Shown: one piece after another, positions 1 through 64,000 of the stretch | Layout of the letters: each line of letters begins with the position of its first letter | Position numbering within the stretch: position 1 is the stretch's first letter | From: Candidatus Gastranaerophilales bacterium | Lineage (GTDB): Bacteria > Cyanobacteriota > Vampirovibrionia > Gastranaerophilales > Gastranaerophilaceae | Assembly (NCBI GenBank): GCA_944324255.1 | Contig: CALUVM010000001.1 | Span: 62,001 to 126,000, forward strand | DNA length: 64,000 nucleotides | Reading direction: 5' to 3' | The notes under the pieces: generated by a model | Database searches by the model: none | The model's input: only the letters and a program-made list of their open reading frames with translations | What the model was told of the DNA's origin: nothing | Translations under genes and position numbers: made by a program

Positions 1-1
1 T

Positions 2-2239
2 GTAAAGGTTCTTATTCCTACCAAAGGAGAGCTTGTTGAGTATGATTGGACTAAGGTTTTCGAAAAATTGGGAGTTTATCCTAATCAGGTTATTGATTAT
101 AAAGGTTTAAGGGGGGATACCTCCGATAATATCCCCGGGATTAAGGGGATAGGAGAAAAAACTGCTCAAAAATTATTAAGCCGGTATCCGCATCTTGAAG
201 AGCTTCTTGCAGATTGCGAAAATATTCCCGAAAAAGCTGTAAAAGAAAAAATCTGTACTCAGAAAGATATTGCTGTTCTATCAAAAGAGCTTGCTACAAT
301 TATAAGAGATGTTGATATCGATTTTGATATAAATACTGCAAGCGTAACACTTCCGCAGATGGCAAAAGTTTCTGCATTTCTAAGGAAGATGCAGTTCTAT
401 ACTTTTATAAAAAATATAGATAAAATCCTCTCCTCATTTAACCCGGAAAGTATTTCAAACGGCGAAAATTTAAGCCTGTTTACTTCTGTAAAGCCGCAAA
501 CAGGAGATTCTATCCAGCAAAATATCTTTACTCAAGCAATTAAAGAAACAGTACAGGATAGCGATTTGGAATATCTGGTTATTGATGCGAACCTGTTATC
601 GTCTGCCCTTGAGGATATAAAGAATTCTGAACGCATAGGAATTAGATACTATTCAAAGGAAGGTATTCTTGACCATATTGCAGTTGCTGCCGGAAAGAAT
701 TATTATTTCGGCAGGGATTTTATAGAATCTCTAAGACCTGTTATAGAAAATAAAAATATTAAAAAAGTTGCTTTCGATGCAAAATCTGAGTACCATGTGC
801 TTTTAAATAACGGATTCTCTCCTAAAGGGCTTGAATATGATGTACTTTTAGCAAGTTATGTTAAAGACCCTAACAGAAAGCATACTCTTGAAGCTCAGGC
901 TCTGGATTTTTTGAATCATATACTTGCACAGCCTGATGATATAGAGAAATTTAGCTGTGATGAGGCAAGAACTGCTTTAAGACTTTATGATTACTGGATT
1001 AAGAATCTTGATGAAAAAGAAGCCAAATTGGTAAACGATATAGAAATTCCTCTGACTGTTGTTCTTGCCAAAATGGAGCATACAGGTGTCGCAATAGATG
1101 TAAATTATCTAAAAGAACTATCTTCTTATATGACTGAAAAGCTTGCAGAACTTGAAGATATTATTTATCAGCTTGCCGGAGAACCTTTTAATATAAACTC
1201 TCCAAAGCAGGTTGCGGAGATTTTATTTGATAAACTGGAATTAAAATCCAAGAAGAAAAAATCCCGCTCTACAAGCGCAGAAGTTCTGGAAGAACTTGCT
1301 TCTGAATATGAAATATGTGATTATATACTTCAGCATAGAAAGTTCTCAAAACTCAAATCAACATACACTGATGCATTACCGGCATTAATAAGTAAACGTG
1401 ATGGCAGAATACATACAACATATAATCAGGCATTAACCGTTACCGGCAGGTTATCATCTTCCAATCCCAATTTACAAAATATTCCGATAAGGACAGAAGA
1501 AGGTAATAAAATACGTGCAGCTTTTTGTGCGGAAAATAAGGAAACTTCGTTAATTTTATCTGCTGATTATTCTCAAATTGAGTTAAGGCTTCTTGCGCAT
1601 GTATCAGGAGATGAAAATTTAATCCATGCTTTTACTTCAGGCGAAGATGTTCATACGATGACAGCTTCAAAAGTTTTCGGGGTTCCTTTGCCGGAAGTTA
1701 CTAAAGAAATGCGAAGAAAGGCGAAAGCCGTAAACTTCGGAATTGTCTACGGTCAATCCAAGTACGGACTTGCGAAGAATATCGGGATTTCCAATGATGA
1801 TGCCCAGCAATTTATAGATAAATATTTTGAGCATTATCCGGGTGTAAAAGAGTATATGAACTATGAAAAAGAATTTGTTAATAAAAACGGATATGTAGAA
1901 ACAATTTTCGGAAGAAAACGTTATCTTATGTCAGAACTCCAGAGCCCGAATTTTCAAATAAGAGAGTTTGCTCAAAGAGCTGCGATTAACCAGCCATTAC
2001 AAGGCACTGCCGCTGATTTAATTAAAATGGCTATGATAGAGGTAGAGCGCAGGCTGGAGGAAAGAAATTTAAAAACAAAAATGATTATGCAGGTTCATGA
2101 TGAACTTGTGTTTGAAGTTTTAAAAGAAGAACTTGATGAGGTTAAGGCACTTGTTAAAGATGCAATGGAATTGAATCAGCCGCTAAAAGTTCCTTTAGAA
2201 TTAGATTTTAATTGCGGAGTATCCTGGAAAGAAAGTTAA
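2..2239 (+). CDS. polA: DNA polymerase I, 5' end cut by the window edge
   Basis: Replication and repair polymerase (gap filling, primer removal). The frame is open to the first base, so about 745 C-terminal residues are visible and the gene's start lies outside. The first ~70 residues are the end of the 5' nuclease domain (GLRGDTSDNIPGIKGIG, the helix-hairpin-helix region). A central 3'-5' exonuclease-like domain follows, but the expected first D-x-E carboxylates are replaced (IGIRYYSKEG), so proofreading is probably lost. The polymerase domain is intact: motif A ADYSQIELRLLAHVSGDE, motif B RRKAKAVNFGIVYGQ, motif C MQVHDELVFEV. The family is certain; loss of proofreading is inference from missing residues. 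Confidence 0.97.
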   Translation, partial: VKVLIPTKGELVEYDWTKVFEKLGVYPNQVIDYKGLRGDTSDNIPGIKGIGEKTAQKLLSRYPHLEELLADCENIPEKAVKEKICTQKDIAVLSKELATIIRDVDIDFDINTASVTLPQMAKVSAFLRKMQFYTFIKNIDKILSSFNPESISNGENLSLFTSVKPQTGDSIQQNIFTQAIKETVQDSDLEYLVIDANLLSSALEDIKNSERIGIRYYSKEGILDHIAVAAGKNYYFGRDFIESLRPVIENKNIKKVAFDAKSEYHVLLNNGFSPKGLEYDVLLASYVKDPNRKHTLEAQALDFLNHILAQPDDIEKFSCDEARTALRLYDYWIKNLDEKEAKLVNDIEIPLTVVLAKMEHTGVAIDVNYLKELSSYMTEKLAELEDIIYQLAGEPFNINSPKQVAEILFDKLELKSKKKKSRSTSAEVLEELASEYEICDYILQHRKFSKLKSTYTDALPALISKRDGRIHTTYNQALTVTGRLSSSNPNLQNIPIRTEEGNKIRAAFCAENKETSLILSADYSQIELRLLAHVSGDENLIHAFTSGEDVHTMTASKVFGVPLPEVTKEMRRKAKAVNFGIVYGQSKYGLAKNIGISNDDAQQFIDKYFEHYPGVKEYMNYEKEFVNKNGYVETIFGRKRYLMSELQSPNFQIREFAQRAAINQPLQGTAADLIKMAMIEVERRLEERNLKTKMIMQVHDELVFEVLKEELDEVKALVKDAMELNQPLKVPLELDFNCGVSWKES

Positions 2240-2251
2240 TTTTGTAAAGAT

Positions 2252-2281
2252 TTGCAAAATTATTAGCAATTTTTGTCTAAT
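2252..2281 (+). promoter_or_regulatory. Possible promoter of the 79-aa orphan gene
   Basis: TTGCAA (2252-2257), an 18-base spacer and TCTAAT (2276-2281) lie between polA and the small gene at 2331, which has its own GAAGG ribosome site. The -10 is only moderate. Confidence 0.35.
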
Positions 2282-2330
2282 AAATTACTTAATATTTATG
2301 TGTGTAATTTTTGCAGAAAGAAGGTAGTTT

Positions 2331-2570
2331 ATGAACAAAATTAATCCGGCATTCAAAGGCAGTTATACGGTTTCTTATCAAGAATTAATGAATAAGGATC
2401 CTAAAAAATTAGATGAATACGGACAGGAAACAGCAAAAGTAGTTATGAATGGCGGCAAAATAATGAGAACTGATGACGGAATTAAAGTAACAGTTCCTTT
2501 TGAACAAGAACAACAATACGAAGCTATTCTTGCTAAATACAATATTCAGGCACAAAAATCTAAAGATTAG
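2331..2570 (+). CDS. Small orphan protein (79 aa) with N-terminal NPAFKG tag
   Basis: Not recognised. A hydrophilic 79-residue protein beginning MNKINPAFKGSYTVSYQEL, with no signal peptide or membrane segment. A clear ribosome site (GAAGG) lies before the ATG. The start resembles other small proteins here that carry a short aromatic-Gly motif near the N-terminus (ISFTG at 29272, SSFGG at 35565). Its tail shares four bases with the convergent TPR gene: the two stop codons overlap in TTAG. Function unknown; a lineage-specific protein is likely. Confidence 0.75.
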   Translation: MNKINPAFKGSYTVSYQELMNKDPKKLDEYGQETAKVVMNGGKIMRTDDGIKVTVPFEQEQQYEAILAKYNIQAQKSKD

Positions 2571-3328
2571 TAAACTCTAAAAATTCGCATTAGACTGTTA
2601 TATTCTTCAAGATTATTTTCTGCTTTATAAAGCTCTGCGGCTTTCCGGTAACATTCCATAGCTTTATCATTATTGCCGATTGTCTGATAGGCTATGCCCA
2701 TAAATTTGTAAGCTTCAGCAGAAGAATGTCCTGCCTTGAAATAATTTTCGTAATCTGAGATTGCCTGTTCAGGTTTTGAGCTTGCAAGATATGCATAGGC
2801 TCTTTCACGATAAAATATGGAATTACGTTTGTCTTTTAAAACAATATTGTAATCTTGTATAGCTGCATTATAATCATTCATCATGGATTCTATTGAAGCT
2901 CTGTTAATAGCTCCTTCAATATTGTTAGGCGAAATTTCTTTTAACTTATTTAATACTTCAAGCCCGTTATCATACTGGGATGTTTTTAAATAAACAATAG
3001 CTAAACCGTTGTATGGACTTGTAAATGAAGGATTTAAACGTATAGCTTTTTGATAATCTAAAATTGCAGCATTGTAATTACCCATTTCTTTGTATATATT
3101 ACCTCTGTTATTGTACAAAGCCGCATTGTCCGGATGTTCTGATATACATGCATCTATGTAAGGTAAAGCTTTGGTATATTCTTTGCTTTTAATAAATTGC
3201 GTACAGTTTTTACCGAGATTCTGCATATCACATTTTATAGCTTCTGCCATACAGGCTGTTTGTAAAAATGCGACAGCAAGAGCTGTAATCACACTCAATC
3301 CTGCCAGTTTAAAATTTATATTCTTCAT
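2567..3328 (-). CDS. Exported TPR-repeat protein
   Basis: A 253-residue protein with an N-terminal hydrophobic stretch (about residues 8-28, ending near TACMAEA), consistent with a Sec signal or anchor. From about residue 45 come at least five tetratricopeptide repeats (YNNRGNIYKEMGNYNAAILDYQKAIRLNP, first part, and later copies). TPRs form a scaffold for protein binding, here probably in the periplasm. It is the last gene of a minus-strand set, 12 bases after the ABC permease. The partner is unknown. Confidence 0.85.
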   Translation of the reverse strand: MKNINFKLAGLSVITALAVAFLQTACMAEAIKCDMQNLGKNCTQFIKSKEYTKALPYIDACISEHPDNAALYNNRGNIYKEMGNYNAAILDYQKAIRLNPSFTSPYNGLAIVYLKTSQYDNGLEVLNKLKEISPNNIEGAINRASIESMMNDYNAAIQDYNIVLKDKRNSIFYRERAYAYLASSKPEQAISDYENYFKAGHSSAEAYKFMGIAYQTIGNNDKAMECYRKAAELYKAENNLEEYNSLMRIFRVY

Positions 3329-3340
3329 AAAAATATCTCC

Positions 3341-4570
3341 CTATTCATATCTTAGCGCATCAATCGGATTCAGTAAAGAAGCTTTGTATGCAGGATAATA
3401 TCCGAAACCCACTCCGACAAGCCCCGAAAATCCCAGTGACAGTATTATTGAAAATAATGAAATAGAAATTGTCATAGTAGGGGCAAAGACCGTAATCAAA
3501 TTTGCTCCTATAATTCCAACTGCAACACCAATCAGCCCGCCAATCATGGATAGTAAAAACGATTCAATTAAAAACTGCCAGCGAATATCCTCCACCTGCG
3601 CTCCAATTGCCATTCTTATACCAATTTCCTTAGTTCTTTCCGTAACAGATACAAGCATAATATTCATAATTCCTATACCGCCGACAAGCAATGAAACCGA
3701 TGCAATTGATGCAAGAAGGATTGCAAAAGTTTGAACAGTTGATTTCATTTTTTCCTGAAACTCGGCAGAATTTCTTATTTCAAAATCGTTTTCCTGATTT
3801 TTCCCGATATTATGTCTTGTTATAAGTATTTCATTGATATCTTCAATTGTTTCTTTGAGGCTGTCTGAATCATATCCTTTTACAAGTATCATATTAACAG
3901 TTCCGGGAAAATCCGTACCAAAAACTTTCTTTTGAGCTGTTGTTATCGGAATCATAATTAAATCATCCTGATCAAACGGTCCCGACTGACCTTTGCTTTT
4001 AAGAGTTCCGATGACTTTGAAAGGGATATTTCCAACCCTTATTTGCTTGTTAACAGGATCAACATCACCAAAAAGTTCTGTTGCAACTGTTGAACCTATC
4101 AAAGTAACTTTAGCACTATTTTGAAGATCTTCTTTTATAAATTTTCTGCCGTTATCAATTTCATAATTTTTAATATAAAGATAAGCCGGTTCGACACCAT
4201 AAACAGATGTAGACCAGTTCTGATTTCCGTATGTTAGCTGTTGAGTTTCTGAAGAAGCCGTAGAAATAGCGTCAACCCCGCGTGCCATTTTTCTTATTGC
4301 AATTGCATCTTTTGAAGTAAGTGAAGGTTTTGTTCCCATTCCCATATGGACGCCGCCGGATTTTGCAGACGCAGAGCGGATAGTCAGAATATTAGTTCCC
4401 ATAGATTCCATATTCTTAGTAACTTGCTCGCTTGCACCCTGACCTACCGCAAGCATTATAATAACAGCACTTACACCAATAATTACACCAAGACTTGTCA
4501 GAGCTGAACGCATTTTGTTTACTCTGAGAGAGTTTATCGCCATTTTTAAAGTAGATTTAAAATCTATCAT
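3341..4570 (-). CDS. MacB/FtsX-family ABC transporter permease
   Basis: A 409-residue permease of the MacB/LolC type: one N-terminal membrane helix (about 20-43, ALTSLGVIIGVSAVIIMLAV), a large periplasmic MacB_PCD domain, then three C-terminal helices with the conserved SVTERTKEIGIRMAIGA segment. Classical MacB carries its own ATPase; this is permease only and no ATPase gene lies beside it, so the ATPase must be encoded elsewhere. The AAGGAGC ribosome site sits directly before the ATG. It probably exports a lipid, peptide or lipoprotein; the substrate cannot be told from sequence. Confidence 0.9.
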   Translation of the reverse strand: MIDFKSTLKMAINSLRVNKMRSALTSLGVIIGVSAVIIMLAVGQGASEQVTKNMESMGTNILTIRSASAKSGGVHMGMGTKPSLTSKDAIAIRKMARGVDAISTASSETQQLTYGNQNWSTSVYGVEPAYLYIKNYEIDNGRKFIKEDLQNSAKVTLIGSTVATELFGDVDPVNKQIRVGNIPFKVIGTLKSKGQSGPFDQDDLIMIPITTAQKKVFGTDFPGTVNMILVKGYDSDSLKETIEDINEILITRHNIGKNQENDFEIRNSAEFQEKMKSTVQTFAILLASIASVSLLVGGIGIMNIMLVSVTERTKEIGIRMAIGAQVEDIRWQFLIESFLLSMIGGLIGVAVGIIGANLITVFAPTMTISISLFSIILSLGFSGLVGVGFGYYPAYKASLLNPIDALRYE

Positions 4571-4581
4571 AAAGCTCCTTG

Positions 4582-4605
4582 AGGGGGACTTTATAATCGC
4601 CCCCT
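4582..4605 (-). other. G/C hairpin between the CoA-activase-like gene and the permease
   Basis: AGGGGG (4582-4587) and CCCCCT (4600-4605) form a 6-bp stem with a 12-base loop just upstream of the permease ribosome site. There is no T-run, so an attenuating or mRNA-processing hairpin is more likely than a full terminator. Confidence 0.4.
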
Positions 4606-4639
4606 TATCGTTCTCTCTTTACCTAATTACCTTACCCCT

Positions 4640-5746
4640 TTACCCCTTTTTATTTGCAGTAACACCTTCTGAAGAGAGGATGTTATCACAAATATTGGTT
4701 TGAGGTACATAATCATATTCAGGCATTGAAATTTTGTTAATGATTTTTGAACGTTTTTTGCGGAAAAGCATATCAATAAAAGCTTCTAAACGGGTAACAA
4801 ATCCGGCTTCGCCGGTATGTTCATCAATTGTGAGAGAAAGCAGCGGTTTTCCTGCTTCTTTTGCTTTTCTTGTTATACTTTCAATCATTAATGAATCCGG
4901 ACCGCAGCCAAAGGCGTTCAGTGTAATAATTCCGTCAATTTTGTTATCTTTCAGGTAATGCCCTGCAGTTCCGGTCATTTCATATTCATTTGCCCAGTAA
5001 CGGTGTTGTCCCAGGGATGCAATTCCTTCTTCCATCTGCTCATCTGTAAGCTGGAGCGAGGTAAATACTTTCACATCCATTTTTTCAAGCTTATCAAATA
5101 TTTTCATACATGCTCTGTCATCATAGATATTGTATCCATGAGAAACAAGAGCTACGTTTATCGGGGAAGAAGTTGTAGAACTTTCTATAAATATTTTTCC
5201 TTGAAGAGCATAGTTAATAGCTTTTTTATAACTCATACCCGCTCTCATCATAACAAGAAAATTGTTATAAACTTTCCAACCTTGTTTAGAGGCTTTTTTT
5301 ATAGTTTCCAAATCTGTTATTCCAAAAGGTTTTACAGCTTCCTGTAAGAAAGAATAAAGTCCCTGATTTTTAGCGGATTTATCTAAAGTTGCTTCAATTA
5401 TTCTAAAATCACCTTTAACAACATTTCTTACTAAATCCGGCAGTCCCCTGATTTTAGAACAGTTGTAAATTTTCGGAGCAACTGACTGGAGGGACGGAAC
5501 AAAAATATTTTTAACGCCTTTTTTAATGAGGTTTAAAATATGTCCCAGATAGATTTTTATAGGCAGGCAGGTTTCAGTAACAACTAGAGCTGACCCTTCT
5601 GACATAGTTTGTTTCGTAGTCGGGTCTGATAATATTATTTTAAAACCCAGGCTGTTAAAAAAGCCATACCAGAATGGATAATTATTATAAAAAGACATAC
5701 CTCTGGGGATCCCGATAACCAGTTCCTGTGAGTTTTCCGCTGTCAT
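4640..5746 (-). CDS. CoA-activase-related protein (COG3580/DUF2229-like)
   Basis: A 368-residue protein of the family annotated as 2-hydroxyacyl-CoA dehydratase activase-related. The N-terminus IGIPRGMSFYNNYPFWYGF and the motif SALVVTETCLPIKIYLGHI are typical, as is the C-terminal TIDEHTGEAGFVTRLEAF block. Several conserved cysteines (SEGSALVVTETC, YNCSKIRG, NAFGCGPD) could hold an Fe-S cluster. A second, related protein lies at 10162-11289 and ends with the same E-Q/H-T-G-x-A-G-Y/F-x-T-R-L-E-A-F block. Elsewhere the two are usually adjacent or fused to the BcrA/HgdC ATPase, which is not seen here. Its real reaction is unknown. Confidence 0.8.
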   Translation of the reverse strand: MTAENSQELVIGIPRGMSFYNNYPFWYGFFNSLGFKIILSDPTTKQTMSEGSALVVTETCLPIKIYLGHILNLIKKGVKNIFVPSLQSVAPKIYNCSKIRGLPDLVRNVVKGDFRIIEATLDKSAKNQGLYSFLQEAVKPFGITDLETIKKASKQGWKVYNNFLVMMRAGMSYKKAINYALQGKIFIESSTTSSPINVALVSHGYNIYDDRACMKIFDKLEKMDVKVFTSLQLTDEQMEEGIASLGQHRYWANEYEMTGTAGHYLKDNKIDGIITLNAFGCGPDSLMIESITRKAKEAGKPLLSLTIDEHTGEAGFVTRLEAFIDMLFRKKRSKIINKISMPEYDYVPQTNICDNILSSEGVTANKKG

Positions 5747-5783
5747 ATATGAATACTTCCTTAAAATTCGTAATACAAACCTT

Positions 5784-5812
5784 ATACTACCTCAAAAGAA
5801 GTTTTTTGTCAC
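5784..5812 (-). promoter_or_regulatory. Promoter of the minus-strand CoA-activase-like/permease/TPR set
   Basis: On the minus strand GTGACA (5807-5812), a 17-base spacer and TAGTAT (5784-5789) give a good sigma-70 type promoter about 38 bases before the start at 5746. It is back to back with the ruvC promoter. Confidence 0.6.
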
Positions 5813-5818
5813 TAAAAA

Positions 5819-5847
5819 TTGCAAAAATGTTAAGCTATTGATATAAT
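5819..5847 (+). promoter_or_regulatory. ruvC promoter, placed for a leaderless mRNA
   Basis: TTGCAA (5819-5824), a 17-base spacer and perfect TATAAT (5842-5847). The ruvC ATG begins 7 bases after the -10, where transcription would start, and no ribosome site is present. Confidence 0.65.
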
Positions 5848-5853
5848 TGAGTA

Positions 5854-6327
5854 ATGAAGATTTTGGGAATAGACCCCGGCATGGCTATTGTAGGGTATGC
5901 ACTGGTGGAGGTTAATGCCGGCGAAGAGGGAATAAAATTAATAACATCGGGTTCAATTCAGACAGATAAGAAACTCTCTGATTCGAAACGTTTACTGGAA
6001 ATATCCGGAGATCTTGCAGAAATTTTAAAGATGTATAAGCCTGATTGTGCTTCGGTTGAAAAGTTATTTTTCTTTAAGAACCAAAAAACGGTGATTCCTG
6101 TAGCAGAAGCCAGAGGTGTGATATTAGCCGTACTTGAAAAATATAATATTCCAGCATACGAATACACCCCTATGGAAGTTAAACAGGTGCTTACAGGATA
6201 TGGCAGAGCAGAGAAAAAAGAAGTTGAACGGATGGTAAGATTGGCCCTGGAAACAGAAAACCTGCCCAAACTAGATGATACGGTTGATGCTATAGCAATA
6301 GCAATTTGCCACTCAAGAAGTGTTTAA
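5854..6327 (+). CDS. ruvC: Holliday junction resolvase RuvC
   Basis: Cuts Holliday junctions after RuvAB branch migration during recombinational repair. At 157 residues it has normal family length. All four acidic catalytic residues can be placed: D7 (ILGIDPG), E69 (SVEKLFF) and D142/D145 (LDDTVDAIAIAICH). It is a single gene without ruvA or ruvB beside it. The ATG lies at the predicted transcription start of a strong promoter and lacks a Shine-Dalgarno sequence, so the mRNA is predicted to be leaderless. A strong hairpin follows the stop. Confidence 0.96.
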   Translation: MKILGIDPGMAIVGYALVEVNAGEEGIKLITSGSIQTDKKLSDSKRLLEISGDLAEILKMYKPDCASVEKLFFFKNQKTVIPVAEARGVILAVLEKYNIPAYEYTPMEVKQVLTGYGRAEKKEVERMVRLALETENLPKLDDTVDAIAIAICHSRSV

Positions 6328-6339
6328 TTTTATAAAATA

Positions 6340-6374
6340 AGCGTGGGCGGGTTGTGAAACAACCCGCCCACGCT
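6340..6374. terminator. Strong hairpin after ruvC
   Basis: A perfect 15-bp stem (AGCGTGGGCGGGTTG, 6340-6354, against 6360-6374) with loop TGAAA. It is AT-rich on both sides but lacks a clean T-run, so it may act as a terminator in either direction or as an mRNA 3' stabiliser. Confidence 0.6.
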
Positions 6375-6401
6375 GAAATTTATATAGAGTTCTGTATTAT
6401 T

Positions 6402-6571
6402 GTACTCCCTTTACTACTGTAGTTTTGACCTCTTAGCCGAGCCCTTTTCTACGTGCGTAGCCTAGAGATTTAAATCAGGTATGGAGTTAAACTCTAGGAG
6501 TACCTGGCATAATAATTCTTACTTGTAGTTATACAATTGTACTCCGACCCTTTTCTACGTGCGTAGCACTA
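6402..6571. repeat. Dispersed repeat, copy A, at the fba stop codon
   Basis: Two copies of CTACGTGCGTAG (6449-6460 and 6555-6566), itself an inverted repeat CTACG-TG-CGTAG, enclose a segment with GGAGTAC and GTACTCC arms. The right end, CTACGTGCGTAG followed by CACTA, supplies the minus-strand TAG stop of fba. A degenerate third unit (GTACTCCCTTTACTAC) starts near 6407. The same arrangement recurs at 20242-20367 after rpsH. Confidence 0.75.
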
Positions 6572-7528
6572 GTCGTCAGCGTGACCTGCAGTACCTAATA
6601 CATCTCTCATTTTATGCATAACCATTTCTTTAACAGCGGTTCTGCCCGGTCCCATGTATTCACGAGGATCGAATTTTTCAGGATGCTCAATAAAGAACTC
6701 TCTGATAGTAGCAGTCATAGCCAATCTTAAATCTGTATCGATATTGATTTTAGCAACACCGTGTTTAGAAGCATAGTTAAGCATTTCTTCAGGAACACCT
6801 TGTGCATCCGGTAATTTACCGCCGAACTGGTTGCATTTAGCAACAAATTCTTTTGGAACTGATGATGAACCGTGAAGAACGAGCGGATAATCGTATCCAA
6901 CAACTTCATTAACAGCTTTCTTAATTTCAGCGAGTCTTTCAAAGTCTAATTTAGCTTCGCCTTTGAACTTATAAGCACCGTGAGAAGTACCGATAGCAAC
7001 AGCTAAAGAATCGCAGCCTGTTTCTCTAACGAATCTGGCAGCTTCTTCAGGGTCTGTATAAGTTGAATCTTTAGCATGAACTTTAACGTCATCTTCAACA
7101 CCGGCTAACTTACCTAATTCAGCTTCAACTGAAACGCCTCTGGCGTGAGCATAGTCTACAACTTGTTTAGTAAGAGCAATATTTTCTTCAAGCGGGAATC
7201 TGCTTCCGTCAATCATAACAGAAGAGAAACCGCCGTCGATACATGCTTTACAAATTTCAAAATCAGCACCGTGGTCTAAGTGAAGAGCGATAGGTACTGT
7301 TGTAGTAGCTAAAGCAGCTTCAACGAGCTTGATTAAATAAGTTTGATTAGCATATTTTCTTGCACCTGCTGAAACCTGTAAAATAATAGGTGATCTTGTT
7401 TCTTCAGCAGCTTCTGCGATAGCCTGGAGGATTTCCATGTTGTTAACATTGTAAGCACCGATAGCGTAACCGCCGGCTAAAGCTTTTTTGAACATCTCTT
7501 GTGTTCCAACTAATTTTCTTTCACTCAT
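6569..7528 (-). CDS. fba: Class II fructose-1,6-bisphosphate aldolase
   Basis: Cleaves fructose-1,6-bisphosphate into the two triose phosphates, or runs in reverse for gluconeogenesis, in the cytoplasm. It has 319 residues. Class II features: HLDHG with catalytic D85 and metal ligand H86, GTSHGAYKF (H182) and LHGSSS (H218). Start supported by the AGAAGGAG ribosome site. With glcK, pgi and eno in the same window it supplies central glycolysis. The stop codon is formed by a dispersed repeat, so the end of the gene may have been reshaped by its insertion. Confidence 0.96.
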   Translation of the reverse strand: MSERKLVGTQEMFKKALAGGYAIGAYNVNNMEILQAIAEAAEETRSPIILQVSAGARKYANQTYLIKLVEAALATTTVPIALHLDHGADFEICKACIDGGFSSVMIDGSRFPLEENIALTKQVVDYAHARGVSVEAELGKLAGVEDDVKVHAKDSTYTDPEEAARFVRETGCDSLAVAIGTSHGAYKFKGEAKLDFERLAEIKKAVNEVVGYDYPLVLHGSSSVPKEFVAKCNQFGGKLPDAQGVPEEMLNYASKHGVAKINIDTDLRLAMTATIREFFIEHPEKFDPREYMGPGRTAVKEMVMHKMRDVLGTAGHADD

Positions 7529-7805
7529 CTGAGTTCTCCTTCTTTTTATGTAAAAATTCTTTTACGCTATAAAATTACATCAAAAATAAGATATTTTCAA
7601 GAGCAGGGGTAAATGCGGGCGAAAATATAATAAATAAAAGACCTCAAACTGTAATAAAGCTGGGGGGGGATTTATAGGTAAATGAACTGAAAACTCGGGC
7701 AGGAGAGAACTGAGCTCTATTCAAATGCGGTGTTTGAAAGTTTTTTATATTATTTTATCTTGTTTATGTTACTATTTGAATAAGAATAGGAAGGAGAAAA
7801 TATAA

Positions 7806-8753
7806 ATGGCACAGAGAATAGGTATTGATGTCGGTGGTACGAACGTAAAAATTGCGCTTGTAGGTGATGACGGTAAAATTATTTATTCAAATTCTATCCC
7901 AACTCGTGCCGAGATGGGTTATGAATATACGATAAACAGCATGAAAGAAGCTATAAAAGATTTATTGAAGGAAACAAAACTTCAGACTTCTGATATAGAA
8001 GGTATGGGTTTTGGCTTCCCTGGACAAATCGATTGCCAGAACGGGATAGTAAGACTTGCTCCTAATATTCCAGGCTGGGTAAATGTACCGATAGCTAAAA
8101 TTATGGAAGAAGAGTTCTCTATACCAACAAGAGTTGATAACGATGTAAGAACCGCTGCTCTTGGTGAATTGAATTACGGAGCCGGCGTTGGATGCCAGAA
8201 CCTTGTTTGTATAACGGTCGGAACAGGTATCGGTTCCGGTCTTGTAATTAATGGTAAATTAGTAAGAGGTGCTTCTAATGCAGCCGGCGAACTCGGTCAT
8301 ATTAAATTGACTATGGACGGCGGACCTCTTTGCGGATGCGGTGATAGGGGCTGCCTTGAAGCTTATGCTTCCGGCCCGTCAATTGTGGCTATGGCAGAAG
8401 AATATATAAGAGGCGGAAAGTCTACAAAATACAGAGAACTTGCAAATCCGGATATAACTCCTTATATTGTGGCTGTTGCCGCAAAAGAAGGCGACCCTGT
8501 AGCTAAACAGATTTTTAGAATAATGGGTGAATATATAGGAATCGGCTTAACAAGTGTAATTAACCTTTTAAATCCGGAAAAAGTTATAATTGGCGGCGGT
8601 GTTGCTGCTGCCGGTGATATTCTTTTTGATCCGATAAAAGAAACTATTGCAAAGCGTGCAATGACTATTCAAAAAGAAGCTGTAGAAATTGTACCGGCAC
8701 AGCTGGGTAATACGGCAGGGGTAATCGGTGCAAGTTTGTTAATTAATTCATAG
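7806..8753 (+). CDS. glcK: ROK-family glucokinase
   Basis: Phosphorylates glucose, or a related hexose, with ATP in the cytoplasm. It has 315 residues with the N-terminal phosphate loop IGIDVGGTNVKIAL, the DND catalytic segment (VDNDVRTAALGE, base near D113), GTGIGSG, GELGHI (H165) and the ROK zinc motif CGCGDRGCLE (C176, C178, C183). There is no N-terminal winged-helix domain, so it is a kinase and not a ROK repressor. A strong AGGAAGGAG site precedes the ATG and a bidirectional terminator follows. Exact sugar preference cannot be read from sequence. Confidence 0.9.
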   Translation: MAQRIGIDVGGTNVKIALVGDDGKIIYSNSIPTRAEMGYEYTINSMKEAIKDLLKETKLQTSDIEGMGFGFPGQIDCQNGIVRLAPNIPGWVNVPIAKIMEEEFSIPTRVDNDVRTAALGELNYGAGVGCQNLVCITVGTGIGSGLVINGKLVRGASNAAGELGHIKLTMDGGPLCGCGDRGCLEAYASGPSIVAMAEEYIRGGKSTKYRELANPDITPYIVAVAAKEGDPVAKQIFRIMGEYIGIGLTSVINLLNPEKVIIGGGVAAAGDILFDPIKETIAKRAMTIQKEAVEIVPAQLGNTAGVIGASLLINS

Positions 8754-8771
8754 AATGATTAAATAAATAGT

Positions 8772-8802
8772 AAAAAAGGCTCGTTTAAAACGAGCCTTTT
8801 TT
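8772..8802. terminator. Bidirectional terminator between glcK and the transglycosylase
   Basis: AAAAAAGGCTCG and CGAGCCTTTTTT form a stem around a short AT loop, with A- and T-runs at both ends. It serves both convergent genes. Confidence 0.9.
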
Positions 8803-8814
8803 ATTGATGAAAAA

Positions 8815-9429
8815 TTAAAGTATTTCCATAACCGGATCAGATTGTTTTACTTCCGGAATTTCTTTTAAATCTGGAAGTTCAACCGGCTTTGGAGCTGTTT
8901 TAAGTTCGGTATCTTTATCCGGTGCGATAGCTTTTTTCTGGGTGAATTTAGCTATAACCGGATCCGGATTTATTTTAAGCTCCTTATAATCCTTCATAAT
9001 TTGTGAAACAAATCTTTTTGTTTCACTATACGGAGGGATTGTTCCGCCGTATTTTTTTACGTTCCCCGGACCTGCATTATAGGCGGCAAGAGCTAATTCT
9101 GTAGAGCCGAACATTTTGTACATCATCTTATAATAGGTCAAACCTGCCTTAATATTTTCGCTGAGATAATAAGGATTGAACCCCATTCTGTTTGCTGTTG
9201 ACGGCAATAGCTGGAATACGCCTACTGCACCATGCGGGCTTTTTAATTCGTGTTTAAATCCGGATTCTTTTTTTGCAATGCTTAATGCCAGAGCCGGATC
9301 AACATCCATTTCTATTGAATGTTTAACAATAGTTTCCTTAATAACATTTTCAGGTGTGGTAGCAGCCTGTGCGTTCAAGGTCAGAATTGATACCAATGCA
9401 ATAGCAGTTAAGATTATCTTTCTTACCAT
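8815..9429 (-). CDS. Exported lytic transglycosylase (SLT domain)
   Basis: Cleaves the glycan strands of peptidoglycan. It has 204 residues with a Sec signal peptide (about residues 1-22, ending LNAQA). The SLT domain spans about 30-150: catalytic E55 in IAKKESGF, then GAVGVFQLLPSTA, NIKAGLTYY and LALAAYNAGPGNVKKYGG. A Pro/Lys-rich tail of about 50 residues follows. It has its own strong promoter about 200 bases upstream, leaving an unusually long leader that may carry regulation. No lipobox, so probably a soluble periplasmic enzyme. Confidence 0.93.
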   Translation of the reverse strand: MVRKIILTAIALVSILTLNAQAATTPENVIKETIVKHSIEMDVDPALALSIAKKESGFKHELKSPHGAVGVFQLLPSTANRMGFNPYYLSENIKAGLTYYKMMYKMFGSTELALAAYNAGPGNVKKYGGTIPPYSETKRFVSQIMKDYKELKINPDPVIAKFTQKKAIAPDKDTELKTAPKPVELPDLKEIPEVKQSDPVMEIL

Positions 9430-9632
9430 AGAAATCCTCGTTTATTGTAAATTGGATTCTGTATACTATCTCGTAAATCCTCCCTACGGTTTCACTATGT
9501 TCTCGCTTAGTTCCTATCAGAACCTCTTTCCTAAATTTTTACTAACCTGTGACCTGTAAAAACTTGTTAGGCGAATCTTCCTGTTATTCCCCGCGCTCCG
9601 GCTTGGATAAATAATTATACAGAAATTGTATT
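9430..9632 (-). promoter_or_regulatory. ~200-nt 5' leader of the transglycosylase mRNA
   Basis: The region between the predicted transcription start (~9632) and the ATG has no ORF of note. It contains GC-rich blocks (GCCGGAGCGCGGGG) and short hairpins such as GTTC-TGATAG-GAAC. Long leaders before cell-wall hydrolases are often riboswitches, but I could not match this one to a known class. Confidence 0.4.
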
Positions 9633-9638
9633 ACACGC

Positions 9639-9667
9639 ATTATATACTAAACATTTTTATTTTTCAA
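9639..9667 (-). promoter_or_regulatory. Transglycosylase promoter
   Basis: Minus-strand TTGAAA (9662-9667), a 17-base spacer and perfect TATAAT (9639-9644). Confidence 0.75.
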
Positions 9668-9709
9668 CATGTAAACCTAAAACTGCCCGTCAGACGGATT
9701 TAACAAAGG

Positions 9710-10045
9710 TTATACAAAAGTGAATTTTCTGTTAATAAGTCGTCTGGTGTTTTCTTCAAAATCCATTTCACTTACAAACAAATTTACGGATTTATCAATA
9801 TTCATAATATTGAATAATGCGAAAATATCTGAAGTTATATTGAAGATACCAATGGATTTTTCTTTTGAAAACTTTAGTAACGTTTCACAGAAATCTATAG
9901 TGCAATCTTGAACGTAACTTAAGTCTAAACCAATTTGTTTTTGTTCTTCGGTTAGTTTTGAGAATAATCTTAAACATGCCCTTTTATCCAATTTTGAGCT
10001 TAACGGGGCAAATATACAAACTTTATTATCATAACGAATTTCCAT
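9710..10045 (-). CDS. STAS-domain-like protein
   Basis: A 111-residue cytoplasmic protein. The pattern IGLDLSYVQDCTIDFCETLLKF, read in two parts as a beta strand then a helix, with a following strand and helix (SIGIFNITSDIFALFNIMNID), fits the STAS fold of anti-sigma factor antagonists and related sensors. The usual phosphorylated Ser in D-S-[ST]-G is not evident (QDCTIDF), so phospho-switching is doubtful. No sigma or anti-sigma gene is adjacent. A perfect 10-bp palindrome, ATACCGGTAT (10055-10064), lies just upstream and may be an operator. Confidence 0.6.
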   Translation of the reverse strand: MEIRYDNKVCIFAPLSSKLDKRACLRLFSKLTEEQKQIGLDLSYVQDCTIDFCETLLKFSKEKSIGIFNITSDIFALFNIMNIDKSVNLFVSEMDFEENTRRLINRKFTFV

Positions 10046-10132
10046 ATACTCATAATACCGGTATATTATTTAAATTGTAATTAGCATAAATTATGAAAAA
10101 TCTCTACCAAAAGTCGGATATTTTTTTGTTAT

Positions 10133-10138
10133 ATAATA
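10133..10138 (+). promoter_or_regulatory. -10 element of the CoA-activase-like gene at 10162
   Basis: TATAAT at 10133-10138 would start RNA near 10145. This excludes the upstream in-frame ATG at 10093 and supports the ATG at 10162, which has AAGGACG before it. The -35 is weak. Confidence 0.5.
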
Positions 10139-10161
10139 AATTAAAGATAAGGACGTTAAAA

Positions 10162-11289
10162 ATGGCAAAGAACAAAAAAATTAAAGTTGCATTCCCTCAC
10201 ATGGGAACAATATCAATAGCCTGGGCAGCAGGATTAAGAAAAATCGGAGTAGAACCTTACATTCCTCCGTATACAAGCAAAAAAACATTATCATATGGAA
10301 CAAAAAACTCACCCGAAGCAATTTGTCTGCCTTATAAATTAATTTTAGGCAACTTTATTGAAGCTATTGAAGGCGGCGCAGATTATGTTGCTATGATTAC
10401 TTCACCCGGCATTTGCAGGTTAGGTGAATACGGAACAAATATTTATAATACTCTTAAAGATTTGGGGTATAAAGCTAATTATATTGAATTATCATTGTAT
10501 GACGGAATAAAAGGTTTATATAGATTTTTGAAAGAAATTTCCGGCAAGAATGATCCGATTTTGATTTTGAGAGCTATTAATATAACAATGCGCAAAATTT
10601 TTGCGATAGATGATTTGGACAGGGCTTTATCATACTACAGAGCAAGAGAGATTAAGTTCGGAGATGCTGAAAAGAACTATAAAAAAGCTTTAAAAATGAT
10701 TGATAAAGCAAATTCAACAAGAGAACTTCATAAAGCTTACGAACTTGCCTTGAAAGAAATTGAAAAAACTGAAATCGATCCGAACAGAGAAGTTTTAAAT
10801 GTTGATATAACGGGTGAAATTTATCTTGTGAATGATGAATTTTCCAACCAGAATATTGAGAGGGAACTCGGCAGAATGGGAGTTCAAACAAGAAGAAGCC
10901 TGACTGTAGGAAGCTTTTTAAAAGATGCAATTATTCCGAAAGCTTTCAGAGGACCGGAAACTCACTTGCAAAGAGCCGAAAGGATGGCAAAACCGTATCT
11001 TATGCGAGATATCGGAGGCGATGCTCTGGAATGTGTATCTGATGTGGTTTTTGCAGATGAAAAAGGAAAAGACGGAATTATTCATATTTCACCGTTTACC
11101 TGTATGCCGGAGATAATGTCACAAAATATTTTCCCGACAATGAGAGGTGAGCATGAAATACCTATCCTGACCCTTATTATGGATGAGCAGACCGGAAAAG
11201 CGGGTTATATAACAAGACTTGAAGCGTTTGTAGATTTGATGCGAAGAAAAAAACGTGCTAAGATGGGAAAACTCAAAACCAGAATTTAG
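10162..11289 (+). CDS. CoA-activase-related protein (COG3581-like)
   Basis: A 375-residue protein related to the 2-hydroxyacyl-CoA dehydratase activase-associated family. It begins MAKNKKIKVAFPHMGT; the frame is open 23 codons further, but the ribosome site (AAGGACG) and the -10 element support this start. Conserved cysteine sites are SPEAICLPYKL, SPGICRLGEYG and HISPFTCMPE, plausible Fe-S ligands. The end, MDEQTGKAGYITRLEAFVDL, mirrors that of the protein at 4640-5746. The two probably work together, although four to five genes separate them. Function is unproven. Confidence 0.8.
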   Translation: MAKNKKIKVAFPHMGTISIAWAAGLRKIGVEPYIPPYTSKKTLSYGTKNSPEAICLPYKLILGNFIEAIEGGADYVAMITSPGICRLGEYGTNIYNTLKDLGYKANYIELSLYDGIKGLYRFLKEISGKNDPILILRAINITMRKIFAIDDLDRALSYYRAREIKFGDAEKNYKKALKMIDKANSTRELHKAYELALKEIEKTEIDPNREVLNVDITGEIYLVNDEFSNQNIERELGRMGVQTRRSLTVGSFLKDAIIPKAFRGPETHLQRAERMAKPYLMRDIGGDALECVSDVVFADEKGKDGIIHISPFTCMPEIMSQNIFPTMRGEHEIPILTLIMDEQTGKAGYITRLEAFVDLMRRKKRAKMGKLKTRI

Positions 11290-11295
11290 TTATTA

Positions 11296-11324
11296 AAAAG
11301 CCGGAACTTTAAGTTCCGGCTTTT
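11296..11324. terminator. Bidirectional terminator
   Basis: AAAAGCCGGAACTT (11296-11309) and AAGTTCCGGCTTTT (11311-11324) form a near-perfect stem with flanking A and T runs, between convergent genes. Confidence 0.85.
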
Positions 11325-11342
11325 AATTTATTAAATATTTTA

Positions 11343-11597
11343 TTAAGCGGCAGCTTTTCCGGCTTTTTTTAAGGCACAGGCAACTGCAGCTGCTATTTCA
11401 GAATCATTTCCTGCTTCTGCTTTTTTTACTGCAGCTTTTTCAGCAGGTACTTCTTCAGGGAAATATTTATTAATAACATTTTTCAAGAAATAAGAATTAG
11501 CGTACATAATCCAAACCATGATAGTAAGGAATACAAACACGGTTCCCATCCCTATAATCATTACAAATACGCCATCTTTTAATAATGTAAGATCCAT
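11343..11597 (-). CDS. Orphan OadG-like membrane subunit
   Basis: An 84-residue protein with one membrane helix at about 9-33 (GVFVMIIGMGTVFVFLTIMV) and an Ala/Lys-rich cytoplasmic tail ending ACALKKAGKAAA. The GMGxVFxFL motif is typical of OadG, the gamma subunit that assembles Na+-pumping decarboxylases. No alpha (carboxyltransferase) or beta (OadB) subunit is nearby, so partners must be elsewhere or it has a different role. Good AAAGGAGA ribosome site. Confidence 0.7.
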   Translation of the reverse strand: MDLTLLKDGVFVMIIGMGTVFVFLTIMVWIMYANSYFLKNVINKYFPEEVPAEKAAVKKAEAGNDSEIAAAVACALKKAGKAAA

Positions 11598-11736
11598 ATA
11601 GTTTTCTCCTTTAATATATATGTTAAAAATTTTTCAACTAAAATCTCTTCACAATTCTATTTTACTATAAAAAGAGAAAAGCAATAAAAAATATTTTTAT
11701 ATCCGAAAGAACTTATTATTACTGATTATCAGCCTC

Positions 11737-11764
11737 TTGAAAATTTAATTGTTAATAGTACAAT
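11737..11764 (+). promoter_or_regulatory. Probable pgi promoter
   Basis: TTGAAA (11737-11742), a 16-base spacer and TACAAT (11759-11764). A second, weaker pair (TTGTAA, TAAAAT) lies nearer the gene. Confidence 0.45.
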
Positions 11765-11835
11765 TGATATAGAGAGATCACGACTTTGTAACTATTACAT
11801 TTAATATAAAATAAGAAAGGTAAAAGGTTAAAAAA

Positions 11836-13224
11836 ATGATTAAACTCAATTACAGAAACACTGATGCTATGGTAATCGGAAAAGAAAACGGGTTAAATTT
11901 GAAAGAAGAATTTGCTCAATATAAAGATACCATTACAAAAATCATTGCAAACTTAAACCAGAGAAAAGATAAACCGGGACAGTGGCTTCAATGGATGAAT
12001 CTTGGTTATAATGAAGAAACTGTTTGGTATGTAAAAGAGTTTGCCTCAATGGTTAAAGGTAAATTTGATAATATTCTTGTTCTCGGGATAGGTGGTTCAG
12101 CATTAGGCGGTATAGCTGTAACAGAAGCCTTATTAAAACCTTATTGGAATTTATTAACTCCTGAACAAAGAAATGGTTTACCAAGAATTTTCTTTCTTGA
12201 TAATATTGACCCTGATACTATAAACGGGTTGCTGCAGGTTCTTGATTTAAAAAGAACTCTTGTAAATGTTATTACAAAATCCGGTTCAACTGCCGAGACA
12301 ATGTCTCAGTATATGATAATTAAAAATCTTCTGGAAAAAGAACTCGGTGATGATTACAGAAAAAATATTGTAGCCACAACCGATAAAAAAACCGGTGTAT
12401 TAAGACAGCTTGCTGATCAAGAAGGATATAAAACTTTTGTAGTTCCTGATGATGTCGGCGGAAGATTCTCAGTATTTTCAGCAGTTGGTCTTGTACCGTT
12501 TGCTCTTGTAGGTCTTGATATTGACCAGATTATGAACGGTATTAAGGATATGGATTTGGCTCTTAAAAATACTGATATTAATGAAAATATTGCAGCTCAG
12601 GGTGCTTTAATCCAGTATTTGATGGATACTAAAATGGGCAAAAATTTATCAGTTATGATGCCTTATTCAAGCAGATTGAAATATGTTTCTGACTGGTATG
12701 TTCAGCTATGGGCAGAATCATTAGGTAAAGAAGTTAATAATAACGGTGAAAAAGTAAATGTTGGTCCTACGCCTATTAAGGCTCTTGGTGCAACAGATCA
12801 GCACTCACAAATCCAGCTTTATAATGAAGGACCTAATGATAAAATAATTACTTTTATCCGTGTAGAAAACTTTGATACCACTTTAGAAATTCCAAGAATT
12901 TTTGATTATACAGGTATCGGCTATTTAGGCGGCAAAACAATCAATGATTTGATTAATGCAGAAGCTGATTCTACAAGGGTTGCTCTTGCGGATTATTCAC
13001 GTCCTACAATGACAATTTCATTGGAAAGAATTGATGAATATAACGTAGCGCAGCTTCTTTATATGTTAGAAGTTCAAACTGCTATTGCAGGCGAGCTCTA
13101 TAATATTAATACTTTCAATCAGCCGGGTGTAGAACAGGCTAAGAATTATACATATGCGTTAATGGGAAGAGCAGGATATGAAGAATCCGCTCAAACATTA
13201 CAATCAAAGATGGCAACAGTATAA
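11836..13224 (+). CDS. pgi: Glucose-6-phosphate isomerase
   Basis: Interconverts glucose-6-phosphate and fructose-6-phosphate. At 462 residues it is the shorter bacterial type. Sugar-phosphate binding motifs: LGIGGSALGG, ITKSGSTAETM and GGRFSVFSAVGLVP. The active-site region is QLWAESLGKE, followed by GATDQHSQIQLYNEGP. Single-gene unit with its own promoter and a strong terminator. Confidence 0.96.
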   Translation: MIKLNYRNTDAMVIGKENGLNLKEEFAQYKDTITKIIANLNQRKDKPGQWLQWMNLGYNEETVWYVKEFASMVKGKFDNILVLGIGGSALGGIAVTEALLKPYWNLLTPEQRNGLPRIFFLDNIDPDTINGLLQVLDLKRTLVNVITKSGSTAETMSQYMIIKNLLEKELGDDYRKNIVATTDKKTGVLRQLADQEGYKTFVVPDDVGGRFSVFSAVGLVPFALVGLDIDQIMNGIKDMDLALKNTDINENIAAQGALIQYLMDTKMGKNLSVMMPYSSRLKYVSDWYVQLWAESLGKEVNNNGEKVNVGPTPIKALGATDQHSQIQLYNEGPNDKIITFIRVENFDTTLEIPRIFDYTGIGYLGGKTINDLINAEADSTRVALADYSRPTMTISLERIDEYNVAQLLYMLEVQTAIAGELYNINTFNQPGVEQAKNYTYALMGRAGYEESAQTLQSKMATV

Positions 13225-13235
13225 GAGTAAATTTT

Positions 13236-13272
13236 AGAGGAAGCGGGCTGCTTTTAGCAGCCCGCTTCCTCT
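13236..13272 (+). terminator. pgi terminator
   Basis: A perfect 17-bp stem, AGAGGAAGCGGGCTGCT (13236-13252) against 13256-13272, with loop TTT and a following TTTATAAT tract. Confidence 0.9.
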
Positions 13273-13286
13273 TTTATAATAAAAAT

Positions 13287-13623
13287 AAAGCAGCTCATAA
13301 GCCGTGTTCTGTTTTTAGATAATCATCTGTCTGGTACTAAGATTGCTCTTAGTCTCAAGCGATTTTTTCCAAGCTGGGCGGACACCTCATAGCGCTTGAC
13401 TCAATCTTGCATCCGACCGGGGGTTGCCTAGCCGGTATTTCTCAATACCGCTGGTGAAGCTCTTAACTCACCGTTGCACCATCGCTCCTGCTTATAAAGC
13501 GGTTAGCAGTATATTTTCTGTGGTCCTATCCGCCAGCTCACGCTGCCCGGAGTTTCTCCGGCGGTCTGTCCTTGGATGCACGGACTTTCCTCACCTTTTC
13601 AGGCGCGATTATCCGGCTGCTTT
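13287..13623 (-). ncRNA. rnpB: RNase P RNA, bacterial class A
   Basis: The catalytic RNA that removes 5' leaders from tRNA precursors. On the minus strand it carries the conserved GAGGAAAGTCC block (13582-13592), ACAGAA, the CCCCCGGTCGGATGCAAG region and the 3' signature ACAGAACACGGCTTAT (about 13297-13312). P1 is formed by AAAGCAGC at the 5' end (13616-13623) and GCTGCTTT at the 3' end (13287-13294), fixing the ends within a few bases. The 5' end overlaps the last codons of lpxK, and an extended -10 promoter lies inside lpxK. Confidence 0.95.
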
Positions 13624-14649
13624 ATTGTTATCAGTATAGCACAATTCTTCTACATCTAAAACTGTTTTTAGTTTAAGCGCATAAATATTTGGATTCCCAA
13701 GGAGTGCAAGTTTTACCGCATCTTTTTCCGTGGTTACGATATTACCTTCAATATTTTTAATATCATCGGTGGTGTATTGATGATGGTCATCAAAAGTAAT
13801 TGTATTTTTAATCTTATAATCTTTTAAAAACGCATAAAACTGTTCAGGCTGACCGATTGCAGAAAGTGCGGTTATTTCTGCGCCTTTCTCGAGATGCTCT
13901 CCCGAGATAATATTATAAATATAATCAGGTTCAACTTTAGCCGTTAAAGTTTTAACTTTTTGTTTTTTCTCCATTATTTTTGCTAATTTTTCGGCTCTTG
14001 TATGGTCGGTATTTTTGCTTACAATAACGAGTTTATCAACTCTTTTAAATCCTTCCGGTCCTTCTCTAAGCGGACCTGCCGGAAGCAGGTTTTCATTTCC
14101 AAACATTTTTTCTGAATCAACAAGAACAATATTCAAATCTCTGTGGAGTTTTCTGTGCTGAAACCCATCATCCAGTATAATTTTTGTAACACCAAGTTCT
14201 TTAATTGCATATTTAGCAGCCTTAGCTCTGTTTGAACAGGTTAAAACTGCACACATATTAAGATTTACCGCAAGCCAATACGGTTCATCTCCTGCTATAT
14301 CAGCTTTGTAAAATAAGTTTATTCCGTCAGAGATAACATTTACTTTTTTATTATCTAATTTCCCGCCGTATCCTCTTGAGATAATACAAACTCTTTCTCC
14401 TTTATCAACAAAATATCTGGCAATTTCAGCAACAACAGGGGTTTTTCCGACTCCGCCGGTTGTAAAATTGCCGACAGAAATTACATAAGCGTTAACTTTT
14501 TTAGGCTTAAGGATTTTTTTATCATAAAGAAAATTCTTGAAACCGCTTCCTAACCCGTAAAAAACAGAACAAAACTTGAGGAGATTAAATAGAACACCCT
14601 TCGGCTCTTTTGTATAATGAAGCTTTGTTATTTCTGTTTTTAGATTCAC
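13609..14649 (-). CDS. lpxK: Tetraacyldisaccharide 4'-kinase
   Basis: Phosphorylates the lipid A disaccharide at the 4' position at the inner membrane. It has 346 residues with an N-terminal membrane-associated region (about 17-40), the P-loop GNFTTGGVGKTPVV (60-73) and the LpxK block RGYGGKLD / GDEPYWLA / DDGFQHRKLHRD. It follows kdsB by 7 bases in a lipopolysaccharide unit. Its last codons, encoding KAAG-stop, are also the P1 strand of rnpB, so 15 bases serve both genes. Confidence 0.95.
   Translation of the reverse strand: MNLKTEITKLHYTKEPKGVLFNLLKFCSVFYGLGSGFKNFLYDKKILKPKKVNAYVISVGNFTTGGVGKTPVVAEIARYFVDKGERVCIISRGYGGKLDNKKVNVISDGINLFYKADIAGDEPYWLAVNLNMCAVLTCSNRAKAAKYAIKELGVTKIILDDGFQHRKLHRDLNIVLVDSEKMFGNENLLPAGPLREGPEGFKRVDKLVIVSKNTDHTRAEKLAKIMEKKQKVKTLTAKVEPDYIYNIISGEHLEKGAEITALSAIGQPEQFYAFLKDYKIKNTITFDDHHQYTTDDIKNIEGNIVTTEKDAVKLALLGNPNIYALKLKTVLDVEELCYTDNNKAAG
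13633..13641 (-). promoter_or_regulatory. rnpB promoter inside lpxK
   Basis: Minus strand TGC-TATACT is an extended -10; it predicts RNA starting near 13626, at the rnpB 5' end. The -35 (TTTTAG, 17 bases away) is poor, as expected with an extended -10. Confidence 0.55.
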
Positions 14650-14656
14650 GCTTAAT

Positions 14657-15424
14657 TTATCCTTCTACCATAGCCTTAAACTTTTCAAAATCTTCTATTG
14701 TATCAATCCCAACAGGAATATTATCTACAACAGCGACTTTTATTTTCATACCGTTCTGGAGTGCTCTTAGCTGTTCAAGGCTTTCAGCTTTCTCGTAACT
14801 TGCTTGCGGAAGCTCTGTCATTTTAAATAATGCTTCTCTTTTGTATCCGTAAATCCCTAAATGCCCGTAGAATTTCCAGCCTCCGATGGTTCTTTTTTCT
14901 GCTTTGTTTTCTTCATTCACTCCACGCTCAAAAGGAATTTTAGAGCGGGAAAAATACATTGCATAACCGTTCAGGTCAAAAACACACTTGACCAGATTAG
15001 GATTATTAATTTCGTCATCTTCTTTTATTTCTCTTACAAGAGTAGATATATCAGCTTTGTCGTCAAACTTGACTCCTTTTATTACAAGCTCAATATTGGA
15101 CTGTTCAATAAGAGGTTCATCTCCCTGCAGGTTTATAATATAAGCAATTTCAGGATGTCTTTTGGCAACTTCTGCTATCCTATCGCTTCCGCTTTTGTGT
15201 TCTGTAGAGGTCATCTCGACTTCTGCTCCAAAACTTTTGCAAGCATTAAAAATTCTCTCATCGTCAGTTGCTACAATAACTCTGTCAACATAAGGACAGG
15301 TTTTTGCTTTCTCCCAAACCCACTGAATAATAGGTTTGTTATTTGCTTTTAAAAGAGGTTTTCCCTCAAGTCTTGATGACCCGTATCGGGCAGGTATAAT
15401 AATCGCAGTTTGTTTTTGTTCCAT
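14657..15424 (-). CDS. kdsB: CMP-KDO synthetase (3-deoxy-manno-octulosonate cytidylyltransferase)
   Basis: Activates KDO with CTP for transfer to lipid A. The 255-residue protein begins with the nucleotidyltransferase signature IIPARYGSSRLEGKPL and has VATDDERIF, the MTSTEHKSGSDRIAEV substrate loop, NLQGDEPLI and a C-terminal GIDTIEDFEKF. It stands 11 bases after the methyltransferase gene and 7 before lpxK, so all three are cotranscribed. Together with lpxK and BamA it proves a lipopolysaccharide outer membrane. Confidence 0.96.
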   Translation of the reverse strand: MEQKQTAIIIPARYGSSRLEGKPLLKANNKPIIQWVWEKAKTCPYVDRVIVATDDERIFNACKSFGAEVEMTSTEHKSGSDRIAEVAKRHPEIAYIINLQGDEPLIEQSNIELVIKGVKFDDKADISTLVREIKEDDEINNPNLVKCVFDLNGYAMYFSRSKIPFERGVNEENKAEKRTIGGWKFYGHLGIYGYKREALFKMTELPQASYEKAESLEQLRALQNGMKIKVAVVDNIPVGIDTIEDFEKFKAMVEG

Positions 15425-15435
15425 TTATTTATCCC

Positions 15436-16302
15436 TTATTTTGTTGCATTTATAAATACGGCATTTGATTTTAATTGAATTTCACGCCCTGTCAGATAGT
15501 TTTGAACATCTTCCATATATTTATTTACGGTTTGTTCGTCAAAGTATTTTAAGAATCTTTCTTTTGTACTCGGCTGGTCAGGAGAAGGCGGATTCATAAA
15601 CCATTCTTTAACCATCCCCTGTTGTACAACGTATCTGGATTGAACCGCTTGAATTTTAACTTCCGGAATAGAAAATCCTGCGATTTCAAGATTCGTTTTC
15701 AGAGTTTTTTCATCAAAATTGCATAATGAGTCAATCGGATTATTCATGAGCTCATTTTCTACCCGTTTAAAATCTTCATACTTCTCAATATAAACAGGGT
15801 CAAGGATTTCCCAGTATCGGGTATTTGACCGGATAATAGGTTCAAACGCACAGAATTTGCCGCCCGGTTTAAGAATTCTGTATATTTCACTTATTGCAGG
15901 TTGTTTATTAACAATATGAACGAGAACGGATCTCATAAGTGCTTTATGTACAGTGCTTGCCGGTAATGCAATATGTTCGCAAGGGCATAAAAGCATTTCG
16001 TATCCTGTTGTGATTCCGGCTTCATCAAGAATCTTCTTGCAATCATCCAAACAATCCTGAAATTTGTCGGAGAAAATAACTCTTCCTTTGCAGTCCTGCA
16101 TTTCAAGAGCTTTGAATGCGAGAAGCCCCGTTCCGGTTCCTATATCCAGAACAACATCATAAGGTTTAATATCAGCATAAACAAGAATTACATCTCTTAC
16201 AGCTTCAAGCCAGCGTGTTGTCTGTTCAATCATTTCCGGTGTTTGTCCCGCAAATCTGTTTTTCTTCAGCCACTCTGTCCAGTTTTTACAAATCTCGCTC
16301 AT
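15436..16302 (-). CDS. Class I SAM-dependent methyltransferase
   Basis: A 288-residue cytoplasmic enzyme with a Rossmann methyltransferase core: motif I VLDIGTGTG (51-59), the acidic end of strand 2 in VIFSDKF, and YRILKPGGKFCAFEP after the post-motif helix. The N-terminal 40 residues and C-terminal ~100 residues are not recognised. It sits in front of kdsB and lpxK, so a lipid, sugar or quinone substrate is possible, but nothing in the sequence fixes it. Confidence 0.85.
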   Translation of the reverse strand: MSEICKNWTEWLKKNRFAGQTPEMIEQTTRWLEAVRDVILVYADIKPYDVVLDIGTGTGLLAFKALEMQDCKGRVIFSDKFQDCLDDCKKILDEAGITTGYEMLLCPCEHIALPASTVHKALMRSVLVHIVNKQPAISEIYRILKPGGKFCAFEPIIRSNTRYWEILDPVYIEKYEDFKRVENELMNNPIDSLCNFDEKTLKTNLEIAGFSIPEVKIQAVQSRYVVQQGMVKEWFMNPPSPDQPSTKERFLKYFDEQTVNKYMEDVQNYLTGREIQLKSNAVFINATK

Positions 16303-16360
16303 TCTTATTCCTCCGATTAGGACTGTACTTGAAAATTATACAACAATTCCTGCCTTAAAT

Positions 16361-16762
16361 CTAGCGCACATAAAAATCCCCGACCGATAACGGATGAAGA
16401 AGATTATCTGTTGAAAATACCTGTAAATAATAATGTCCCGGAATATGAAAGGTAAAATAATCGGTATGATAGTACCTTTCATCTTTCATAAGTCTGAAAT
16501 CTTTTGTTCTTACGATTTCAGCTCCGCCAAGAGGTCCGACATCAGCCATTTTTACAACCTGAGCTCTTATGTATTTATTATTCATTTTATGCGGTGCTAT
16601 AAAAAGATAATAGACATTATCCCCCACCTTAAAATATTTTGTATTATCAAGCGCATTTTCTCTTGTAATCGGCTGAGTATTGAAAAGGATTATTCCCCTG
16701 TCGTGAACACATCCGCATAAAAGTACCAGTGATATGATTGCAAACAGTAACAATTTGCGCAT
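16361..16762 (-). CDS. Small putative lipoprotein
   Basis: A 133-residue protein whose N-terminus MRKLLLFAIISLVLLCGC is a type II signal peptide with C18 as the probable lipidated cysteine; the -2 residue is Cys, which is unusual. The rest is beta-rich and unrecognised (IPGHYYLQVFSTDNLLHPL). It starts two bases after the stop of the large TPR gene, so the two are cotranscribed and may act together in the envelope. Confidence 0.75.
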   Translation of the reverse strand: MRKLLLFAIISLVLLCGCVHDRGIILFNTQPITRENALDNTKYFKVGDNVYYLFIAPHKMNNKYIRAQVVKMADVGPLGGAEIVRTKDFRLMKDERYYHTDYFTFHIPGHYYLQVFSTDNLLHPLSVGDFYVR

Positions 16763-16764
16763 TA

Positions 16765-18855
16765 TTAGTTTTCCAGATTCTTAATACGTTTTTTAACCAA
16801 ATTAAGCATTTTTTCGTCAGTCTCAATACCCGTATATAAATAATAATATTCTAAAGCTTTCTGGGGCTGGTTTTTGAGTTCATAAGCCATCCCGATAGAA
16901 TAATATGCATAAGGGTATTCCGGCGATAAGCTGATTACTTTTTCAAAACATTTTATGCTCTCATCATAATTTTTCTGATTAGCATAAACTAAGCCTTTAT
17001 TAAAATAAGCATCTGTATTATCTTTGTCAAGAGCAATTATCTTGTCATAAAAGCTTAAAGCTTTCGTATTATTTCCCATTAGCTTATAGATATTTGCAAT
17101 TTTAAGCATTGTAACTTTATCAGCAGGAACAAAGACTACAGCTTTGGTATAATAATCAATAGCATCGTCATATTTTTGCTGTCTGTATGCATCATCTCCC
17201 TTTTGAACCAAGGTTTCATAAGTGACGGTCTGTTCGTCATCAGCAGGTTTCGGAGCCGGTTCTTCAGAAGCGGCGGATGCGACGGATGCGACAGCCGGCG
17301 GAATTATTGAAAGTTCAGGCGCCGGTATATCAGCTTCCGGTTCAGATGTAGTTTCTGTTATGCTCTTTTTAATTACATCTTTATATTCTTCTCTAAAATT
17401 ATTGAGTTCATCTATATAGTTTTTGTTATTAGGATCCAGTGCAACAGCTTTTTCGTATCCGCTAAGCGCAACATCCGTGCAGCCCATTTTTGAGTTTGCT
17501 CTTGCATAACCAAAATATGCAGATGCTTCTTTGTTATTAAGTTCAATAGCATCTTCAAAATACAAAATAGCCTGACCGTAATCCTGTTTGTCATACAAAT
17601 CATACCCGTAAGCAATAGAGGCAGAAACAAGATTCTCTTTAATTCTATCGTTAGGCTGTTTGTCTAATAATTCTCTGTATATTTCTATTGCCGCAACATA
17701 ATTATGCATTGCATGTAATGTTAAGGCTTTATTTGCGAGAAGTTCCGCATTATCAGGTTCGCTTTTTAAAGCAAAATTATAAAACTTAAGAGCATTAACA
17801 TAGTCTTGTTTTTTATGATAAGCCAAAGCCAATTCTTTCTTTGTTTCTATATTTGAAGAATCTTTTGAATAGGATTTTTCAAAATTGAATAAAGCAAGTT
17901 CATTATTATCAAGCTTTTTGTATACAATCCCGAGATTTAAATAAGCATTAGCATCATCAGGGAATGCAGCTAAATACTGTTTATACTGCTCAATAGCTTC
18001 ATCATTCCTGTTTAAGTTCCCTAAAAGATTTGCATAATCAAATCTTAGTTCTGTAAGTTTAGGATTTAATTCAAAAACTTTTTCAAAGTTTTTAAGAGCT
18101 TTTTCGTTCTCATCAATGTTCTGGTAGGATAATGCTAACTTGGCAATTATTGCGGTATTATCATTATCTTCTGCAAGGGCTTTTTCAAGCATTTCTGCAG
18201 CTGCCTGATATTGTTTGGTTTCAAACAATGCCATACCGTAATTTTCAAACTCCGTAAAAGCAGACGGATATTGTTTGTAAAGGTTTGAATATATATCGCA
18301 GGCTTTTTCCGGCTGGTTTGAAAGACAATATACATTTGCAAGGTTTTCATTCGCTTCCATATGGTCAGGATAAGCACTTAAAAATGTATTATAATACTCA
18401 ATTGCGTTTTTGTAATTTTTCCTGAAATACTCTACATTTGCAAGGTTTAGATAATTATATTTATATTCCGGATATATTTTCTGGGCTTCGCTAAAAGCAT
18501 TATAAGCGTTTTCGTAATCACCCAGTGTTTGTAAAATATTTCCCATGCTGATATAAATAAAAGCATCGTTAGGTCTGAGTTTTATGGCTTTTTTATAAGC
18601 ACTTAAGGAGTCTTTATACTCTCCAATATCAGAATATAAACCTGCGAGCTTGGTATAAAGCATCGCATCATCGCCGTTTATATCAAGAGCCTGCTTAATA
18701 ATCTTAATTGCATTAATATAATCGCTCTTGTATTCAAAAGAACAAGCCTGCTGGTATAAAGCGTGTGCTTCTTTTGTCATTTTTGCATCAACACCGTTTA
18801 AGGATAAAACAGTACAAAGTACCAGTAACGGAAGATAAAGTTTTTTTCTGTTCAT
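16765..18855 (-). CDS. Large exported TPR protein
   Basis: A 696-residue protein with a signal peptide (about 1-24, ending GVDA) and roughly fifteen tetratricopeptide repeats. An N-terminal array runs to about residue 495, a Pro/Ala/Glu-rich linker follows (about 500-545, PAPELSIIPPAV), and a second array of four to five repeats runs to the end. It is probably a periplasmic or membrane-attached scaffold. First gene of the unit that continues to the lipoprotein, methyltransferase, kdsB and lpxK. An extended -10 (TGC-TAAAAT) lies just upstream. Confidence 0.88.
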   Translation of the reverse strand: MNRKKLYLPLLVLCTVLSLNGVDAKMTKEAHALYQQACSFEYKSDYINAIKIIKQALDINGDDAMLYTKLAGLYSDIGEYKDSLSAYKKAIKLRPNDAFIYISMGNILQTLGDYENAYNAFSEAQKIYPEYKYNYLNLANVEYFRKNYKNAIEYYNTFLSAYPDHMEANENLANVYCLSNQPEKACDIYSNLYKQYPSAFTEFENYGMALFETKQYQAAAEMLEKALAEDNDNTAIIAKLALSYQNIDENEKALKNFEKVFELNPKLTELRFDYANLLGNLNRNDEAIEQYKQYLAAFPDDANAYLNLGIVYKKLDNNELALFNFEKSYSKDSSNIETKKELALAYHKKQDYVNALKFYNFALKSEPDNAELLANKALTLHAMHNYVAAIEIYRELLDKQPNDRIKENLVSASIAYGYDLYDKQDYGQAILYFEDAIELNNKEASAYFGYARANSKMGCTDVALSGYEKAVALDPNNKNYIDELNNFREEYKDVIKKSITETTSEPEADIPAPELSIIPPAVASVASAASEEPAPKPADDEQTVTYETLVQKGDDAYRQQKYDDAIDYYTKAVVFVPADKVTMLKIANIYKLMGNNTKALSFYDKIIALDKDNTDAYFNKGLVYANQKNYDESIKCFEKVISLSPEYPYAYYSIGMAYELKNQPQKALEYYYLYTGIETDEKMLNLVKKRIKNLEN

Positions 18856-18903
18856 AATTAAAGCCCTCGGATGTTATTTTAGCAAAAAAATAAATAAAAT
18901 AAC

Positions 18904-18938
18904 AGAGCGGGGTTTGACTTTAAGTCAAACCCCGCTCT
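18904..18938 (-). terminator. Terminator of the rpsH-rplF-rplR unit
   Basis: AGAGCGGGGTTTGAC (18904-18918) pairs perfectly with GTCAAACCCCGCTCT (18924-18938). On the minus strand it is followed by a T-rich tract. It closes the ribosomal protein unit directly after rplR. Confidence 0.88.
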
Positions 18939-18957
18939 CTGTCTATAATTTCCAGAA

Positions 18958-19326
18958 TTAGAACATTAAGCCTGCTTCTCTTGCAGCGTCTGCTAAAGCA
19001 GCAACTCTGCCATGATAGAGGAAGCCGCCTCTGTCAAATACAACACATTCAATACCGGCTTTTTTAGCTTTTTTAGCGATAGCTTCACCGACAACTTTTG
19101 CAGCTTCGATATTACCGCCATGAGCTAATTTTTCTTTAAGATCTTTATCAACTGATGAAGCTGAACAAATTGTTACATGTTTTTCATCATCAATTAATTG
19201 AGCATAAATGTGTTTAGTGCTTCTGTAAACAGCCAATCTAGGGAATTCAGAAGTTCCTGAAATCTTAACTCTTAAAGATTGGTGTCTTTTTTGTACTTTT
19301 GGTTTTCTAATTTCTTGTTTAATCAT
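18958..19326 (-). CDS. rplR: Ribosomal protein L18
   Basis: Binds 5S rRNA in the large subunit. It has 122 residues with the family pattern [19 protein letters not shown] (part), [18 protein letters not shown] and the C-terminal [26 protein letters not shown]. It is normally followed by rpsE, rpmD, rplO and secY; here a terminator and an unrelated gene follow. A 306-base spacer separates it from rplF, where the usual gap is a few bases. Confidence 0.97.
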
Positions 19327-19632
19327 TTTTTCACCTTTTACCCTGATTGATTTAACGTTTTATAGCTAAATTTCGAGGGCTTTTCCTTTCTGCCCAAACC
19401 TGCTTGATACCACTCAAGAGTTTATACGGGCTTTTGTTATTTGCGTCGGGCAGGTATGCCCAACCTACTACTATTCTGTTTGCTGTTAAGTCCTCCGGCT
19501 ATTTACCCCCGGACCTCACACCGGCTTATGTCTTCACCCCTCTGCAGCATTTGCAGTGACTTACGAGAGAGATCCTGCAACAAGTTCAGGATAAGATATC
19601 TGTAGCGTTCGCAAAGCTCACGCACAGCTATC
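19327..19632 (-). other. 306-base structured spacer between rplF and rplR
   Basis: No ORF. Minus-strand RNA hairpins: a ~15-bp imperfect stem starting at the rplF stop (19593-19607 with 19621-19634); ATCCTG/CAGGAT (19572-19577, 19587-19592); and GTTGGGCA-TACC-TGCCCGAC (19445-19464), which looks like a REP-type element. The spacer has no obvious promoter for rplR. Confidence 0.55.
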
Positions 19633-20172
19633 TTACTTTTTGCCGGCTTTACCAGCTTTACGTCTGATGTGTTCGCCTTCGTACTTAACGCCTTTTCCTT
19701 TGTAAACTTCAGGAGGACGTTTGCTTCTGATGTATGCAGCTACATCACCTACAGCCTGTTTGTTTGAACCCTGAACTGTAATTTTTGTGTTAGCTTCAAC
19801 ACTGAGCTTGATTCCTTCTGGCGGAACAATGATAACCGGATGAGAGTAACCGAGTGCCATATTAAGGTTAGAACCTTCCATATTAGCACGGTAACCAACA
19901 CCAACGATTTCTAATTTCTTTTCAAACCCTTTAGAAACACCTGTTATAGCGTTTGAAATAAGAGTTCTGAAAAGACCATGTAATGCGCCTGTTTTTCTGT
20001 CATCAGAGTTTGTTTCAACGATTACATGATTATCAGCAACAGAAACCTTAACTTCATCTCTGAAGGTTACAGATTCTGTTCCTTTAGGTCCTTTTGCTGT
20101 TACAACATTACCTTCAATTTTAACTTCAACACCTGAAGGTATTTCAATAGGTTTTTTACCAATACGTGACAT
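19633..20172 (-). CDS. rplF: Ribosomal protein L6
   Basis: Large-subunit protein near the factor-binding site. It has 179 residues beginning MSRIGKKPIEIPSGVEV, with the two repeated L6 domains (residues ~10-80 and ~85-165) and the signature YKGKGVKYEGEHIRRKAGKAGKK, read in parts, at the C-terminus. It is preceded by an AAAGGAG ribosome site. It is separated from rpsH by 192 bases that hold a dispersed repeat, and from rplR by a structured spacer. Confidence 0.97.
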   Translation of the reverse strand: MSRIGKKPIEIPSGVEVKIEGNVVTAKGPKGTESVTFRDEVKVSVADNHVIVETNSDDRKTGALHGLFRTLISNAITGVSKGFEKKLEIVGVGYRANMEGSNLNMALGYSHPVIIVPPEGIKLSVEANTKITVQGSNKQAVGDVAAYIRSKRPPEVYKGKGVKYEGEHIRRKAGKAGKK

Positions 20173-20241
20173 ATTATTTTCTCCTTTTAGTTTTTACAGG
20201 CTTTTCTGCCAATTGCACCTGTATAATGTGTTTAGTTCTTA

Positions 20242-20367
20242 CTACGTGCGTAGCTTTGAAGTTTTTCTTCCGGATTGGAGTGCTTTGATAGAGGAGTACC
20301 GGTAGTTTAAATTCCGGTTAGTAAAACCTCTTTTGTACTCCGACCCTTTACTACGTGCGTAGCACTA
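20242..20367. repeat. Dispersed repeat, copy B, at the rpsH stop codon
   Basis: CTACGTGCGTAG at 20242-20253 and 20351-20362 enclose a segment with AGGAGTACC and TTGTACTCCGACCCTTT, as in copy A. The right end CACTA again supplies the minus-strand TAG stop, here of rpsH. The two copies differ in the middle but keep the same order and ~125-bp size. Confidence 0.75.
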
Positions 20368-20760
20368 CCAGATGTAGCAGAGGATTTCACCGCCAAGGTT
20401 TTCTTTTCTAGCCTTACGGTCAGTTAAAAGTCCTTTGCTTGTAGATACAACAGCTATACCCATCCCGCCGAATACCTGCGGAAGGTTTTTAGCTTTGCAG
20501 TAGCTTCTTAAACCAGGTTTAGAAACTCTTTGCAAGTTAGTGATAACCGGTTTGTTAGCTTCATCATACTTGAGTTCGATTGTAAGGAACTTGAAGTGTC
20601 CGTCAACTCTTTCTGAATAGTCAGTGATAAAACCTTCTGATTTTAAAAGTTTAGCAAGAGCTACTTTTAATTTAGAAGATGGCATTTCTACTGACGGATG
20701 AGAAACGAGATTAGCGTTTCTGATTCTTGTTAGCATATCTGCTATCGGATCTGTGTTCAT
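20365..20760 (-). CDS. rpsH: Ribosomal protein S8
   Basis: Primary 16S rRNA-binding protein. The true start is the ATG at 20760 ([18 protein letters not shown]), which has AAAAGGA before it; an in-frame ATG 14 codons upstream gives a non-family extension. It has 131 residues, ending with the conserved [26 protein letters not shown] block. It is the first gene of a separate S8-L6-L18 unit with its own promoter; rplE and rpsN, its usual upstream neighbours, are absent. Confidence 0.97.
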
Positions 20761-20875
20761 AATTTTATCCTTTTCTTCTTGCGGATGCGCTGTCGGATTC
20801 ATGTGAGGAACCGGATTATGTCCTTAACCCGAACTCCTTTTTATTGCACCATTTCAGGCACCCTGTACTCGTTCT

Positions 20876-20916
20876 TGCCGGACTAATTTTTGCTCATTTA
20901 AAAGCGTATTCCGGCA
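20876..20916 (-). promoter_or_regulatory. Hairpin in the rpsH leader
   Basis: TGCCGGA (20910-20916 on the minus strand) pairs with TCCGGCA (20876-20882) across a 27-base loop in the ~160-base leader. It may be an S8 autoregulatory site. Confidence 0.35.
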
Positions 20917-20928
20917 GTTAACGATACC

Positions 20929-20956
20929 ATTATATAAAAAAAAGATTATAAATCAA
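20929..20956 (-). promoter_or_regulatory. Promoter of the rpsH-rplF-rplR unit
   Basis: Minus-strand TTGATT (20951-20956), a 16-base spacer and perfect TATAAT (20929-20934). It predicts RNA starting near 20922. Confidence 0.65.
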
Positions 20957-20981
20957 CTGAAAAGTAAATATTTGTAAAGAG

Positions 20982-21632
20982 TTATTCTTCTTCTCTTAGC
21001 ATAATTACTGTTGAATTTAGTTCATCAAGAAGGTATTGGAGCTGCTGATTAATGTTTTCCGGATTATAGATAGAACCGGATTCCTGGTATGCGAGATATC
21101 TCTGATATGTGACAGCTTCTTTTCTAAGCTGTGAAATTGATTTAACAAATCTGTTTATTTCTTCCAGTTTTCTGAAAGATTCATAATAACTTTCCGGCTG
21201 GCCTTCGTATTTTTTCATAAGACTATCAATATTCATGGCAAGAACATTGGCTCTTGTGACAAAAAGCTGGAGAGAACCATTTTCTTCGATACAATCGGCA
21301 AGTCGTTCTATCATCGGAATAATTTCATTTGCATCTGTTAAGTACTTTGAAGTTTTATCCTTTTTCTGAATAATATTTATGAAAGCAGGATTCTCTCTCG
21401 GCACAGGTTTAAGCTCTGAAGGGTTGTTGAATCCTTCCTGCGACTCAAAAATAGGGGTTGTAATCTTTTCTTCTTTCTTTTCAAATCTTTTATTCAGGTT
21501 TGGCAAGGTACCTGCATAACCCTTTCCTTGCAGTTCAGCTTCAAGAGCTTTATCTTTTTTATTCCACCACAGAAAAGCATAACAAGGGTTAACAAAAGAT
21601 ATTAAAATCAGAATCAAAATAAACTTTTTCAT
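20982..21632 (-). CDS. Exported protein of unknown function
   Basis: Not recognised. It has 216 residues with a signal peptide (MKKFILILILISFVNPCYA, about 1-19). The middle is a charged, low-complexity linker (~30-85) and the C-terminal half is helical, possibly coiled coil (ERLADCIEENGSLQLF, LRKEAVTYQRYLAYQ). It ends just before the rpsH promoter and is probably transcribed on its own. A periplasmic location is inferred from the signal peptide only. Confidence 0.75.
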   Translation of the reverse strand: MKKFILILILISFVNPCYAFLWWNKKDKALEAELQGKGYAGTLPNLNKRFEKKEEKITTPIFESQEGFNNPSELKPVPRENPAFINIIQKKDKTSKYLTDANEIIPMIERLADCIEENGSLQLFVTRANVLAMNIDSLMKKYEGQPESYYESFRKLEEINRFVKSISQLRKEAVTYQRYLAYQESGSIYNPENINQQLQYLLDELNSTVIMLREEE

Positions 21633-21697
21633 AATATTATTATACTAATTTCAGGGTAAAAGGCAAAGAGCGAATTTGTGTATTATAGTAACAAATA

Positions 21698-21726
21698 TTG
21701 ACAAAAAACAATAAAGCTTTTATACT
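21698..21726 (+). promoter_or_regulatory. Strong promoter of the Trp-Trp leader and membrane-protein gene
   Basis: Perfect TTGACA (21698-21703), a 17-base spacer and TATACT (21721-21726). It predicts RNA starting near 21733, leaving a leader of about 248 bases. Confidence 0.8.
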
Positions 21727-21735
21727 AATTACAGA

Positions 21736-21761
21736 CTTTGTTTCGATATATCGATACAAAG
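21736..21761 (+). promoter_or_regulatory. 26-bp near-perfect palindrome at the RNA 5' end
   Basis: CTTTGT-TTCGAT-ATATCG-ATACAAAG in parts, with one mismatched pair. It lies directly after the transcription start and just before AGGAGG. It could be a 5' stabilising hairpin or a repressor operator. Confidence 0.55.
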
Positions 21762-21772
21762 AGGAGGCCGAA

Positions 21773-21820
21773 TTGAGAAATAATACTCTTAAATTGAATA
21801 AATTCTGGTGGTGCAGCTAA
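21773..21820 (+). CDS. Putative Trp-Trp leader peptide (15 aa)
   Basis: TTG start, 5 bases after a perfect AGGAGG (21762-21767), encoding MRNNTLKLNKFWWCS and a TAA stop. Two adjacent tryptophans, a rare residue, fall just before the stop. The stop overlaps hairpin arm 1 (GCAGCT, 21813-21818), which pairs with arm 2 (AGCTGC, 21824-21829). Arm 2 can instead pair with arm 3: GCTGCCTG (21825-21832) with CAGGCAGC (21863-21870). Arm 3 can in turn pair with 21882-21895. This is the logic of attenuation by ribosome stalling, although no T-run follows, so translation of the next gene may be the target. Coding status is inferred. Confidence 0.55.
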   Translation: MRNNTLKLNKFWWCS

Positions 21821-21895
21821 TATAGCTGCCTGTTGTTTTGGAGATTTATTTTGTTTAAGAATCAGGCAGCAAAATCCTGAGGGATTTGTCTGCTG
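21813..21895 (+). promoter_or_regulatory. Mutually exclusive hairpins of a possible attenuator
   Basis: Arms 1 (21813-21818), 2 (21824-21832), 3 (21863-21871) and 4 (21882-21895) can form 1:2, 2:3 or 3:4. In addition TGTGAAA just downstream can pair with TTTCACA close to the ribosome site of the gene at 21981. Confidence 0.5.
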
Positions 21896-21980
21896 AAAAC
21901 TTGTGAAAAGTTAACGATTGTAAACAAACTCTTTCAGGTAAGTCAATTTTCAAGTTTCACAGGTTTTAAGGATTTGGACT

Positions 21981-23195
21981 ATGTCATCAAATAATAGCAA
22001 CATGATTAATAGATTACCAAAGGCAATGCAGCCGGCGGCAAGGTTCGTACGACATCAGGAACAGGCGGGCGGACTTTCGACATCCCGTTTTATACAGGAT
22101 GTTTCTACAAGCTTGCTTCCTAAAGTTGTATTTGCCCGCAGTCTTCCGGATTTAACCGAAACAACCTTCCTTGAGGTTTCTGAAGAAACACTTATGTATT
22201 TTGTTCCGGCAATTCTGGGTGAAAAAATTGCAAGAAAAATTTTTTCTGCAAAACTTCCGAATAATTTAAAGGCAGAAGTTGCAACACCTGCTGTTGAGAT
22301 GTTAAAGAAGAAAAATTCTAGAGAAATTATACCAGTTAAAGCTGCTATTGCACTAATGGCAATGGCAATTCCGCTTACGGAATTTACGCTTAACTATTTT
22401 AAAAATTTGATGACATTAAAAGTTTTTAAGAAGAGTGATTTTAAAAACATAGCATCTCTTGAAAAATCTGAGGAAGATATTGAGCACCAGAAGAAAGTTG
22501 AGAAGAGTGCAAAGAAACATATAGGGCTTGCAGCATCTCTCTATGCGGGCTGCCTAGCTCTGGCAGGTCTGGTAGTAACAAAGGGTAAAAATTCTAAGGC
22601 GCTGCAAAAGGTTTCAGAATTTGTCCTTGCTCCGGGGTCTGTATTATTTAAGAAAAATAACAAGGCAAAAGATTTTTTCAATAAATATTTTTCTATGGAC
22701 TTTAACAGTCAGAACGGTAAACTGGTGCTAAGCAAAGGACAGCTTACAACGAGTGTACTTATCGGGGGGCTTGGATATTTTGGTGCATCTGCCGACAGAG
22801 GGAAAGAAAATCTCAAAGAAACAGCAACAAGATTTCCGCTTGTAGGTTTGTATGTTATTACAGGTAGTGAGCTGGTTGAAAAAGGATTTAAAAAACTATT
22901 ACATAAAACCGGAAAATGCAAGGATTTAATAGGTAAAGATTTATCTGTTCCAAAATTTGATGAGCTTGGTGAATTAGCTAAAAAATTAGCAAAAGAACGA
23001 AAGACGAATGTTGATAATGAATATAAAACTTTAGCTAAACAAAAAATTATGATATCAGGTCTGCCGTATATCTTTTCAATCGGTGTGATGGGATTCTTTG
23101 TTGCAGGTATGACAAACTATTTTACAAGAAAACGCTATGAGAATGAACAAAAAGAAAAACTAAAGACACAGCAGGCAGTTTTAAATCAACTCTAG
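21981..23195 (+). CDS. Orphan membrane protein behind the Trp-Trp leader
   Basis: Not recognised. It has 404 residues, with likely membrane segments at about 115-135 (PVKAAIALMAMAIPLTEF), 183-202 (GLAASLYAGCLALAGLVV), 256-270 and 358-380 (SGLPYIFSIGVMGFFVAGM). It has no signal peptide and a basic C-terminus rich in Lys and Gln. AAGGA stands before the ATG. Its stop shares CTAG with the convergent ung stop. The elaborate leader says its synthesis is controlled, perhaps by tryptophan supply or translation stress, but the protein itself gives no functional clue. Confidence 0.75.
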   Translation: MSSNNSNMINRLPKAMQPAARFVRHQEQAGGLSTSRFIQDVSTSLLPKVVFARSLPDLTETTFLEVSEETLMYFVPAILGEKIARKIFSAKLPNNLKAEVATPAVEMLKKKNSREIIPVKAAIALMAMAIPLTEFTLNYFKNLMTLKVFKKSDFKNIASLEKSEEDIEHQKKVEKSAKKHIGLAASLYAGCLALAGLVVTKGKNSKALQKVSEFVLAPGSVLFKKNNKAKDFFNKYFSMDFNSQNGKLVLSKGQLTTSVLIGGLGYFGASADRGKENLKETATRFPLVGLYVITGSELVEKGFKKLLHKTGKCKDLIGKDLSVPKFDELGELAKKLAKERKTNVDNEYKTLAKQKIMISGLPYIFSIGVMGFFVAGMTNYFTRKRYENEQKEKLKTQQAVLNQL

Positions 23196-23851
23196 GTTGA
23201 CCAATCGATAGCATTATTGCCGAGAATGTCGTTGCATTTTATAAAGTGGTCAGAACTCATAAAACCTCTATGAGCGGATAAGGGTGAAGGGTGAGTTGTA
23301 TCCATTACATAGATATTCTTTTTGCCCTCAAAAACTTCTCCTGATTTTTGAGCATGGCTGCCCCATCGGAAAACAATCAGAGTTTTCTCTCTGTTGATTA
23401 ATACCTGATAAATATTATCTATAACAGGTTTCCAGAGTGCAGTATGTTCTTTTAATATTTTCGGGTTTTTATCTTCAAAAGTTAAAGAAGTATTTAATAG
23501 TAAAACTCCCTGCTTTACCCATTCTGTCAGGGTATTAGAATTATGTTTAGCTCCGGGAAAATCTTCTTCAAGTTTTTTAAAAATATTCTTAAGGGATGCC
23601 GGAGTTTTATCTGAGAGGCTTGAAAAAGCAAGCCCGTGAGCATGTTCAGCGGAAGGATACGGATCCTGCCCGATAATTAAAACTTTTACGTTATCTAAGC
23701 TTGTAAGTTTTAGAGCATTCAGTATATTATCTTGAGAAGGAAGAATTTCTTTTGTTTTGCGTTTTTGGGCAATCAAAGAGAGGATATTTTCAATAAGATT
23801 AATATCCAAACCTCCTTTAATCCAGCTTTCGTCAATTCCTAAACTGTTCAT
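23192..23851 (-). CDS. ung: Uracil-DNA glycosylase
   Basis: Removes uracil from DNA for base-excision repair. It has 219 residues of family 1: the water-activating loop IIGQDPYPSAEHAHGLAFS with catalytic D63, LLLNTSLTF, and the DNA-intercalation loop HPSPLSAHRGF with H187. It lies 3 bases after the GH57 gene stop, so it is cotranscribed with an unrelated carbohydrate enzyme. Confidence 0.96.
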   Translation of the reverse strand: MNSLGIDESWIKGGLDINLIENILSLIAQKRKTKEILPSQDNILNALKLTSLDNVKVLIIGQDPYPSAEHAHGLAFSSLSDKTPASLKNIFKKLEEDFPGAKHNSNTLTEWVKQGVLLLNTSLTFEDKNPKILKEHTALWKPVIDNIYQVLINREKTLIVFRWGSHAQKSGEVFEGKKNIYVMDTTHPSPLSAHRGFMSSDHFIKCNDILGNNAIDWST

Positions 23852-23854
23852 AAT

Positions 23855-26356
23855 TTATTTTTTACTAACCAGAGCTTTATCGAATAGCTGCTTGTAGTAA
23901 TCCATATTAATATTTAGATTTTCACCTATATCAAAAAGCATTGTCACCAAATCTCTATCGGCTGTACAACTCATAGTACTGATAAGTTCAGGTATATTTG
24001 TTACAATTTTAGTAAAGAAGTAACTTTGTGCTTCACCGATATCAATACTGAGTTCAAGTTTCCCGATGCAGTCCAGAAGTTCAAGGGTTGCATCAACCTG
24101 CTGGAGGTCAAGCGCATAAGCTAATCTGCCGACATTCTGGGTAATTTTTTTGCTGAAGATTTTAGCGGTTGGTGTCTTATCTATTTCAATACCGATTCTT
24201 TTTGCTTCAAAAATTATATCGGAGGCTTGTTGTAAAATATCGCTGCTTAAGAAACCTTTTGATTCAACAAACAAATCATTAAATTGTTTAGTAAGTACAT
24301 ATTGAGCAGATATTTTGAATTCGTTTGGAATTTCAAGTCCGAGGGTCTGCATTTGATAGATAGAGCCTTTTCCTTCGTTGTACATTGCTTCATAAGTGTT
24401 AGCGAAGTTCTGCAGCTTACCTTTAAGCATAGTTTGAAGAATTTTTCTTCTTTCTTCTATGAAGATGTCTTTAAGAGTGAAGTATTCTTTTCCGAAATAA
24501 TTGTCCATTGCTCTTATTATTTCGGTTAAAGGTGAAACGAGATAAGTTCTTATAAGCTCTTTTCTTGTTTCAATAAAACTGTCTGAGTATTCTTTTATTG
24601 CGCAATGGAAGTCGCCGCCCGAGAATTGAAGCAGGGCAAATACCATATTAAATTTTTCAAGTGTAACTTTTGACTGGATTTCAATATGTCCGATTACCAT
24701 CTGGGTATTCCCTTTAACGACTCTTTTATAAGAATGTTTTTTGATTCTGTAGCAGTAAACGCTTTCTTCATCTTCAAATTCCGTATACAAAGATGAGATT
24801 GCCCATAAACTGACAATTTGTTTGGCAGTTACGACAGATGGTTTTACAAATCTTTCAAAAACATCTTTTCCAGACCCGAATTCAGGCAGATTGCTTCTTG
24901 CTTCTTCAAGTATTTCAAGAAAATGAGTTTCCAAATCTTTTTTTATAAAATCTTTAGCAAGCTGCATAACACGGGCAGCGTATTTCATAATTTGAACTGT
25001 CTCAATTCCTGAAATTTCAGAGAAGAACCATCCGCAGCTTGTATACATAAGCATTGCTTCTCTCTGGATTTCAAGAAGCTTCATTCCGAGAACCTTTTGT
25101 TCTTCATCAAGCTCAGGGATAAAGAATTCATCCTGAAAGCTTTTTACGCTGGTATCGCTTCTGTCAAGAATAACGCTAATGTAGTTGTTTCTTGCTTCAT
25201 CAGGATTTTTGAAGAATTTTTTACCGTGTTTTTTATAAATAGCAATTGTTTCATCTCTTAAAAAGTCAAGAGCATTTCTTAGCGGACGCCGCCATTTCTG
25301 GTTCCAGCCCGGATGTCCGCCTGTGGAGCAGCCGCAATCTTCGCACCATCTGCCTACCCCATGGAAACAGCTCCATGATGAAACAGGTTTAATTTCAACT
25401 TCCCAGTTGCTTCTGTATTTCTCAAGATACTCTGCATAATTTGTTACAATAAAACCGGCATCTTTAACTTTGAGCTTAAGTGCATAAGCAAGTGCCATAT
25501 CTCCGAATTTTGTATGGTGCCCGTAGCTTTCGCCGTCTGTTGCAATATTAATAAGCTGCGGGTAGTTCCTAAGAGTTGAGATGCCGTCTTTAAGCCGGCT
25601 TACAAACTTGTTACCGTCTTTTAAAAGTTCATCAAAGGCAACGGATTTAGAAATGGCACCGTCGTAGAAAAACAGATCAATAAATTTTCCCGGGGCAGAT
25701 TTTATATAATATCTGTATGAGCGGGCAGGATCAATATTCCCCCAGCTGACATCCTGCCAGTTAGTTTCTCCTTCTTTGCGTATTTTTTGAGCCTGGTAAG
25801 GAGAAAGGATTGTAAATTTTATACCGTTTTCTTCAAGTACCCTGAGAGTGTCATCATCAACGGCAGTTTCTGCAAGCCACATTCCTTCCGGAGGTCTGCC
25901 AAAACGGTATTCAAAATCTTTAATTCCCCATTTTACTTGAGTTTGCTTGTCCCTTTCGTTTGCAAGCGGCATAATCATATGGTTGTATACCTGCGCCAGA
26001 GCGTTGCCATGTCCGCCATGCATCTTCCGGCTGTTTATATCTGCCTTGATAATTCTTTCATATGTTAGAGGTGCAAATTCTTCCAGCCAGGATAATAAAG
26101 TCGGACCAAAGTTATAACTTATGTATTCATAATTGTTTACAACATTTAAAATTTTATTTTTTGAGTCAACAATTTTTGAAACAGAATTAGGATTGTAACA
26201 TTCGGCATTAATTCTCTCGTTCCAATCATGGTAAGGAAGCGCACTATCCTGCTGTTCAATAGCCTCAAGCCAAGGATTTTCTCTCGGCGGTTGATAAAAA
26301 TGCCCGTGAATTGTTAGAAATACTTTATTCTTGTCTTTTTCAAGCTGTTCATTCAT
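23855..26356 (-). CDS. Glycoside hydrolase family 57 protein with DUF3536
   Basis: An 833-residue enzyme related to alpha-amylases and 4-alpha-glucanotransferases of GH57. The catalytic N-domain (~10-310) has HGHFYQPPRENPW, GMWLAETAV (nucleophile E163) and ATDGESYGHH (acid/base D274). A Cys/Trp-rich patch follows (SWSCFHGVGRWCEDCGCS, about 325-345), then the helical DUF3536 region (~350-830). No signal peptide, so it acts inside the cell, probably on glycogen-like glucans. Second gene of a unit with an exported protein and ung. Substrate is inferred from the family. Confidence 0.9.
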   Translation of the reverse strand: MNEQLEKDKNKVFLTIHGHFYQPPRENPWLEAIEQQDSALPYHDWNERINAECYNPNSVSKIVDSKNKILNVVNNYEYISYNFGPTLLSWLEEFAPLTYERIIKADINSRKMHGGHGNALAQVYNHMIMPLANERDKQTQVKWGIKDFEYRFGRPPEGMWLAETAVDDDTLRVLEENGIKFTILSPYQAQKIRKEGETNWQDVSWGNIDPARSYRYYIKSAPGKFIDLFFYDGAISKSVAFDELLKDGNKFVSRLKDGISTLRNYPQLINIATDGESYGHHTKFGDMALAYALKLKVKDAGFIVTNYAEYLEKYRSNWEVEIKPVSSWSCFHGVGRWCEDCGCSTGGHPGWNQKWRRPLRNALDFLRDETIAIYKKHGKKFFKNPDEARNNYISVILDRSDTSVKSFQDEFFIPELDEEQKVLGMKLLEIQREAMLMYTSCGWFFSEISGIETVQIMKYAARVMQLAKDFIKKDLETHFLEILEEARSNLPEFGSGKDVFERFVKPSVVTAKQIVSLWAISSLYTEFEDEESVYCYRIKKHSYKRVVKGNTQMVIGHIEIQSKVTLEKFNMVFALLQFSGGDFHCAIKEYSDSFIETRKELIRTYLVSPLTEIIRAMDNYFGKEYFTLKDIFIEERRKILQTMLKGKLQNFANTYEAMYNEGKGSIYQMQTLGLEIPNEFKISAQYVLTKQFNDLFVESKGFLSSDILQQASDIIFEAKRIGIEIDKTPTAKIFSKKITQNVGRLAYALDLQQVDATLELLDCIGKLELSIDIGEAQSYFFTKIVTNIPELISTMSCTADRDLVTMLFDIGENLNINMDYYKQLFDKALVSKK

Positions 26357-26358
26357 TA

Positions 26359-26883
26359 TTAGTTACTTTCTCCTGATTGGTTTTTGTTTTCTTCCGGAGC
26401 CTTTTTTATTACGGTAAGATTTTTTACATCAACCCAGGCATCTCCCAGAGCGTCTGAGAACATAACTCCGGTGATAGATATTTCATCATTTGTTTTAAGG
26501 TCTATAAATTTTTCGGCATCTTCTCTCTTAAGAAAGAGCTTCATTTCTGACAGAGGGATATCATAACTGGTGTCATCTCTCTTAATTAAAAAAGAAATAT
26601 AATCTTCGGATGATTTAAAAGCCGGTTTGTAATCAAGTCCCAGAGTAGAGAACTTATCAAACTTTGCATTCATTTTTATTGTTTTATTTAAATATGCTTT
26701 AGGTGAGCTGACTACAGAAAGCGGTTTAACTTCAATTGCAGTATCCTGAACGACTGCCGTTTGTCCGGAACTTGCCGCAGCAGGAGCTGCCGCAGCTCTT
26801 TCTGCGCAAATATTACTTGTTGTTAATACTGCTGAACATAAAACTATCAAAGCAGCTGCTTTTATATGTTTAAAACTTCTCAT
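26359..26883 (-). CDS. Exported protein, possibly OB-fold
   Basis: A 174-residue protein with a signal peptide (about 1-27, ending SNICA) and an Ala/Ser linker. The domain at ~50-160 (KPLSVVSSPKAYLNKTIKMNAKF ... DEISITGVMFSDALGDAWVDV, both in part) has the strand order of an OB-fold as seen in periplasmic nucleic-acid- or ligand-binding domains; this is a weak match by eye. It starts the unit leading to the GH57 gene, with a two-base gap. Confidence 0.65.
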   Translation of the reverse strand: MRSFKHIKAAALIVLCSAVLTTSNICAERAAAAPAAASSGQTAVVQDTAIEVKPLSVVSSPKAYLNKTIKMNAKFDKFSTLGLDYKPAFKSSEDYISFLIKRDDTSYDIPLSEMKLFLKREDAEKFIDLKTNDEISITGVMFSDALGDAWVDVKNLTVIKKAPEENKNQSGESN

Positions 26884-26906
26884 CTCTAACCTCTTCTTTC
26901 AGTGAT

Positions 26907-26935
26907 ATTGTAACATGCTTTAATATGAAAGTAAA
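26907..26935 (-). promoter_or_regulatory. Promoter of the exported protein-GH57-ung unit
   Basis: Minus-strand TTTACT (26930-26935), a 17-base spacer and TACAAT (26907-26912). Confidence 0.6.
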
Positions 26936-26946
26936 TTTAAAACCAT

Positions 26947-26975
26947 TTGATAATCAACATACTTTCTGATATATT
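26947..26975 (+). promoter_or_regulatory. Sigma-factor gene promoter, placed for a leaderless mRNA
   Basis: TTGATA (26947-26952), a 17-base spacer and TATATT (26970-26975). The ATG at 26983 is 8 bases past the -10, at the predicted transcription start. The TTG at 26947 that would extend the ORF is the -35 itself. Confidence 0.65.
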
Positions 26976-26982
26976 ATATGAT

Positions 26983-27618
26983 ATGAAAGATTTAGAGACT
27001 ATTAATAAAGAGAGGGAAGGAAGGATTAATCTTTCTCAATATAAAGATTTAATTGAAACTGTATCCAAAGTTGAATACAAGAAGTTTTCAAATCTGGGGT
27101 TAATTGAGCTTGGCGACGTTATCAATCTTGCAAACTACACTGTTTATTATCTTGTAAATAACTCAAGTTCAATTGATTATAATACCGCATATCTGACAAA
27201 AGCCATAAAATGGGCAATAAGAAATGAAATGCGCCGCAGGTACAAGTGGTATGTGATGAAAAATCAGGAATCCGCAGAGCGTGAAAAAGTAAAAGATGCT
27301 GTATATAAGACGATTCTTTCAATAGAAGAAATGGCTGATGCTGAAAATCCTACTATAATTAAGGATTCTTCCCGTACCCCTGAAGAAAAAGCGGAAATAG
27401 TTGAACTTAAAAGACGTGTGGCAGAAGCAATGAAAAAACTCTCTCAACGGGAGCAGGATTTGATAGAAGCAAAATATTTTTACGATAAAAAACTTAAAGA
27501 TATATCGGCGGAATTTGATATTTCGCAGTCGAGAATTTCAAGAATTATACAAAATGCGTTAGATAAAATAAAAAAAGAGTTGTTAAAACAGGAAGAAATT
27601 GATGAAGACAATATTTGA
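26983..27618 (+). CDS. Sigma-70 family RNA polymerase sigma factor
   Basis: Directs RNA polymerase to a promoter subset. It has 211 residues from the ATG at 26983. A region 2-like helical part (LIELGDVINLANYTVYYL, AYLTKAIKWAIRNEMRRRYKW) is followed by an acidic linker and a clear region 4 HTH (LSQREQDLIEAKYFY then LKDISAEFDISQSRISRIIQ). No region 1.1, so it is an alternative factor of the FliA/SigB-like size class. No anti-sigma gene is adjacent. It overlaps gcvPB by 17 bases. No Shine-Dalgarno is seen, so leaderless translation is predicted. Confidence 0.88.
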   Translation: MKDLETINKEREGRINLSQYKDLIETVSKVEYKKFSNLGLIELGDVINLANYTVYYLVNNSSSIDYNTAYLTKAIKWAIRNEMRRRYKWYVMKNQESAEREKVKDAVYKTILSIEEMADAENPTIIKDSSRTPEEKAEIVELKRRVAEAMKKLSQREQDLIEAKYFYDKKLKDISAEFDISQSRISRIIQNALDKIKKELLKQEEIDEDNI

Positions 27619-29035
27619 AAAGACTAATGGTGTTGACGGGGTTTGTATCGGGGAAACAGAAGGAATTAAACTGGAAGGAGTAATTCCAAAGGAGCTATTA
27701 AGAGAGGGAAGTATAGGTTTGCCTCAGCTTAGTGAGCTTGAAGTTCTAAGACATTATAAAGAGCTATCAGACAGAAATTTTTGTATAGAAAAAGGTTTTT
27801 ATCCTCTGGGATCTTGTACTATGAAATACAATCCTAAAGTAAACGAACTTCTGGCATCTTTAGAAGGGTTTGCTAACTTGCATCCGCTTCAGGATGATGA
27901 GGATTGTCAGGGGGCGCTTGAACTTATGTATAATCTTCAGGAAAAGTTGAAATACATAACAGGCATGGATGCTGTGACTCTTCAGCCGGCAGCAGGAGCT
28001 CATGGTGAGTTAACCGGCATGATGATTATTAAAAAGTATTTTGAAGTCAAAGGCGAAACAAACAGGACAAAGGTTATTATTCCGGACTCTGCTCACGGGA
28101 CAAATCCTGCCAGTGCGAAGATGTGCGGGTTCGAGATTGTAGAGGTAAAATCCAACGAAAGAGGGCAGGTTGATATTGAAGAATTGAAAACCCTTCTTGA
28201 CGAGAATGTTGCCGCAATTATGATGACAAACCCGAATACGCTGGGTATTTTTGAAGAAAAAGTTCTTGAAATATCAAAATTGATGCATGATAACGGCTCT
28301 TTGCTTTATTATGACGGAGCTAACTTCAATGCAATTATGGGATGGACAAATCCTGCATTAATGGGGTTTGATGTTGTGCATTTAAATCTTCATAAAACAT
28401 TTGCAACTCCGCATGGAGGCGGCGGACCGGGAGCTGGTCCTGTAGGCGTTGTTGAAAAACTTAAAGACTTTTTGCCTTCTCCGACTGTTGAGTTTGACGG
28501 TAATAAATATTACAGAAATTATAATATCAGTCATTCAATCGGAAAGGTCAGAAGTTTTTATGGAAACTTCGGTGTGCTTGTAAGAGCCTATGCATATATT
28601 CTTATGATGGGAGATAATCTGAAACTCGCAAGTGCAGATGCTGTTTTAAACGCTAATTATATAAAAGAAAAGCTTAAAGGTTTTTATGAACTTCCTTATG
28701 ATGAACCTTGCATGCATGAATTTGTCCTGTCCGGTGAAAAACAGCACCAGGAAGGAGTTTCTACTATAGGTATTGCAAAAAGATTAATGGATGATAATAT
28801 TCATCCGCCTACAGTTTATTTCCCGCTTATTGTGCATGAAGCTATTATGATAGAACCTACAGAATCTGAGTCGAAAGAGGTTCTGGACAATTTTATTAAT
28901 GTAATGCTAAAAATTGCCGAAGAAATAAAAGAGAATCCTGACGAAGTATTGAAATCACCTCAAAAAACTCCTGTTAAAAAGGTTGATGAAACTCAGGCTG
29001 CACGTCATCCAAACTTAACGTTTAAGGGCCTTTAA
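27602..29035 (+). CDS. gcvPB: Glycine dehydrogenase (decarboxylating) subunit 2
   Basis: PLP-binding subunit of the P-protein of the glycine cleavage system. It has 477 residues, the size of the split (two-subunit) type. Motifs: YPLGSCTMKYNPK, LQPAAGAHGELTG, the PLP-lysine site HLNLHKTFATPHGGGGPG and the C-terminal VYFPLIVHEAIMIEPTE. The start is the ATG at 27602 with AGGAAG upstream, inside the sigma-factor gene, which implies translational coupling. gcvPA, gcvT and gcvH are not in the window. Its end overlaps the convergent 85-aa gene by 21 bases. Confidence 0.95.
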   Translation: MKTIFEKTNGVDGVCIGETEGIKLEGVIPKELLREGSIGLPQLSELEVLRHYKELSDRNFCIEKGFYPLGSCTMKYNPKVNELLASLEGFANLHPLQDDEDCQGALELMYNLQEKLKYITGMDAVTLQPAAGAHGELTGMMIIKKYFEVKGETNRTKVIIPDSAHGTNPASAKMCGFEIVEVKSNERGQVDIEELKTLLDENVAAIMMTNPNTLGIFEEKVLEISKLMHDNGSLLYYDGANFNAIMGWTNPALMGFDVVHLNLHKTFATPHGGGGPGAGPVGVVEKLKDFLPSPTVEFDGNKYYRNYNISHSIGKVRSFYGNFGVLVRAYAYILMMGDNLKLASADAVLNANYIKEKLKGFYELPYDEPCMHEFVLSGEKQHQEGVSTIGIAKRLMDDNIHPPTVYFPLIVHEAIMIEPTESESKEVLDNFINVMLKIAEEIKENPDEVLKSPQKTPVKKVDETQAARHPNLTFKGL

Positions 29036-29272
29036 TTCAGACAGAGCGTTTTCTAAAAGTTGTCTGTAAAGCTGATCATTGGGATTTTCTTTTAGGATTT
29101 CTCTATAGAGTTCAATCTCTTGATTTAAACTGTGCACTTCCTTCTGATTTCTGTATCTGTTTGTCGGCAGTCCAAATTCTACTGCTTTTGCTGATTGTCT
29201 TTCGAGTTTGTTAAACTTGGAAGATTTAACCATTGGCGGGCGTCCGGTAAATGATATAGCTGATATATTCAT
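29015..29272 (-). CDS. Small orphan protein (85 aa) with ISFTG tag
   Basis: Not recognised. Starts MNISAISFTGRPPMVKSSKF and ends in an acidic-basic helical stretch, LNQEIELYREILKENPNDQL, that looks like a single amphipathic helix pair. No signal peptide. Strong AGGAAAGGA ribosome site. The N-terminal SFTG motif resembles those of other small proteins in the window. Its 3' end is antisense to the last seven codons of gcvPB. Confidence 0.7.
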   Translation of the reverse strand: MNISAISFTGRPPMVKSSKFNKLERQSAKAVEFGLPTNRYRNQKEVHSLNQEIELYREILKENPNDQLYRQLLENALSELKALKR

Positions 29273-29317
29273 AAGTTTCCTTTCCTTTGTCTGGTTTAAA
29301 AACCGTAAAAATATTTT

Positions 29318-29347
29318 TTGCGCTTATAAATCATATTTGTTTATACT
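29318..29347 (+). promoter_or_regulatory. miaB-alr promoter
   Basis: TTGCGC (29318-29323), an 18-base spacer and TATACT (29342-29347). Confidence 0.5.
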
Positions 29348-29378
29348 AAAATAATCAAGTACACTACAAAGGGGAAAT

Positions 29379-30683
29379 ATGAAAAAAGTTTATATAGAAA
29401 CACTTGGCTGCCAGATGAATAAATCTGATGCCGAAAGAATGTACGGTATGTTGGAGTGCCTTAATTATACTCAAACGGACGAACCGAAAGATGCGGATTT
29501 ACTTATAATAAATACCTGCTCAATAAGACAGCTGTCTGAAGATAAAGCTTATAGTGCAATCGGGGTCTGGGGAAAATGGAAAAAAGAAAGCAAACCAGAT
29601 TTAAAAATTGTTTTTGCAGGTTGTGTTGCGCAGCAGGCGGGGGAAAATGTACTAAGAAGAGCTCCCTATGTGGATCTGGTTCTCGGCACACAAAGACTAT
29701 ATGAGCTTCCCGACCTTATTAAAAGAATAGAAAACGGAGAAAGGCTTGTTTCTGTTGACGAAAAACCTTATGAAGAATCCGATATAAAAATTAACCGTGT
29801 TAAAAGTGTTAATGCCTGGGTTCCAATAATGGAAGGGTGTAATAATTTCTGTACATACTGTATTGTTCCTTATACAAGAGGCAGAGAGCGTTCCCGCAGA
29901 CCTGAACTTATAATGAATGAGATAAAAAAAGCCTTGTCAGAAGGGTTTAAGGAAATTACTCTTCTCGGGCAGAATGTTGACAGCTATCAAGGCGGAGAAG
30001 AGGGGCAGAATTTATCCTGGCTTTTAAGGCAGATTAATGCTCTTGACGGTAATTTTAGAATAAGATTTGTAACAAATTATCCGACAGAGATTACTGACGA
30101 ATTGATTGATACGGTTATTGAACTGGATAAGGTTTGTGAATACTTTCATATCCCGATGCAGTCAGGAGATGATTATGTCCTAAAAAAGATGAACAGACGA
30201 TATGATTATCAAACATATAAAAAGATTTGCGACAAAATAAGAAATAAGATACCTGATGTTACAATAACAAGTGACTTTATTGCAGGTTTTCCGGGGGAAA
30301 CGGAAGAACAGTTTGAAAATACTCTTAAGGCTATGTGTGAGCTGGAATTGGACTATTCAAATACGGCAGCGTATTCTCCACGAGAGAAGACTGTTGCTGC
30401 AAAGTGGACGGATTTATATATCTCAGAAGATGTTAAAACCGAACGCCTTGCTCGATTAAATGAATGCAACAGAGAATGCTGCTTAAAATCTAATCAAAAG
30501 TATCTGGGAAAAGAAATGGAAGTTCTTATAGAGAAATTTGAAGCAGATAGAAATGTGATAACAGGCAGAACGAGAAATAATAAAATTGTCCATATCCCAT
30601 ATGATAAAGATATAACAGGCGAGTTCGTAAATGCTAAAATAACACGTGCAAGAACCTGGTACTTAAACGGAGAGCTGGTTTAA
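29379..30683 (+). CDS. miaB: tRNA-2-methylthio-N6-dimethylallyladenosine synthase
   Basis: Radical SAM enzyme that methylthiolates i6A37 in tRNA. It has 434 residues. The N-terminal UPF0004 domain holds the second cluster cysteines C11, C47 and C82; the radical SAM motif CNNFCTYC gives C154, C158 and C161; and a TRAM-like domain ends the protein (~370-434). Ribosome site AAAGGGG. Cotranscribed with alr, 3 bases on. Confidence 0.96.
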   Translation: MKKVYIETLGCQMNKSDAERMYGMLECLNYTQTDEPKDADLLIINTCSIRQLSEDKAYSAIGVWGKWKKESKPDLKIVFAGCVAQQAGENVLRRAPYVDLVLGTQRLYELPDLIKRIENGERLVSVDEKPYEESDIKINRVKSVNAWVPIMEGCNNFCTYCIVPYTRGRERSRRPELIMNEIKKALSEGFKEITLLGQNVDSYQGGEEGQNLSWLLRQINALDGNFRIRFVTNYPTEITDELIDTVIELDKVCEYFHIPMQSGDDYVLKKMNRRYDYQTYKKICDKIRNKIPDVTITSDFIAGFPGETEEQFENTLKAMCELELDYSNTAAYSPREKTVAAKWTDLYISEDVKTERLARLNECNRECCLKSNQKYLGKEMEVLIEKFEADRNVITGRTRNNKIVHIPYDKDITGEFVNAKITRARTWYLNGELV

Positions 30684-30686
30684 ATT

Positions 30687-31808
30687 ATGAAAAACATTAG
30701 ACAATCAAATATAAATGTTCATAAAGATGCATGGATTGAAATAAACCTGGAATATTTAGCGGAAAATATTCAGGAGATAAAAAAAGGTATTCCTAAAGAC
30801 AAAAAAATGATGGCAATAGTAAAAGCCGATGCTTATGGACATGGAGCACAAATGCTTGCTCAGACTATGCTTGCGTCAGGTGTGGATGCTTTCGGGGTTT
30901 CATCTGTTGATGAAGGTTTAGATTTAAGGGCTGCAAAAATTAAAGCTCCGATTCTGGTTGTCGGAGCAATTCCTCTCTGGGCGGTAGAATCAGCTGCGCA
31001 AAATGACATAGCATTTTCAATTTTTAATGAGGCTCACCTGAAAGCTTGCAAAGATGTTTTTGAAAGAACGGGGATTAAACCCAAAGTCCATGTAAAGCTT
31101 GATACCGGCATGAACAGAATCGGAGTAAGGTCAGAAGATGCAGTTGCTTATATAAATGAAGTTCAAGCCGCTGAGTATCTTAATTTTGAAGGTATTTTTA
31201 CTCATCTTGCTTCAGCGGAAGAAGAAGTCCCGACAAAGGAACAAATCCGCCGCTGGCATTCTGTTATAGATAATGTTGATACAGAAGGTCTTTTGCTGCA
31301 TATTCAAAATACAGCCGCAACGTTTTCTTATGATATTAAATCAAATATGTCCAGAGTAGGCATTTCTCTCTATGGATTGTATCCTGATTTACCTCCAAAA
31401 TTTAATTACAAACCTGTACTTAAACAAATAATGAGTCTAAAGGGTCGTATAACCAATATTCATACTGTTAAACCAAATGAAGGAGTAAGTTATTCTCATA
31501 CATTTACTGCCTATGAACCGACAAGAGTAGCTACTATTCCGATTGGTTATGCTGACGGTGTTGCAAGAAACCTTTCCAATAAAATTTGGGGAGAGCTTAA
31601 CGGAGAAAAAATCCGTCAAATCGGGAATATAACAATGGATCAAATGATGTTTGATTTAGGTGAAACAGAAGCTGAAGTCGGCGATGTCGTTACACTTCTT
31701 AATGAAACCGATTTAAGTATTGATGATTGGGCAAACCTTCTGGGTACAATAAATTATGAGCTGACCTGCAGGTTAAAAGTTCGCCTGCCGAGGGTTTATA
31801 CCAGATAG
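30687..31808 (+). CDS. alr: Alanine racemase
   Basis: Makes D-alanine for peptidoglycan; PLP-dependent. It has 373 residues with an N-terminal TIM barrel carrying the PLP lysine K46 (MAIVKADAYGHGA) and the C-terminal beta domain with the catalytic tyrosine (EGVSYSHTFTA) and YADGVARNLSN. ddl, which joins the D-alanines, lies at 50312. Its start has no strong ribosome site of its own and relies on coupling to miaB. Confidence 0.95.
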   Translation: MKNIRQSNINVHKDAWIEINLEYLAENIQEIKKGIPKDKKMMAIVKADAYGHGAQMLAQTMLASGVDAFGVSSVDEGLDLRAAKIKAPILVVGAIPLWAVESAAQNDIAFSIFNEAHLKACKDVFERTGIKPKVHVKLDTGMNRIGVRSEDAVAYINEVQAAEYLNFEGIFTHLASAEEEVPTKEQIRRWHSVIDNVDTEGLLLHIQNTAATFSYDIKSNMSRVGISLYGLYPDLPPKFNYKPVLKQIMSLKGRITNIHTVKPNEGVSYSHTFTAYEPTRVATIPIGYADGVARNLSNKIWGELNGEKIRQIGNITMDQMMFDLGETEAEVGDVVTLLNETDLSIDDWANLLGTINYELTCRLKVRLPRVYTR

Positions 31809-31890
31809 ATTTTTGTACATAAAACTACCTTGCTGTTGGATGTTTTGAGCCTTTTTTATTTCTATACTCCGAATAAAAGAGGAGTATACT

Positions 31891-33243
31891 ATGATTTTAG
31901 AAATTGAAAACATTACTGCACGCCAGATTCTTGATTCCAGAGGCAATCCTACTATTGAAGCGGAAGTTGAGCTAAATAACGGAACTATTGCAAAAGCTTC
32001 CGTTCCTTCCGGTGCATCTACCGGAACTTTTGAGGCTGTTGAACTCAGAGATAAAAATAATAGTGAATTTCTGGGAAAATCTGTTTACAAAGCGGTTGAT
32101 AATATCAATAATATTATTGCCCAGAATCTTATCGGAGAAAATCCTGCAAACCAGAGAGATATCGACAATACTCTGATTGAACTCGACGGTTCTTTTAATA
32201 AATCAACTCTTGGAGCAAACGCAACACTGGCAGTTTCTTTGTCATGTGCACGTGCTGCGGCAAAGGCTTATGAAATGCCTCTTTACAGATATTTAGGAGG
32301 TATAAACTCCTGTGTGCTTCCGACGCCTATGATGAATATACTTAACGGCGGAGTGCATGCCAATAACAAACTTGATTTTCAGGAATTTATGATATCACCC
32401 GTCGGCGCTCCGACCTTTGGTGATGCTCTAAGAGCAGGCTCAGAAATATTTCATACCCTGAAAAATATACTTAATAAAAACGGATACTCAACAACGGTCG
32501 GTGATGAAGGAGGATTCGCTCCTGATATATCAAATCCGGAGGAAGCAATCGAGTTTATTATACTGGCAATAGAATCGTCAGGTTATAACCTTAATAGTAT
32601 AAAAATTTGTCTTGACGTAGCAGCTTCTGAATTATATGAAGAAGGCGAGTGTCAGGACGGGTTTTGTTCTTTATCAAAGTATGATCTAAAAGGGCTTGGA
32701 AAAAAGTTTTCTTCGGATGAAATGATAGATTATCTTGAAAAACTTGTTAAAACATATCCCATAATATCTATAGAAGACGGATTAGCCGAAGATGACGAAC
32801 TCGGATGGAAAAATCTTAATGAAAGACTCGGGAATACTTGTCAGCTTGTCGGCGATGATTTATTTGTAACAAATGTTGAAAGGCTCAGGGGCGGAATCAA
32901 AAAGAAACTTGCTAACTCAATCCTTATTAAACCGAATCAAATAGGCACACTCTCTGAAACTCTGGATACAATCTTAATGGCGCAGAAGAACGGGTTCAGC
33001 ACAATTATTTCTCACCGTTCCGGAGAAACAGAGGATACTTTTATTGCGGATTTAGCAGTAGGAGTGAATGCCGGATTAATTAAAACGGGCTCACTATCCA
33101 GAACTGACAGAATCTGTAAATATAACAGGCTTTTAAAAATAGAAGAAGAACTTGCTGATAATGCAAAATATACAGGAATACGAGCATTCAAAGGCGTAAA
33201 ACGCTTATCGGATGAAAACGATATTCCGCCATGTTGCGGATAA
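31891..33243 (+). CDS. eno: Enolase
   Basis: Converts 2-phosphoglycerate to phosphoenolpyruvate. It has 450 residues with [35 protein letters not shown], the [17 protein letters not shown] loop (Ala-Asn where His-Ala-Asp-Asn is usual), [27 protein letters not shown] and [11 protein letters not shown]. The C-terminus ends PPCCG, an unusual cysteine pair. It stands alone with AGGAGT before the ATG and a perfect terminator after it. Confidence 0.97.
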
Positions 33244-33246
33244 TAT

Positions 33247-33286
33247 AAAATAGCGCTGAAAATTTTAAAATTTTCAGCGCTATTTT
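33247..33286. terminator. Perfect 40-bp palindromic terminator
   Basis: AAAATAGCGCTGAAAATTTT (33247-33266) is followed directly by its reverse complement (33267-33286). It terminates eno and the convergent gene at 33291. Confidence 0.88.
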
Positions 33287-33290
33287 ATTA

Positions 33291-33578
33291 TTATATCCAT
33301 TGTTTTTTTAGTTCTTCTATTAACTGTGAGAACTTGTCATTACCATTTTTTACATAATCAACAAGCTTTTTGTACGTGTTACCTTTATCATCAATGTAAT
33401 CATATCTTTTAGAGCTATTGCCATAGCAATCTATGTATCTTTCCGGCTGCCCTTTGTGTCCGAGTCTTGTAAATTCTTCACCTAAATTTGTATTGATATG
33501 TATAACTTTGTCAAAGTTTTGCGCCCCAAAATTTGTTTCAATCTTTCCTCGGGCAGATGTAAGAGTGCCTCCGGTCAA
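33291..33578 (-). CDS. Orphan ORF without a convincing start, possible remnant
   Basis: Not recognised. The 95-residue reading (TTG start) is MTGGTLTSARGKIETNFG and ends EELKKQWI. The same frame stays open upstream for about 45 more codons, reading sensible protein (KAVGIDKVVTRNDGV, HYSLNGDL), into the 3' end of recR, but it has no ATG, GTG or TTG there. Either TTG 33578 is used, a rare start (ATT with AGGA upstream) is used, or this is the remainder of a gene that lost its 5' end beside recR. Confidence 0.45.
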   Translation of the reverse strand: MTGGTLTSARGKIETNFGAQNFDKVIHINTNLGEEFTRLGHKGQPERYIDCYGNSSKRYDYIDDKGNTYKKLVDYVKNGNDKFSQLIEELKKQWI

Positions 33579-33670
33579 ATCCCCGTTAAGGCTATAGTGT
33601 CCTATTACCTTAACTCCGTCATTTCTTGTTACAACTTTATCAATACCAACTGCTTTTCCTGCTGCAAAGT

Positions 33671-34267
33671 TTACAACTCTCTCCTGCCCTCTATTGCACG
33701 GGCAAGGGTAACTTCGTCAGCGTATTCCAAATCAGCTCCTACAGGAAGCCCGAAAGCTATTCTGGATATTTTGATGCCGAAAGGTTTTATAAGCTTGGTT
33801 AAATACAGACTAGTTGCTTCCCCTTCGACAGATGGAGATAGGGCGAGAATAACTTCTTGAACGGTTTCATCAGTCAGTCGGGTTAAAAGTTCTTTAATCC
33901 TGATATCTTCTGCCCCAATTCCGTCCATTGGAGAGATTAAGCCCTGCAAAACGTGATACAGTCCCCTGTATTCATTAGTTTTTTCTATTGCGATAAGGTC
34001 TTTAGTTTCAGCAACAACACAAATTACAGACCTGTTGCGGTTTGTGGATTCGCAAATCTCGCATGGGCTCTGGGTTGAAATATTAAAACAGATTTCGCAG
34101 GTTTTTGAGCTTTTCTTTGCATCAATAATTGTCTGGGCGAATTTTTCAACTTCACTCACCGGCATTTTAAGTATTTGAAAAGCCATCCGTTGGGCTGATT
34201 TTGGACCAACGGACGGAAATTTTTGAAACTGTTCTATTAATCTTGCAATAGATTTAGGATAAATCAT
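33671..34267 (-). CDS. recR: Recombination protein RecR
   Basis: Works with RecO (and RecF) to load RecA at gaps. It has 198 residues: an N-terminal HhH ([17 protein letters not shown]), a C4 zinc finger ([16 protein letters not shown]) and a Toprim domain ([33 protein letters not shown]). Third gene of yebC-ybaB-recR, a common bacterial order at least for ybaB-recR, with a 3-base gap. Confidence 0.96.
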
Positions 34268-34270
34268 TTA

Positions 34271-34606
34271 TTACATTAGCCCCGGAAGATTTACACCGCC
34301 GGTTACGGACTTCATTTTATCTTCCATAACCTTTTTGGAATCATCTATTGCTTTATTTAATGCAGAAGTGATTAGATCTTCAAGCATTTCGATAGTATCT
34401 TCTGAAACAGAAGAAGGATCATCCGGATTAATAGCTTCTGCTGATAATTTAATTGATTTGAAAATACCTTTCCCGTCGCAGATAACTTTAACAGAACCGT
34501 TTCCGGATTCTGCCGGAATATTCATATTAGAAAGTTCTTCTTGAGCTTCCATTAATTTTTTTTGAATATTTTGAGCCTGTTTCATCATATTCATCATGTT
34601 CATCAT
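34271..34606 (-). CDS. ybaB: YbaB/EbfC family nucleoid-associated protein
   Basis: Small DNA-binding protein, 111 residues, with the typical Met-rich start MMNMMNMMKQAQNIQKKLME, the core VKVICDGKGIFKSIKLSAEA and the C-terminal GGVNLPGLM. Gene order with recR supports the call. The AGGAGG-like site lies in the 24-base gap after yebC. Confidence 0.94.
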   Translation of the reverse strand: MMNMMNMMKQAQNIQKKLMEAQEELSNMNIPAESGNGSVKVICDGKGIFKSIKLSAEAINPDDPSSVSEDTIEMLEDLITSALNKAIDDSKKVMEDKMKSVTGGVNLPGLM

Positions 34607-34630
34607 AATAGGGTTCCTCCTAAAAATTAT

Positions 34631-35383
34631 TTATACATCAAGTTTTTCCATAAGTTCATCATCTATATCAAAATTTGCATAGACATTTTGAACATCATCA
34701 TGTTCTTCAAGTTTATTTAAAAGCCGCATGATATTTTGAGCAGTTTTTTCATCAGTCACTTCAATTGTGTTTTGAGGAATTCTTGTAAATTCTGCGGTTT
34801 TTGATTTAAAGCCTTCTTTCTCAAGTCCTTCCGCTACTGTTTGGAGATTCGGAACTGAGGTATAAACTTTGTATTCGTCCTCTTCTTCAATAATATCCTC
34901 TGCATCAAGATTTATAGCTGCTTCAAAAAGCTTATCAAAATCAACAGTATCTGAATCAAAAGTTATACAGCCTTTTTTATCAAACATCCAGCCGACACAG
35001 CCGGTTTCACCGAGGTTTCCGTTAAACTTGGTAAAGTAGCTTCTAATATCGCCGGCGGTTCTGTTTTTGTTATCGGTCATAGCTTCTATAACAACTGCAA
35101 CCCCGCCTGCAGCATACCCTTCATAAATCATTTCTTCGTAGTTTTCGTTATTTCCGCTTCCGCAGCCTTTTTCTATAGCACGTTTTATATTGTCGTTTGG
35201 CAGTCCGGCTGCTTTAGCCTTTTCTATCGCCGTTCTAAGTCTGAAATTTCCGGCAGGATCTCCTCCGCCGAGTTTTGAGGCTACAATAATTTCACGAGAA
35301 AATTTCTGAAATTCCGCAGCTCTTAGAGAATCTGTTTTTGCTTTTTTATGCTTAATAGTAGACCATTTTGAATGTCCGCTCAT
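34631..35383 (-). CDS. yebC: YebC/PmpR family protein (TACO1-like)
   Basis: A 250-residue protein of the family starting MSGHSKWSTIKHKKAKTD, with the conserved AKAAGLPNDNIKRAIEKG and YEGYAAGGVAVVIEAMTDNKNRT blocks. Family members act as transcription regulators or help translation of proline-rich stretches; which applies here is unknown. First gene of the yebC-ybaB-recR unit, with a good promoter and an AAAGGGGG ribosome site. Confidence 0.95.
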   Translation of the reverse strand: MSGHSKWSTIKHKKAKTDSLRAAEFQKFSREIIVASKLGGGDPAGNFRLRTAIEKAKAAGLPNDNIKRAIEKGCGSGNNENYEEMIYEGYAAGGVAVVIEAMTDNKNRTAGDIRSYFTKFNGNLGETGCVGWMFDKKGCITFDSDTVDFDKLFEAAINLDAEDIIEEEDEYKVYTSVPNLQTVAEGLEKEGFKSKTAEFTRIPQNTIEVTDEKTAQNIMRLLNKLEEHDDVQNVYANFDIDDELMEKLDV

Positions 35384-35418
35384 TTTTATATCCCCCTTTA
35401 TCTGGTCTGTGCTCTACA

Positions 35419-35447
35419 ATGATACGAAAAAAATATTCAGAAGGCAA
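35419..35447 (-). promoter_or_regulatory. yebC-ybaB-recR promoter
   Basis: Minus-strand TTGCCT (35442-35447), a 17-base spacer and TATCAT (35419-35424). Confidence 0.55.
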
Positions 35448-35491
35448 GAAAATTTAGTAAGCAGTGCTTTTAAGAAAGAACTTTACATAAA

Positions 35492-35520
35492 TTTACAAAA
35501 AGGCAAATTTTTCTTATAAA
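35492..35520 (+). promoter_or_regulatory. Promoter of the 162-aa membrane protein gene
   Basis: TTTACA (35492-35497), a 17-base spacer and TATAAA (35515-35520). Confidence 0.5.
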
Positions 35521-35564
35521 ATGCGTTAATATATATAAGTAACAAGTGTGAAGGTGTGTTCTAT

Positions 35565-36053
35565 ATGGTTCAAAATGTATCAAATCAAACCTCATCGTTT
35601 GGAGGAATTAACAGAATAGGTACAACTCAAAACGGCAGAATTGTATACGAAGTTATTGATTCTAACGGACAGGAAGCAGGAAAACTTACAATTCCGGCTC
35701 AGGATGCGGATACGTTTGAAAAATCATATTATGACATAATGGATGCTGCTCCGAAAATTCAAAAGTTTTCGTTAGAGCATTCTTCTGCTGAGGATATGAA
35801 AAAAAGAAAAACCGCTTCAAATATTATGATAGCTGCAGGTATGATTATAGGTGCAGGCATTCCGATATATTTAACCAGAAAAGCTTCAGGCTGGAAGCAG
35901 GTGCTTGCGACTGTAGGCGGAGTTGTTGCCGGATTAGCTGCCGGTATGGGGCTGTCGTTTGCAACGTTAACTCCTCCGGGAATGATGAAGTTTGTAAAAG
36001 CTTCTAAAAATTTATCAAAAATAGATGTGCGGCCTTTTGAACAAAATGCTTAA
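35565..36053 (+). CDS. Orphan membrane protein with SSFGG tag
   Basis: Not recognised. It has 162 residues from the ATG at 35565, chosen because GAAGG lies ten bases upstream; the GTG at 35556 is too close to it. The N-terminus reads MVQNVSNQTSSFGGINRIG. Two membrane helices near residues 90-107 (ASNIMIAAGMIIGAGIPIYL) and 114-138 (VLATVGGVVAGLAAGMGLSF) form a hairpin. The segment GRIVYEVIDSNG resembles GKAIYEVMLSNG in the protein at 43778-44230. Confidence 0.7.
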   Translation: MVQNVSNQTSSFGGINRIGTTQNGRIVYEVIDSNGQEAGKLTIPAQDADTFEKSYYDIMDAAPKIQKFSLEHSSAEDMKKRKTASNIMIAAGMIIGAGIPIYLTRKASGWKQVLATVGGVVAGLAAGMGLSFATLTPPGMMKFVKASKNLSKIDVRPFEQNA

Positions 36054-36058
36054 GATTA

Positions 36059-36087
36059 TTTACAATAACCCCGGTTTGTGGTAGTAT
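36059..36087 (+). promoter_or_regulatory. Prepilin gene promoter
   Basis: TTTACA (36059-36064), a 17-base spacer and TAGTAT (36082-36087). Confidence 0.5.
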
Positions 36088-36125
36088 TTTTCTGGTTAGA
36101 AGCAGTTTATTAAGAGAGGTTTTAT

Positions 36126-36830
36126 ATGATAAGAAAAGGCTTTACTTTAGCAGAAGTACTGATAACACTTACGATTATAGGTGTTGTTGCGGCGATAACA
36201 TTGCCGTCATTAATGAGTAATACAACAAATGCGCAGATTGGACCGAAATTGGCAAAAGCGTCTTCTATGTTCCAGCAGGCAAATACAGCATTACTAAATG
36301 CTAATTCTGTAGATACGTTAACTGATACAGGACTATTAGTAGCTGGAGAAGGGGATGCAGGTGCAGATTTGAGTTCATATATAAATGAGCTAAGCAACCA
36401 TATGAAAATTGCTGAATATACTTATCCGGCAGGTGTAACCCAGACAGCTACTGATGAATCTACTGCAGCAACCTGTGAAGTAGGTGCAGGCTTTGAAGAA
36501 GGAACACCGGCGATTGCTAATGACGGTATATTGTACGTAATTAATTATGATGCAACTCCTGATACGTCATTAGCTCCGCATAGACAAAGAATCGGCAATG
36601 TTTATGTGGATATAAATGCAGGAGCAAGGCCAAATTCTATCGGAACTGATATCTTTGTGTTTTCCTGGTGGAATGACGGTTCTTTAAGACCGGTAGGTTC
36701 ATCAAACTGGGCTGACTCTGACGGTGCGTGCGAGTGGCAGACCGTATGTGCTAATGATGCTTTTGCTTCAGACTATAAAGCTTGTACCGGTGCAGTATTT
36801 GAAAATAACTTAAAGGTACTTTATAAATAA
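36126..36830 (+). CDS. Type IV pilin-like / pseudopilin protein
   Basis: A 234-residue protein with a class III signal: MIRKG cut before FTLAEVLITLTIIGVVAAI, with Glu at +5 as the prepilin peptidase and assembly rules require. The C-terminal domain contains paired cysteines (AATCEVGAG, GACEWQTVC, YKACTGAVF) that could form disulphides outside the cell. It stands alone, with no pilus or type II secretion machinery nearby, so it is probably one of several dispersed minor pilins. AGAGG ribosome site and a strong terminator. Confidence 0.88.
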   Translation: MIRKGFTLAEVLITLTIIGVVAAITLPSLMSNTTNAQIGPKLAKASSMFQQANTALLNANSVDTLTDTGLLVAGEGDAGADLSSYINELSNHMKIAEYTYPAGVTQTATDESTAATCEVGAGFEEGTPAIANDGILYVINYDATPDTSLAPHRQRIGNVYVDINAGARPNSIGTDIFVFSWWNDGSLRPVGSSNWADSDGACEWQTVCANDAFASDYKACTGAVFENNLKVLYK

Positions 36831-36840
36831 TGAATAATTA

Positions 36841-36870
36841 AGAGCTCCTCAATTCAGGAGCTCTTTTTTT
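36841..36870 (+). terminator. Prepilin terminator
   Basis: AGAGCTCCT (36841-36849) pairs with AGGAGCTCT (36856-36864), followed by a T-run that already forms the -35 of the pnp promoter. Confidence 0.9.
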
Positions 36871-36897
36871 GTGAAAAAAATATGTTTGTATTATAAT
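36869..36897 (+). promoter_or_regulatory. pnp promoter
   Basis: TTGTGA (36869-36874), a 17-base spacer and perfect TATAAT (36892-36897). The -35 begins in the T-run of the preceding terminator. Confidence 0.6.
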
Positions 36898-36934
36898 TTA
36901 ATAGAAATTTATAAAGTTAGATATGATGTGAAAG

Positions 36935-36955
36935 TCCGGCTATCGAGCAGCCGGA
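36935..36955 (+). promoter_or_regulatory. Hairpin in the pnp leader
   Basis: TCCGGCT (36935-36941), a 7-base loop and AGCCGGA (36949-36955) lie immediately before the GAAGGA ribosome site of pnp. It is a candidate for the leader hairpin through which PNPase represses its own synthesis in other bacteria. Confidence 0.5.
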
Positions 36956-36968
36956 GAAAGAAGGAAAA

Positions 36969-39104
36969 ATGGTACCTGAAACAAAAAGTTTTCAACTTGA
37001 AATCGGCGGAAAAACTGTTACTGTAGAAACAGGTAAGTACGCACAATCAACAAACGGCAGTGTTACTGTAAGATGCGGTGATACAATGCTTTTTGTTCAC
37101 TGTGTTGTATCAAAAGAACCTAGAGTGGGGATAGATTTCTTCCCTCTTCTTATTGATTATGAAGAAAGAATGTCATCAATAGGCAGAATTCCGGGCGGAT
37201 ATAACCGTACAGAAGGAAAGGCCAGTGATAAAGCTATATTAGTTTCACGTTTAATTGACAGACCAATCAGACCTTTATTCCCGAAAGGATACAGAAATGA
37301 TATACAAATTGTGGCTCAATTATTCAGCTATGATCAGCAGAACCAGCCTGATACTCTGGCAATGTTAGGAGCATCTTGTGCATTGATGCTTTCAGGAGCA
37401 CCATTCGAAGGTCCTATCGGAGCTGTAAGAGTTTCAAAAGTTGACGGGCAGCTTATTGCCAACCCGACTCACCAGCAGGCTGATAAATCTGATCTTGATA
37501 TTGTTGTAGCCGGAACACATGACAGTGTTATTATGGTTGAAGCCGGCTGCAAGTTCGTTACAGAAGACGATATTATGGAAGCAGTTGAATTCGCTCAAGG
37601 GGAAATCAGAAAACAATGTGATGCGCAAGTTGAGTTTGCAAAACAGTGCGGCGTTGTTAAAGAAGAGTTTGTTGACCCTTACGATACAACAGAACTTAAA
37701 AATATCATCAACGAAGTTGCGCATGATATGATTTTTGACGCATATCACAATTTTGACAGAAAATACAGACAGGATAAACTTGAAGAAGCTAAAAAGCTTG
37801 TAAAAGAAAAAGTTGAAGCTCTGCCTGAAGATCACTACATTCATCAGATTATGGAAGAAACGGGTATTGACTTTGTTGCAGAAGAATTTAAAGCTGCAGA
37901 GAAGAAAATTATGCGTGCGATGATTCTTGATGAAGGTGTTCGTGCCGACGGCAGAAAACCGAATGAAGTTCGCCCTATCTGGTGTGAAGTTGGTGTTATC
38001 CCTCGTGCTCACGGTTCAGCTGTATTTACAAGAGGACAAACACAGATTCTTTCTGTTGCAACCTTAGCCGGTCCGGGTATGAAGCAAGAACTTGACGGTG
38101 TTGATCCTGAAACAGAAAAAACTTATATGCATAAATATATTTTCCCTGGATTCTCAGTAGGTGAAGTAAAACCTTTAAGAGGTCCGGGAAGAAGAGAAGT
38201 CGGACACGGTCATTTGGCAGAAAGAGCAAATATACCGGCGCTTCCTTCACAGGAAGAATTCGGTTATACGATTCGTGTAACTTCCGATGTACTTGAATCA
38301 AACGGTTCTACATCAATGGGTTCAACCTGCGGTTCTTCAATGGCGCTTATGAATGCCGGTGTACCTGTAAAGTGCATGATTGGCGGAGTTGCAATGGGTA
38401 TGATAACTGAACCGGGCAGAGAGCCGGTTGTTTTAACCGATATTCAGGGTATTGAAGACTTCCTGGGTGATATGGACTTCAAGGTTACAGGTAATGATGA
38501 CGGTATAACTGCTCTTCAAATGGATATGAAAGCTAAAGGTATTGCAAATGATACTTTAAGAAGAGCTCTGGCTCAAGCAAAAGAAGGCAGACTTCATATC
38601 TTAGGTGAAATGAGAAAAGTTATTACAAAACCTGCAGATCACCTCTCACCTTATGCTCCAAGTATTACTACAATGACGATTCCTGTAGAAGATATAGGAA
38701 CGGTTATCGGACCTGGCGGTAAGCAAATCAGAGCTATTATTGATGCTTCAGGTGCCGAAATCGATATTCAGGACAACGGTGTTGTAACAATTACATCTAA
38801 TGATCAGGAAGGAGCAGCTATTGCTAAGAAAATGATTAACGATTTAACTTTCAAACCGGAAGTAGGAATGATAGTGAAAGGTAAAGTTGTTAGAATTATT
38901 CCTATCGGAGCTTTCGTTGAACTCGGAGGCGGCAAGGACGGTATGGTTCATATTTCACAAATATGCCAGGAAAGAATTGAAACAATCGAACCGCACTTAA
39001 ATATCGGTGACGAAGTAATTGTTAAAGTTATTAAAATTGATGATAAAGGCAGAATTAACCTTACTATTAAAGGGGTAACAGAAGAAGAAAAAGCTTCTCT
39101 GTAA
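36969..39104 (+). CDS. pnp: Polyribonucleotide nucleotidyltransferase (PNPase)
   Basis: Phosphorolytic 3'-5' exoribonuclease of mRNA decay. It has 711 residues with two RNase PH domains (first with FFPLLIDYEERMSSIGRIPGG; second, catalytic, with GRREVGHGHLAERA and DVLESNGSTSMGSTCG), the alpha-helical linker, a KH domain (IGPGGKQIRAI) and an S1 domain (KGKVVRIIPIGAFVELG). A leader hairpin suggests autoregulation. Confidence 0.97.
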   Translation: MVPETKSFQLEIGGKTVTVETGKYAQSTNGSVTVRCGDTMLFVHCVVSKEPRVGIDFFPLLIDYEERMSSIGRIPGGYNRTEGKASDKAILVSRLIDRPIRPLFPKGYRNDIQIVAQLFSYDQQNQPDTLAMLGASCALMLSGAPFEGPIGAVRVSKVDGQLIANPTHQQADKSDLDIVVAGTHDSVIMVEAGCKFVTEDDIMEAVEFAQGEIRKQCDAQVEFAKQCGVVKEEFVDPYDTTELKNIINEVAHDMIFDAYHNFDRKYRQDKLEEAKKLVKEKVEALPEDHYIHQIMEETGIDFVAEEFKAAEKKIMRAMILDEGVRADGRKPNEVRPIWCEVGVIPRAHGSAVFTRGQTQILSVATLAGPGMKQELDGVDPETEKTYMHKYIFPGFSVGEVKPLRGPGRREVGHGHLAERANIPALPSQEEFGYTIRVTSDVLESNGSTSMGSTCGSSMALMNAGVPVKCMIGGVAMGMITEPGREPVVLTDIQGIEDFLGDMDFKVTGNDDGITALQMDMKAKGIANDTLRRALAQAKEGRLHILGEMRKVITKPADHLSPYAPSITTMTIPVEDIGTVIGPGGKQIRAIIDASGAEIDIQDNGVVTITSNDQEGAAIAKKMINDLTFKPEVGMIVKGKVVRIIPIGAFVELGGGKDGMVHISQICQERIETIEPHLNIGDEVIVKVIKIDDKGRINLTIKGVTEEEKASL

Positions 39105-39125
39105 ATGCTTAAGTTAATTTTATAA

Positions 39126-39160
39126 ATCAGGGCGGGGATGTTTATCATCCCCGCCCTGAT
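39126..39160. terminator. Terminator between pnp and the LuxR-type gene
   Basis: ATCAGGGCGGGGATG (39126-39140) pairs perfectly with CATCCCCGCCCTGAT (39146-39160), loop TTTAT. It serves the two convergent genes. Confidence 0.85.
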
Positions 39161-39167
39161 TGTTTGC

Positions 39168-39380
39168 TTAAACTAAACTCTTAATATCAATTAATTCAAG
39201 TGCGACAGCTTTTATTGCGGCTTGCACTCTGTTTTTTACTTCCAGTTTTTCAAATATTGATTCTAAATGAGCTTTTGTAGTGTGCACAGAAATATTCAGA
39301 GCTGATGAAATTTCATTGTTTGTCAATCCGCGCGCAAGGTGATACAGAACGTTAAGTTCCCTTTCAGTTAAATCTTTCAT
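39168..39380 (-). CDS. Stand-alone LuxR/GerE-type HTH protein
   Basis: A 70-residue protein that is nearly all HTH: LTERELNVLYHLARGLTNNEISSALNISVHTTKAHLESIFEKL, read in parts, the classical LuxR/NarL C-terminal domain. No receiver or ligand domain is present, as in GerE. It would bind DNA as a dimer; its target is unknown. It is divergent from the coiled-coil gene at 39557, which it may control. It has no sensor-kinase neighbour. Confidence 0.85.
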   Translation of the reverse strand: MKDLTERELNVLYHLARGLTNNEISSALNISVHTTKAHLESIFEKLEVKNRVQAAIKAVALELIDIKSLV

Positions 39381-39498
39381 ACCAAAAATCTTCCTTTTCT
39401 CTTCTCAATATTTTTTTACAATATCTCTTGTGTGAAATCTATCAGCCGAATGTCTAGTTTTATATTAAGTTTTGTAACAATTATTTAAAACACTGAAA

Positions 39499-39527
39499 TT
39501 GAATACTTTTTAAACACTTTTTATATA
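39499..39527 (+). promoter_or_regulatory. Promoter of the coiled-coil protein gene
   Basis: TTGAAT (39499-39504), a 17-base spacer and TATATA (39522-39527). Confidence 0.5.
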
Positions 39528-39556
39528 TGTAAGTAACGATAGGAAGATTGAGTAAG

Positions 39557-40846
39557 ATGACAAAAGTTGGATCAAACAGTGAATATCAAGCTCTTATAAG
39601 CCAATTGCAAGGCACTTTTGGTCAGTTAAGCTCAATGGGCGCTATTAAAGGCGGCTCCTATCTTAATTCTGTTTGGGGTGTTGCAGGGAATGTTGAAGCA
39701 CTTGTTGATGGCGATGAATCTCAAAAATCATCAGCTATCCAGGGGCTTATAAATAACGTTCTTTCTATCGTAGAAAAATTAGGAAACCAGGAAGCAGCAA
39801 GAGCAAGAAAAGAAGTTAAAGACGGTGAAAAAGCAGCTCAACAGCTGTCTGAAGACCAGAAACAAGCTTTAACGGAATTAAATAATGGTCTTGAAGAAAT
39901 CGGAAATGATATTGAAAACCAGGGAAGTATTGTTGATACTGCTAACGGAACAATTGATGCTTCTCAAGCAGAACTTATTGAAAAGCAAGAAAAAATCAAC
40001 GATATAATTAAACAGATTCAGCAGAAACAGCAAGAGCTGATTCAGACAACCGATCCGGAAAAACAAAAAGCTATTCTTACAGAAATTCAAGGTTTATCAG
40101 GGCAAATTGCTGTGATTGTTGCAGAAGTTGAAACAATTCAAACAAAAGTTCAGGCTGCAGCAGTGAGTGTTGAACAAGCTGTTGTTGAAATAGAAACAGC
40201 TAAAGGTAATGCAGTTGAAATTCAAGAAAACGGTACGTTAAAAGTTACCGAACTCGCTCAACAAGGGGCACAAGAAGTTGCAGAAACTTCTCAAACACAA
40301 GCTGCAGGTGTTCAAAACGGTGTAGTCGCAAAAGCTCTTGAAGCACAAGCCGCAGCTTCTAATTTTATACCTGTTGCCGGCGGGGCTGCATCAGCCAAAT
40401 TATCACAAACAGCAGTTGATCAGGAAATGGCATCAGGTGTTAGAACAGCAGGTGCTTTAGGCAACCTTAGAACTCTTATGCAGGGTATCGGCGGTTTAAC
40501 TGAAAATACAAATCTTTTAGTTACATTCCAGAATGCAATCGGCAGTGCTCTTGACGTATTTGACAGATACGTTGGCGATTATAATACAAAGATTGAACCT
40601 TTGATTACAAGTATAGGTTCATTTGTCGGTGACGGCGATATAGCCGTTACAAAATCAGAGCTGGATTCTGCTTTAGAAGCCGATCTCTCAAATATTGAAG
40701 CAAGGCTTTCCGGCGAGGACAGCAAACCGGAAGAAGAAGCTGAAGAAGGTTCTGAAGAAGATCCTGTAGAAGCTGCTTTGAAATACGCAGAAGCAACTTC
40801 TCTATATACCTTAAATGTAGAACTAAATCCTTTTGAAATAGTATAG
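39557..40846 (+). CDS. Large coiled-coil orphan protein
   Basis: Not recognised. It has 429 residues from the ATG at 39557 (AGGAAG ten bases upstream). An N-terminal Gly/Ser-rich part (MGAIKGGSYLNSVWGVAGN) leads into long coiled coils rich in Gln, Glu and Lys (about 75-215), an Ala-rich middle, then a helical region and an acidic tail (EEEAEEGSEEDPVEAAL). GDGDIAVTKSEL near residue 360 resembles an EF-hand loop, weakly. No signal peptide or membrane helix. A structural, secreted (non-Sec) or surface role is possible but unproven. Confidence 0.7.
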   Translation: MTKVGSNSEYQALISQLQGTFGQLSSMGAIKGGSYLNSVWGVAGNVEALVDGDESQKSSAIQGLINNVLSIVEKLGNQEAARARKEVKDGEKAAQQLSEDQKQALTELNNGLEEIGNDIENQGSIVDTANGTIDASQAELIEKQEKINDIIKQIQQKQQELIQTTDPEKQKAILTEIQGLSGQIAVIVAEVETIQTKVQAAAVSVEQAVVEIETAKGNAVEIQENGTLKVTELAQQGAQEVAETSQTQAAGVQNGVVAKALEAQAAASNFIPVAGGAASAKLSQTAVDQEMASGVRTAGALGNLRTLMQGIGGLTENTNLLVTFQNAIGSALDVFDRYVGDYNTKIEPLITSIGSFVGDGDIAVTKSELDSALEADLSNIEARLSGEDSKPEEEAEEGSEEDPVEAALKYAEATSLYTLNVELNPFEIV

Positions 40847-40880
40847 TTTTTAAAATATAAAGATTTTATTAAGTTTTTAT

Positions 40881-40918
40881 TTAGCGAGTGTATTCTGTAC
40901 ACTCGCTAAATTGTTTTG
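40881..40918 (+). terminator. Terminator of the coiled-coil gene
   Basis: TTAGCGAGTGTA (40881-40892) pairs with TACACTCGCTAA (40898-40909), followed by TTGTTTT. Confidence 0.85.
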
Positions 40919-40981
40919 AGGTGCGGAATTGAGGCGGATTTTTAACGGAATTTTACCCCCTAAACTCCCTTTATACCTTTG

Positions 40982-41010
40982 TTGACAGTAATTTTTCGTT
41001 GTGCTGTAAT
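40982..41010 (+). promoter_or_regulatory. adhE promoter
   Basis: Perfect TTGACA (40982-40987), a 17-base spacer and TGTAAT (41005-41010); this strong promoter suits a highly expressed fermentation enzyme. Confidence 0.7.
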
Positions 41011-41051
41011 AATATTAGATATCCGTACATAATATAGGAGATTAGACTAAT

Positions 41052-43703
41052 ATGGCAACAAAAACAAAAAAAGCTGCTGAAAAATTAGAAGAAACTCTAA
41101 ATGCACCAGATGTTGTTGAAACACTTGATCAATTAGAAGTTTTAATTTCTAAAGTAAGCAAAGCGCAAAAAATATTTGCGACTTATTCTCAGGAAAAAGT
41201 AGATGCTATCTTCAAAGCTGCAGCCGCTGCAGCAGACAAAGCACGTATTCCTTTGGCAAGAATGGCTGTTGAAGAAACAGGAATGGGTGTTCTGGAAGAT
41301 AAAATTATTAAAAACCACTTTGCATCAGAATATATTTATAACAAACATAAAAATGCAAAGACTTGCGGCATTATAAGAGAAGATAAACCTAACGGTATTA
41401 AAATTGTAGCAGAGCCTTTAGGCGTTTTAGCAGGAATTGTTCCTACTACAAACCCTACTTCAACTGCTATATTTAAATCACTCATTGCTTTAAAAACAAG
41501 AAACGGTATAATCTTTTCACCGCACCCAAGAGCTAAACAATGCACAATTGCTGCTGCAAAACTAGTTCTTGAAGCTGCTGTTAAAGCAGGTGCTCCGGAA
41601 GATATTATAGGCTGGATTGATGTTCCGTCTATTGAACTTTCAAATGCGTTAATGCAGCACCCGTCAATTGCTTGTATTGTTGCAACAGGCGGTCCTGGTA
41701 TGGTTAAAGCTGCTTATTCTTCAGGCAATCCTGCTCTTGGTGTAGGTCCTGGTAATGCTGCAGCTGTAATTGATGAAACTGCAGATATCAAGATGGCTGT
41801 TTCTTCAATTATTATGTCAAAAACTTTTGATAACGGTATGATTTGTGCATCAGAACAGTCTGTAATCGTTGTTGATGAAATCTATGAAGCTGTTAAGAAC
41901 GAATTCTTATACAGAGGTGCCTATCTTTTGAATCAGGATGATGAGAAGAAATTAATTGACCTTCCGTTTATTGATCCAAAACGTGGTACTGCACATCCTG
42001 CAATTGTTGGTCAGCCTGCAGTAAAAATAGCTGAGTTAGCAGGTTTTTCAGTTCCTGAAAACTCAAAAATTCTTCTTGCAGAAAGACCTTCTGTAGATTG
42101 GGAAGATCCGTTCTCAAGAGAAAAATTGTCACCGATTTTGACAATGTACAGAGCAAAGGATTTTGATGAAGCTGCTGAAATGGCACACGAGCTTGTTATT
42201 AAAGGCGGTGCCGGACATACAGCTGACTTATATACTGATGAACGTAAGAAAGAAAGAATCGACAAATTTGCAGAAAAAATGCCGACTTGCCGTGTTCTTA
42301 TAAACTCTCCATCCGCACAGGGCGGTATAGGTGATTTATTCAACTTCAAGCTTGAACCGTCACTTTCACTCGGCTGCGGATCCTGGGGTAAGAACGCAAT
42401 ATCAGGTAACATCGGAGTTGAAAATTTATTAAACTACAAAACTGTTGCTGAAAGGAGAGAAAATATGCTATGGTTTAAGGTTCCGCCTAAAGTTTACTTC
42501 AAAAGAGGGGCTACAGACCTTGCTCTTAAAGAACTTGCCGGTAAAAAACGTGCATTTATCGTTACCGACAGATTCCTCTTCAACTCAGGCGCTGTTGATA
42601 ATATAACTAAGGTTCTTGATGAAATTGGTATTGAACATGAAGTATTCTTTGATGTTAAGCCGGATCCTACATTATCTACAATTAATCAAGCAATGGCAAT
42701 CTTAAGACCTTTTGAACCGGATGTAATTATTTCTCTCGGTGGAGGTTCTCCGATGGATGCTGCTAAGATTATGTGGTTATTGTACGAACAGCCGGATACA
42801 AACTTTGAAGATATCGCTATGAGATTTATGGATATCAGAAAAAGAATTTGCTGTATTCCTGAATTAGGTAAGAAAGCAATGATGATTGCTATTCCGACCA
42901 CTTCCGGTACAGGTTCTGAAGTAACTCCGTTTGCTATTATTACGGATGATGAAACTCACGTAAAATATGCAATTGCAGATTACGCATTAACACCTAATAT
43001 GGCAATCATTGACCCGAACTTTGTAGACGGTATGCCTAAAGGCTTAACCGCTGCATCAGGTATTGATGCTTTAGTTCACTCATTTGAAGCTTATGTATCA
43101 ACTATGGCAACTAACTTTACAAACTCAAATGCCTTAGAAGCTACAAAACTTATCTTCAGATATCTTGAACGCTCATACAGAGAAGGTGCTAACGATCCTA
43201 TGGCTAGAGAAAAAATGCACTATGCAGCAACTATTGCAGGTATGGCATTTGCTAACTCCTTCTTAGGATTATGTCACTCAATGGCACACAAACTCGGTGC
43301 AATGTATCACGTTCCGCACGGGGTTGCTAATGCATTGTTATTCAGACAGATTATTAAATACAACTCTTCTGATGCTCCGCATAAACAGGCAATCTTCCCT
43401 CAATACAAATTCCCTTGCGCTAAGATGAAATACGGTCAAATCGCAGATGAATTAGGATTGGGCGGCAGCAACGATGATGAAAAAGTTGAATTACTTGTTA
43501 AGGCTGTTGATGAATTAATGGATAAAATCGAGCTTCCTAAGTCAATCAAAGACTTTGGTGTCGATGAAAAAACATTCATGGATAACCTTGATACATTAGT
43601 TGAACTTGCATTTGATGACCAGTGCACAGGTGCAAACCCTGCATATCCGTTGATGGAAGATATCAAGAAAATCTATATCGATGCTTATTACGGTAATGTA
43701 TAA
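41052..43703 (+). CDS. adhE: Bifunctional acetaldehyde-CoA/alcohol dehydrogenase
   Basis: Reduces acetyl-CoA to acetaldehyde and then ethanol, regenerating NAD+ during fermentation. It has 883 residues. The N-terminal aldehyde dehydrogenase domain (~20-460) has the catalytic cysteine C265 in FDNGMICASEQSVIV. The C-terminal iron-dependent alcohol dehydrogenase domain (~475-883) has GGGSPMDAAK, TTSGTGSEVTPFAII, and the metal-site segments DALVHSFEAYVS and CHSMAHKLGAMYHVPHG. Family members form spirosome filaments. Single gene with strong promoter and terminator. Confidence 0.97.
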   Translation: MATKTKKAAEKLEETLNAPDVVETLDQLEVLISKVSKAQKIFATYSQEKVDAIFKAAAAAADKARIPLARMAVEETGMGVLEDKIIKNHFASEYIYNKHKNAKTCGIIREDKPNGIKIVAEPLGVLAGIVPTTNPTSTAIFKSLIALKTRNGIIFSPHPRAKQCTIAAAKLVLEAAVKAGAPEDIIGWIDVPSIELSNALMQHPSIACIVATGGPGMVKAAYSSGNPALGVGPGNAAAVIDETADIKMAVSSIIMSKTFDNGMICASEQSVIVVDEIYEAVKNEFLYRGAYLLNQDDEKKLIDLPFIDPKRGTAHPAIVGQPAVKIAELAGFSVPENSKILLAERPSVDWEDPFSREKLSPILTMYRAKDFDEAAEMAHELVIKGGAGHTADLYTDERKKERIDKFAEKMPTCRVLINSPSAQGGIGDLFNFKLEPSLSLGCGSWGKNAISGNIGVENLLNYKTVAERRENMLWFKVPPKVYFKRGATDLALKELAGKKRAFIVTDRFLFNSGAVDNITKVLDEIGIEHEVFFDVKPDPTLSTINQAMAILRPFEPDVIISLGGGSPMDAAKIMWLLYEQPDTNFEDIAMRFMDIRKRICCIPELGKKAMMIAIPTTSGTGSEVTPFAIITDDETHVKYAIADYALTPNMAIIDPNFVDGMPKGLTAASGIDALVHSFEAYVSTMATNFTNSNALEATKLIFRYLERSYREGANDPMAREKMHYAATIAGMAFANSFLGLCHSMAHKLGAMYHVPHGVANALLFRQIIKYNSSDAPHKQAIFPQYKFPCAKMKYGQIADELGLGGSNDDEKVELLVKAVDELMDKIELPKSIKDFGVDEKTFMDNLDTLVELAFDDQCTGANPAYPLMEDIKKIYIDAYYGNV

Positions 43704-43720
43704 AGTATGGATAAAATAAA

Positions 43721-43754
43721 CAAAACAGGGTAGACTAAAATCTACCCTGTTTTG
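43721..43754. terminator. Bidirectional terminator after adhE
   Basis: CAAAACAGGGTAGA (43721-43734) pairs perfectly with TCTACCCTGTTTTG (43741-43754) between convergent genes. Confidence 0.9.
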
Positions 43755-43777
43755 TTATCATAAATAATTTTGATAAA

Positions 43778-44230
43778 TTAAGACTCAAAATCAAGCCATT
43801 GTTTTGCATCCTTGCCGAAAGCCGCTTTTTCTGTTAATTCCAATTCATTATACACTTTATGATATCTTGTATCTTCTTCTCCCATAATATATTTATTATT
43901 AGGAGTCGCTAAGTCATGAGGTACATGGTTTACTGTTTCAATAAAATCTTTTTCTGCATCATTATTCATTATGAATAGACTATTTGTAACATCTTCTGTT
44001 CCGATAATATCACGTCCCTCACGACCTGTTACTTTTGCATTGTCAAGTCTAAATATAGAAGTAGAGGAGTCACCATTTGTAAGAACAATGGCATTTTGAG
44101 ATTGTTCAGGATATTCTAATTTTACCCCATTTGACAGCATTACTTCATAAATTGCCTTTCCTGAAGCATCTGTTTTTTGAGACTGAGACTTTACATCTGT
44201 CTTTGCATATTCTACGCCACCAATTTTCAC
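43778..44230 (-). CDS. Orphan cytoplasmic protein (150 aa)
   Basis: Not recognised. Starts MKIGGVEYAKTDVKSQSQKT and is hydrophilic and beta-rich, without signal peptide or membrane helix. The segment GKAIYEVMLSNGVKLEY resembles GRIVYEVIDSNGQEAGK of the protein at 35565. It ends EKAAFGKDAKQWLDFES. It is divergent from tyrS. No function can be given. Confidence 0.65.
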   Translation of the reverse strand: MKIGGVEYAKTDVKSQSQKTDASGKAIYEVMLSNGVKLEYPEQSQNAIVLTNGDSSTSIFRLDNAKVTGREGRDIIGTEDVTNSLFIMNNDAEKDFIETVNHVPHDLATPNNKYIMGEEDTRYHKVYNELELTEKAAFGKDAKQWLDFES

Positions 44231-44379
44231 TGTATTTTAAAAGAAATAAATCAGGGTATTAAGTATATTTCTCAAAACCCGCTAAAACTAGATATCTTAT
44301 ATAATGTTGTAAAAAGTTTACTAAAGGAATAGAAATAATAAATTCATGATATAATTCTCTATATTAATGGAGAGTAAAA

Positions 44380-45597
44380 ATGGAAATAAGAGAAGAATTT
44401 ATTGAACAAGCAAGACAGTTAACAAGAAATGCAGAGGTTTTACCGAACGGTTTAGAAGAATTAGCGGCAAAATTACAGCACGCATCTGATACAAATACCC
44501 CTTTAAGAGTAAAACTCGGTATGGATCCGACAAGACCGGATCTGCATCTCGGGCATACTGTTGTAATGAGAAAATTAAGAGAGTTCCAAAAACTGGGACA
44601 TAAAATTGTTTTAATAGTAGGCGGAGCTACTGCAATGATTGGTGACCCTTCCGGAAAAACCGACACAAGACCTGCATTAACAAAAGAACAGGTTGAAGAG
44701 AATGCTAAAACCTATTTTGAACAAATGTCCAAAGTCCTTGATGTTTCTGATGCAGAAGTGGTTAATAATGCAGACTGGCTCCATAAAATGAGCTTTACTG
44801 AGCTTTTAAAACTGGCTTCTCAAATAACTGTTGCACAAATGATGACAAGGGATGATTTCGCAAAAAGATATGCAGAAGGTCGCCCTATTGCGATTCATGA
44901 ATTCTTTTATCCTCTTATGCAGGCTTATGACTCTGTTGCAATAGATTCTGATATTGAGCTCGGCGGAACTGATCAGAGGTTTAATACTCTTCTCGGCAGA
45001 GATATTCAATCAGCTTACGGTAAAAAACATCCGCAGCTTGTAATGATGCTTCCGCTTCTGGAAGGTACAGACGGAGTTGTTAAGATGTCTAAGACCTATC
45101 CAGAACATTGTATATCACTGACTGATAGTGCAAAAGATATGTTCGGAAAACTTATGAGTATTCCTGATACATTGATTACCCGTTACTATTCACTTTTAAC
45201 GGATGTTTCACAAGAAGAATTAGTTAAAATGGACAAAGAAATAGAATCAGCTTCTGTCAATCCTCGTGATATAAAAATGAGATTAGCGCATCTTATTACA
45301 GAAGAATATCACGGTAAAGAGGGTGCAGACAAGGCTCAGGAAGAGTTTATAAATGTTGTATCCAACAAGGGAATACCGGAAGATATTGAAAGTGTTAAGA
45401 TTGAATCCGGAGTAAATATATTAGACCTTCTGGTAAATCTGGGTTTTGTTCAGAGTAAAGGTGAAGCTAAACGTCTTATTCAAGGAGGCGGAGTTAAACT
45501 TGACGGAGAAAAAGTTTCAGATATGACACTGGTTCTTACTCCGGAGATGAACAAAGTCTTACAGGCAGGCAAAAGAAAGTTCGCCAAACTGGTATAA
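44380..45597 (+). CDS. tyrS: Tyrosyl-tRNA synthetase
   Basis: Charges tRNA-Tyr. It has 405 residues; class I signature HLGH at 56-59 and KMSKT at 235-239, with GMDPTRPDLHLGHTVVMRK, GDPSGK and a C-terminal S4 RNA-binding domain (~340-405, SKGEAKRLIQGGGVKLDGE). The KMSKT pattern and length match the TyrZ-like subgroup. The GGAGAG site precedes the ATG. No T-box is visible in the short upstream region. Confidence 0.96.
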   Translation: MEIREEFIEQARQLTRNAEVLPNGLEELAAKLQHASDTNTPLRVKLGMDPTRPDLHLGHTVVMRKLREFQKLGHKIVLIVGGATAMIGDPSGKTDTRPALTKEQVEENAKTYFEQMSKVLDVSDAEVVNNADWLHKMSFTELLKLASQITVAQMMTRDDFAKRYAEGRPIAIHEFFYPLMQAYDSVAIDSDIELGGTDQRFNTLLGRDIQSAYGKKHPQLVMMLPLLEGTDGVVKMSKTYPEHCISLTDSAKDMFGKLMSIPDTLITRYYSLLTDVSQEELVKMDKEIESASVNPRDIKMRLAHLITEEYHGKEGADKAQEEFINVVSNKGIPEDIESVKIESGVNILDLLVNLGFVQSKGEAKRLIQGGGVKLDGEKVSDMTLVLTPEMNKVLQAGKRKFAKLV

Positions 45598-45604
45598 GTT
45601 ATTA

Positions 45605-45640
45605 TCCCCTCTCCAGCGGGGAGGGTCAGGGCGGGGGATA
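45605..45640. repeat. GC-rich REP-like element between tyrS and cysK
   Basis: TATCCCC at the left and GGGGGATA at the right enclose CTCTCCAGCGGGGAGGGTCA, a pattern that resembles widespread bacterial intergenic repeats. It can fold on either strand. It lies just before the cysK start. Confidence 0.4.
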
Positions 45641-45645
45641 GATTA

Positions 45646-46512
45646 ATGATTTACAATAATATCTTGGAAACAATCGGAAACACTCCGCTTGTTAAGTATG
45701 ACAACAATATTTGCTTAAAACTTGAATTTTTCAATCCATCCGGTTCAATTAAAGACAGGGCTTCTTATACAATGATTAATGAGGCAATAAAAAGAGGTCA
45801 AATTAATCGGGATACCGTAATAATTGAGCCGACAAGCGGAAATACCGGTATTGGGCTTGCAATGTGCTGTGCAGTTCGGGGGTTAAAACTTATTATCTGT
45901 ATGCCTGAGAATATGTCAGAAGAGCGTAAAAAAAGTATTTCGGCTTATGGTGCGGAACTCGTTTTGACACCGGCAGAAAAGGGAATGCAAGGCGCTGTAG
46001 ATAAGGCTGATGAGTTGAAGAAAATTTATCCGAATAGTTTTATACCGATGCAGTTTAATAATTCAGATAATCTAAAATCACATAAAGTAACTGCAAAAGA
46101 GATACTTGAGCAAACAGCTTTGGATTCAGGGGTTGTTGTGGCTGGAATCGGTACCGGCGGAACGGCATACGGGCTAAAAGAGTATTTAGAAGGCTGGAAG
46201 GTTTACGGAGTTGAGCCGGAGGAGAGTCCTTTATTTACGAAAGGTTATGCGGGAACCCATAAGATTCAGGGAATAGGGGCAAATTTTATACCCGAAAACA
46301 CAAAAGGGAAAGATTTGGATGGTATACTTACCGTTAAAGGAGATGACGCTATAGAAGAGGCAAAAAAACTTGCAAAAGAAAAAGGAATTTTCTGCGGGAT
46401 TTCAGGAGGAGCGAATCTCAAAGCCGGAAAAGAGCTTGCACATAAAATGCCTGATAAATTGGTGGTAGTTATAATTCCGGACAGCGGGGAACGGTATTTA
46501 TCTGTATGGTGA
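45646..46512 (+). CDS. cysK: Cysteine synthase (O-acetylserine sulfhydrylase)
   Basis: PLP enzyme making cysteine from O-acetylserine and sulfide. It has 288 residues, slightly short for the family. PLP lysine K36 in NPSGSIKDRASY, PTSGNTGIGLAM phosphate loop partner, GIGTGGTAYGL and C-terminal IIPDSGERYLSVW. Followed after 21 bases by the serine acetyltransferase gene that makes its substrate, so the pair forms a complete cysteine unit. Confidence 0.95.
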   Translation: MIYNNILETIGNTPLVKYDNNICLKLEFFNPSGSIKDRASYTMINEAIKRGQINRDTVIIEPTSGNTGIGLAMCCAVRGLKLIICMPENMSEERKKSISAYGAELVLTPAEKGMQGAVDKADELKKIYPNSFIPMQFNNSDNLKSHKVTAKEILEQTALDSGVVVAGIGTGGTAYGLKEYLEGWKVYGVEPEESPLFTKGYAGTHKIQGIGANFIPENTKGKDLDGILTVKGDDAIEEAKKLAKEKGIFCGISGGANLKAGKELAHKMPDKLVVVIIPDSGERYLSVW

Positions 46513-46533
46513 TAAAATAAAAAAGGTAAGCTG

Positions 46534-47178
46534 ATGATAAAACGAGCAATCAAAAAAATAAAAGAAGATATTAAAGTTATTTACGAAAAGGATCCGGCAG
46601 CAACAAATCTTGCAGAAGTATTGTTTTGTTATCCGGGTTTGCAGGCTCTTATCTCGCACAGGATTGCGCACAAGCTTGCTTACTGGGGAATTCCTTTTCT
46701 TCCTCGATTGATTTCATACTGGACAAGAATTTTTACAGGAATAGAAATCCACCCGAAAGCAAGAATCGGAAATAGATTTTTTATAGACCATGGAGAAGGG
46801 GTTGTAATCGGTGAAACTACAATAATAGGAGATGATGTTCTTATCTACCAGCAGGTAACTCTTGGCGGTACCGGAAACGAACACGGCAAACGGCATCCTA
46901 CTGTCGGGAATAATGTTATTATAGGAGCCGGAGCTAAAGTTTTAGGTAATATTACGATTGGTGATAATGTAAGAATTGGTGCAGGTTCTGTTGTGGTTGA
47001 TGATGTTCCTGAAAATTCTACTGTAGTAGGTGTCCCAGGAAGAGTCGTCCACAGACATTTTGTGACATCAGAAGGGGTTTTAATGCATAACAGAATCCCT
47101 GACCCCGTTAAATGCGAGATTAACAGATTAAAGTATGAAATTAAAGAAATAAAAGAAAAATTGGAAATAGAACCTTAA
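46534..47178 (+). CDS. cysE: Serine O-acetyltransferase
   Basis: Acetylates serine with acetyl-CoA. It has 214 residues: an N-terminal helical domain (LAEVLFCYPGLQALISHRIAH) and a left-handed beta helix of hexapeptide repeats (GIEIHPKARIGNRFFIDHGE to VGVPGRVV), with the catalytic His in IDHGEGVVIGET. It is the short EpsC-like type. A C-terminal extension with coiled-coil character (INRLKYEIKEIKEKLE) is present. The family usually binds CysK through its C-terminal Ile; here it ends Ile-Glu-Pro, so complex formation is uncertain. Confidence 0.95.
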   Translation: MIKRAIKKIKEDIKVIYEKDPAATNLAEVLFCYPGLQALISHRIAHKLAYWGIPFLPRLISYWTRIFTGIEIHPKARIGNRFFIDHGEGVVIGETTIIGDDVLIYQQVTLGGTGNEHGKRHPTVGNNVIIGAGAKVLGNITIGDNVRIGAGSVVVDDVPENSTVVGVPGRVVHRHFVTSEGVLMHNRIPDPVKCEINRLKYEIKEIKEKLEIEP

Positions 47179-47199
47179 TATTTCTTAAAAAATAGGCAA

Positions 47200-47227
47200 T
47201 TTCAAACAGTTAAGGGGTTTATATAAT
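47200..47227 (+). promoter_or_regulatory. Promoter of the orphan membrane gene at 47244
   Basis: TTTCAA (47200-47205), a 16-base spacer and perfect TATAAT (47222-47227); RNA would start near 47234, only ~10-22 bases before the gene. Confidence 0.5.
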
Positions 47228-47243
47228 ATATAAGAATGTGTAG

Positions 47244-47990
47244 ATGAAAGGTTTTATGACTATAAGTTCTGTTAGTGCAAATCAAATTCCGGTAAATTAT
47301 AATCAGAATCTTCCTGTGCAAGACAAACAAACACATACAGGGTTAGTTGCCGGTGCCATTTTGAGTTTGCCTGTTATTATGAATAGTATAGACACGATGT
47401 GTTATACCCCACAAAAACAGACTGACAAATATGATAGGCTTGTTTCTTATCTAAAACAAAGAGGATACTCTGTAAAAGATTATGACGATGTATGTAATTT
47501 TTTTAAAGCTTCAAATAAAAAATTACCATTGATTACAGCTGTAACTGTTGCAAGTTTCATCGGAAGCGGAGTTATTATAGATTATTTAAGAAACAAAAAT
47601 TCAAAAGCGGTGTATAAGCAGATTCAAGATTCTAAAATAAATAATAAGATTATACAGGATAAAAATATTGTATACACTAAAACAGGAAATGCTTATTATA
47701 AATCAAATGAAGGTTCTAAATGGGGAGGACTTCTGGGACTTATAACAGGTTGTGTCCTCTCTGTAATAAGCTATAAGAATTTTGATAAGCTTTTTGATTC
47801 AATGCTTTCAGTGCTTTCTGCTCTTGTTGATTGGCCGGAATTCTTTTCCAGTTTTGCAAAAATATCTCCAAAAATCGGTGTGGCATCAACAATTGCTTTA
47901 TGTGGTTTAGGTGGTTGGATTACCGGTAAAGTGACGGATATGATTGTCAATAAAAAAGCGCATAATAAAGCTTTGAACAATCAGATATAA
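47244..47990 (+). CDS. Orphan membrane protein
   Basis: Not recognised. It has 248 residues. Hydrophobic segments lie at about 33-48 (GLVAGAILSLPVIMNSI), 94-112 (LPLITAVTVASFIGSGVII), 159-176 and 211-230 (GVASTIALCGLGGWITGKV). The start is uncertain: the ATG at 47244 has no ribosome site, while the ATG at 47256 (MTISSVSANQIPVNY) has AAAGG four bases upstream and resembles starts of other small proteins here. The basic C-terminus is likely cytoplasmic. Confidence 0.65.
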   Translation: MKGFMTISSVSANQIPVNYNQNLPVQDKQTHTGLVAGAILSLPVIMNSIDTMCYTPQKQTDKYDRLVSYLKQRGYSVKDYDDVCNFFKASNKKLPLITAVTVASFIGSGVIIDYLRNKNSKAVYKQIQDSKINNKIIQDKNIVYTKTGNAYYKSNEGSKWGGLLGLITGCVLSVISYKNFDKLFDSMLSVLSALVDWPEFFSSFAKISPKIGVASTIALCGLGGWITGKVTDMIVNKKAHNKALNNQI

Positions 47991-48015
47991 ATAAATCTTT
48001 TTAGCTATAAAACTC

Positions 48016-48045
48016 TTGTATATAAACCCTCCTTTATACTATAAT
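48016..48045 (+). promoter_or_regulatory. Promoter of the murC-murB-ddl-ftsQ-hemW operon
   Basis: TTGTAT (48016-48021), an 18-base spacer and perfect TATAAT (48040-48045). The TTG at 48016 is the -35, not the murC start. Confidence 0.6.
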
Positions 48046-48072
48046 ATTCAAAGGTATAAGAGGGATTTAAAA

Positions 48073-49440
48073 TTGGGAAAATATCATTTTATAGCAATTG
48101 GCGGAATCGGAATGAGCGGGCTTGCAAAATACCTGCTTGAAGAAGGTAATCAAGTTTCAGGCTCCGATATAGCGGATAGTAAATATATTGATGCACTGAG
48201 GAAACTTGGAGCAAAGGTTAGTATAGGGCATAGTGAAGACAATCTCCCTGACGATACGGATATTGTTATACTTTCAACTGCAATAAGAGAAAATAATCCG
48301 GAATTAGTAAAAGCAAAAAGACTGGGAATGAAAATATGCCACCGCTCTGATTTATTGGAAAAAATTGCAGAATCAAGTCAGGAAAAAGGGAAAGTTTTTA
48401 TCGGTTATTCAGGAACTCACGGTAAAACGACAACAAGCGGGCTTGCGTCTTTTATTCTGGATAAAGCAGGGCTTGAGCCTTCGTTTGTAGTGGGAGGAAT
48501 TGTTCCAGAGCTTCATACAAATGCTCAGCATAAAGGAGGTAAATACTTTATTGCAGAGCTGGACGAAAGCGACGGAACTATTGTTAAATATTCTCCTGAT
48601 ATTACGGTTATAAACAATCTGGAAGCTGACCATACTGATTTTTATAAAGATGGGTTAAATTCTCTTGTCCAAACTTTTGAAAAATTCCTTTCTCATAAAA
48701 AAGAAGGGGCGAAAGTCCTCATTAATAACGACAATCCGGGGGCTCGTCTGCTTAAGGGTAATTTTATAACTTTTGGTTTAAAAGATGCTGATTATATTGC
48801 CAAAAATATTCAATACACAAAATCCGGTACATATTTTGATGTCTATTATAAAGATGAATTTCTTGCGGATATTTTCTTAAAAGTTTCCGGAATGCATAAT
48901 GTTTACAATGCTCTTGCTGTTGCTGCAAGTTTGGCAGAAGCCGGTGAAAATCTTGATTGTATTAAAGAATTGTTCTCTGATTTTACCGGAATGGGAAGAA
49001 GATTTCAGAGAGTTTCGGAGTTTAGCGGTATAGAAGTTTTTGATGACTATGCGCATCACCCTACTGAAATTAAGGCAACGCTTGAGGCAGCTGCTCAAAA
49101 ATACGGAAAAGAAAATATAGTGGCAGTATTCCAGCCACATAGATACACAAGACTCCAGAGCCTGTGGGAAGATTTTAAAGGGGCATTTTCTAACGCTTCA
49201 AGAGTAATTGTGACTGATGTCTATTCGGCTTCTGAAGACAAAATTGATGGAGTAAATTCGGAGAAATTTTCTGCAGAGCTGCCGGAGTCTGAATATATGG
49301 GCGGAACAATAGAAGAGGTAGCTAAAAAACTTATGCCTACCCTTAAAACCGGAAATATTGTTATAGGTCTTGGAGCAGGAACTATTACAACATTAGGTAA
49401 GTATCTGGAAAAAGCTAACGGAGAATTAACTTGCAAGTAG
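48073..49440 (+). CDS. murC: UDP-N-acetylmuramate-L-alanine ligase
   Basis: Adds L-Ala to UDP-MurNAc. The start is the TTG at 48073 (LGKYHFIAIGGIGMSGLAK), with AGAGGGA upstream and after the promoter, giving 455 residues. N-terminal Rossmann loop GGIGMSGLA, ATP loop GTHGKTTTSGLAS, ELDESDGT, NNLEADHTDFY and DDYAHHPTEIKATL are all present. First gene of a cell-wall and division operon; its end overlaps murB by 10 bases. Confidence 0.95.
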   Translation: MGKYHFIAIGGIGMSGLAKYLLEEGNQVSGSDIADSKYIDALRKLGAKVSIGHSEDNLPDDTDIVILSTAIRENNPELVKAKRLGMKICHRSDLLEKIAESSQEKGKVFIGYSGTHGKTTTSGLASFILDKAGLEPSFVVGGIVPELHTNAQHKGGKYFIAELDESDGTIVKYSPDITVINNLEADHTDFYKDGLNSLVQTFEKFLSHKKEGAKVLINNDNPGARLLKGNFITFGLKDADYIAKNIQYTKSGTYFDVYYKDEFLADIFLKVSGMHNVYNALAVAASLAEAGENLDCIKELFSDFTGMGRRFQRVSEFSGIEVFDDYAHHPTEIKATLEAAAQKYGKENIVAVFQPHRYTRLQSLWEDFKGAFSNASRVIVTDVYSASEDKIDGVNSEKFSAELPESEYMGGTIEEVAKKLMPTLKTGNIVIGLGAGTITTLGKYLEKANGELTCK

Positions 49441-50345
49441 AATTTAAGGAAAATGCTGAAATCAAACAGTATACAACCTTTAAAATCGGAGGAAAAGTTA
49501 AAGGTTTATACCTTCCTGCAAACCAGCAGGAGTTTGTTTCTCTTTTAAATGAATTAGATAATTATATAGTCCTTGGCAACTGTTCAAATGTCTTATTTTC
49601 ATCCAATGGTTATAGCGGGAATGTTATTTTAACAACAGCGATGAAGAATTTTGATATAAGAGGGACTCATGTTATAGCTTCGGCAGGTGTAAAAGGCCCG
49701 CTTTTAGCTCAAAAAGCCTGTGAGAATTCTCTTAGCGGATTTGAATTTATGATAGGTTTCCCCGGTTCAATAGGCGGAGAAATCTTTATGAATGCCGGAT
49801 GCCACGGGCAAAATATATCTGACACATTAACACGCTGCTGCTTATATGATAAAGAAAAAAAAGAAGTCGTTTACAAAGAAAAATCAGAAATGGAGTTTTC
49901 TTATAGGCATTCAATCCTGCATGATGGAAGATACATTCTGTTAGGTGCCGAGTTTGAACTAACCAAGAAACCTAAAGAAGAAATACAATCCTTGATGGAT
50001 AGAAATCTTGCTTTCAGAAAAGAGATTCAACCCTCTCTTGCAATTCCGAATGCCGGAAGTGTATTCAAAAATCCGCCTAATGATTCGGCAGGCAGACTTC
50101 TTGATAAGGCAGGTGCCAAAACCTTTGATATGCCGAGAGTTAAAGTCTGGGACAGGCATGCGAACTTTATTATAAATAAAGGGGATGCAACATCTGAAGA
50201 TGTTCTGGAATTAATGGTAAAAATGTATACAACAGTACGAGATATTTATACAATTGAATTAAAGCCGGAGATTATATACATCGGTGATAGAGCCGGAAAA
50301 GAGGAAGAACTATGCAATATACTGTACAAAAAGACGATAAAATAG
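49431..50345 (+). CDS. murB: UDP-N-acetylenolpyruvoylglucosamine reductase
   Basis: FAD enzyme that reduces enolpyruvyl-UDP-GlcNAc to UDP-MurNAc. It has 304 residues from a TTG start overlapping murC, with GGAGA six bases upstream. FAD site TTFKIGGKVKGLYLPA and LGNCSNVLFSSNGYSG, MIGFPGSIGGEIFMNAG, and the catalytic-serine motif IPNAGSVFKNP. It overlaps ddl by 34 bases, so translation is coupled. Confidence 0.95.
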   Translation: MQVEFKENAEIKQYTTFKIGGKVKGLYLPANQQEFVSLLNELDNYIVLGNCSNVLFSSNGYSGNVILTTAMKNFDIRGTHVIASAGVKGPLLAQKACENSLSGFEFMIGFPGSIGGEIFMNAGCHGQNISDTLTRCCLYDKEKKEVVYKEKSEMEFSYRHSILHDGRYILLGAEFELTKKPKEEIQSLMDRNLAFRKEIQPSLAIPNAGSVFKNPPNDSAGRLLDKAGAKTFDMPRVKVWDRHANFIINKGDATSEDVLELMVKMYTTVRDIYTIELKPEIIYIGDRAGKEEELCNILYKKTIK

Positions 50346-51256
50346 CTGTGCTTTGCGGAGGAATGTCTTCGGAGCGTGAAGTTTCAATGCGCTCTGGAAA
50401 GAATTGTTATGAAGCCTTGCTAAGACTCGGATATAAAAATGCGGAACTGGTCGTTGTTGATAAGAATATATCAGAAACACTTAAAAACGGAAATTTCGAC
50501 TGCGCATTCAATGCTCTGCACGGGAAATACGGTGAGGACGGATGTATTCAGGGCGTTCTTGAAATCTTAAGAATACCTTACGCAGGATGCGGAGTTATGG
50601 CAAGTTCTATTTGTATGAACAAAGAATACACTAAAAGAATCCTTTCAACAGTTAAAGATTTCCCTCTTATAAAATCTGTTTTTGTGAAAAAGAGAGAGGA
50701 CGTAAAAAAAGCAGTTGAAGGTTTAAAATATCCTCTTATCACGAAGCCTGTTTCGGAGGGGTCAAGCTTTGGTATGACAAAGGTCAATACCCCAGAAGAA
50801 TTGGTATCCGCATATAATGAAGCATTGAAATTTAATGACGATGTTTTGATAGAAGAATTTATTGACGGATTTTTTGTAACGGTAGGCGTTTTAGAAAAAG
50901 ACGGTAAAGCTTTTGCAACAGAGATTCTGGAAATCAGACCAAAAACCGAATGGTATGATTTTGAAGCTAAATATACAAAAGGTATGTCCGAGTTCATAGT
51001 TCCGTCAACCGGTTTATCCAAAGAAAGTACTGCCCTTGTAAAAGAACTGGCGGTCAAAGCTCACGAAACAACCGGCTGTTCGGGAGTTTCAAGAGTTGAT
51101 TTTATGATAAAAGAGGACAAACCTTATTTTCTTGAAGTAAATACGAGTCCGGGAATGACTGATACAAGTGACTTGCCGGCACAGGCAGCTGTCTGCGGAA
51201 TCGATTATGATAATTTAGTTTTAATGATACTGAAAAGTGCAGGACTTGATAAATAA
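50312..51256 (+). CDS. ddl: D-alanine-D-alanine ligase
   Basis: ATP-grasp ligase that makes D-Ala-D-Ala. It has 314 residues: AVLCGGMSSEREVSMRSG, the serine-loop FNALHGKYGEDGCIQGVLE, PVSEGSSFGMTKV, VLIEEFIDG and the metal site SRVDFMIKEDKPYFLEVNTSPGMT, read in parts. GAGGAAG precedes the ATG inside murB. Its stop and the ftsQ start share one base (TAATG). Confidence 0.95.
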   Translation: MQYTVQKDDKIAVLCGGMSSEREVSMRSGKNCYEALLRLGYKNAELVVVDKNISETLKNGNFDCAFNALHGKYGEDGCIQGVLEILRIPYAGCGVMASSICMNKEYTKRILSTVKDFPLIKSVFVKKREDVKKAVEGLKYPLITKPVSEGSSFGMTKVNTPEELVSAYNEALKFNDDVLIEEFIDGFFVTVGVLEKDGKAFATEILEIRPKTEWYDFEAKYTKGMSEFIVPSTGLSKESTALVKELAVKAHETTGCSGVSRVDFMIKEDKPYFLEVNTSPGMTDTSDLPAQAAVCGIDYDNLVLMILKSAGLDK

Positions 51257-52110
51257 TGTCTGATGAAGAGTTAAAACCAAGATATCACCAGCAAAGACGC
51301 CTTAAACAGGCTAAAATGCAGCGTAAAATCAGACAGTCGCAAAGACGTCTGGCAAGACTCAGAGTTATGTGGAGATTATTTATTCTGCTAATGCTTGCAG
51401 GATTAATCTGGGGAATTTTAAAAATGCCTCAGTGGCGCTTACCGTCGACCGCTTTCGATAATCTGAACAGTCCTGCATTGGAAATTGTAAATAACAGAAT
51501 TGTTCCGTCACAAAAGATTTTATCTGCTCTAAGAAGGAATCAGGTTCCGGCACAGCCGATTTTTCTTGTAAAAACTGACAACTTAAAAAAGAGCATAACC
51601 CAGCTTGAACCGGTTCAGAATGTTTATATAAGAAGATTCTGGTTCCCTGCAAGATTGCAAATAATTGTTGTTGAGAGAAATCCCGTATTGACTATTTCTC
51701 CGGATTTTGATGTTCCGCCTATTGCTTTTTTCTCAGCTGATGGTAAATTGATAGGACGGGAATATATGCCGTTACCGAAGGATTATAAAACTGTTCTTGT
51801 TGTTACTTATGGAACAGGCGGAGATGATTACAGAAATTGGGATGTGAAAAAAGTAACCACTTTAAAGAAAGTCGCAAACCTTGTTGAGACAGAAACGGGA
51901 GAAAAAGTAGAATATATTGATTGCAGAAACCCGAAAGATGTTTATATAAAAATTCCTTCTGCAAATATAAGACTCGGAAGTCTTAACTCGGGTGTGTTTG
52001 ATAAGATTCAGCGGCTTCCGTCCCTGCTTCCGCAGTTATCAATGTTAAATAAAAAAGTTAAGTATATTGATTTAAGGTGGGAAACAAGTTATATTAAGCT
52101 GGATGAATAA
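51256..52110 (+). CDS. ftsQ: Cell division protein FtsQ/DivIB (POTRA domain)
   Basis: Divisome protein linking early and late proteins. It has 284 residues: a basic cytoplasmic tail rich in Arg, Lys and Gln (1-35), one membrane helix (LFILLMLAGLIWGILKM, about 41-57), an FtsQ-type POTRA (~65-140) and a C-terminal beta domain. Position between ddl and hemW fits the usual mur-fts cluster, but ftsA and ftsZ do not follow. One-base overlaps with both neighbours. Confidence 0.88.
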   Translation: MSDEELKPRYHQQRRLKQAKMQRKIRQSQRRLARLRVMWRLFILLMLAGLIWGILKMPQWRLPSTAFDNLNSPALEIVNNRIVPSQKILSALRRNQVPAQPIFLVKTDNLKKSITQLEPVQNVYIRRFWFPARLQIIVVERNPVLTISPDFDVPPIAFFSADGKLIGREYMPLPKDYKTVLVVTYGTGGDDYRNWDVKKVTTLKKVANLVETETGEKVEYIDCRNPKDVYIKIPSANIRLGSLNSGVFDKIQRLPSLLPQLSMLNKKVKYIDLRWETSYIKLDE

Positions 52111-53192
52111 TGAGCGACAGTGTCTATATTCATATACCTTTTTGCAAATCCAAATGTAAATATTGTTCGTTTGTGTCTTTTACTAACGGAGATAAAATTC
52201 CCGGCTATATAGATTCACTTTTAGAAGAAATTCATCACTGTTATAAAGACGAACCCCTCAAAACTCTTTATTTTGGAGGAGGAACTCCTTCTCTTATTGA
52301 TATAGAATCTTTAAAAAAAATTATTAATAAATTTAAATTTAAAGATGGCTGTGAAGTTACACTGGAACTGAATCCTGATGATGCTGAACCGGATTATTTA
52401 TCAGGATTGAAAGATATTGGGATTAATCGATTGAGTATAGGTGCACAGAGTTTTAATAACAGGATTTTAAAACTTATCGGGCGCAGACATAATTCTGAAG
52501 ATACTGTTAAAGCTGTAAATATGGCAAAAAAAGCCGGATTCGATAATATCAGTCTGGATTTGATTTACGGACTTCCCGAACAAACAATGGAAGTTTTGAA
52601 AATTGATATAGAAAATATTTTAAATCTGGATATTCAACATATTTCAACCTATGGTTTAAAAATTGAGGAGGAATCATACTGGGGACACCATAAACCGTCT
52701 AATCTTCCGGATAACGATATTCAGGCAGATATGTATGAGGGTGTAAATAATATATTAGAAAAAAATGGATTTAACCGGTATGAAATAAGTAACTTTTCTA
52801 AAAAAGGGTATGAGTCCGGACATAATTTAAACTACTGGAATAATGAAGAATACTACGGGTTTGGAGTTGCTGCTCACGGGTATATTGATGGAGTTAGGTA
52901 TTCAAATTATCAGACTCTGGATGAATATTTGAATAATAAATCTAAACGGGAGCAGGAGCATACTCTGTCAAAACAAGAGAAAATTGAAGAAGAGATTTTC
53001 CTTGGATTTAGAAAAGAAGAGGGGGTAAATGTTGGAAAATTTTATTCAAAATACAATTTTGATTTTGAAAAAGAATTTTCTCCCGTTTTAGAAAAATACA
53101 AAGATTTTATAATAAAAACTCCTCTCGGATACAAATTGAATCTTCAAGGAGTTTTGTTGAGTAATAATATTTTATCTGAATTCTTAATGTAA
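52110..53192 (+). CDS. hemW: HemW-type heme chaperone / radical SAM protein
   Basis: A 360-residue radical SAM protein related to coproporphyrinogen III oxidase. Cluster cysteines C12, C16 and C19 (CKSKCKYCSF); the HemW-type start YIHIPFCKSKC; LYFGGGTPSLI, ELNPDDAEPDYL and LIYGLPEQT. HemW delivers heme to respiratory enzymes; with no respiratory genes seen here its role in this organism is open. Last gene of the mur operon, overlapping the convergent antiporter gene by 9 bases. Confidence 0.9.
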   Translation: MSDSVYIHIPFCKSKCKYCSFVSFTNGDKIPGYIDSLLEEIHHCYKDEPLKTLYFGGGTPSLIDIESLKKIINKFKFKDGCEVTLELNPDDAEPDYLSGLKDIGINRLSIGAQSFNNRILKLIGRRHNSEDTVKAVNMAKKAGFDNISLDLIYGLPEQTMEVLKIDIENILNLDIQHISTYGLKIEEESYWGHHKPSNLPDNDIQADMYEGVNNILEKNGFNRYEISNFSKKGYESGHNLNYWNNEEYYGFGVAAHGYIDGVRYSNYQTLDEYLNNKSKREQEHTLSKQEKIEEEIFLGFRKEEGVNVGKFYSKYNFDFEKEFSPVLEKYKDFIIKTPLGYKLNLQGVLLSNNILSEFLM

Positions 53193-54509
53193 GAATCTTA
53201 ACCAGATATAAACAGAGCTCATTACAAGAGCAATGAATGTGGTCAGAACCCCGTATTTCAAGTAATACATGAACTTGATAGGGTGTCCGTCACGAGCTGA
53301 TGTTTCAGATACAATAACGTTGGCGGCAGCACCGATAATAGTCATGTTTCCGCCGAGGCATGCACCTAATGATAAACACCACCAGAGCGGGTGAGTGTAA
53401 GATGCGCCCATAAGTTTTTGAATCTCAACCAGCATTGGAGCCATTGTTGCAGTGTACGGAATATTATCAATGACACCAGACAGGATACCTGAAGCCCATA
53501 AAATAATCATTGATGTAGCTTCTTGAGAACCATTTGTTACATTTAATAACCATTCAGACATAAGCTTAATTCCGCCTGCATAGTCAAGCCCGCCGATTAT
53601 GATAAATAATCCGATGAAGAAGAATATTGTGTTCCATTCGACTTCAGCAAGAATTTTTGTAGGTTTTTCAAATAACAATAAGAATGCTGCGCCTGCCATA
53701 GCTGTAACGCTTGTTTGAATATGAGTTACATCATGGAGTACAAACCCTGCAATAACAAGGATTAATACGACAGCAGATCTTATCATTAACCATTTATCAG
53801 TAATAGTTTTTGAGTTATCAATTTCTGCAACTTTTGCCATTTTTTCAGCTGTTGAAACAAGCTGTTTTCTGAAAATAAAGGTTAAAACTAATACGTTAAC
53901 AATTAATATAGCCGCAACAATTCCGGTAAGTTCTTTTACAAATGCCATAAAAGATAAACCTGCAGCGGAACCTATAATAATGTTAGGCGGGTCGCCGATT
54001 AATGTAGCAGTGCCGCCTATATTAGATGCAATAATTTCTGCAATCAAAAACGGTACCGGATTAATATCAAGTTCTTTTGCAATTACAAAAGTAACAGGCA
54101 TGATTAAAATAACTGTTGTAACGTTATCCAGAAATGCTGAAACAACAGCCGTAAATATTGCTAAAGAAAACATAATCAGTTTTGGTTTACCTTTTGTCAT
54201 CTTTAGCATTTCATTTGCCATCCAGTTAAACATGCCGCTTTTAGTAGCAATGCTTACGATAATCATCATTGATACGAGTAAGAAAATTACATTAAAATCA
54301 ATGAAGTTAATAAAATACCCCGGGTTTAAAGCCCCGTTTGCCATCTGCTCCTGTCCGAGCAGTCCTAAAAATAAAGTTACAACTGCACCAAGAAGGGCTA
54401 TTGTAACTTTAGGAATTTTTTCTGTAGCAATGAATATGTAAGCTACAATGAGAATAGCCGCTGATACAGCAATTGCATTTGCATGTACCAGACTCATAAA
54501 ACTTTCCAT
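53184..54509 (-). CDS. NhaD/ArsB-type ion transporter (probable Na+/H+ antiporter)
   Basis: A 441-residue inner-membrane protein with about 11-12 helices. Two inverted signature blocks, NIGGTATLIGDPPNIIIG and CLGGNMTIIGAAANVIVS, identify the ion-transporter superfamily, and FLDNVTTVILIMPV and GVIDNIPYTATMAPM carry the paired Asp-Asn of NhaD. The start is the ATG at 54509 (MESFMSLVHANAIAV), with AAGGAAGGAG upstream; a 16-codon extension is not needed. Probably exports Na+ for pH or salt balance; arsenite export is less likely without ars genes. Confidence 0.88.
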   Translation of the reverse strand: MESFMSLVHANAIAVSAAILIVAYIFIATEKIPKVTIALLGAVVTLFLGLLGQEQMANGALNPGYFINFIDFNVIFLLVSMMIIVSIATKSGMFNWMANEMLKMTKGKPKLIMFSLAIFTAVVSAFLDNVTTVILIMPVTFVIAKELDINPVPFLIAEIIASNIGGTATLIGDPPNIIIGSAAGLSFMAFVKELTGIVAAILIVNVLVLTFIFRKQLVSTAEKMAKVAEIDNSKTITDKWLMIRSAVVLILVIAGFVLHDVTHIQTSVTAMAGAAFLLLFEKPTKILAEVEWNTIFFFIGLFIIIGGLDYAGGIKLMSEWLLNVTNGSQEATSMIILWASGILSGVIDNIPYTATMAPMLVEIQKLMGASYTHPLWWCLSLGACLGGNMTIIGAAANVIVSETSARDGHPIKFMYYLKYGVLTTFIALVMSSVYIWLRFLH

Positions 54510-54678
54510 ATTTTCTCCTTCCTTAAAACTAATAATTAGCTTAACAAGTAAAATCATATTACAAAAAACTATAAAAATATATAAACCGGCATGCCTTGAA
54601 TTATATATTTTATAAAAGTAATTGCCCTTGCGGTGGTATTTGTGATAAAATTTATACTATACACTTTGGAGTGGATAG

Positions 54679-56592
54679 TTGATTAGTCTGTCAGATTTAT
54701 ATAAAAAGTTAATAATCTTTGCGTTGGCATTATTAGTTTTTACAGTGCCTTCTGTTGCTTTTGCGGATGATGAAATGACAGATAAAGAAATTATGGAAGA
54801 AGCGGAATCAGCAGAAGTCCATGATTATGAAACCAACACGGCTTATATTAACGATATTGAGATTCTTGGTGCAAATATTATTAAACCGGAATACATTATT
54901 TCCAAAATGTCGCTCCAAAAAGGTGATTTGTATGACAAAGATGCCATGCAGCAAGACTTAAAGACTATCTATAGACTGGGATTTTTTACTGAAAGAATGA
55001 AAGCTGTTCCGGTTAAAAATTCTAACGGTACAATATCTTTAAAAATTATTGTGGAAGAAAATATTCCAATCACCGATTTTACAATTGAAGGTAATACCGT
55101 AGTTTCATCAGAAGAAATTATGCAATATCTTCTACCGCTCAAAGGCAAACCCCAAAATATTTCCGCAATAAATTCGGCGATGGAAAAGATTAATGAATGC
55201 TACTACTCCAAAGGCTACATTCTGTCTAAAATTGATTCTATCTATGATGATCCTGACGGTACAATTAACCTGAATATCATGGAAGGTAAGATTAATAAAA
55301 TTATGATTACCGGAAATGAAAAAACAAAAGAGTATGTTATAGAGCGAAATATTATGACGGAACCTGGTTCTGTTTATAACGAAAACCTTGTAAAACAGGA
55401 TCTTGTCAGGCTTTATTCGACTCAAGCTTTCAAAGATGTGAACAGAACAATTGAAGTGTCACAGGATGATCCGGATAAGTTTGATGTAACAATTGAGCTT
55501 AAAGAACAGAGAACGGCTGCTGTTTCTGTCGGCGGAGGTTTGGATTCCGCAACAGGTGCTTTTGGTTCGCTGGGAATTTCAGATAACAACTTCCGTGGAA
55601 TGAACCAGAGGGTATCTCTTACAGGTTTAGTCGGTTCAGGTATTTTGATGAGTGACTCATCTATCAAAAACCATATGAACTATCAAGCTGAATTGAGCTT
55701 TTTTGAACCGCATTTTCTGAATGCTGATAATTCTTTGATGACAAAGCTTTATTACAGGGACTTGGGCAGCTATCAGATACCGCTTGCTATAGAAAGAAGG
55801 TTTGGTATTGAAAGTACTGTAGCTCACAGACTTAAATTCAATCCGAGAATGTCTACAACCTTTACCGGCGGTGTTGAATATATTCATCTCTCAGAAGGGG
55901 ATAAAAACTCTATAGAAAGGCTTTATCAAAACCACGGTTTAGATTTCGCCGAACGTGATAAACAATTAGAAGGCGGTTTATTCTTAAGATTGGCTCCGGG
56001 ATTTGCGTATGATTCGAGAGATTCTGTAACAAATCCTCGGCACGGGGCATTGGCTTCTGTCAGGTTTGAAGAAGCGTTCGGACTTGATGGGTTTGGCAAA
56101 ACAAACGGGCGTTTAATCGGTATGGCAAAAAAATTCATTCCGATTGCTAAGAAATCTTCATTAACCTTCACCGCAAGAGGCGGTTTAAAAGTTCACGGGG
56201 ATGACATGCCGGAAATCATGGCATTTAGACTGGGCGGACCTTATACTATCAGAGGGTATAAGGTTAACGGTGTAGGTACAGGTACATCTTTCATAATGGG
56301 TTCTGCTGAACTTGCTACACCGATACCTTTTGTTGACAGACTTAAGGTTAATTTCTTACAAAACTTAAGAATGACATTCTGGGTTGATGCCGGTAGAGTA
56401 TTTAATCCTACAATATCAAGTACTTTGTATGACAGACCTATTCAAGCGATTACAGCCGGTGTCGGCTTAAAGATAAATATTCCGGGTGTCGGACCATTAT
56501 CAGTAGATTACGGTTTCCCTCTCACAAATCCGGGTCCGAACGGTTCACCTAACGGATACTTTACATTTGGTGTTGGCGACATGATGTATTAA
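54679..56592 (+). CDS. bamA: Outer-membrane assembly protein BamA (Omp85)
   Basis: Inserts beta-barrel proteins into the outer membrane. It has 637 residues from a TTG start with GGAGTGG upstream. Signal peptide (to SVAFA, ~29), an acidic linker, three POTRA domains (~55-125, 126-200, 201-275; Proteobacteria have five, cyanobacteria typically three), and a 16-strand barrel (~280-637) with the GPYTIRGYKVNG lid-lock motif. The last residue is Tyr where Phe is usual. Followed by ompH 29 bases on. Confidence 0.93.
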   Translation: MISLSDLYKKLIIFALALLVFTVPSVAFADDEMTDKEIMEEAESAEVHDYETNTAYINDIEILGANIIKPEYIISKMSLQKGDLYDKDAMQQDLKTIYRLGFFTERMKAVPVKNSNGTISLKIIVEENIPITDFTIEGNTVVSSEEIMQYLLPLKGKPQNISAINSAMEKINECYYSKGYILSKIDSIYDDPDGTINLNIMEGKINKIMITGNEKTKEYVIERNIMTEPGSVYNENLVKQDLVRLYSTQAFKDVNRTIEVSQDDPDKFDVTIELKEQRTAAVSVGGGLDSATGAFGSLGISDNNFRGMNQRVSLTGLVGSGILMSDSSIKNHMNYQAELSFFEPHFLNADNSLMTKLYYRDLGSYQIPLAIERRFGIESTVAHRLKFNPRMSTTFTGGVEYIHLSEGDKNSIERLYQNHGLDFAERDKQLEGGLFLRLAPGFAYDSRDSVTNPRHGALASVRFEEAFGLDGFGKTNGRLIGMAKKFIPIAKKSSLTFTARGGLKVHGDDMPEIMAFRLGGPYTIRGYKVNGVGTGTSFIMGSAELATPIPFVDRLKVNFLQNLRMTFWVDAGRVFNPTISSTLYDRPIQAITAGVGLKINIPGVGPLSVDYGFPLTNPGPNGSPNGYFTFGVGDMMY

Positions 56593-56621
56593 AATATAAT
56601 ATATGATATAGGAGGTTTATT

Positions 56622-57068
56622 ATGAAGAAAATGAAAATTGGTCTGGTGTTATTAGCAATCGTTGCTATGACGGGAATTGCAAATGCAGCAGGAGTCGGGT
56701 ACATTGATTATGTTAAAGTAATCGACAACTATGATTATGCTAAAAAAGCTACAAAAGAGGTTGATGCAAAAGGACTTGAACTTCAAGAATATCTTGTAGA
56801 CAAAGAAAAAGAATACAAATCTCTGGATACACCTTTAAAGAAAAAATCTTTTGAAGATAAAGTAGCTCAAGAATTTAAAGCCAAAGAAGCTGCTTATGTA
56901 GCATTAAAAACTAAACGTGAACAGGAAGTTTATACCAAAATAAAAGAAGCTGCAAAAGCTGTTATGGTGGAACAAAAACTCGATGCAATCATGGATGTAA
57001 GAGGAGTGTTTGTTGGTGGTATGGATATTACTGATCAGGTAATTACAAAACTGAAAGGTGCTAAGTAA
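56622..57068 (+). CDS. Periplasmic chaperone OmpH/Skp
   Basis: Holds unfolded outer-membrane proteins on their way to BamA. It has 148 residues: signal peptide (~1-22, IANAA), start of the mature protein VGYIDYVKVIDNYDYA, then long charged helices typical of the Skp tentacles (EKEYKSLDTPLKKKSFEDKV). AGGAGG ribosome site. Cotranscribed with bamA, the usual order. Confidence 0.9.
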   Translation: MKKMKIGLVLLAIVAMTGIANAAGVGYIDYVKVIDNYDYAKKATKEVDAKGLELQEYLVDKEKEYKSLDTPLKKKSFEDKVAQEFKAKEAAYVALKTKREQEVYTKIKEAAKAVMVEQKLDAIMDVRGVFVGGMDITDQVITKLKGAK

Positions 57069-57072
57069 GTAT

Positions 57073-58404
57073 ATGAGAATAGTTGACCTTATCGATAAAA
57101 AGAAACGCGGACTTAATCATACCAAAGATGAAATCGATTTTATAATAGAATCAATGATGAATGGTACTGCTCCGGATTACCAGATTTCTGCCTGGCTTAT
57201 GGCTGTTTATTTTAAAGGTCTGACCGAAGAAGAGACGGCATATTTGACAGAAGCCATGATTGATTCGGGCGAGGTTATTGATTTTGGAGCGTTAGCTGAT
57301 TCTATTGTTGATAAACATTCTACAGGAGGCGTAGGGGATAAGGTCACTATTACTCTTATTCCGCTTTTAGCGGCAGCGGGTGTTCCTGTTGCGAAACTTT
57401 CGGGAAAGGGCTTGGGTCATACCGGAGGAACTATAGATAAGCTTGAATCGATTCCGAATTTTAATACAAAATTATCGGTTAAGGAGTTAATTGAACAGGT
57501 TAAAAAGATTAATGTTGCAATAGCTTCACAGACTCAAAATCTGACTCCGGCTGACGGTAAATTATATGCTCTTAGAGATGTAACTGCTACAGTAGACAGT
57601 ATGCCGCTAATTGCTTCTTCTGTTGTTTCAAAAAAAGCCGCATCCGGTGCTAATAATATTATTCTTGATGTAAAATACGGCTCGGGCGCTTTTATGAAAA
57701 CTCCCGAAGATGCAGTTGAACTTTCAAAATTAATGGTCAATATAGGTAAAATTCTTAATAAAAATATAACCGCAGTAATTACATCAATGGAAGAACCTTT
57801 AGGAAGAGCTGTCGGCAACTCTCTTGAGATAATTGAGTCAATAGAGTTTTTAAAAGGTCATATAGAAAACAGTGATGTTGCTGATTTAACTTACTCGTTT
57901 GCAGCTATTGCTTTAATGAAAGTCGGAATGTATGATTCTAAATCCGAGGCAAAAGAGTTCTTAAAAGAGCTGGTTCATACCGGTAAAGCATTAGAAAAGT
58001 TCAAAGAACTAATAGAGGCTCAGGGTGGAAATTCCGAAGTCATTAATAACTATGATTTATTTGAGCTTCCGCAGTATAAGGTTGAATGTGAGTCCAAAAA
58101 AAGCGGCTATATTCACAGTATAGATGCATATAAAATAGCTTATGCATGTAAAATTTTAGGTGCGGGGAGAGATAAAAAGACTGATCCGATTGATTATAGT
58201 GTTGGTATTTACTTGAATAAAAAAAGCGGAGAAGCTGTAACTAAAGGGGATACCTTGTATACAATTTATTCAAATGATCCTGATAAAACAAAAATTGCAC
58301 AGCAATATTGTGATGAAGCTTTTGCAATAAGTTACGAAAAAACGGCTCATTCAAATTTAATTTATAAAATTGTTAAACCAAAAGAGGATGATGATGTTCA
58401 ATAA
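57073..58404 (+). CDS. pdp: Pyrimidine-nucleoside (thymidine) phosphorylase
   Basis: Splits thymidine or uridine with phosphate to base and (deoxy)ribose-1-phosphate. The start is the ATG at 57073 (MRIVDLIDKKKRGL), after the ompH stop, giving 443 residues. Helical domain with DYQISAWLMAVYFKGL, signature KHSTGGVGDKVT, SGKGLGHTGGTIDKLE and DVKYGSGAFMK, and the C-terminal domain (~345-443). Choice between uridine and thymidine cannot be made. It is first in the chain leading to the FlhA-like gene, which it overlaps by 11 bases. Confidence 0.93.
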   Translation: MRIVDLIDKKKRGLNHTKDEIDFIIESMMNGTAPDYQISAWLMAVYFKGLTEEETAYLTEAMIDSGEVIDFGALADSIVDKHSTGGVGDKVTITLIPLLAAAGVPVAKLSGKGLGHTGGTIDKLESIPNFNTKLSVKELIEQVKKINVAIASQTQNLTPADGKLYALRDVTATVDSMPLIASSVVSKKAASGANNIILDVKYGSGAFMKTPEDAVELSKLMVNIGKILNKNITAVITSMEEPLGRAVGNSLEIIESIEFLKGHIENSDVADLTYSFAAIALMKVGMYDSKSEAKEFLKELVHTGKALEKFKELIEAQGGNSEVINNYDLFELPQYKVECESKKSGYIHSIDAYKIAYACKILGAGRDKKTDPIDYSVGIYLNKKSGEAVTKGDTLYTIYSNDPDKTKIAQQYCDEAFAISYEKTAHSNLIYKIVKPKEDDDVQ

Positions 58405-59860
58405 AAAAATGCAATATGTAATAAAGACTGTACCGACAGATGACAGACAGGCTCTTGAGGACCTTTTAAACCAGATGTCCGATGAGGGCTGGGATTTGTA
58501 TACAATGCACGAAATCGAGTCGGATTCTTCTATTGATTTTAATTGTATTTTTATGAGAGAAAAGCAGGAAGAGCAGGGAACTGACCTTGACGATATTGTC
58601 AATGTTACCAGTTTTAAGTACAGAATGGAGAAAATGCTTGCGACTCCTACAAATCCGTATGATTTATGCAAAGAAATTCAATTAAAAATTTCTAACCAGA
58701 AAGACAGAATTAAAAGGATTAAATCTCAGCTTGAGAGTGATAACTTATCCGGAGAGGATAAAAAACGCTTGAACAACCAGATGTCGGATGAATTAAAGCA
58801 ATTGGATTCTTTAAAACAGGCTCTTGTTAACGAGATTTCTCCGGATACTATGTATGCCGGAATTAAAGAAGAAAAGTTTGTTGTTAATTTATCGGAAGAA
58901 ATTCTTGAAGTAATTTCCATGGAATATTCTGACAATCTTCTTGCAGAAACCGTAAAAATCAGACAGGAACTGACTGATGAACTCGGGTATGTTATTCCGC
59001 ATATTCATTTCCATAACAGTGATGATTTGAGCCAGAATGAATTTTCTATAAAAATTCATGATATTGAAGTTTTTAGAAGCGTTGTCTTTCCGGGGTATGT
59101 AGCTTATTTTAAGGACGATATTAAAGGGTACAAGCCGGAAAACGGAGATTATGTTTTAGAAGATGAAATAACCGGTAAGAAAATTATCTGGATTAAGGAA
59201 GATAAGGTTAAAGATTTTTGGGCGCACGGAATAAGTGCTGTAGAATTTATCGGGCGTGCCGTTAAACATATTGCCGTAAAAGAAGTTTCCGATATTATGG
59301 ATTATAACGATATCAATAAGTATGTAGAAATTGTTCTTGAGAAAAATTCATTCCTTGTTGATAATATTATTCCTGATTTTATAACAGCATCTGACTTAAA
59401 ATATTTGTTAACCTGTCTTATAAGAGAGCGGGTTTCTGTGAAAAATATTGTTTATTTGTTTGAAAAGATTAATGACTATGCAAATGAGCCTACAAAAGAA
59501 GATTTGCTTGATAAAGTAAGATTGGCTTTTTCAAAACAAATAATCAAAGATTTAGCTGTAGAAGGCGAGTTAAAAGTTATTGAACTGACAGATGAAACTG
59601 AAGAAAAAGTTTCAAGTTTCTTTACGGAAGAAGATGAAGAATCAATAATCAGAATAGATGCAAAAGATGTACAAGCTATAGCGGATAGTGTAAACAAACT
59701 TGCAAAATCTAAAAAACTTACCAATCCTATTTTAGCAGTACCAATGGATATACGGCACATGTTGTTTGTAATTCTTTCTGAATTTGTTCCGAATATTACG
59801 GTTCTTGCTCTTGAAGAGCTGGTTTGTGATTACAATATTAAAATTATCGGTAAAGTATAA
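58394..59860 (+). CDS. Soluble FlhA/SctV C-terminal-domain protein fused to a DUF4177-like domain
   Basis: A 488-residue cytoplasmic protein. The ATG at 58394 lies six bases after AAAGAGG. Residues ~5-50 (MQYVIKTVPTDDRQALEDLL, SDEGWDLYTMHEI) resemble DUF4177; ~95-150 is coiled coil; ~160-488 follows the cytoplasmic domain of the flagellar/type III export gate: ELGYVIPHIHFHNSDDLSQN, EFSIKIHDIEVFRS, DLKYLLTCLIRERVSVKNI and PMDIRHMLFVILSEFVPNI. FlhA normally has ~300 N-terminal residues with eight membrane helices; none exist here, so it cannot be an export channel. It is translationally coupled to its neighbours. Family match by eye; function unknown. Confidence 0.75.
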   Translation: MFNKKMQYVIKTVPTDDRQALEDLLNQMSDEGWDLYTMHEIESDSSIDFNCIFMREKQEEQGTDLDDIVNVTSFKYRMEKMLATPTNPYDLCKEIQLKISNQKDRIKRIKSQLESDNLSGEDKKRLNNQMSDELKQLDSLKQALVNEISPDTMYAGIKEEKFVVNLSEEILEVISMEYSDNLLAETVKIRQELTDELGYVIPHIHFHNSDDLSQNEFSIKIHDIEVFRSVVFPGYVAYFKDDIKGYKPENGDYVLEDEITGKKIIWIKEDKVKDFWAHGISAVEFIGRAVKHIAVKEVSDIMDYNDINKYVEIVLEKNSFLVDNIIPDFITASDLKYLLTCLIRERVSVKNIVYLFEKINDYANEPTKEDLLDKVRLAFSKQIIKDLAVEGELKVIELTDETEEKVSSFFTEEDEESIIRIDAKDVQAIADSVNKLAKSKKLTNPILAVPMDIRHMLFVILSEFVPNITVLALEELVCDYNIKIIGKV

Positions 59861-60579
59861 TGGAATTAAATGATATTCTTTATATTGTACTTGCATTTGT
59901 TATAATTTTCCTTCGTATTTATATAAGAAGCTTCAATTTTAATTTCTGGCATCTTGAAGGACCCAATGATAAAGAAAGACGTTTAGCGGCTTTGAGGTGC
60001 GCTAAAATATTTCTTTTACCTTATAAGGATATCTGGAAAAATCTTACTCTTTCAAATAAGTATTGCACTTTAAAACTAAGAGGAGATGGTCAAACTATTG
60101 TGGGGAAGGAAAAAGTGGCAAGAAACAATCTTCCGGTAAGAACTTTTACAATAGTAGCTTCTCATGTCCATGCATATACTGATTTGTGGAATATGTTCTG
60201 TAAAAATTTTTCCCATCAAATTACATATGACGGGCTTGTTGAAAAGTGTAAAATCTTTAATACAACAATATATGAAGATATAATTTCTTCACCTTCACAA
60301 AAAGTAAAACCTAAAGAAGATGTAAAAATTAAAACAGATATAAATAATTGTTCTGAAGTGGAATTAACCGCTCTTCCGGGAATCAGTATCGTTATTGCAA
60401 AGAAAATTATAAAAAAACGGGAAGATATCGGCGGATTTAAAACAGTAGATGAGTTTCTTGATTTTATTAATTTAAAACCCAATATGACAAACAGGTTAAA
60501 AGATATGGTCTGTATAACTAAAAAGAAAGGTTCTTTAAAGATTATTGAAAAATATAAAGAAAGAACAGTTGATTTATGA
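59860..60579 (+). CDS. Membrane-anchored helix-hairpin-helix protein
   Basis: A 239-residue protein with one N-terminal membrane helix (ILYIVLAFVIIFLRIYI, about 6-22), an unrecognised middle domain (~40-145) and a ComEA-like double HhH at ~160-225 (INNCSEVELTALPGISIVIA, KKREDIGGFKTVDEFLDF). ComEA-type HhH binds DNA, but here the domain would face the cytoplasm or periplasm depending on topology. It starts in the stop codon of the FlhA-like gene (TAATG) and ends in the start of the next (ATGA). Confidence 0.75.
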   Translation: MELNDILYIVLAFVIIFLRIYIRSFNFNFWHLEGPNDKERRLAALRCAKIFLLPYKDIWKNLTLSNKYCTLKLRGDGQTIVGKEKVARNNLPVRTFTIVASHVHAYTDLWNMFCKNFSHQITYDGLVEKCKIFNTTIYEDIISSPSQKVKPKEDVKIKTDINNCSEVELTALPGISIVIAKKIIKKREDIGGFKTVDEFLDFINLKPNMTNRLKDMVCITKKKGSLKIIEKYKERTVDL

Positions 60580-61166
60580 AACTCCGTGTGTTTAATATTT
60601 TAAAAAATACAAAGGTAGAAGGTCCCGGGATCAGGTATTCTATATGGGTGCAGGGCTGCTCCCGGCATTGTAAAGGCTGTCAGGCTGTACATACCTGGAG
60701 TCATGGCGGAGGGAGTCTTTTAGATACGGATGTAATTCTTGCCGATATTAAGGCTCAGTCTGGAATAGAAGGTGTAACTTTTCTTGGGGGGGAACCTTTT
60801 GAACAGGCGGAGGCGCTTGGGATTATTGCAGAAGAGGTTCAAAAAGCGGGTTTAAGCGTACTTTGCTTTACCGGAGGATATTTAGAGGAACTAGAGAAAG
60901 ATAGTAAAAATAAAAAACTTCTGGACAATATTGATTTACTTATTGACGGGCCTTTTGTTGCAGAAAAGCTGGACTATTCTCGCCCATGGTGCGGTTCTTC
61001 AAATCAGCGGTATCAATTTTTGTCGGACAGATATAACGAATCAATTTTTTATGAGTACAAAAATAAGGTAGAGATAAATATTTCTAAAAATGGTCAGATA
61101 TTTATGAACGGAATGGGGGATTTTGATAAAATACTTCAACAAATTGATTTAACAGGGGTAAAATAA
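60576..61166 (+). CDS. NrdG-like radical SAM activating protein
   Basis: A 196-residue 4Fe-4S radical SAM protein with C28, C32 and C35 in GCSRHCKGCQAVHTW, GGGSLLDTDVI and FLGGEPFEQ. Size and sequence fit activases of glycyl-radical enzymes such as NrdG, but no anaerobic ribonucleotide reductase (NrdD) is adjacent. Its translation is coupled by ATGA to the HhH gene, so its target may belong to this cassette. The anaerobic ribonucleotide reductase elsewhere in the genome remains the default substrate. Confidence 0.82.
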   Translation: MKLRVFNILKNTKVEGPGIRYSIWVQGCSRHCKGCQAVHTWSHGGGSLLDTDVILADIKAQSGIEGVTFLGGEPFEQAEALGIIAEEVQKAGLSVLCFTGGYLEELEKDSKNKKLLDNIDLLIDGPFVAEKLDYSRPWCGSSNQRYQFLSDRYNESIFYEYKNKVEINISKNGQIFMNGMGDFDKILQQIDLTGVK

Positions 61167-61196
61167 ATGCTATATTAACAGAGAAAAGAGGTATTT

Positions 61197-62810
61197 ATGA
61201 GTGTATATAAATTATCAAATCTTATAAGGGCGAGATTTCCGCTTATTTATGTAACAACATTTGAAGAAGATAGGGTTACAAAGTATATAAAATCGGTTGT
61301 CACAAGTGAAAAACTCGTTAAATTCCCGAGAGAAGTATTTTTCTGGACGCAGACTTCCGGATTATATAATGATACAACTCAAAAAAACATACCCGATACC
61401 GATTCACCTTGTAAAATGCTTGAATTTATAAGGAAATACGATAAAGATTCTGTATTTATAATATATGATTTTCATGTAAATTTCGGGGTTAAAAACAGAA
61501 CTCCGGAATATAATATAATAAGGAAAATCAGAGATATTATTCCTGATTTAAAACTGGGTTCTGTAAGAAAGACAATATTTTTTATAGCGCCTGAGCTTGT
61601 TATTCCGGAATCTTTGCAAAAAGAAATTACGATTTATGATTTTCCTCTTCCAAATTTGAGTGAAATAAGAGCAAAATTTGAAAGTATGCTTAATCAAAAC
61701 CAGTCTGTTAAAGCAGAATTAACAGAAGAGGAAACTGAAAAATTATGTAAAGCTGCTTTAGGGTTGACTCTTCAAGAAGCGGAGTCAGCTTTTGCGCTTG
61801 CGATGGTAAATGACGGTTCAATAAGTATAAAAGATTTGCCTGTAATTTTGGAAGAGAAAGTTCAGGTAATAAAAAAGACAGGAATTTTGGAATTTATAAA
61901 ATCGGAATATTCAATAAAAGATATCGGCGGACTTGATAATTTAAAGAGCTGGCTTTTAAAAAGGAATAATTCCTGGTCGGAGCAGGCAAAAAAGTATTGT
62001 ATTCCGGCTCCAAAAGGAGTTCTTGTAACCGGTGTTCCCGGCTGCGGTAAGAGTTTAACTGCAAAAGCTATGAGTACAATCTGGCAGCTACCGCTTCTTA
62101 AACTCGATTTTGGAAAGGTTTTTTCAGGACTTGTCGGAAGCTCTGAGGAGAATATGAGAAGAGCTTTAGCAACAGCGGAAGCAGTTTCACCTTCAATTCT
62201 CTGGATTGATGAGATAGAAAAAGGGTTGAGCGGCATAGGCTCAAGCGGTGACAGCGGAGTTTCTACAAGAATTTTTGGTCAGTTCTTAACCTGGATGCAG
62301 GAAAAAGAAGCTCCGGTATTTGTTATTGCAACCGCAAATAATATTAGCAATCTTCCTCCGGAACTTTTGAGAAAAGGCAGGTTTGATGAAATTTTCTTTG
62401 TCGATTTGCCGACTTTGAGTGAGAGAAAGGAAATTTTTAAACTCCATCTTGAAAAAAGATTAAAAGATAAGAATGTTGCAAGTGAAATTATAAAAGTAAA
62501 AGGTCTTTGTGAAGAGCTTGCGAAAAGGACAGAAGGCTTCATCGGTTCAGAAATTGAACAGGTTGTTGTTTCTTCTTTATGCGATGCGTTTTTTGAAAAC
62601 AGACCGCTTATGTTTGAAGATTTAGAGAAAAATATTTCTACGACAGTACCGCTTTCTATGACTCAGCGGGAACAAATTCTGGCATTAAGAGAATGGGCAA
62701 ATGTAAGAGCGGTAAGTGCTGCCAAAACTTCAAACCTGAAAAAATATTCAAAGGAAATTAATGCTGAAAATGTCACGGCAAGCCGGGGCGGAAGAACTTT
62801 AGATTTTTAA
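61197..62810 (+). CDS. Ycf46-like AAA+ ATPase
   Basis: A 537-residue ATPase. The N-terminal ~180 residues (NLIRARFPLIYVTTFEEDR, FIIYDFHVNF) form the inactive-looking domain typical of Ycf46; the AAA module at ~240-480 has Walker A GVPGCGKS (279-286), Walker B ILWIDEIEK (334-342), sensor ATANN and arginine-finger region LLRKGRFDEIFFVDLP. Ycf46 is conserved in cyanobacteria and red-algal plastids with an obscure role, linked to carbon or stress responses. The two following genes match its usual companions. Confidence 0.85.
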   Translation: MSVYKLSNLIRARFPLIYVTTFEEDRVTKYIKSVVTSEKLVKFPREVFFWTQTSGLYNDTTQKNIPDTDSPCKMLEFIRKYDKDSVFIIYDFHVNFGVKNRTPEYNIIRKIRDIIPDLKLGSVRKTIFFIAPELVIPESLQKEITIYDFPLPNLSEIRAKFESMLNQNQSVKAELTEEETEKLCKAALGLTLQEAESAFALAMVNDGSISIKDLPVILEEKVQVIKKTGILEFIKSEYSIKDIGGLDNLKSWLLKRNNSWSEQAKKYCIPAPKGVLVTGVPGCGKSLTAKAMSTIWQLPLLKLDFGKVFSGLVGSSEENMRRALATAEAVSPSILWIDEIEKGLSGIGSSGDSGVSTRIFGQFLTWMQEKEAPVFVIATANNISNLPPELLRKGRFDEIFFVDLPTLSERKEIFKLHLEKRLKDKNVASEIIKVKGLCEELAKRTEGFIGSEIEQVVVSSLCDAFFENRPLMFEDLEKNISTTVPLSMTQREQILALREWANVRAVSAAKTSNLKKYSKEINAENVTASRGGRTLDF

Positions 62811-62828
62811 ATAGAAGGAGATAATTTT

Positions 62829-63356
62829 ATGTCTTGTACGGTGGTTGCTTTACCTGTAATGCTTGCTCATGTATTAGCTTTGACGGTTGTTGCAAAAATA
62901 AAGGCTGATACGGAGGTAAAAGAAGAGGTAAATGCGTATTCCCCTGTAGTATGTGATACAGTGGATGTTATAAGCGCAAAACATTTTATAGAAAAGAGTT
63001 TTGAAACAGCTTTCATGGACAAAGAACTCCTAATTAAGACTCTGGAAGAACACGGGGTTACAAATATAACTACCGGCGAAGTTTGGGAAACGAATAAAAT
63101 ATCAGGTCAGATTGACAGTTATACTTTAACGTTTGAAAAGCCGTCTGATGATAAACCGTATTATCTTAAAATAACCTGTTTAGATTCTGATAATCCGGAA
63201 GAAAAGTTAAATGATATAAACAGCGAGTATGCCCTAAATACTCAAGAAGAAACCTATTTAAGTATTGTAGAAAAACTAAAGGATAATAATATGAAACTTG
63301 AAAATGAAGAAGTTCTTGAGGATAACACTATTGTACTCACTGTTAATCTGGAATAA
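62829..63356 (+). CDS. Divergent DUF1257 (Ycf35)-like protein
   Basis: A 175-residue protein. The C-terminal part (YALNTQEETYLSIVEKLKDN, NEEVLEDNTIVLTVNLE) and the element LLIKTLEEHGVTN follow DUF1257 in order and spacing; the first ~25 residues (VVALPVMLAHVLALTVVAKI) are hydrophobic and not typical. DUF1257 genes accompany Ycf46 and DUF2997 in cyanobacteria. Strong AGAAGGAG site. The match is by eye and position supports it; role unknown. Confidence 0.6.
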   Translation: MSCTVVALPVMLAHVLALTVVAKIKADTEVKEEVNAYSPVVCDTVDVISAKHFIEKSFETAFMDKELLIKTLEEHGVTNITTGEVWETNKISGQIDSYTLTFEKPSDDKPYYLKITCLDSDNPEEKLNDINSEYALNTQEETYLSIVEKLKDNNMKLENEEVLEDNTIVLTVNLE

Positions 63357-63366
63357 GGAGTTATAA

Positions 63367-63582
63367 ATGTCTGATAAAAAATTGAAAATAAAACTGCTTC
63401 CAACCGGCGAAATTATAATGGAAACCCACGGAGTAAAAGGTAAAAAATGCCTTGATTATATTGAGGTTTTAAAAAAGCTTGTCAATGTAAATGTATTAGA
63501 TACTCAGCTGTCAAACGAATATTACGAAACAGAAACAGAAATAACCGGCGGAAATGACCTCCAAATAAAAACAGAGGGGTAA
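63367..63582 (+). CDS. DUF2997-like small protein
   Basis: A 71-residue protein with the DUF2997 pattern: I-x-x-x-P-T-G-E-I then METHGVKGKKCLDYIEVLKK. In the family a short beta hairpin precedes a G-x-x-G-x-x-C motif, and C31 or so is kept here. A C-terminal extension (TETEITGGNDLQIKTEG) is added. AAGGAG stands before the ATG, ten bases after the DUF1257-like gene. Last gene of the Ycf46 cassette. Confidence 0.7.
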   Translation: MSDKKLKIKLLPTGEIIMETHGVKGKKCLDYIEVLKKLVNVNVLDTQLSNEYYETETEITGGNDLQIKTEG

Positions 63583-63623
63583 ATTAAATCGGTTTAAATA
63601 AATTTTAAATACGATATAATATC

Positions 63624-63652
63624 TTGACTGAGAGCAGCTCTAAAGGTTTAAA
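63624..63652 (+). promoter_or_regulatory. Possible flavodoxin promoter with internal palindrome
   Basis: TTGACT (63624-63629) and TTTAAA (63647-63652) with a 17-base spacer. The perfect palindrome AGAGC-A-GCTCT (63631-63641) fills the spacer and could be a repressor site. Confidence 0.4.
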
Positions 63653-63688
63653 ATAAAAATTGAGATATATGTCAAGAGGTCAGTAATC

Positions 63689-64000
63689 ATGAAAAAAGGG
63701 TTATTTATAGTATTTACAGGATTGGTGCTGATGTGTATACTTGCAGTATCAGTTGGAGTAAGTACAAAAGCGGAGGGAACTTCTATGACAGAAAAGAAAG
63801 TACTGGTAGCATACTTTAGCGCCACAGGAGTAACAAAAAAAGTTGCTGAAAGATTAGCAAAAGTAACTAAAGCCGATTTGTTTGAAATTAAACCGGCTAA
63901 GCCTTATACAGATGCTGATTTAGACTGGATGGACGAACATAGCAGGAGTTCTGTTGAGATGAAAGATAAATCTTGCCGTCCTGAAATGGCTTCCAAACTG
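63689..64000 (+). CDS. Exported flavodoxin, 3' end cut by the window edge
   Basis: The first 104 residues are visible and the frame runs to the last base. A hydrophobic N-terminal segment ([20 protein letters not shown], about 3-23) is an anchor or signal peptide; then the flavodoxin fold starts with [20 protein letters not shown], whose SATGxT loop binds the FMN phosphate, followed by [19 protein letters not shown]. Such exported flavodoxins are typical of anaerobic gut bacteria. AAGAGG lies upstream of the ATG. It probably transfers electrons outside the inner membrane, or is tethered to it; partners unseen. Confidence 0.88.

Follow-up and report, generated by a model that had tools for sequence, protein, structure and literature searches.

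Introduction

The E. coli trp operon carries a repressor layer over attenuation. In actinobacteria, trp and trpS are preceded by classical attenuators with UGG repeats and the cys leader peptides are conserved without an intrinsic terminator, and in the same survey methionine operons were not seen to have a conserved RNA regulatory structure upstream (PMC1262725). Links between an amino acid and the composition of proteins have also been described: amino-acid biosynthetic enzymes are poor in their own amino acid (low cognate bias) (PMC4209129), and the Down-Trp proteins of Chlamydia contain little Trp among proteins needed during starvation (PMC3937554).

Here, we describe a leader located in a stretch of 64,000 nucleotides (G000:C1:62001-126000, hereafter the window) from a 99% complete genome of Gastranaerophilales, gut relatives of cyanobacteria. 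Computation and comparison support the leader ORF with its Trp codons, the alternative pairings, a predicted switch between 2:3 and 3:4, and the presence of a terminator in the majority of the relatives outside the genus. On these grounds, we consider it highly probable that the leader is a ribosome-mediated attenuator of the trp type that would raise the expression of a membrane protein when charged tRNA-Trp is short.

Results

Organization of the leader

Coordinates refer to the window and, apart from the palindrome, all the features of the leader and the regulated gene are on the + strand. The promoter P1 (21698 to 21726, TTGACA-17-TATACT), described as perfect in the initial annotation, is indeed present, although it is only near-perfect, with 11/12 consensus bases; a similar promoter precedes the leaders of most relatives at the same position. 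It is followed at the transcript start by a palindrome of 26 bp, CTTTGTTTCGATATATCGATACAAAG (21736 to 21761, 12/13 paired), a probable operator that could also form a 5' hairpin. Next come a Shine-Dalgarno sequence, AGGAGG (21762 to 21767), kept in L002, L003, L004, and L063, and a TTG-started ORF of 15 codons (21773 to 21820) encoding the peptide (M)RNNTLKLNKFWWCS*, which ends in FWWCS and includes the putatively regulatory Trp codons TGGTGG (21806 to 21811).

The arms that had been annotated as able to pair 1:2, 2:3, or 3:4 were all located. Arm 1 (A; 21813 to 21819), which overlaps the stop codon as originally described, pairs with 21823 to 21829 in arm 2 (B; 21823 to 21832), and the latter can alternatively pair through 21825 to 21832 with 21863 to 21870. 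Arm 3 (C; 21863 to 21877) has either arm 2 or arm 4 (D; 21882 to 21893) as a partner, the 3:4 helix being 21866 to 21877/21882 to 21893. An outer arm within the LNK codons of the peptide (21787 to 21803) is 82% complementary to 21844 to 21860. Further downstream, arm 5 (E; 21924 to 21938) provides a fourth alternative pairing with 21876 to 21889, that is, arm 4 and its loop, and arm F (21899 to 21908) pairs with arm G (21955 to 21964) in a hairpin adjoining the ribosome site of the regulated gene. That gene (21981 to 23195) has its own Shine-Dalgarno sequence, AAGGA, at 21968 to 21972. The fold of the free leader was better than that of 200/200 shuffled sequences (z of -3.0), and a search of the genome with the Trp-leader pattern retrieved a single match, with no further copies.

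The motif GTCAATTTTCAAGTTTCACAGGTTTTA (21942 to 21968) resembles a promoter-like motif preceding other orphan genes and may be a second promoter here. The general form, GTCAATTTTnnAnnTTCAnnnGTTTTA, often with TTTGTAACAA upstream, precedes other Lys-rich orphan genes of the genus (besides the window, L067 to L076, L131, L132, and L134) and looks like an uncharacterized class of promoter.

Conservation of the leader ORF

Relatives of the regulated gene were found in 35/57 near genomes and in 93/240 genomes of the class. A short upstream ORF with tandem Trp (WW or WWW sharing the frame of a start codon, with a stop close by) was present at 84 of the 86 distinct Trp-type loci, compared to 13/1,720 (0.8%) shuffled sequences, and the two exceptions, L199 and L204, still have a short ORF in the leader, containing one Trp, so that the Trp codons first noticed in the window are conserved in related genomes. 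Peptide lengths range from 8 to 36 residues without loss of the frame, a good argument that the ORF is translated. On comparative grounds, the leader ORF and its arms are not of chance origin.

These ORFs also bear on the possibility that the leader is a ligand-binding riboswitch or a T-box in which the ORF is incidental. Such an element would be long and structured, as this leader is, but it needs no ORF, and those with WW recur at nearly all the loci. Besides, an Rfam search of the window leader and four related loci gave no match, and neither did the T-box covariance model with the window leader, making this explanation extremely improbable.

Within the genus, the consensus around the Trp codons is LN[RK]xWW[RC], strongly conserved and beyond what the codons alone need, as would be expected if the nascent LNKFWW caused stalling when free Trp (in the manner of TnaC) or a ribosome-targeting drug is sensed. 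However, beyond the genus only WW is shared and other families do not keep the motif (MINLQQNQKNNSWWWLANSASGFCWR), two relatives have only one Trp, and paralogues use runs of Met instead (see below). The conservation of LNK need not mean an effect of the peptide, since these codons sit in the outer pairing arm (21787 to 21803/21844 to 21860), which can account for it, and a product purged of Trp fits starvation rather than excess. An arrest peptide sensing drugs or Trp, put forward in the initial annotation, has thus become less likely, and we regard it as an unlikely alternative to trp-type attenuation.

Alternative pairings and predicted switch

Covariation was evaluated in an alignment of 17 long leaders, with scores compared to those of 500 shuffles. 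For 2:3, 97.7% of the positions were paired, four pairs had changed on both sides, and the score was reached by 0/500 shuffles; 1:2 (97.6% paired) was likewise reached by 0/500. The values were lower for 3:4 (92% paired, 7/500 shuffles) and for the fourth pairing (88% paired, 10/500), and we take the support for these two as moderate, since related sequences may exceed shuffles without any structure. Covariation therefore argues for the mutually exclusive 1:2, 2:3, and 3:4, clearly in the case of the first two and moderately for the third. The trp-attenuator logic proposed at the outset stands well with these data, as the small ORF is kept in the homologues and the arms vary with compensation, 1:2 and 2:3 exceeding all the shuffles and 3:4 more weakly.

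Folds were also predicted for the same leaders with the ribosome at different positions. With the ribosome on WW, 2:3 had a probability of at least 0.54 in 16/17 leaders. In L002, the stalled fold still favors 3:4. With the ribosome at the stop codon, the outer 3:4 helix reached at least 0.80 in 14/17. In these computed folds, a ribosome on the Trp codons would thus favor 2:3, and one at the stop would favor 3:4. The fourth pairing was predicted on stalling in a few of the 17 leaders, belonging to some species only. Neither this pairing (21876 to 21889 with 21924 to 21938) nor the classical terminators of the relatives had figured in the initial annotation.

Terminators and readout

Outside the genus, most Trp loci have a canonical hairpin followed by a T-run 20 to 55 nucleotides before the gene, and so do nearly all the Met loci. 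The terminator arms outside the genus (e.g., CCTGTAC/GTACAGG) are repeated, making 1:2, 2:3, and 3:4 mutually exclusive. That most of the relatives beyond the genus have such terminators suggests that the ancestral device was ribosome-mediated transcription attenuation of the trp type. In the genus of the window the terminator has been mostly lost. No T-run, and hence no intrinsic terminator, follows 3:4 in the window leader, as had already been noticed, and the extra arms were discarded as an intrinsic terminator for lack of a T-run as well. Lacking this terminator, the window copy is a variant and not a strict transcription attenuator. Within the short-leader clade of the genus, a helix (CAAUAUAAAC/GUUUGUAUUG) reaches the GGAG of the gene, and one member, L027, has eight T residues after 3:4. 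Sister species with and without a terminator offer a view of an attenuator changing its readout.

What replaced the terminator was approached through the predicted access to the ribosome site of the gene. The long-leader clade, to which the window belongs, does not conform well to either the terminator or the helix; access to AAGGA showed no consistent change between the stalled and stop states, and simple masking of this site was rejected as the readout. Control on translation had been suggested in the initial annotation, and we think it most likely that the readout in the genus is initiation at the ribosome site of the gene itself, which would be governed by the extra downstream pairings. 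Alternatively, for this step only, transcription might end at hairpin 1:2, or be ended by Rho once the stop codon has released the ribosome, with stalling on WW preventing it. A terminator scan flags 1:2 with CTGTTGTTTT, several members of the genus have comparable T-rich tracts behind 1:2, and the terminator-less leader peptide of mycobacterial cys operons has been read as possibly Rho dependent (PMC1262725). Nevertheless, the T-tract is weak and interrupted, it is missing in L006 and L014, and the covariation of the downstream pairings would lack a reason, so that we hold this route as possible but rather doubtful and favor control of initiation.

The 5' palindrome

The palindrome that had been reported at the 5' end of the transcript has a nearly invariant core, TTGTATCGATATATCGATACAA, which most genomes of the genus carry at this locus with 0 to 1 mismatch, generally as their sole site, and the palindrome overlaps the expected transcription start. 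It resembles GTTTCTATnnATAGAAAC, which (or a near form of it) follows the -10 box of trpR-trpB in the relatives G030, G006, and G032, and palindromes of intermediate form were found at L027 and L028. A DNA-binding protein at this site could be the only regulator, with the leader as a relic, and both the position of the palindrome and its likeness to the sequence ahead of trpR-trpB would agree with it. Yet outside the genus the palindrome is absent and the WW ORF is kept, and the search for TrpR (PF01371) in G000 was negative, which led us to reject TrpR as the binder there. Regulation by a repressor alone is therefore very unlikely, and a second layer is the more likely case; we infer that the palindrome is a putative operator for a repressor acting over attenuation.

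The regulated protein and its missing amino acids

The regulated gene encodes a Lys-rich protein of 404 amino acids that contains no Trp at all and has three to five segments of hydrophobic character. Comparison to Pfam, NCBIfam, PHROGs, and PDB sequences gave nothing above noise; that the target is not a trp gene had been observed early on. A function could not be drawn from structure either, as the AlphaFold model was poor (pLDDT of 63) and had no fold match.

The absence of Trp extends to the whole Trp type, whose 86 proteins have 3 Trp in 34,587 residues; the figure for the other proteins of the window is 0.68%. A sister clade of 30 paralogues from other genomes (L081, L079, L080, and L215 to L241) has leaders with runs of Met (e.g., MMMQMMMM and MQNNTMMMQMMMMQSL), nearly all with terminators. 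Only Trp and Met are encoded by one codon each. The Met-type products contain Trp at a normal level (94 in 13,370 residues, 0.70%) and are poor in Met (0.71%; the Trp type has 1.43% and the window 2.49%). Fisher tests gave P values of 3e-48 for Trp and 3e-11 for Met, although they treat residues as independent, which residues are not. In the protein tree, the leader types correspond to two clades and one change, with the distant homologues at class level left unclassified, and the safe statement is that there is one deep split with a consistent composition on each side.

Some of those distant homologues (L245 [G085:C11], L249, L253, and L258) have other leader peptides, such as the aromatic-rich MQLPANSVYFFSQPVSFYWSWYGFSMPPGCCLS and also MEFFTIFAIVMIMCPII..., and the majority of the distant homologues have strong terminators, suggesting that the family may respond to further amino acids. 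Another, more distant group of paralogues (L083, L084, and L263 to L267; ca. 27 to 30% identity where measured) is nearly devoid of Trp and shows no evident attenuator.

Relationship to tryptophan genes

A search for trpB in the window's 99% complete genome was negative. In G032, which has no copy of the regulated gene, trpR-trpB takes its place beside the same divergent neighbor, a gene encoding 216 amino acids (20982 to 21632 of the window, - strand) whose counterpart at L146 (5500 to 6147, + strand) is 70% identical. In G030, a second, partial copy of the regulated gene is convergent to trpR-trpB. A TrpR-like gene lies just upstream of trpB at L144, L145, L146, and L149 (G030, G006, G032, and G046), and no trpA was noticed beside trpB within the stretch read at these four loci, which suggests indole salvage. 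Of the approximately 57 family genomes with the gene, 12 also have trpB, which argues against a gene that merely replaces Trp synthesis; a strict link to the loss of trpB was not supported, leaving a loose association with Trp auxotrophy. Together, the missing trpB, the Trp-free product, and trpR-trpB in the place of the gene hint at a role of the protein related to Trp.

Discussion

Proposed mechanism

We propose that P1 transcribes a leader of ca. 250 nucleotides, on which a ribosome would initiate at AGGAGG/TTG. With ample Trp, the ribosome would get to the stop codon and arms 3 and 4 would pair. When Trp is scarce, it would stall at the two UGG codons and cover arm 1, allowing 2:3 to pair and break 3:4. 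In this scheme, starvation would turn the gene on, and a product purged of Trp could be made while Trp is lacking. The Met-sensing sister clade would do likewise for Met; to our knowledge, sensing of Met by a leader peptide would be new. The job of the protein is likely to be acquiring or sparing Trp and, judging from leader and composition, it is probably a starvation-induced membrane protein that acquires the sensed amino acid and avoids the same one in its own sequence. More tentatively, and with somewhat more doubt than confidence, the genes might encode a new kind of membrane protein in Vampirovibrionia for amino acid acquisition (or survival of starvation), in which paralogues specialize by amino acid (Trp, Met, and perhaps others in distant relatives), each with a leader of cognate codons and with the cognate residue lost or reduced in the product.

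The codons of the leader name the amino acid to which an orphan family would respond, and the composition of the product is independent support for it. An orphan family of uncultured gut bacteria thereby gains a testable function, either the acquisition of Trp or Met or survival without them. The pair of Trp and Met paralogues is also a natural experiment on cognate bias.

Comparison with known systems

The leader shares with the E. coli trp attenuator the tandem Trp codons near the stop of the leader peptide, the alternative pairings 1:2, 2:3, and 3:4, the stop codon within 1:2 and, in its relatives outside the genus, the terminator. It differs in its target, an uncharacterized membrane protein, in the lack of a terminator after 3:4, and in having extra downstream pairings and possibly a second promoter. 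The targets of the actinobacterial trp, trpS, and cys leaders are biosynthesis or tRNA-synthetase genes, unlike here (PMC1262725). As in TnaC, a short Trp-containing upstream ORF would control a downstream gene, but TnaC senses an excess of free Trp with a fixed peptide, whereas here the neighbors of WW vary and paralogues use Met. Finally, compared to the cognate bias of biosynthetic enzymes and to the Down-Trp proteins, the bias against Trp is nearly complete in this case, and it splits two paralogous clades according to the codons of their own leaders.
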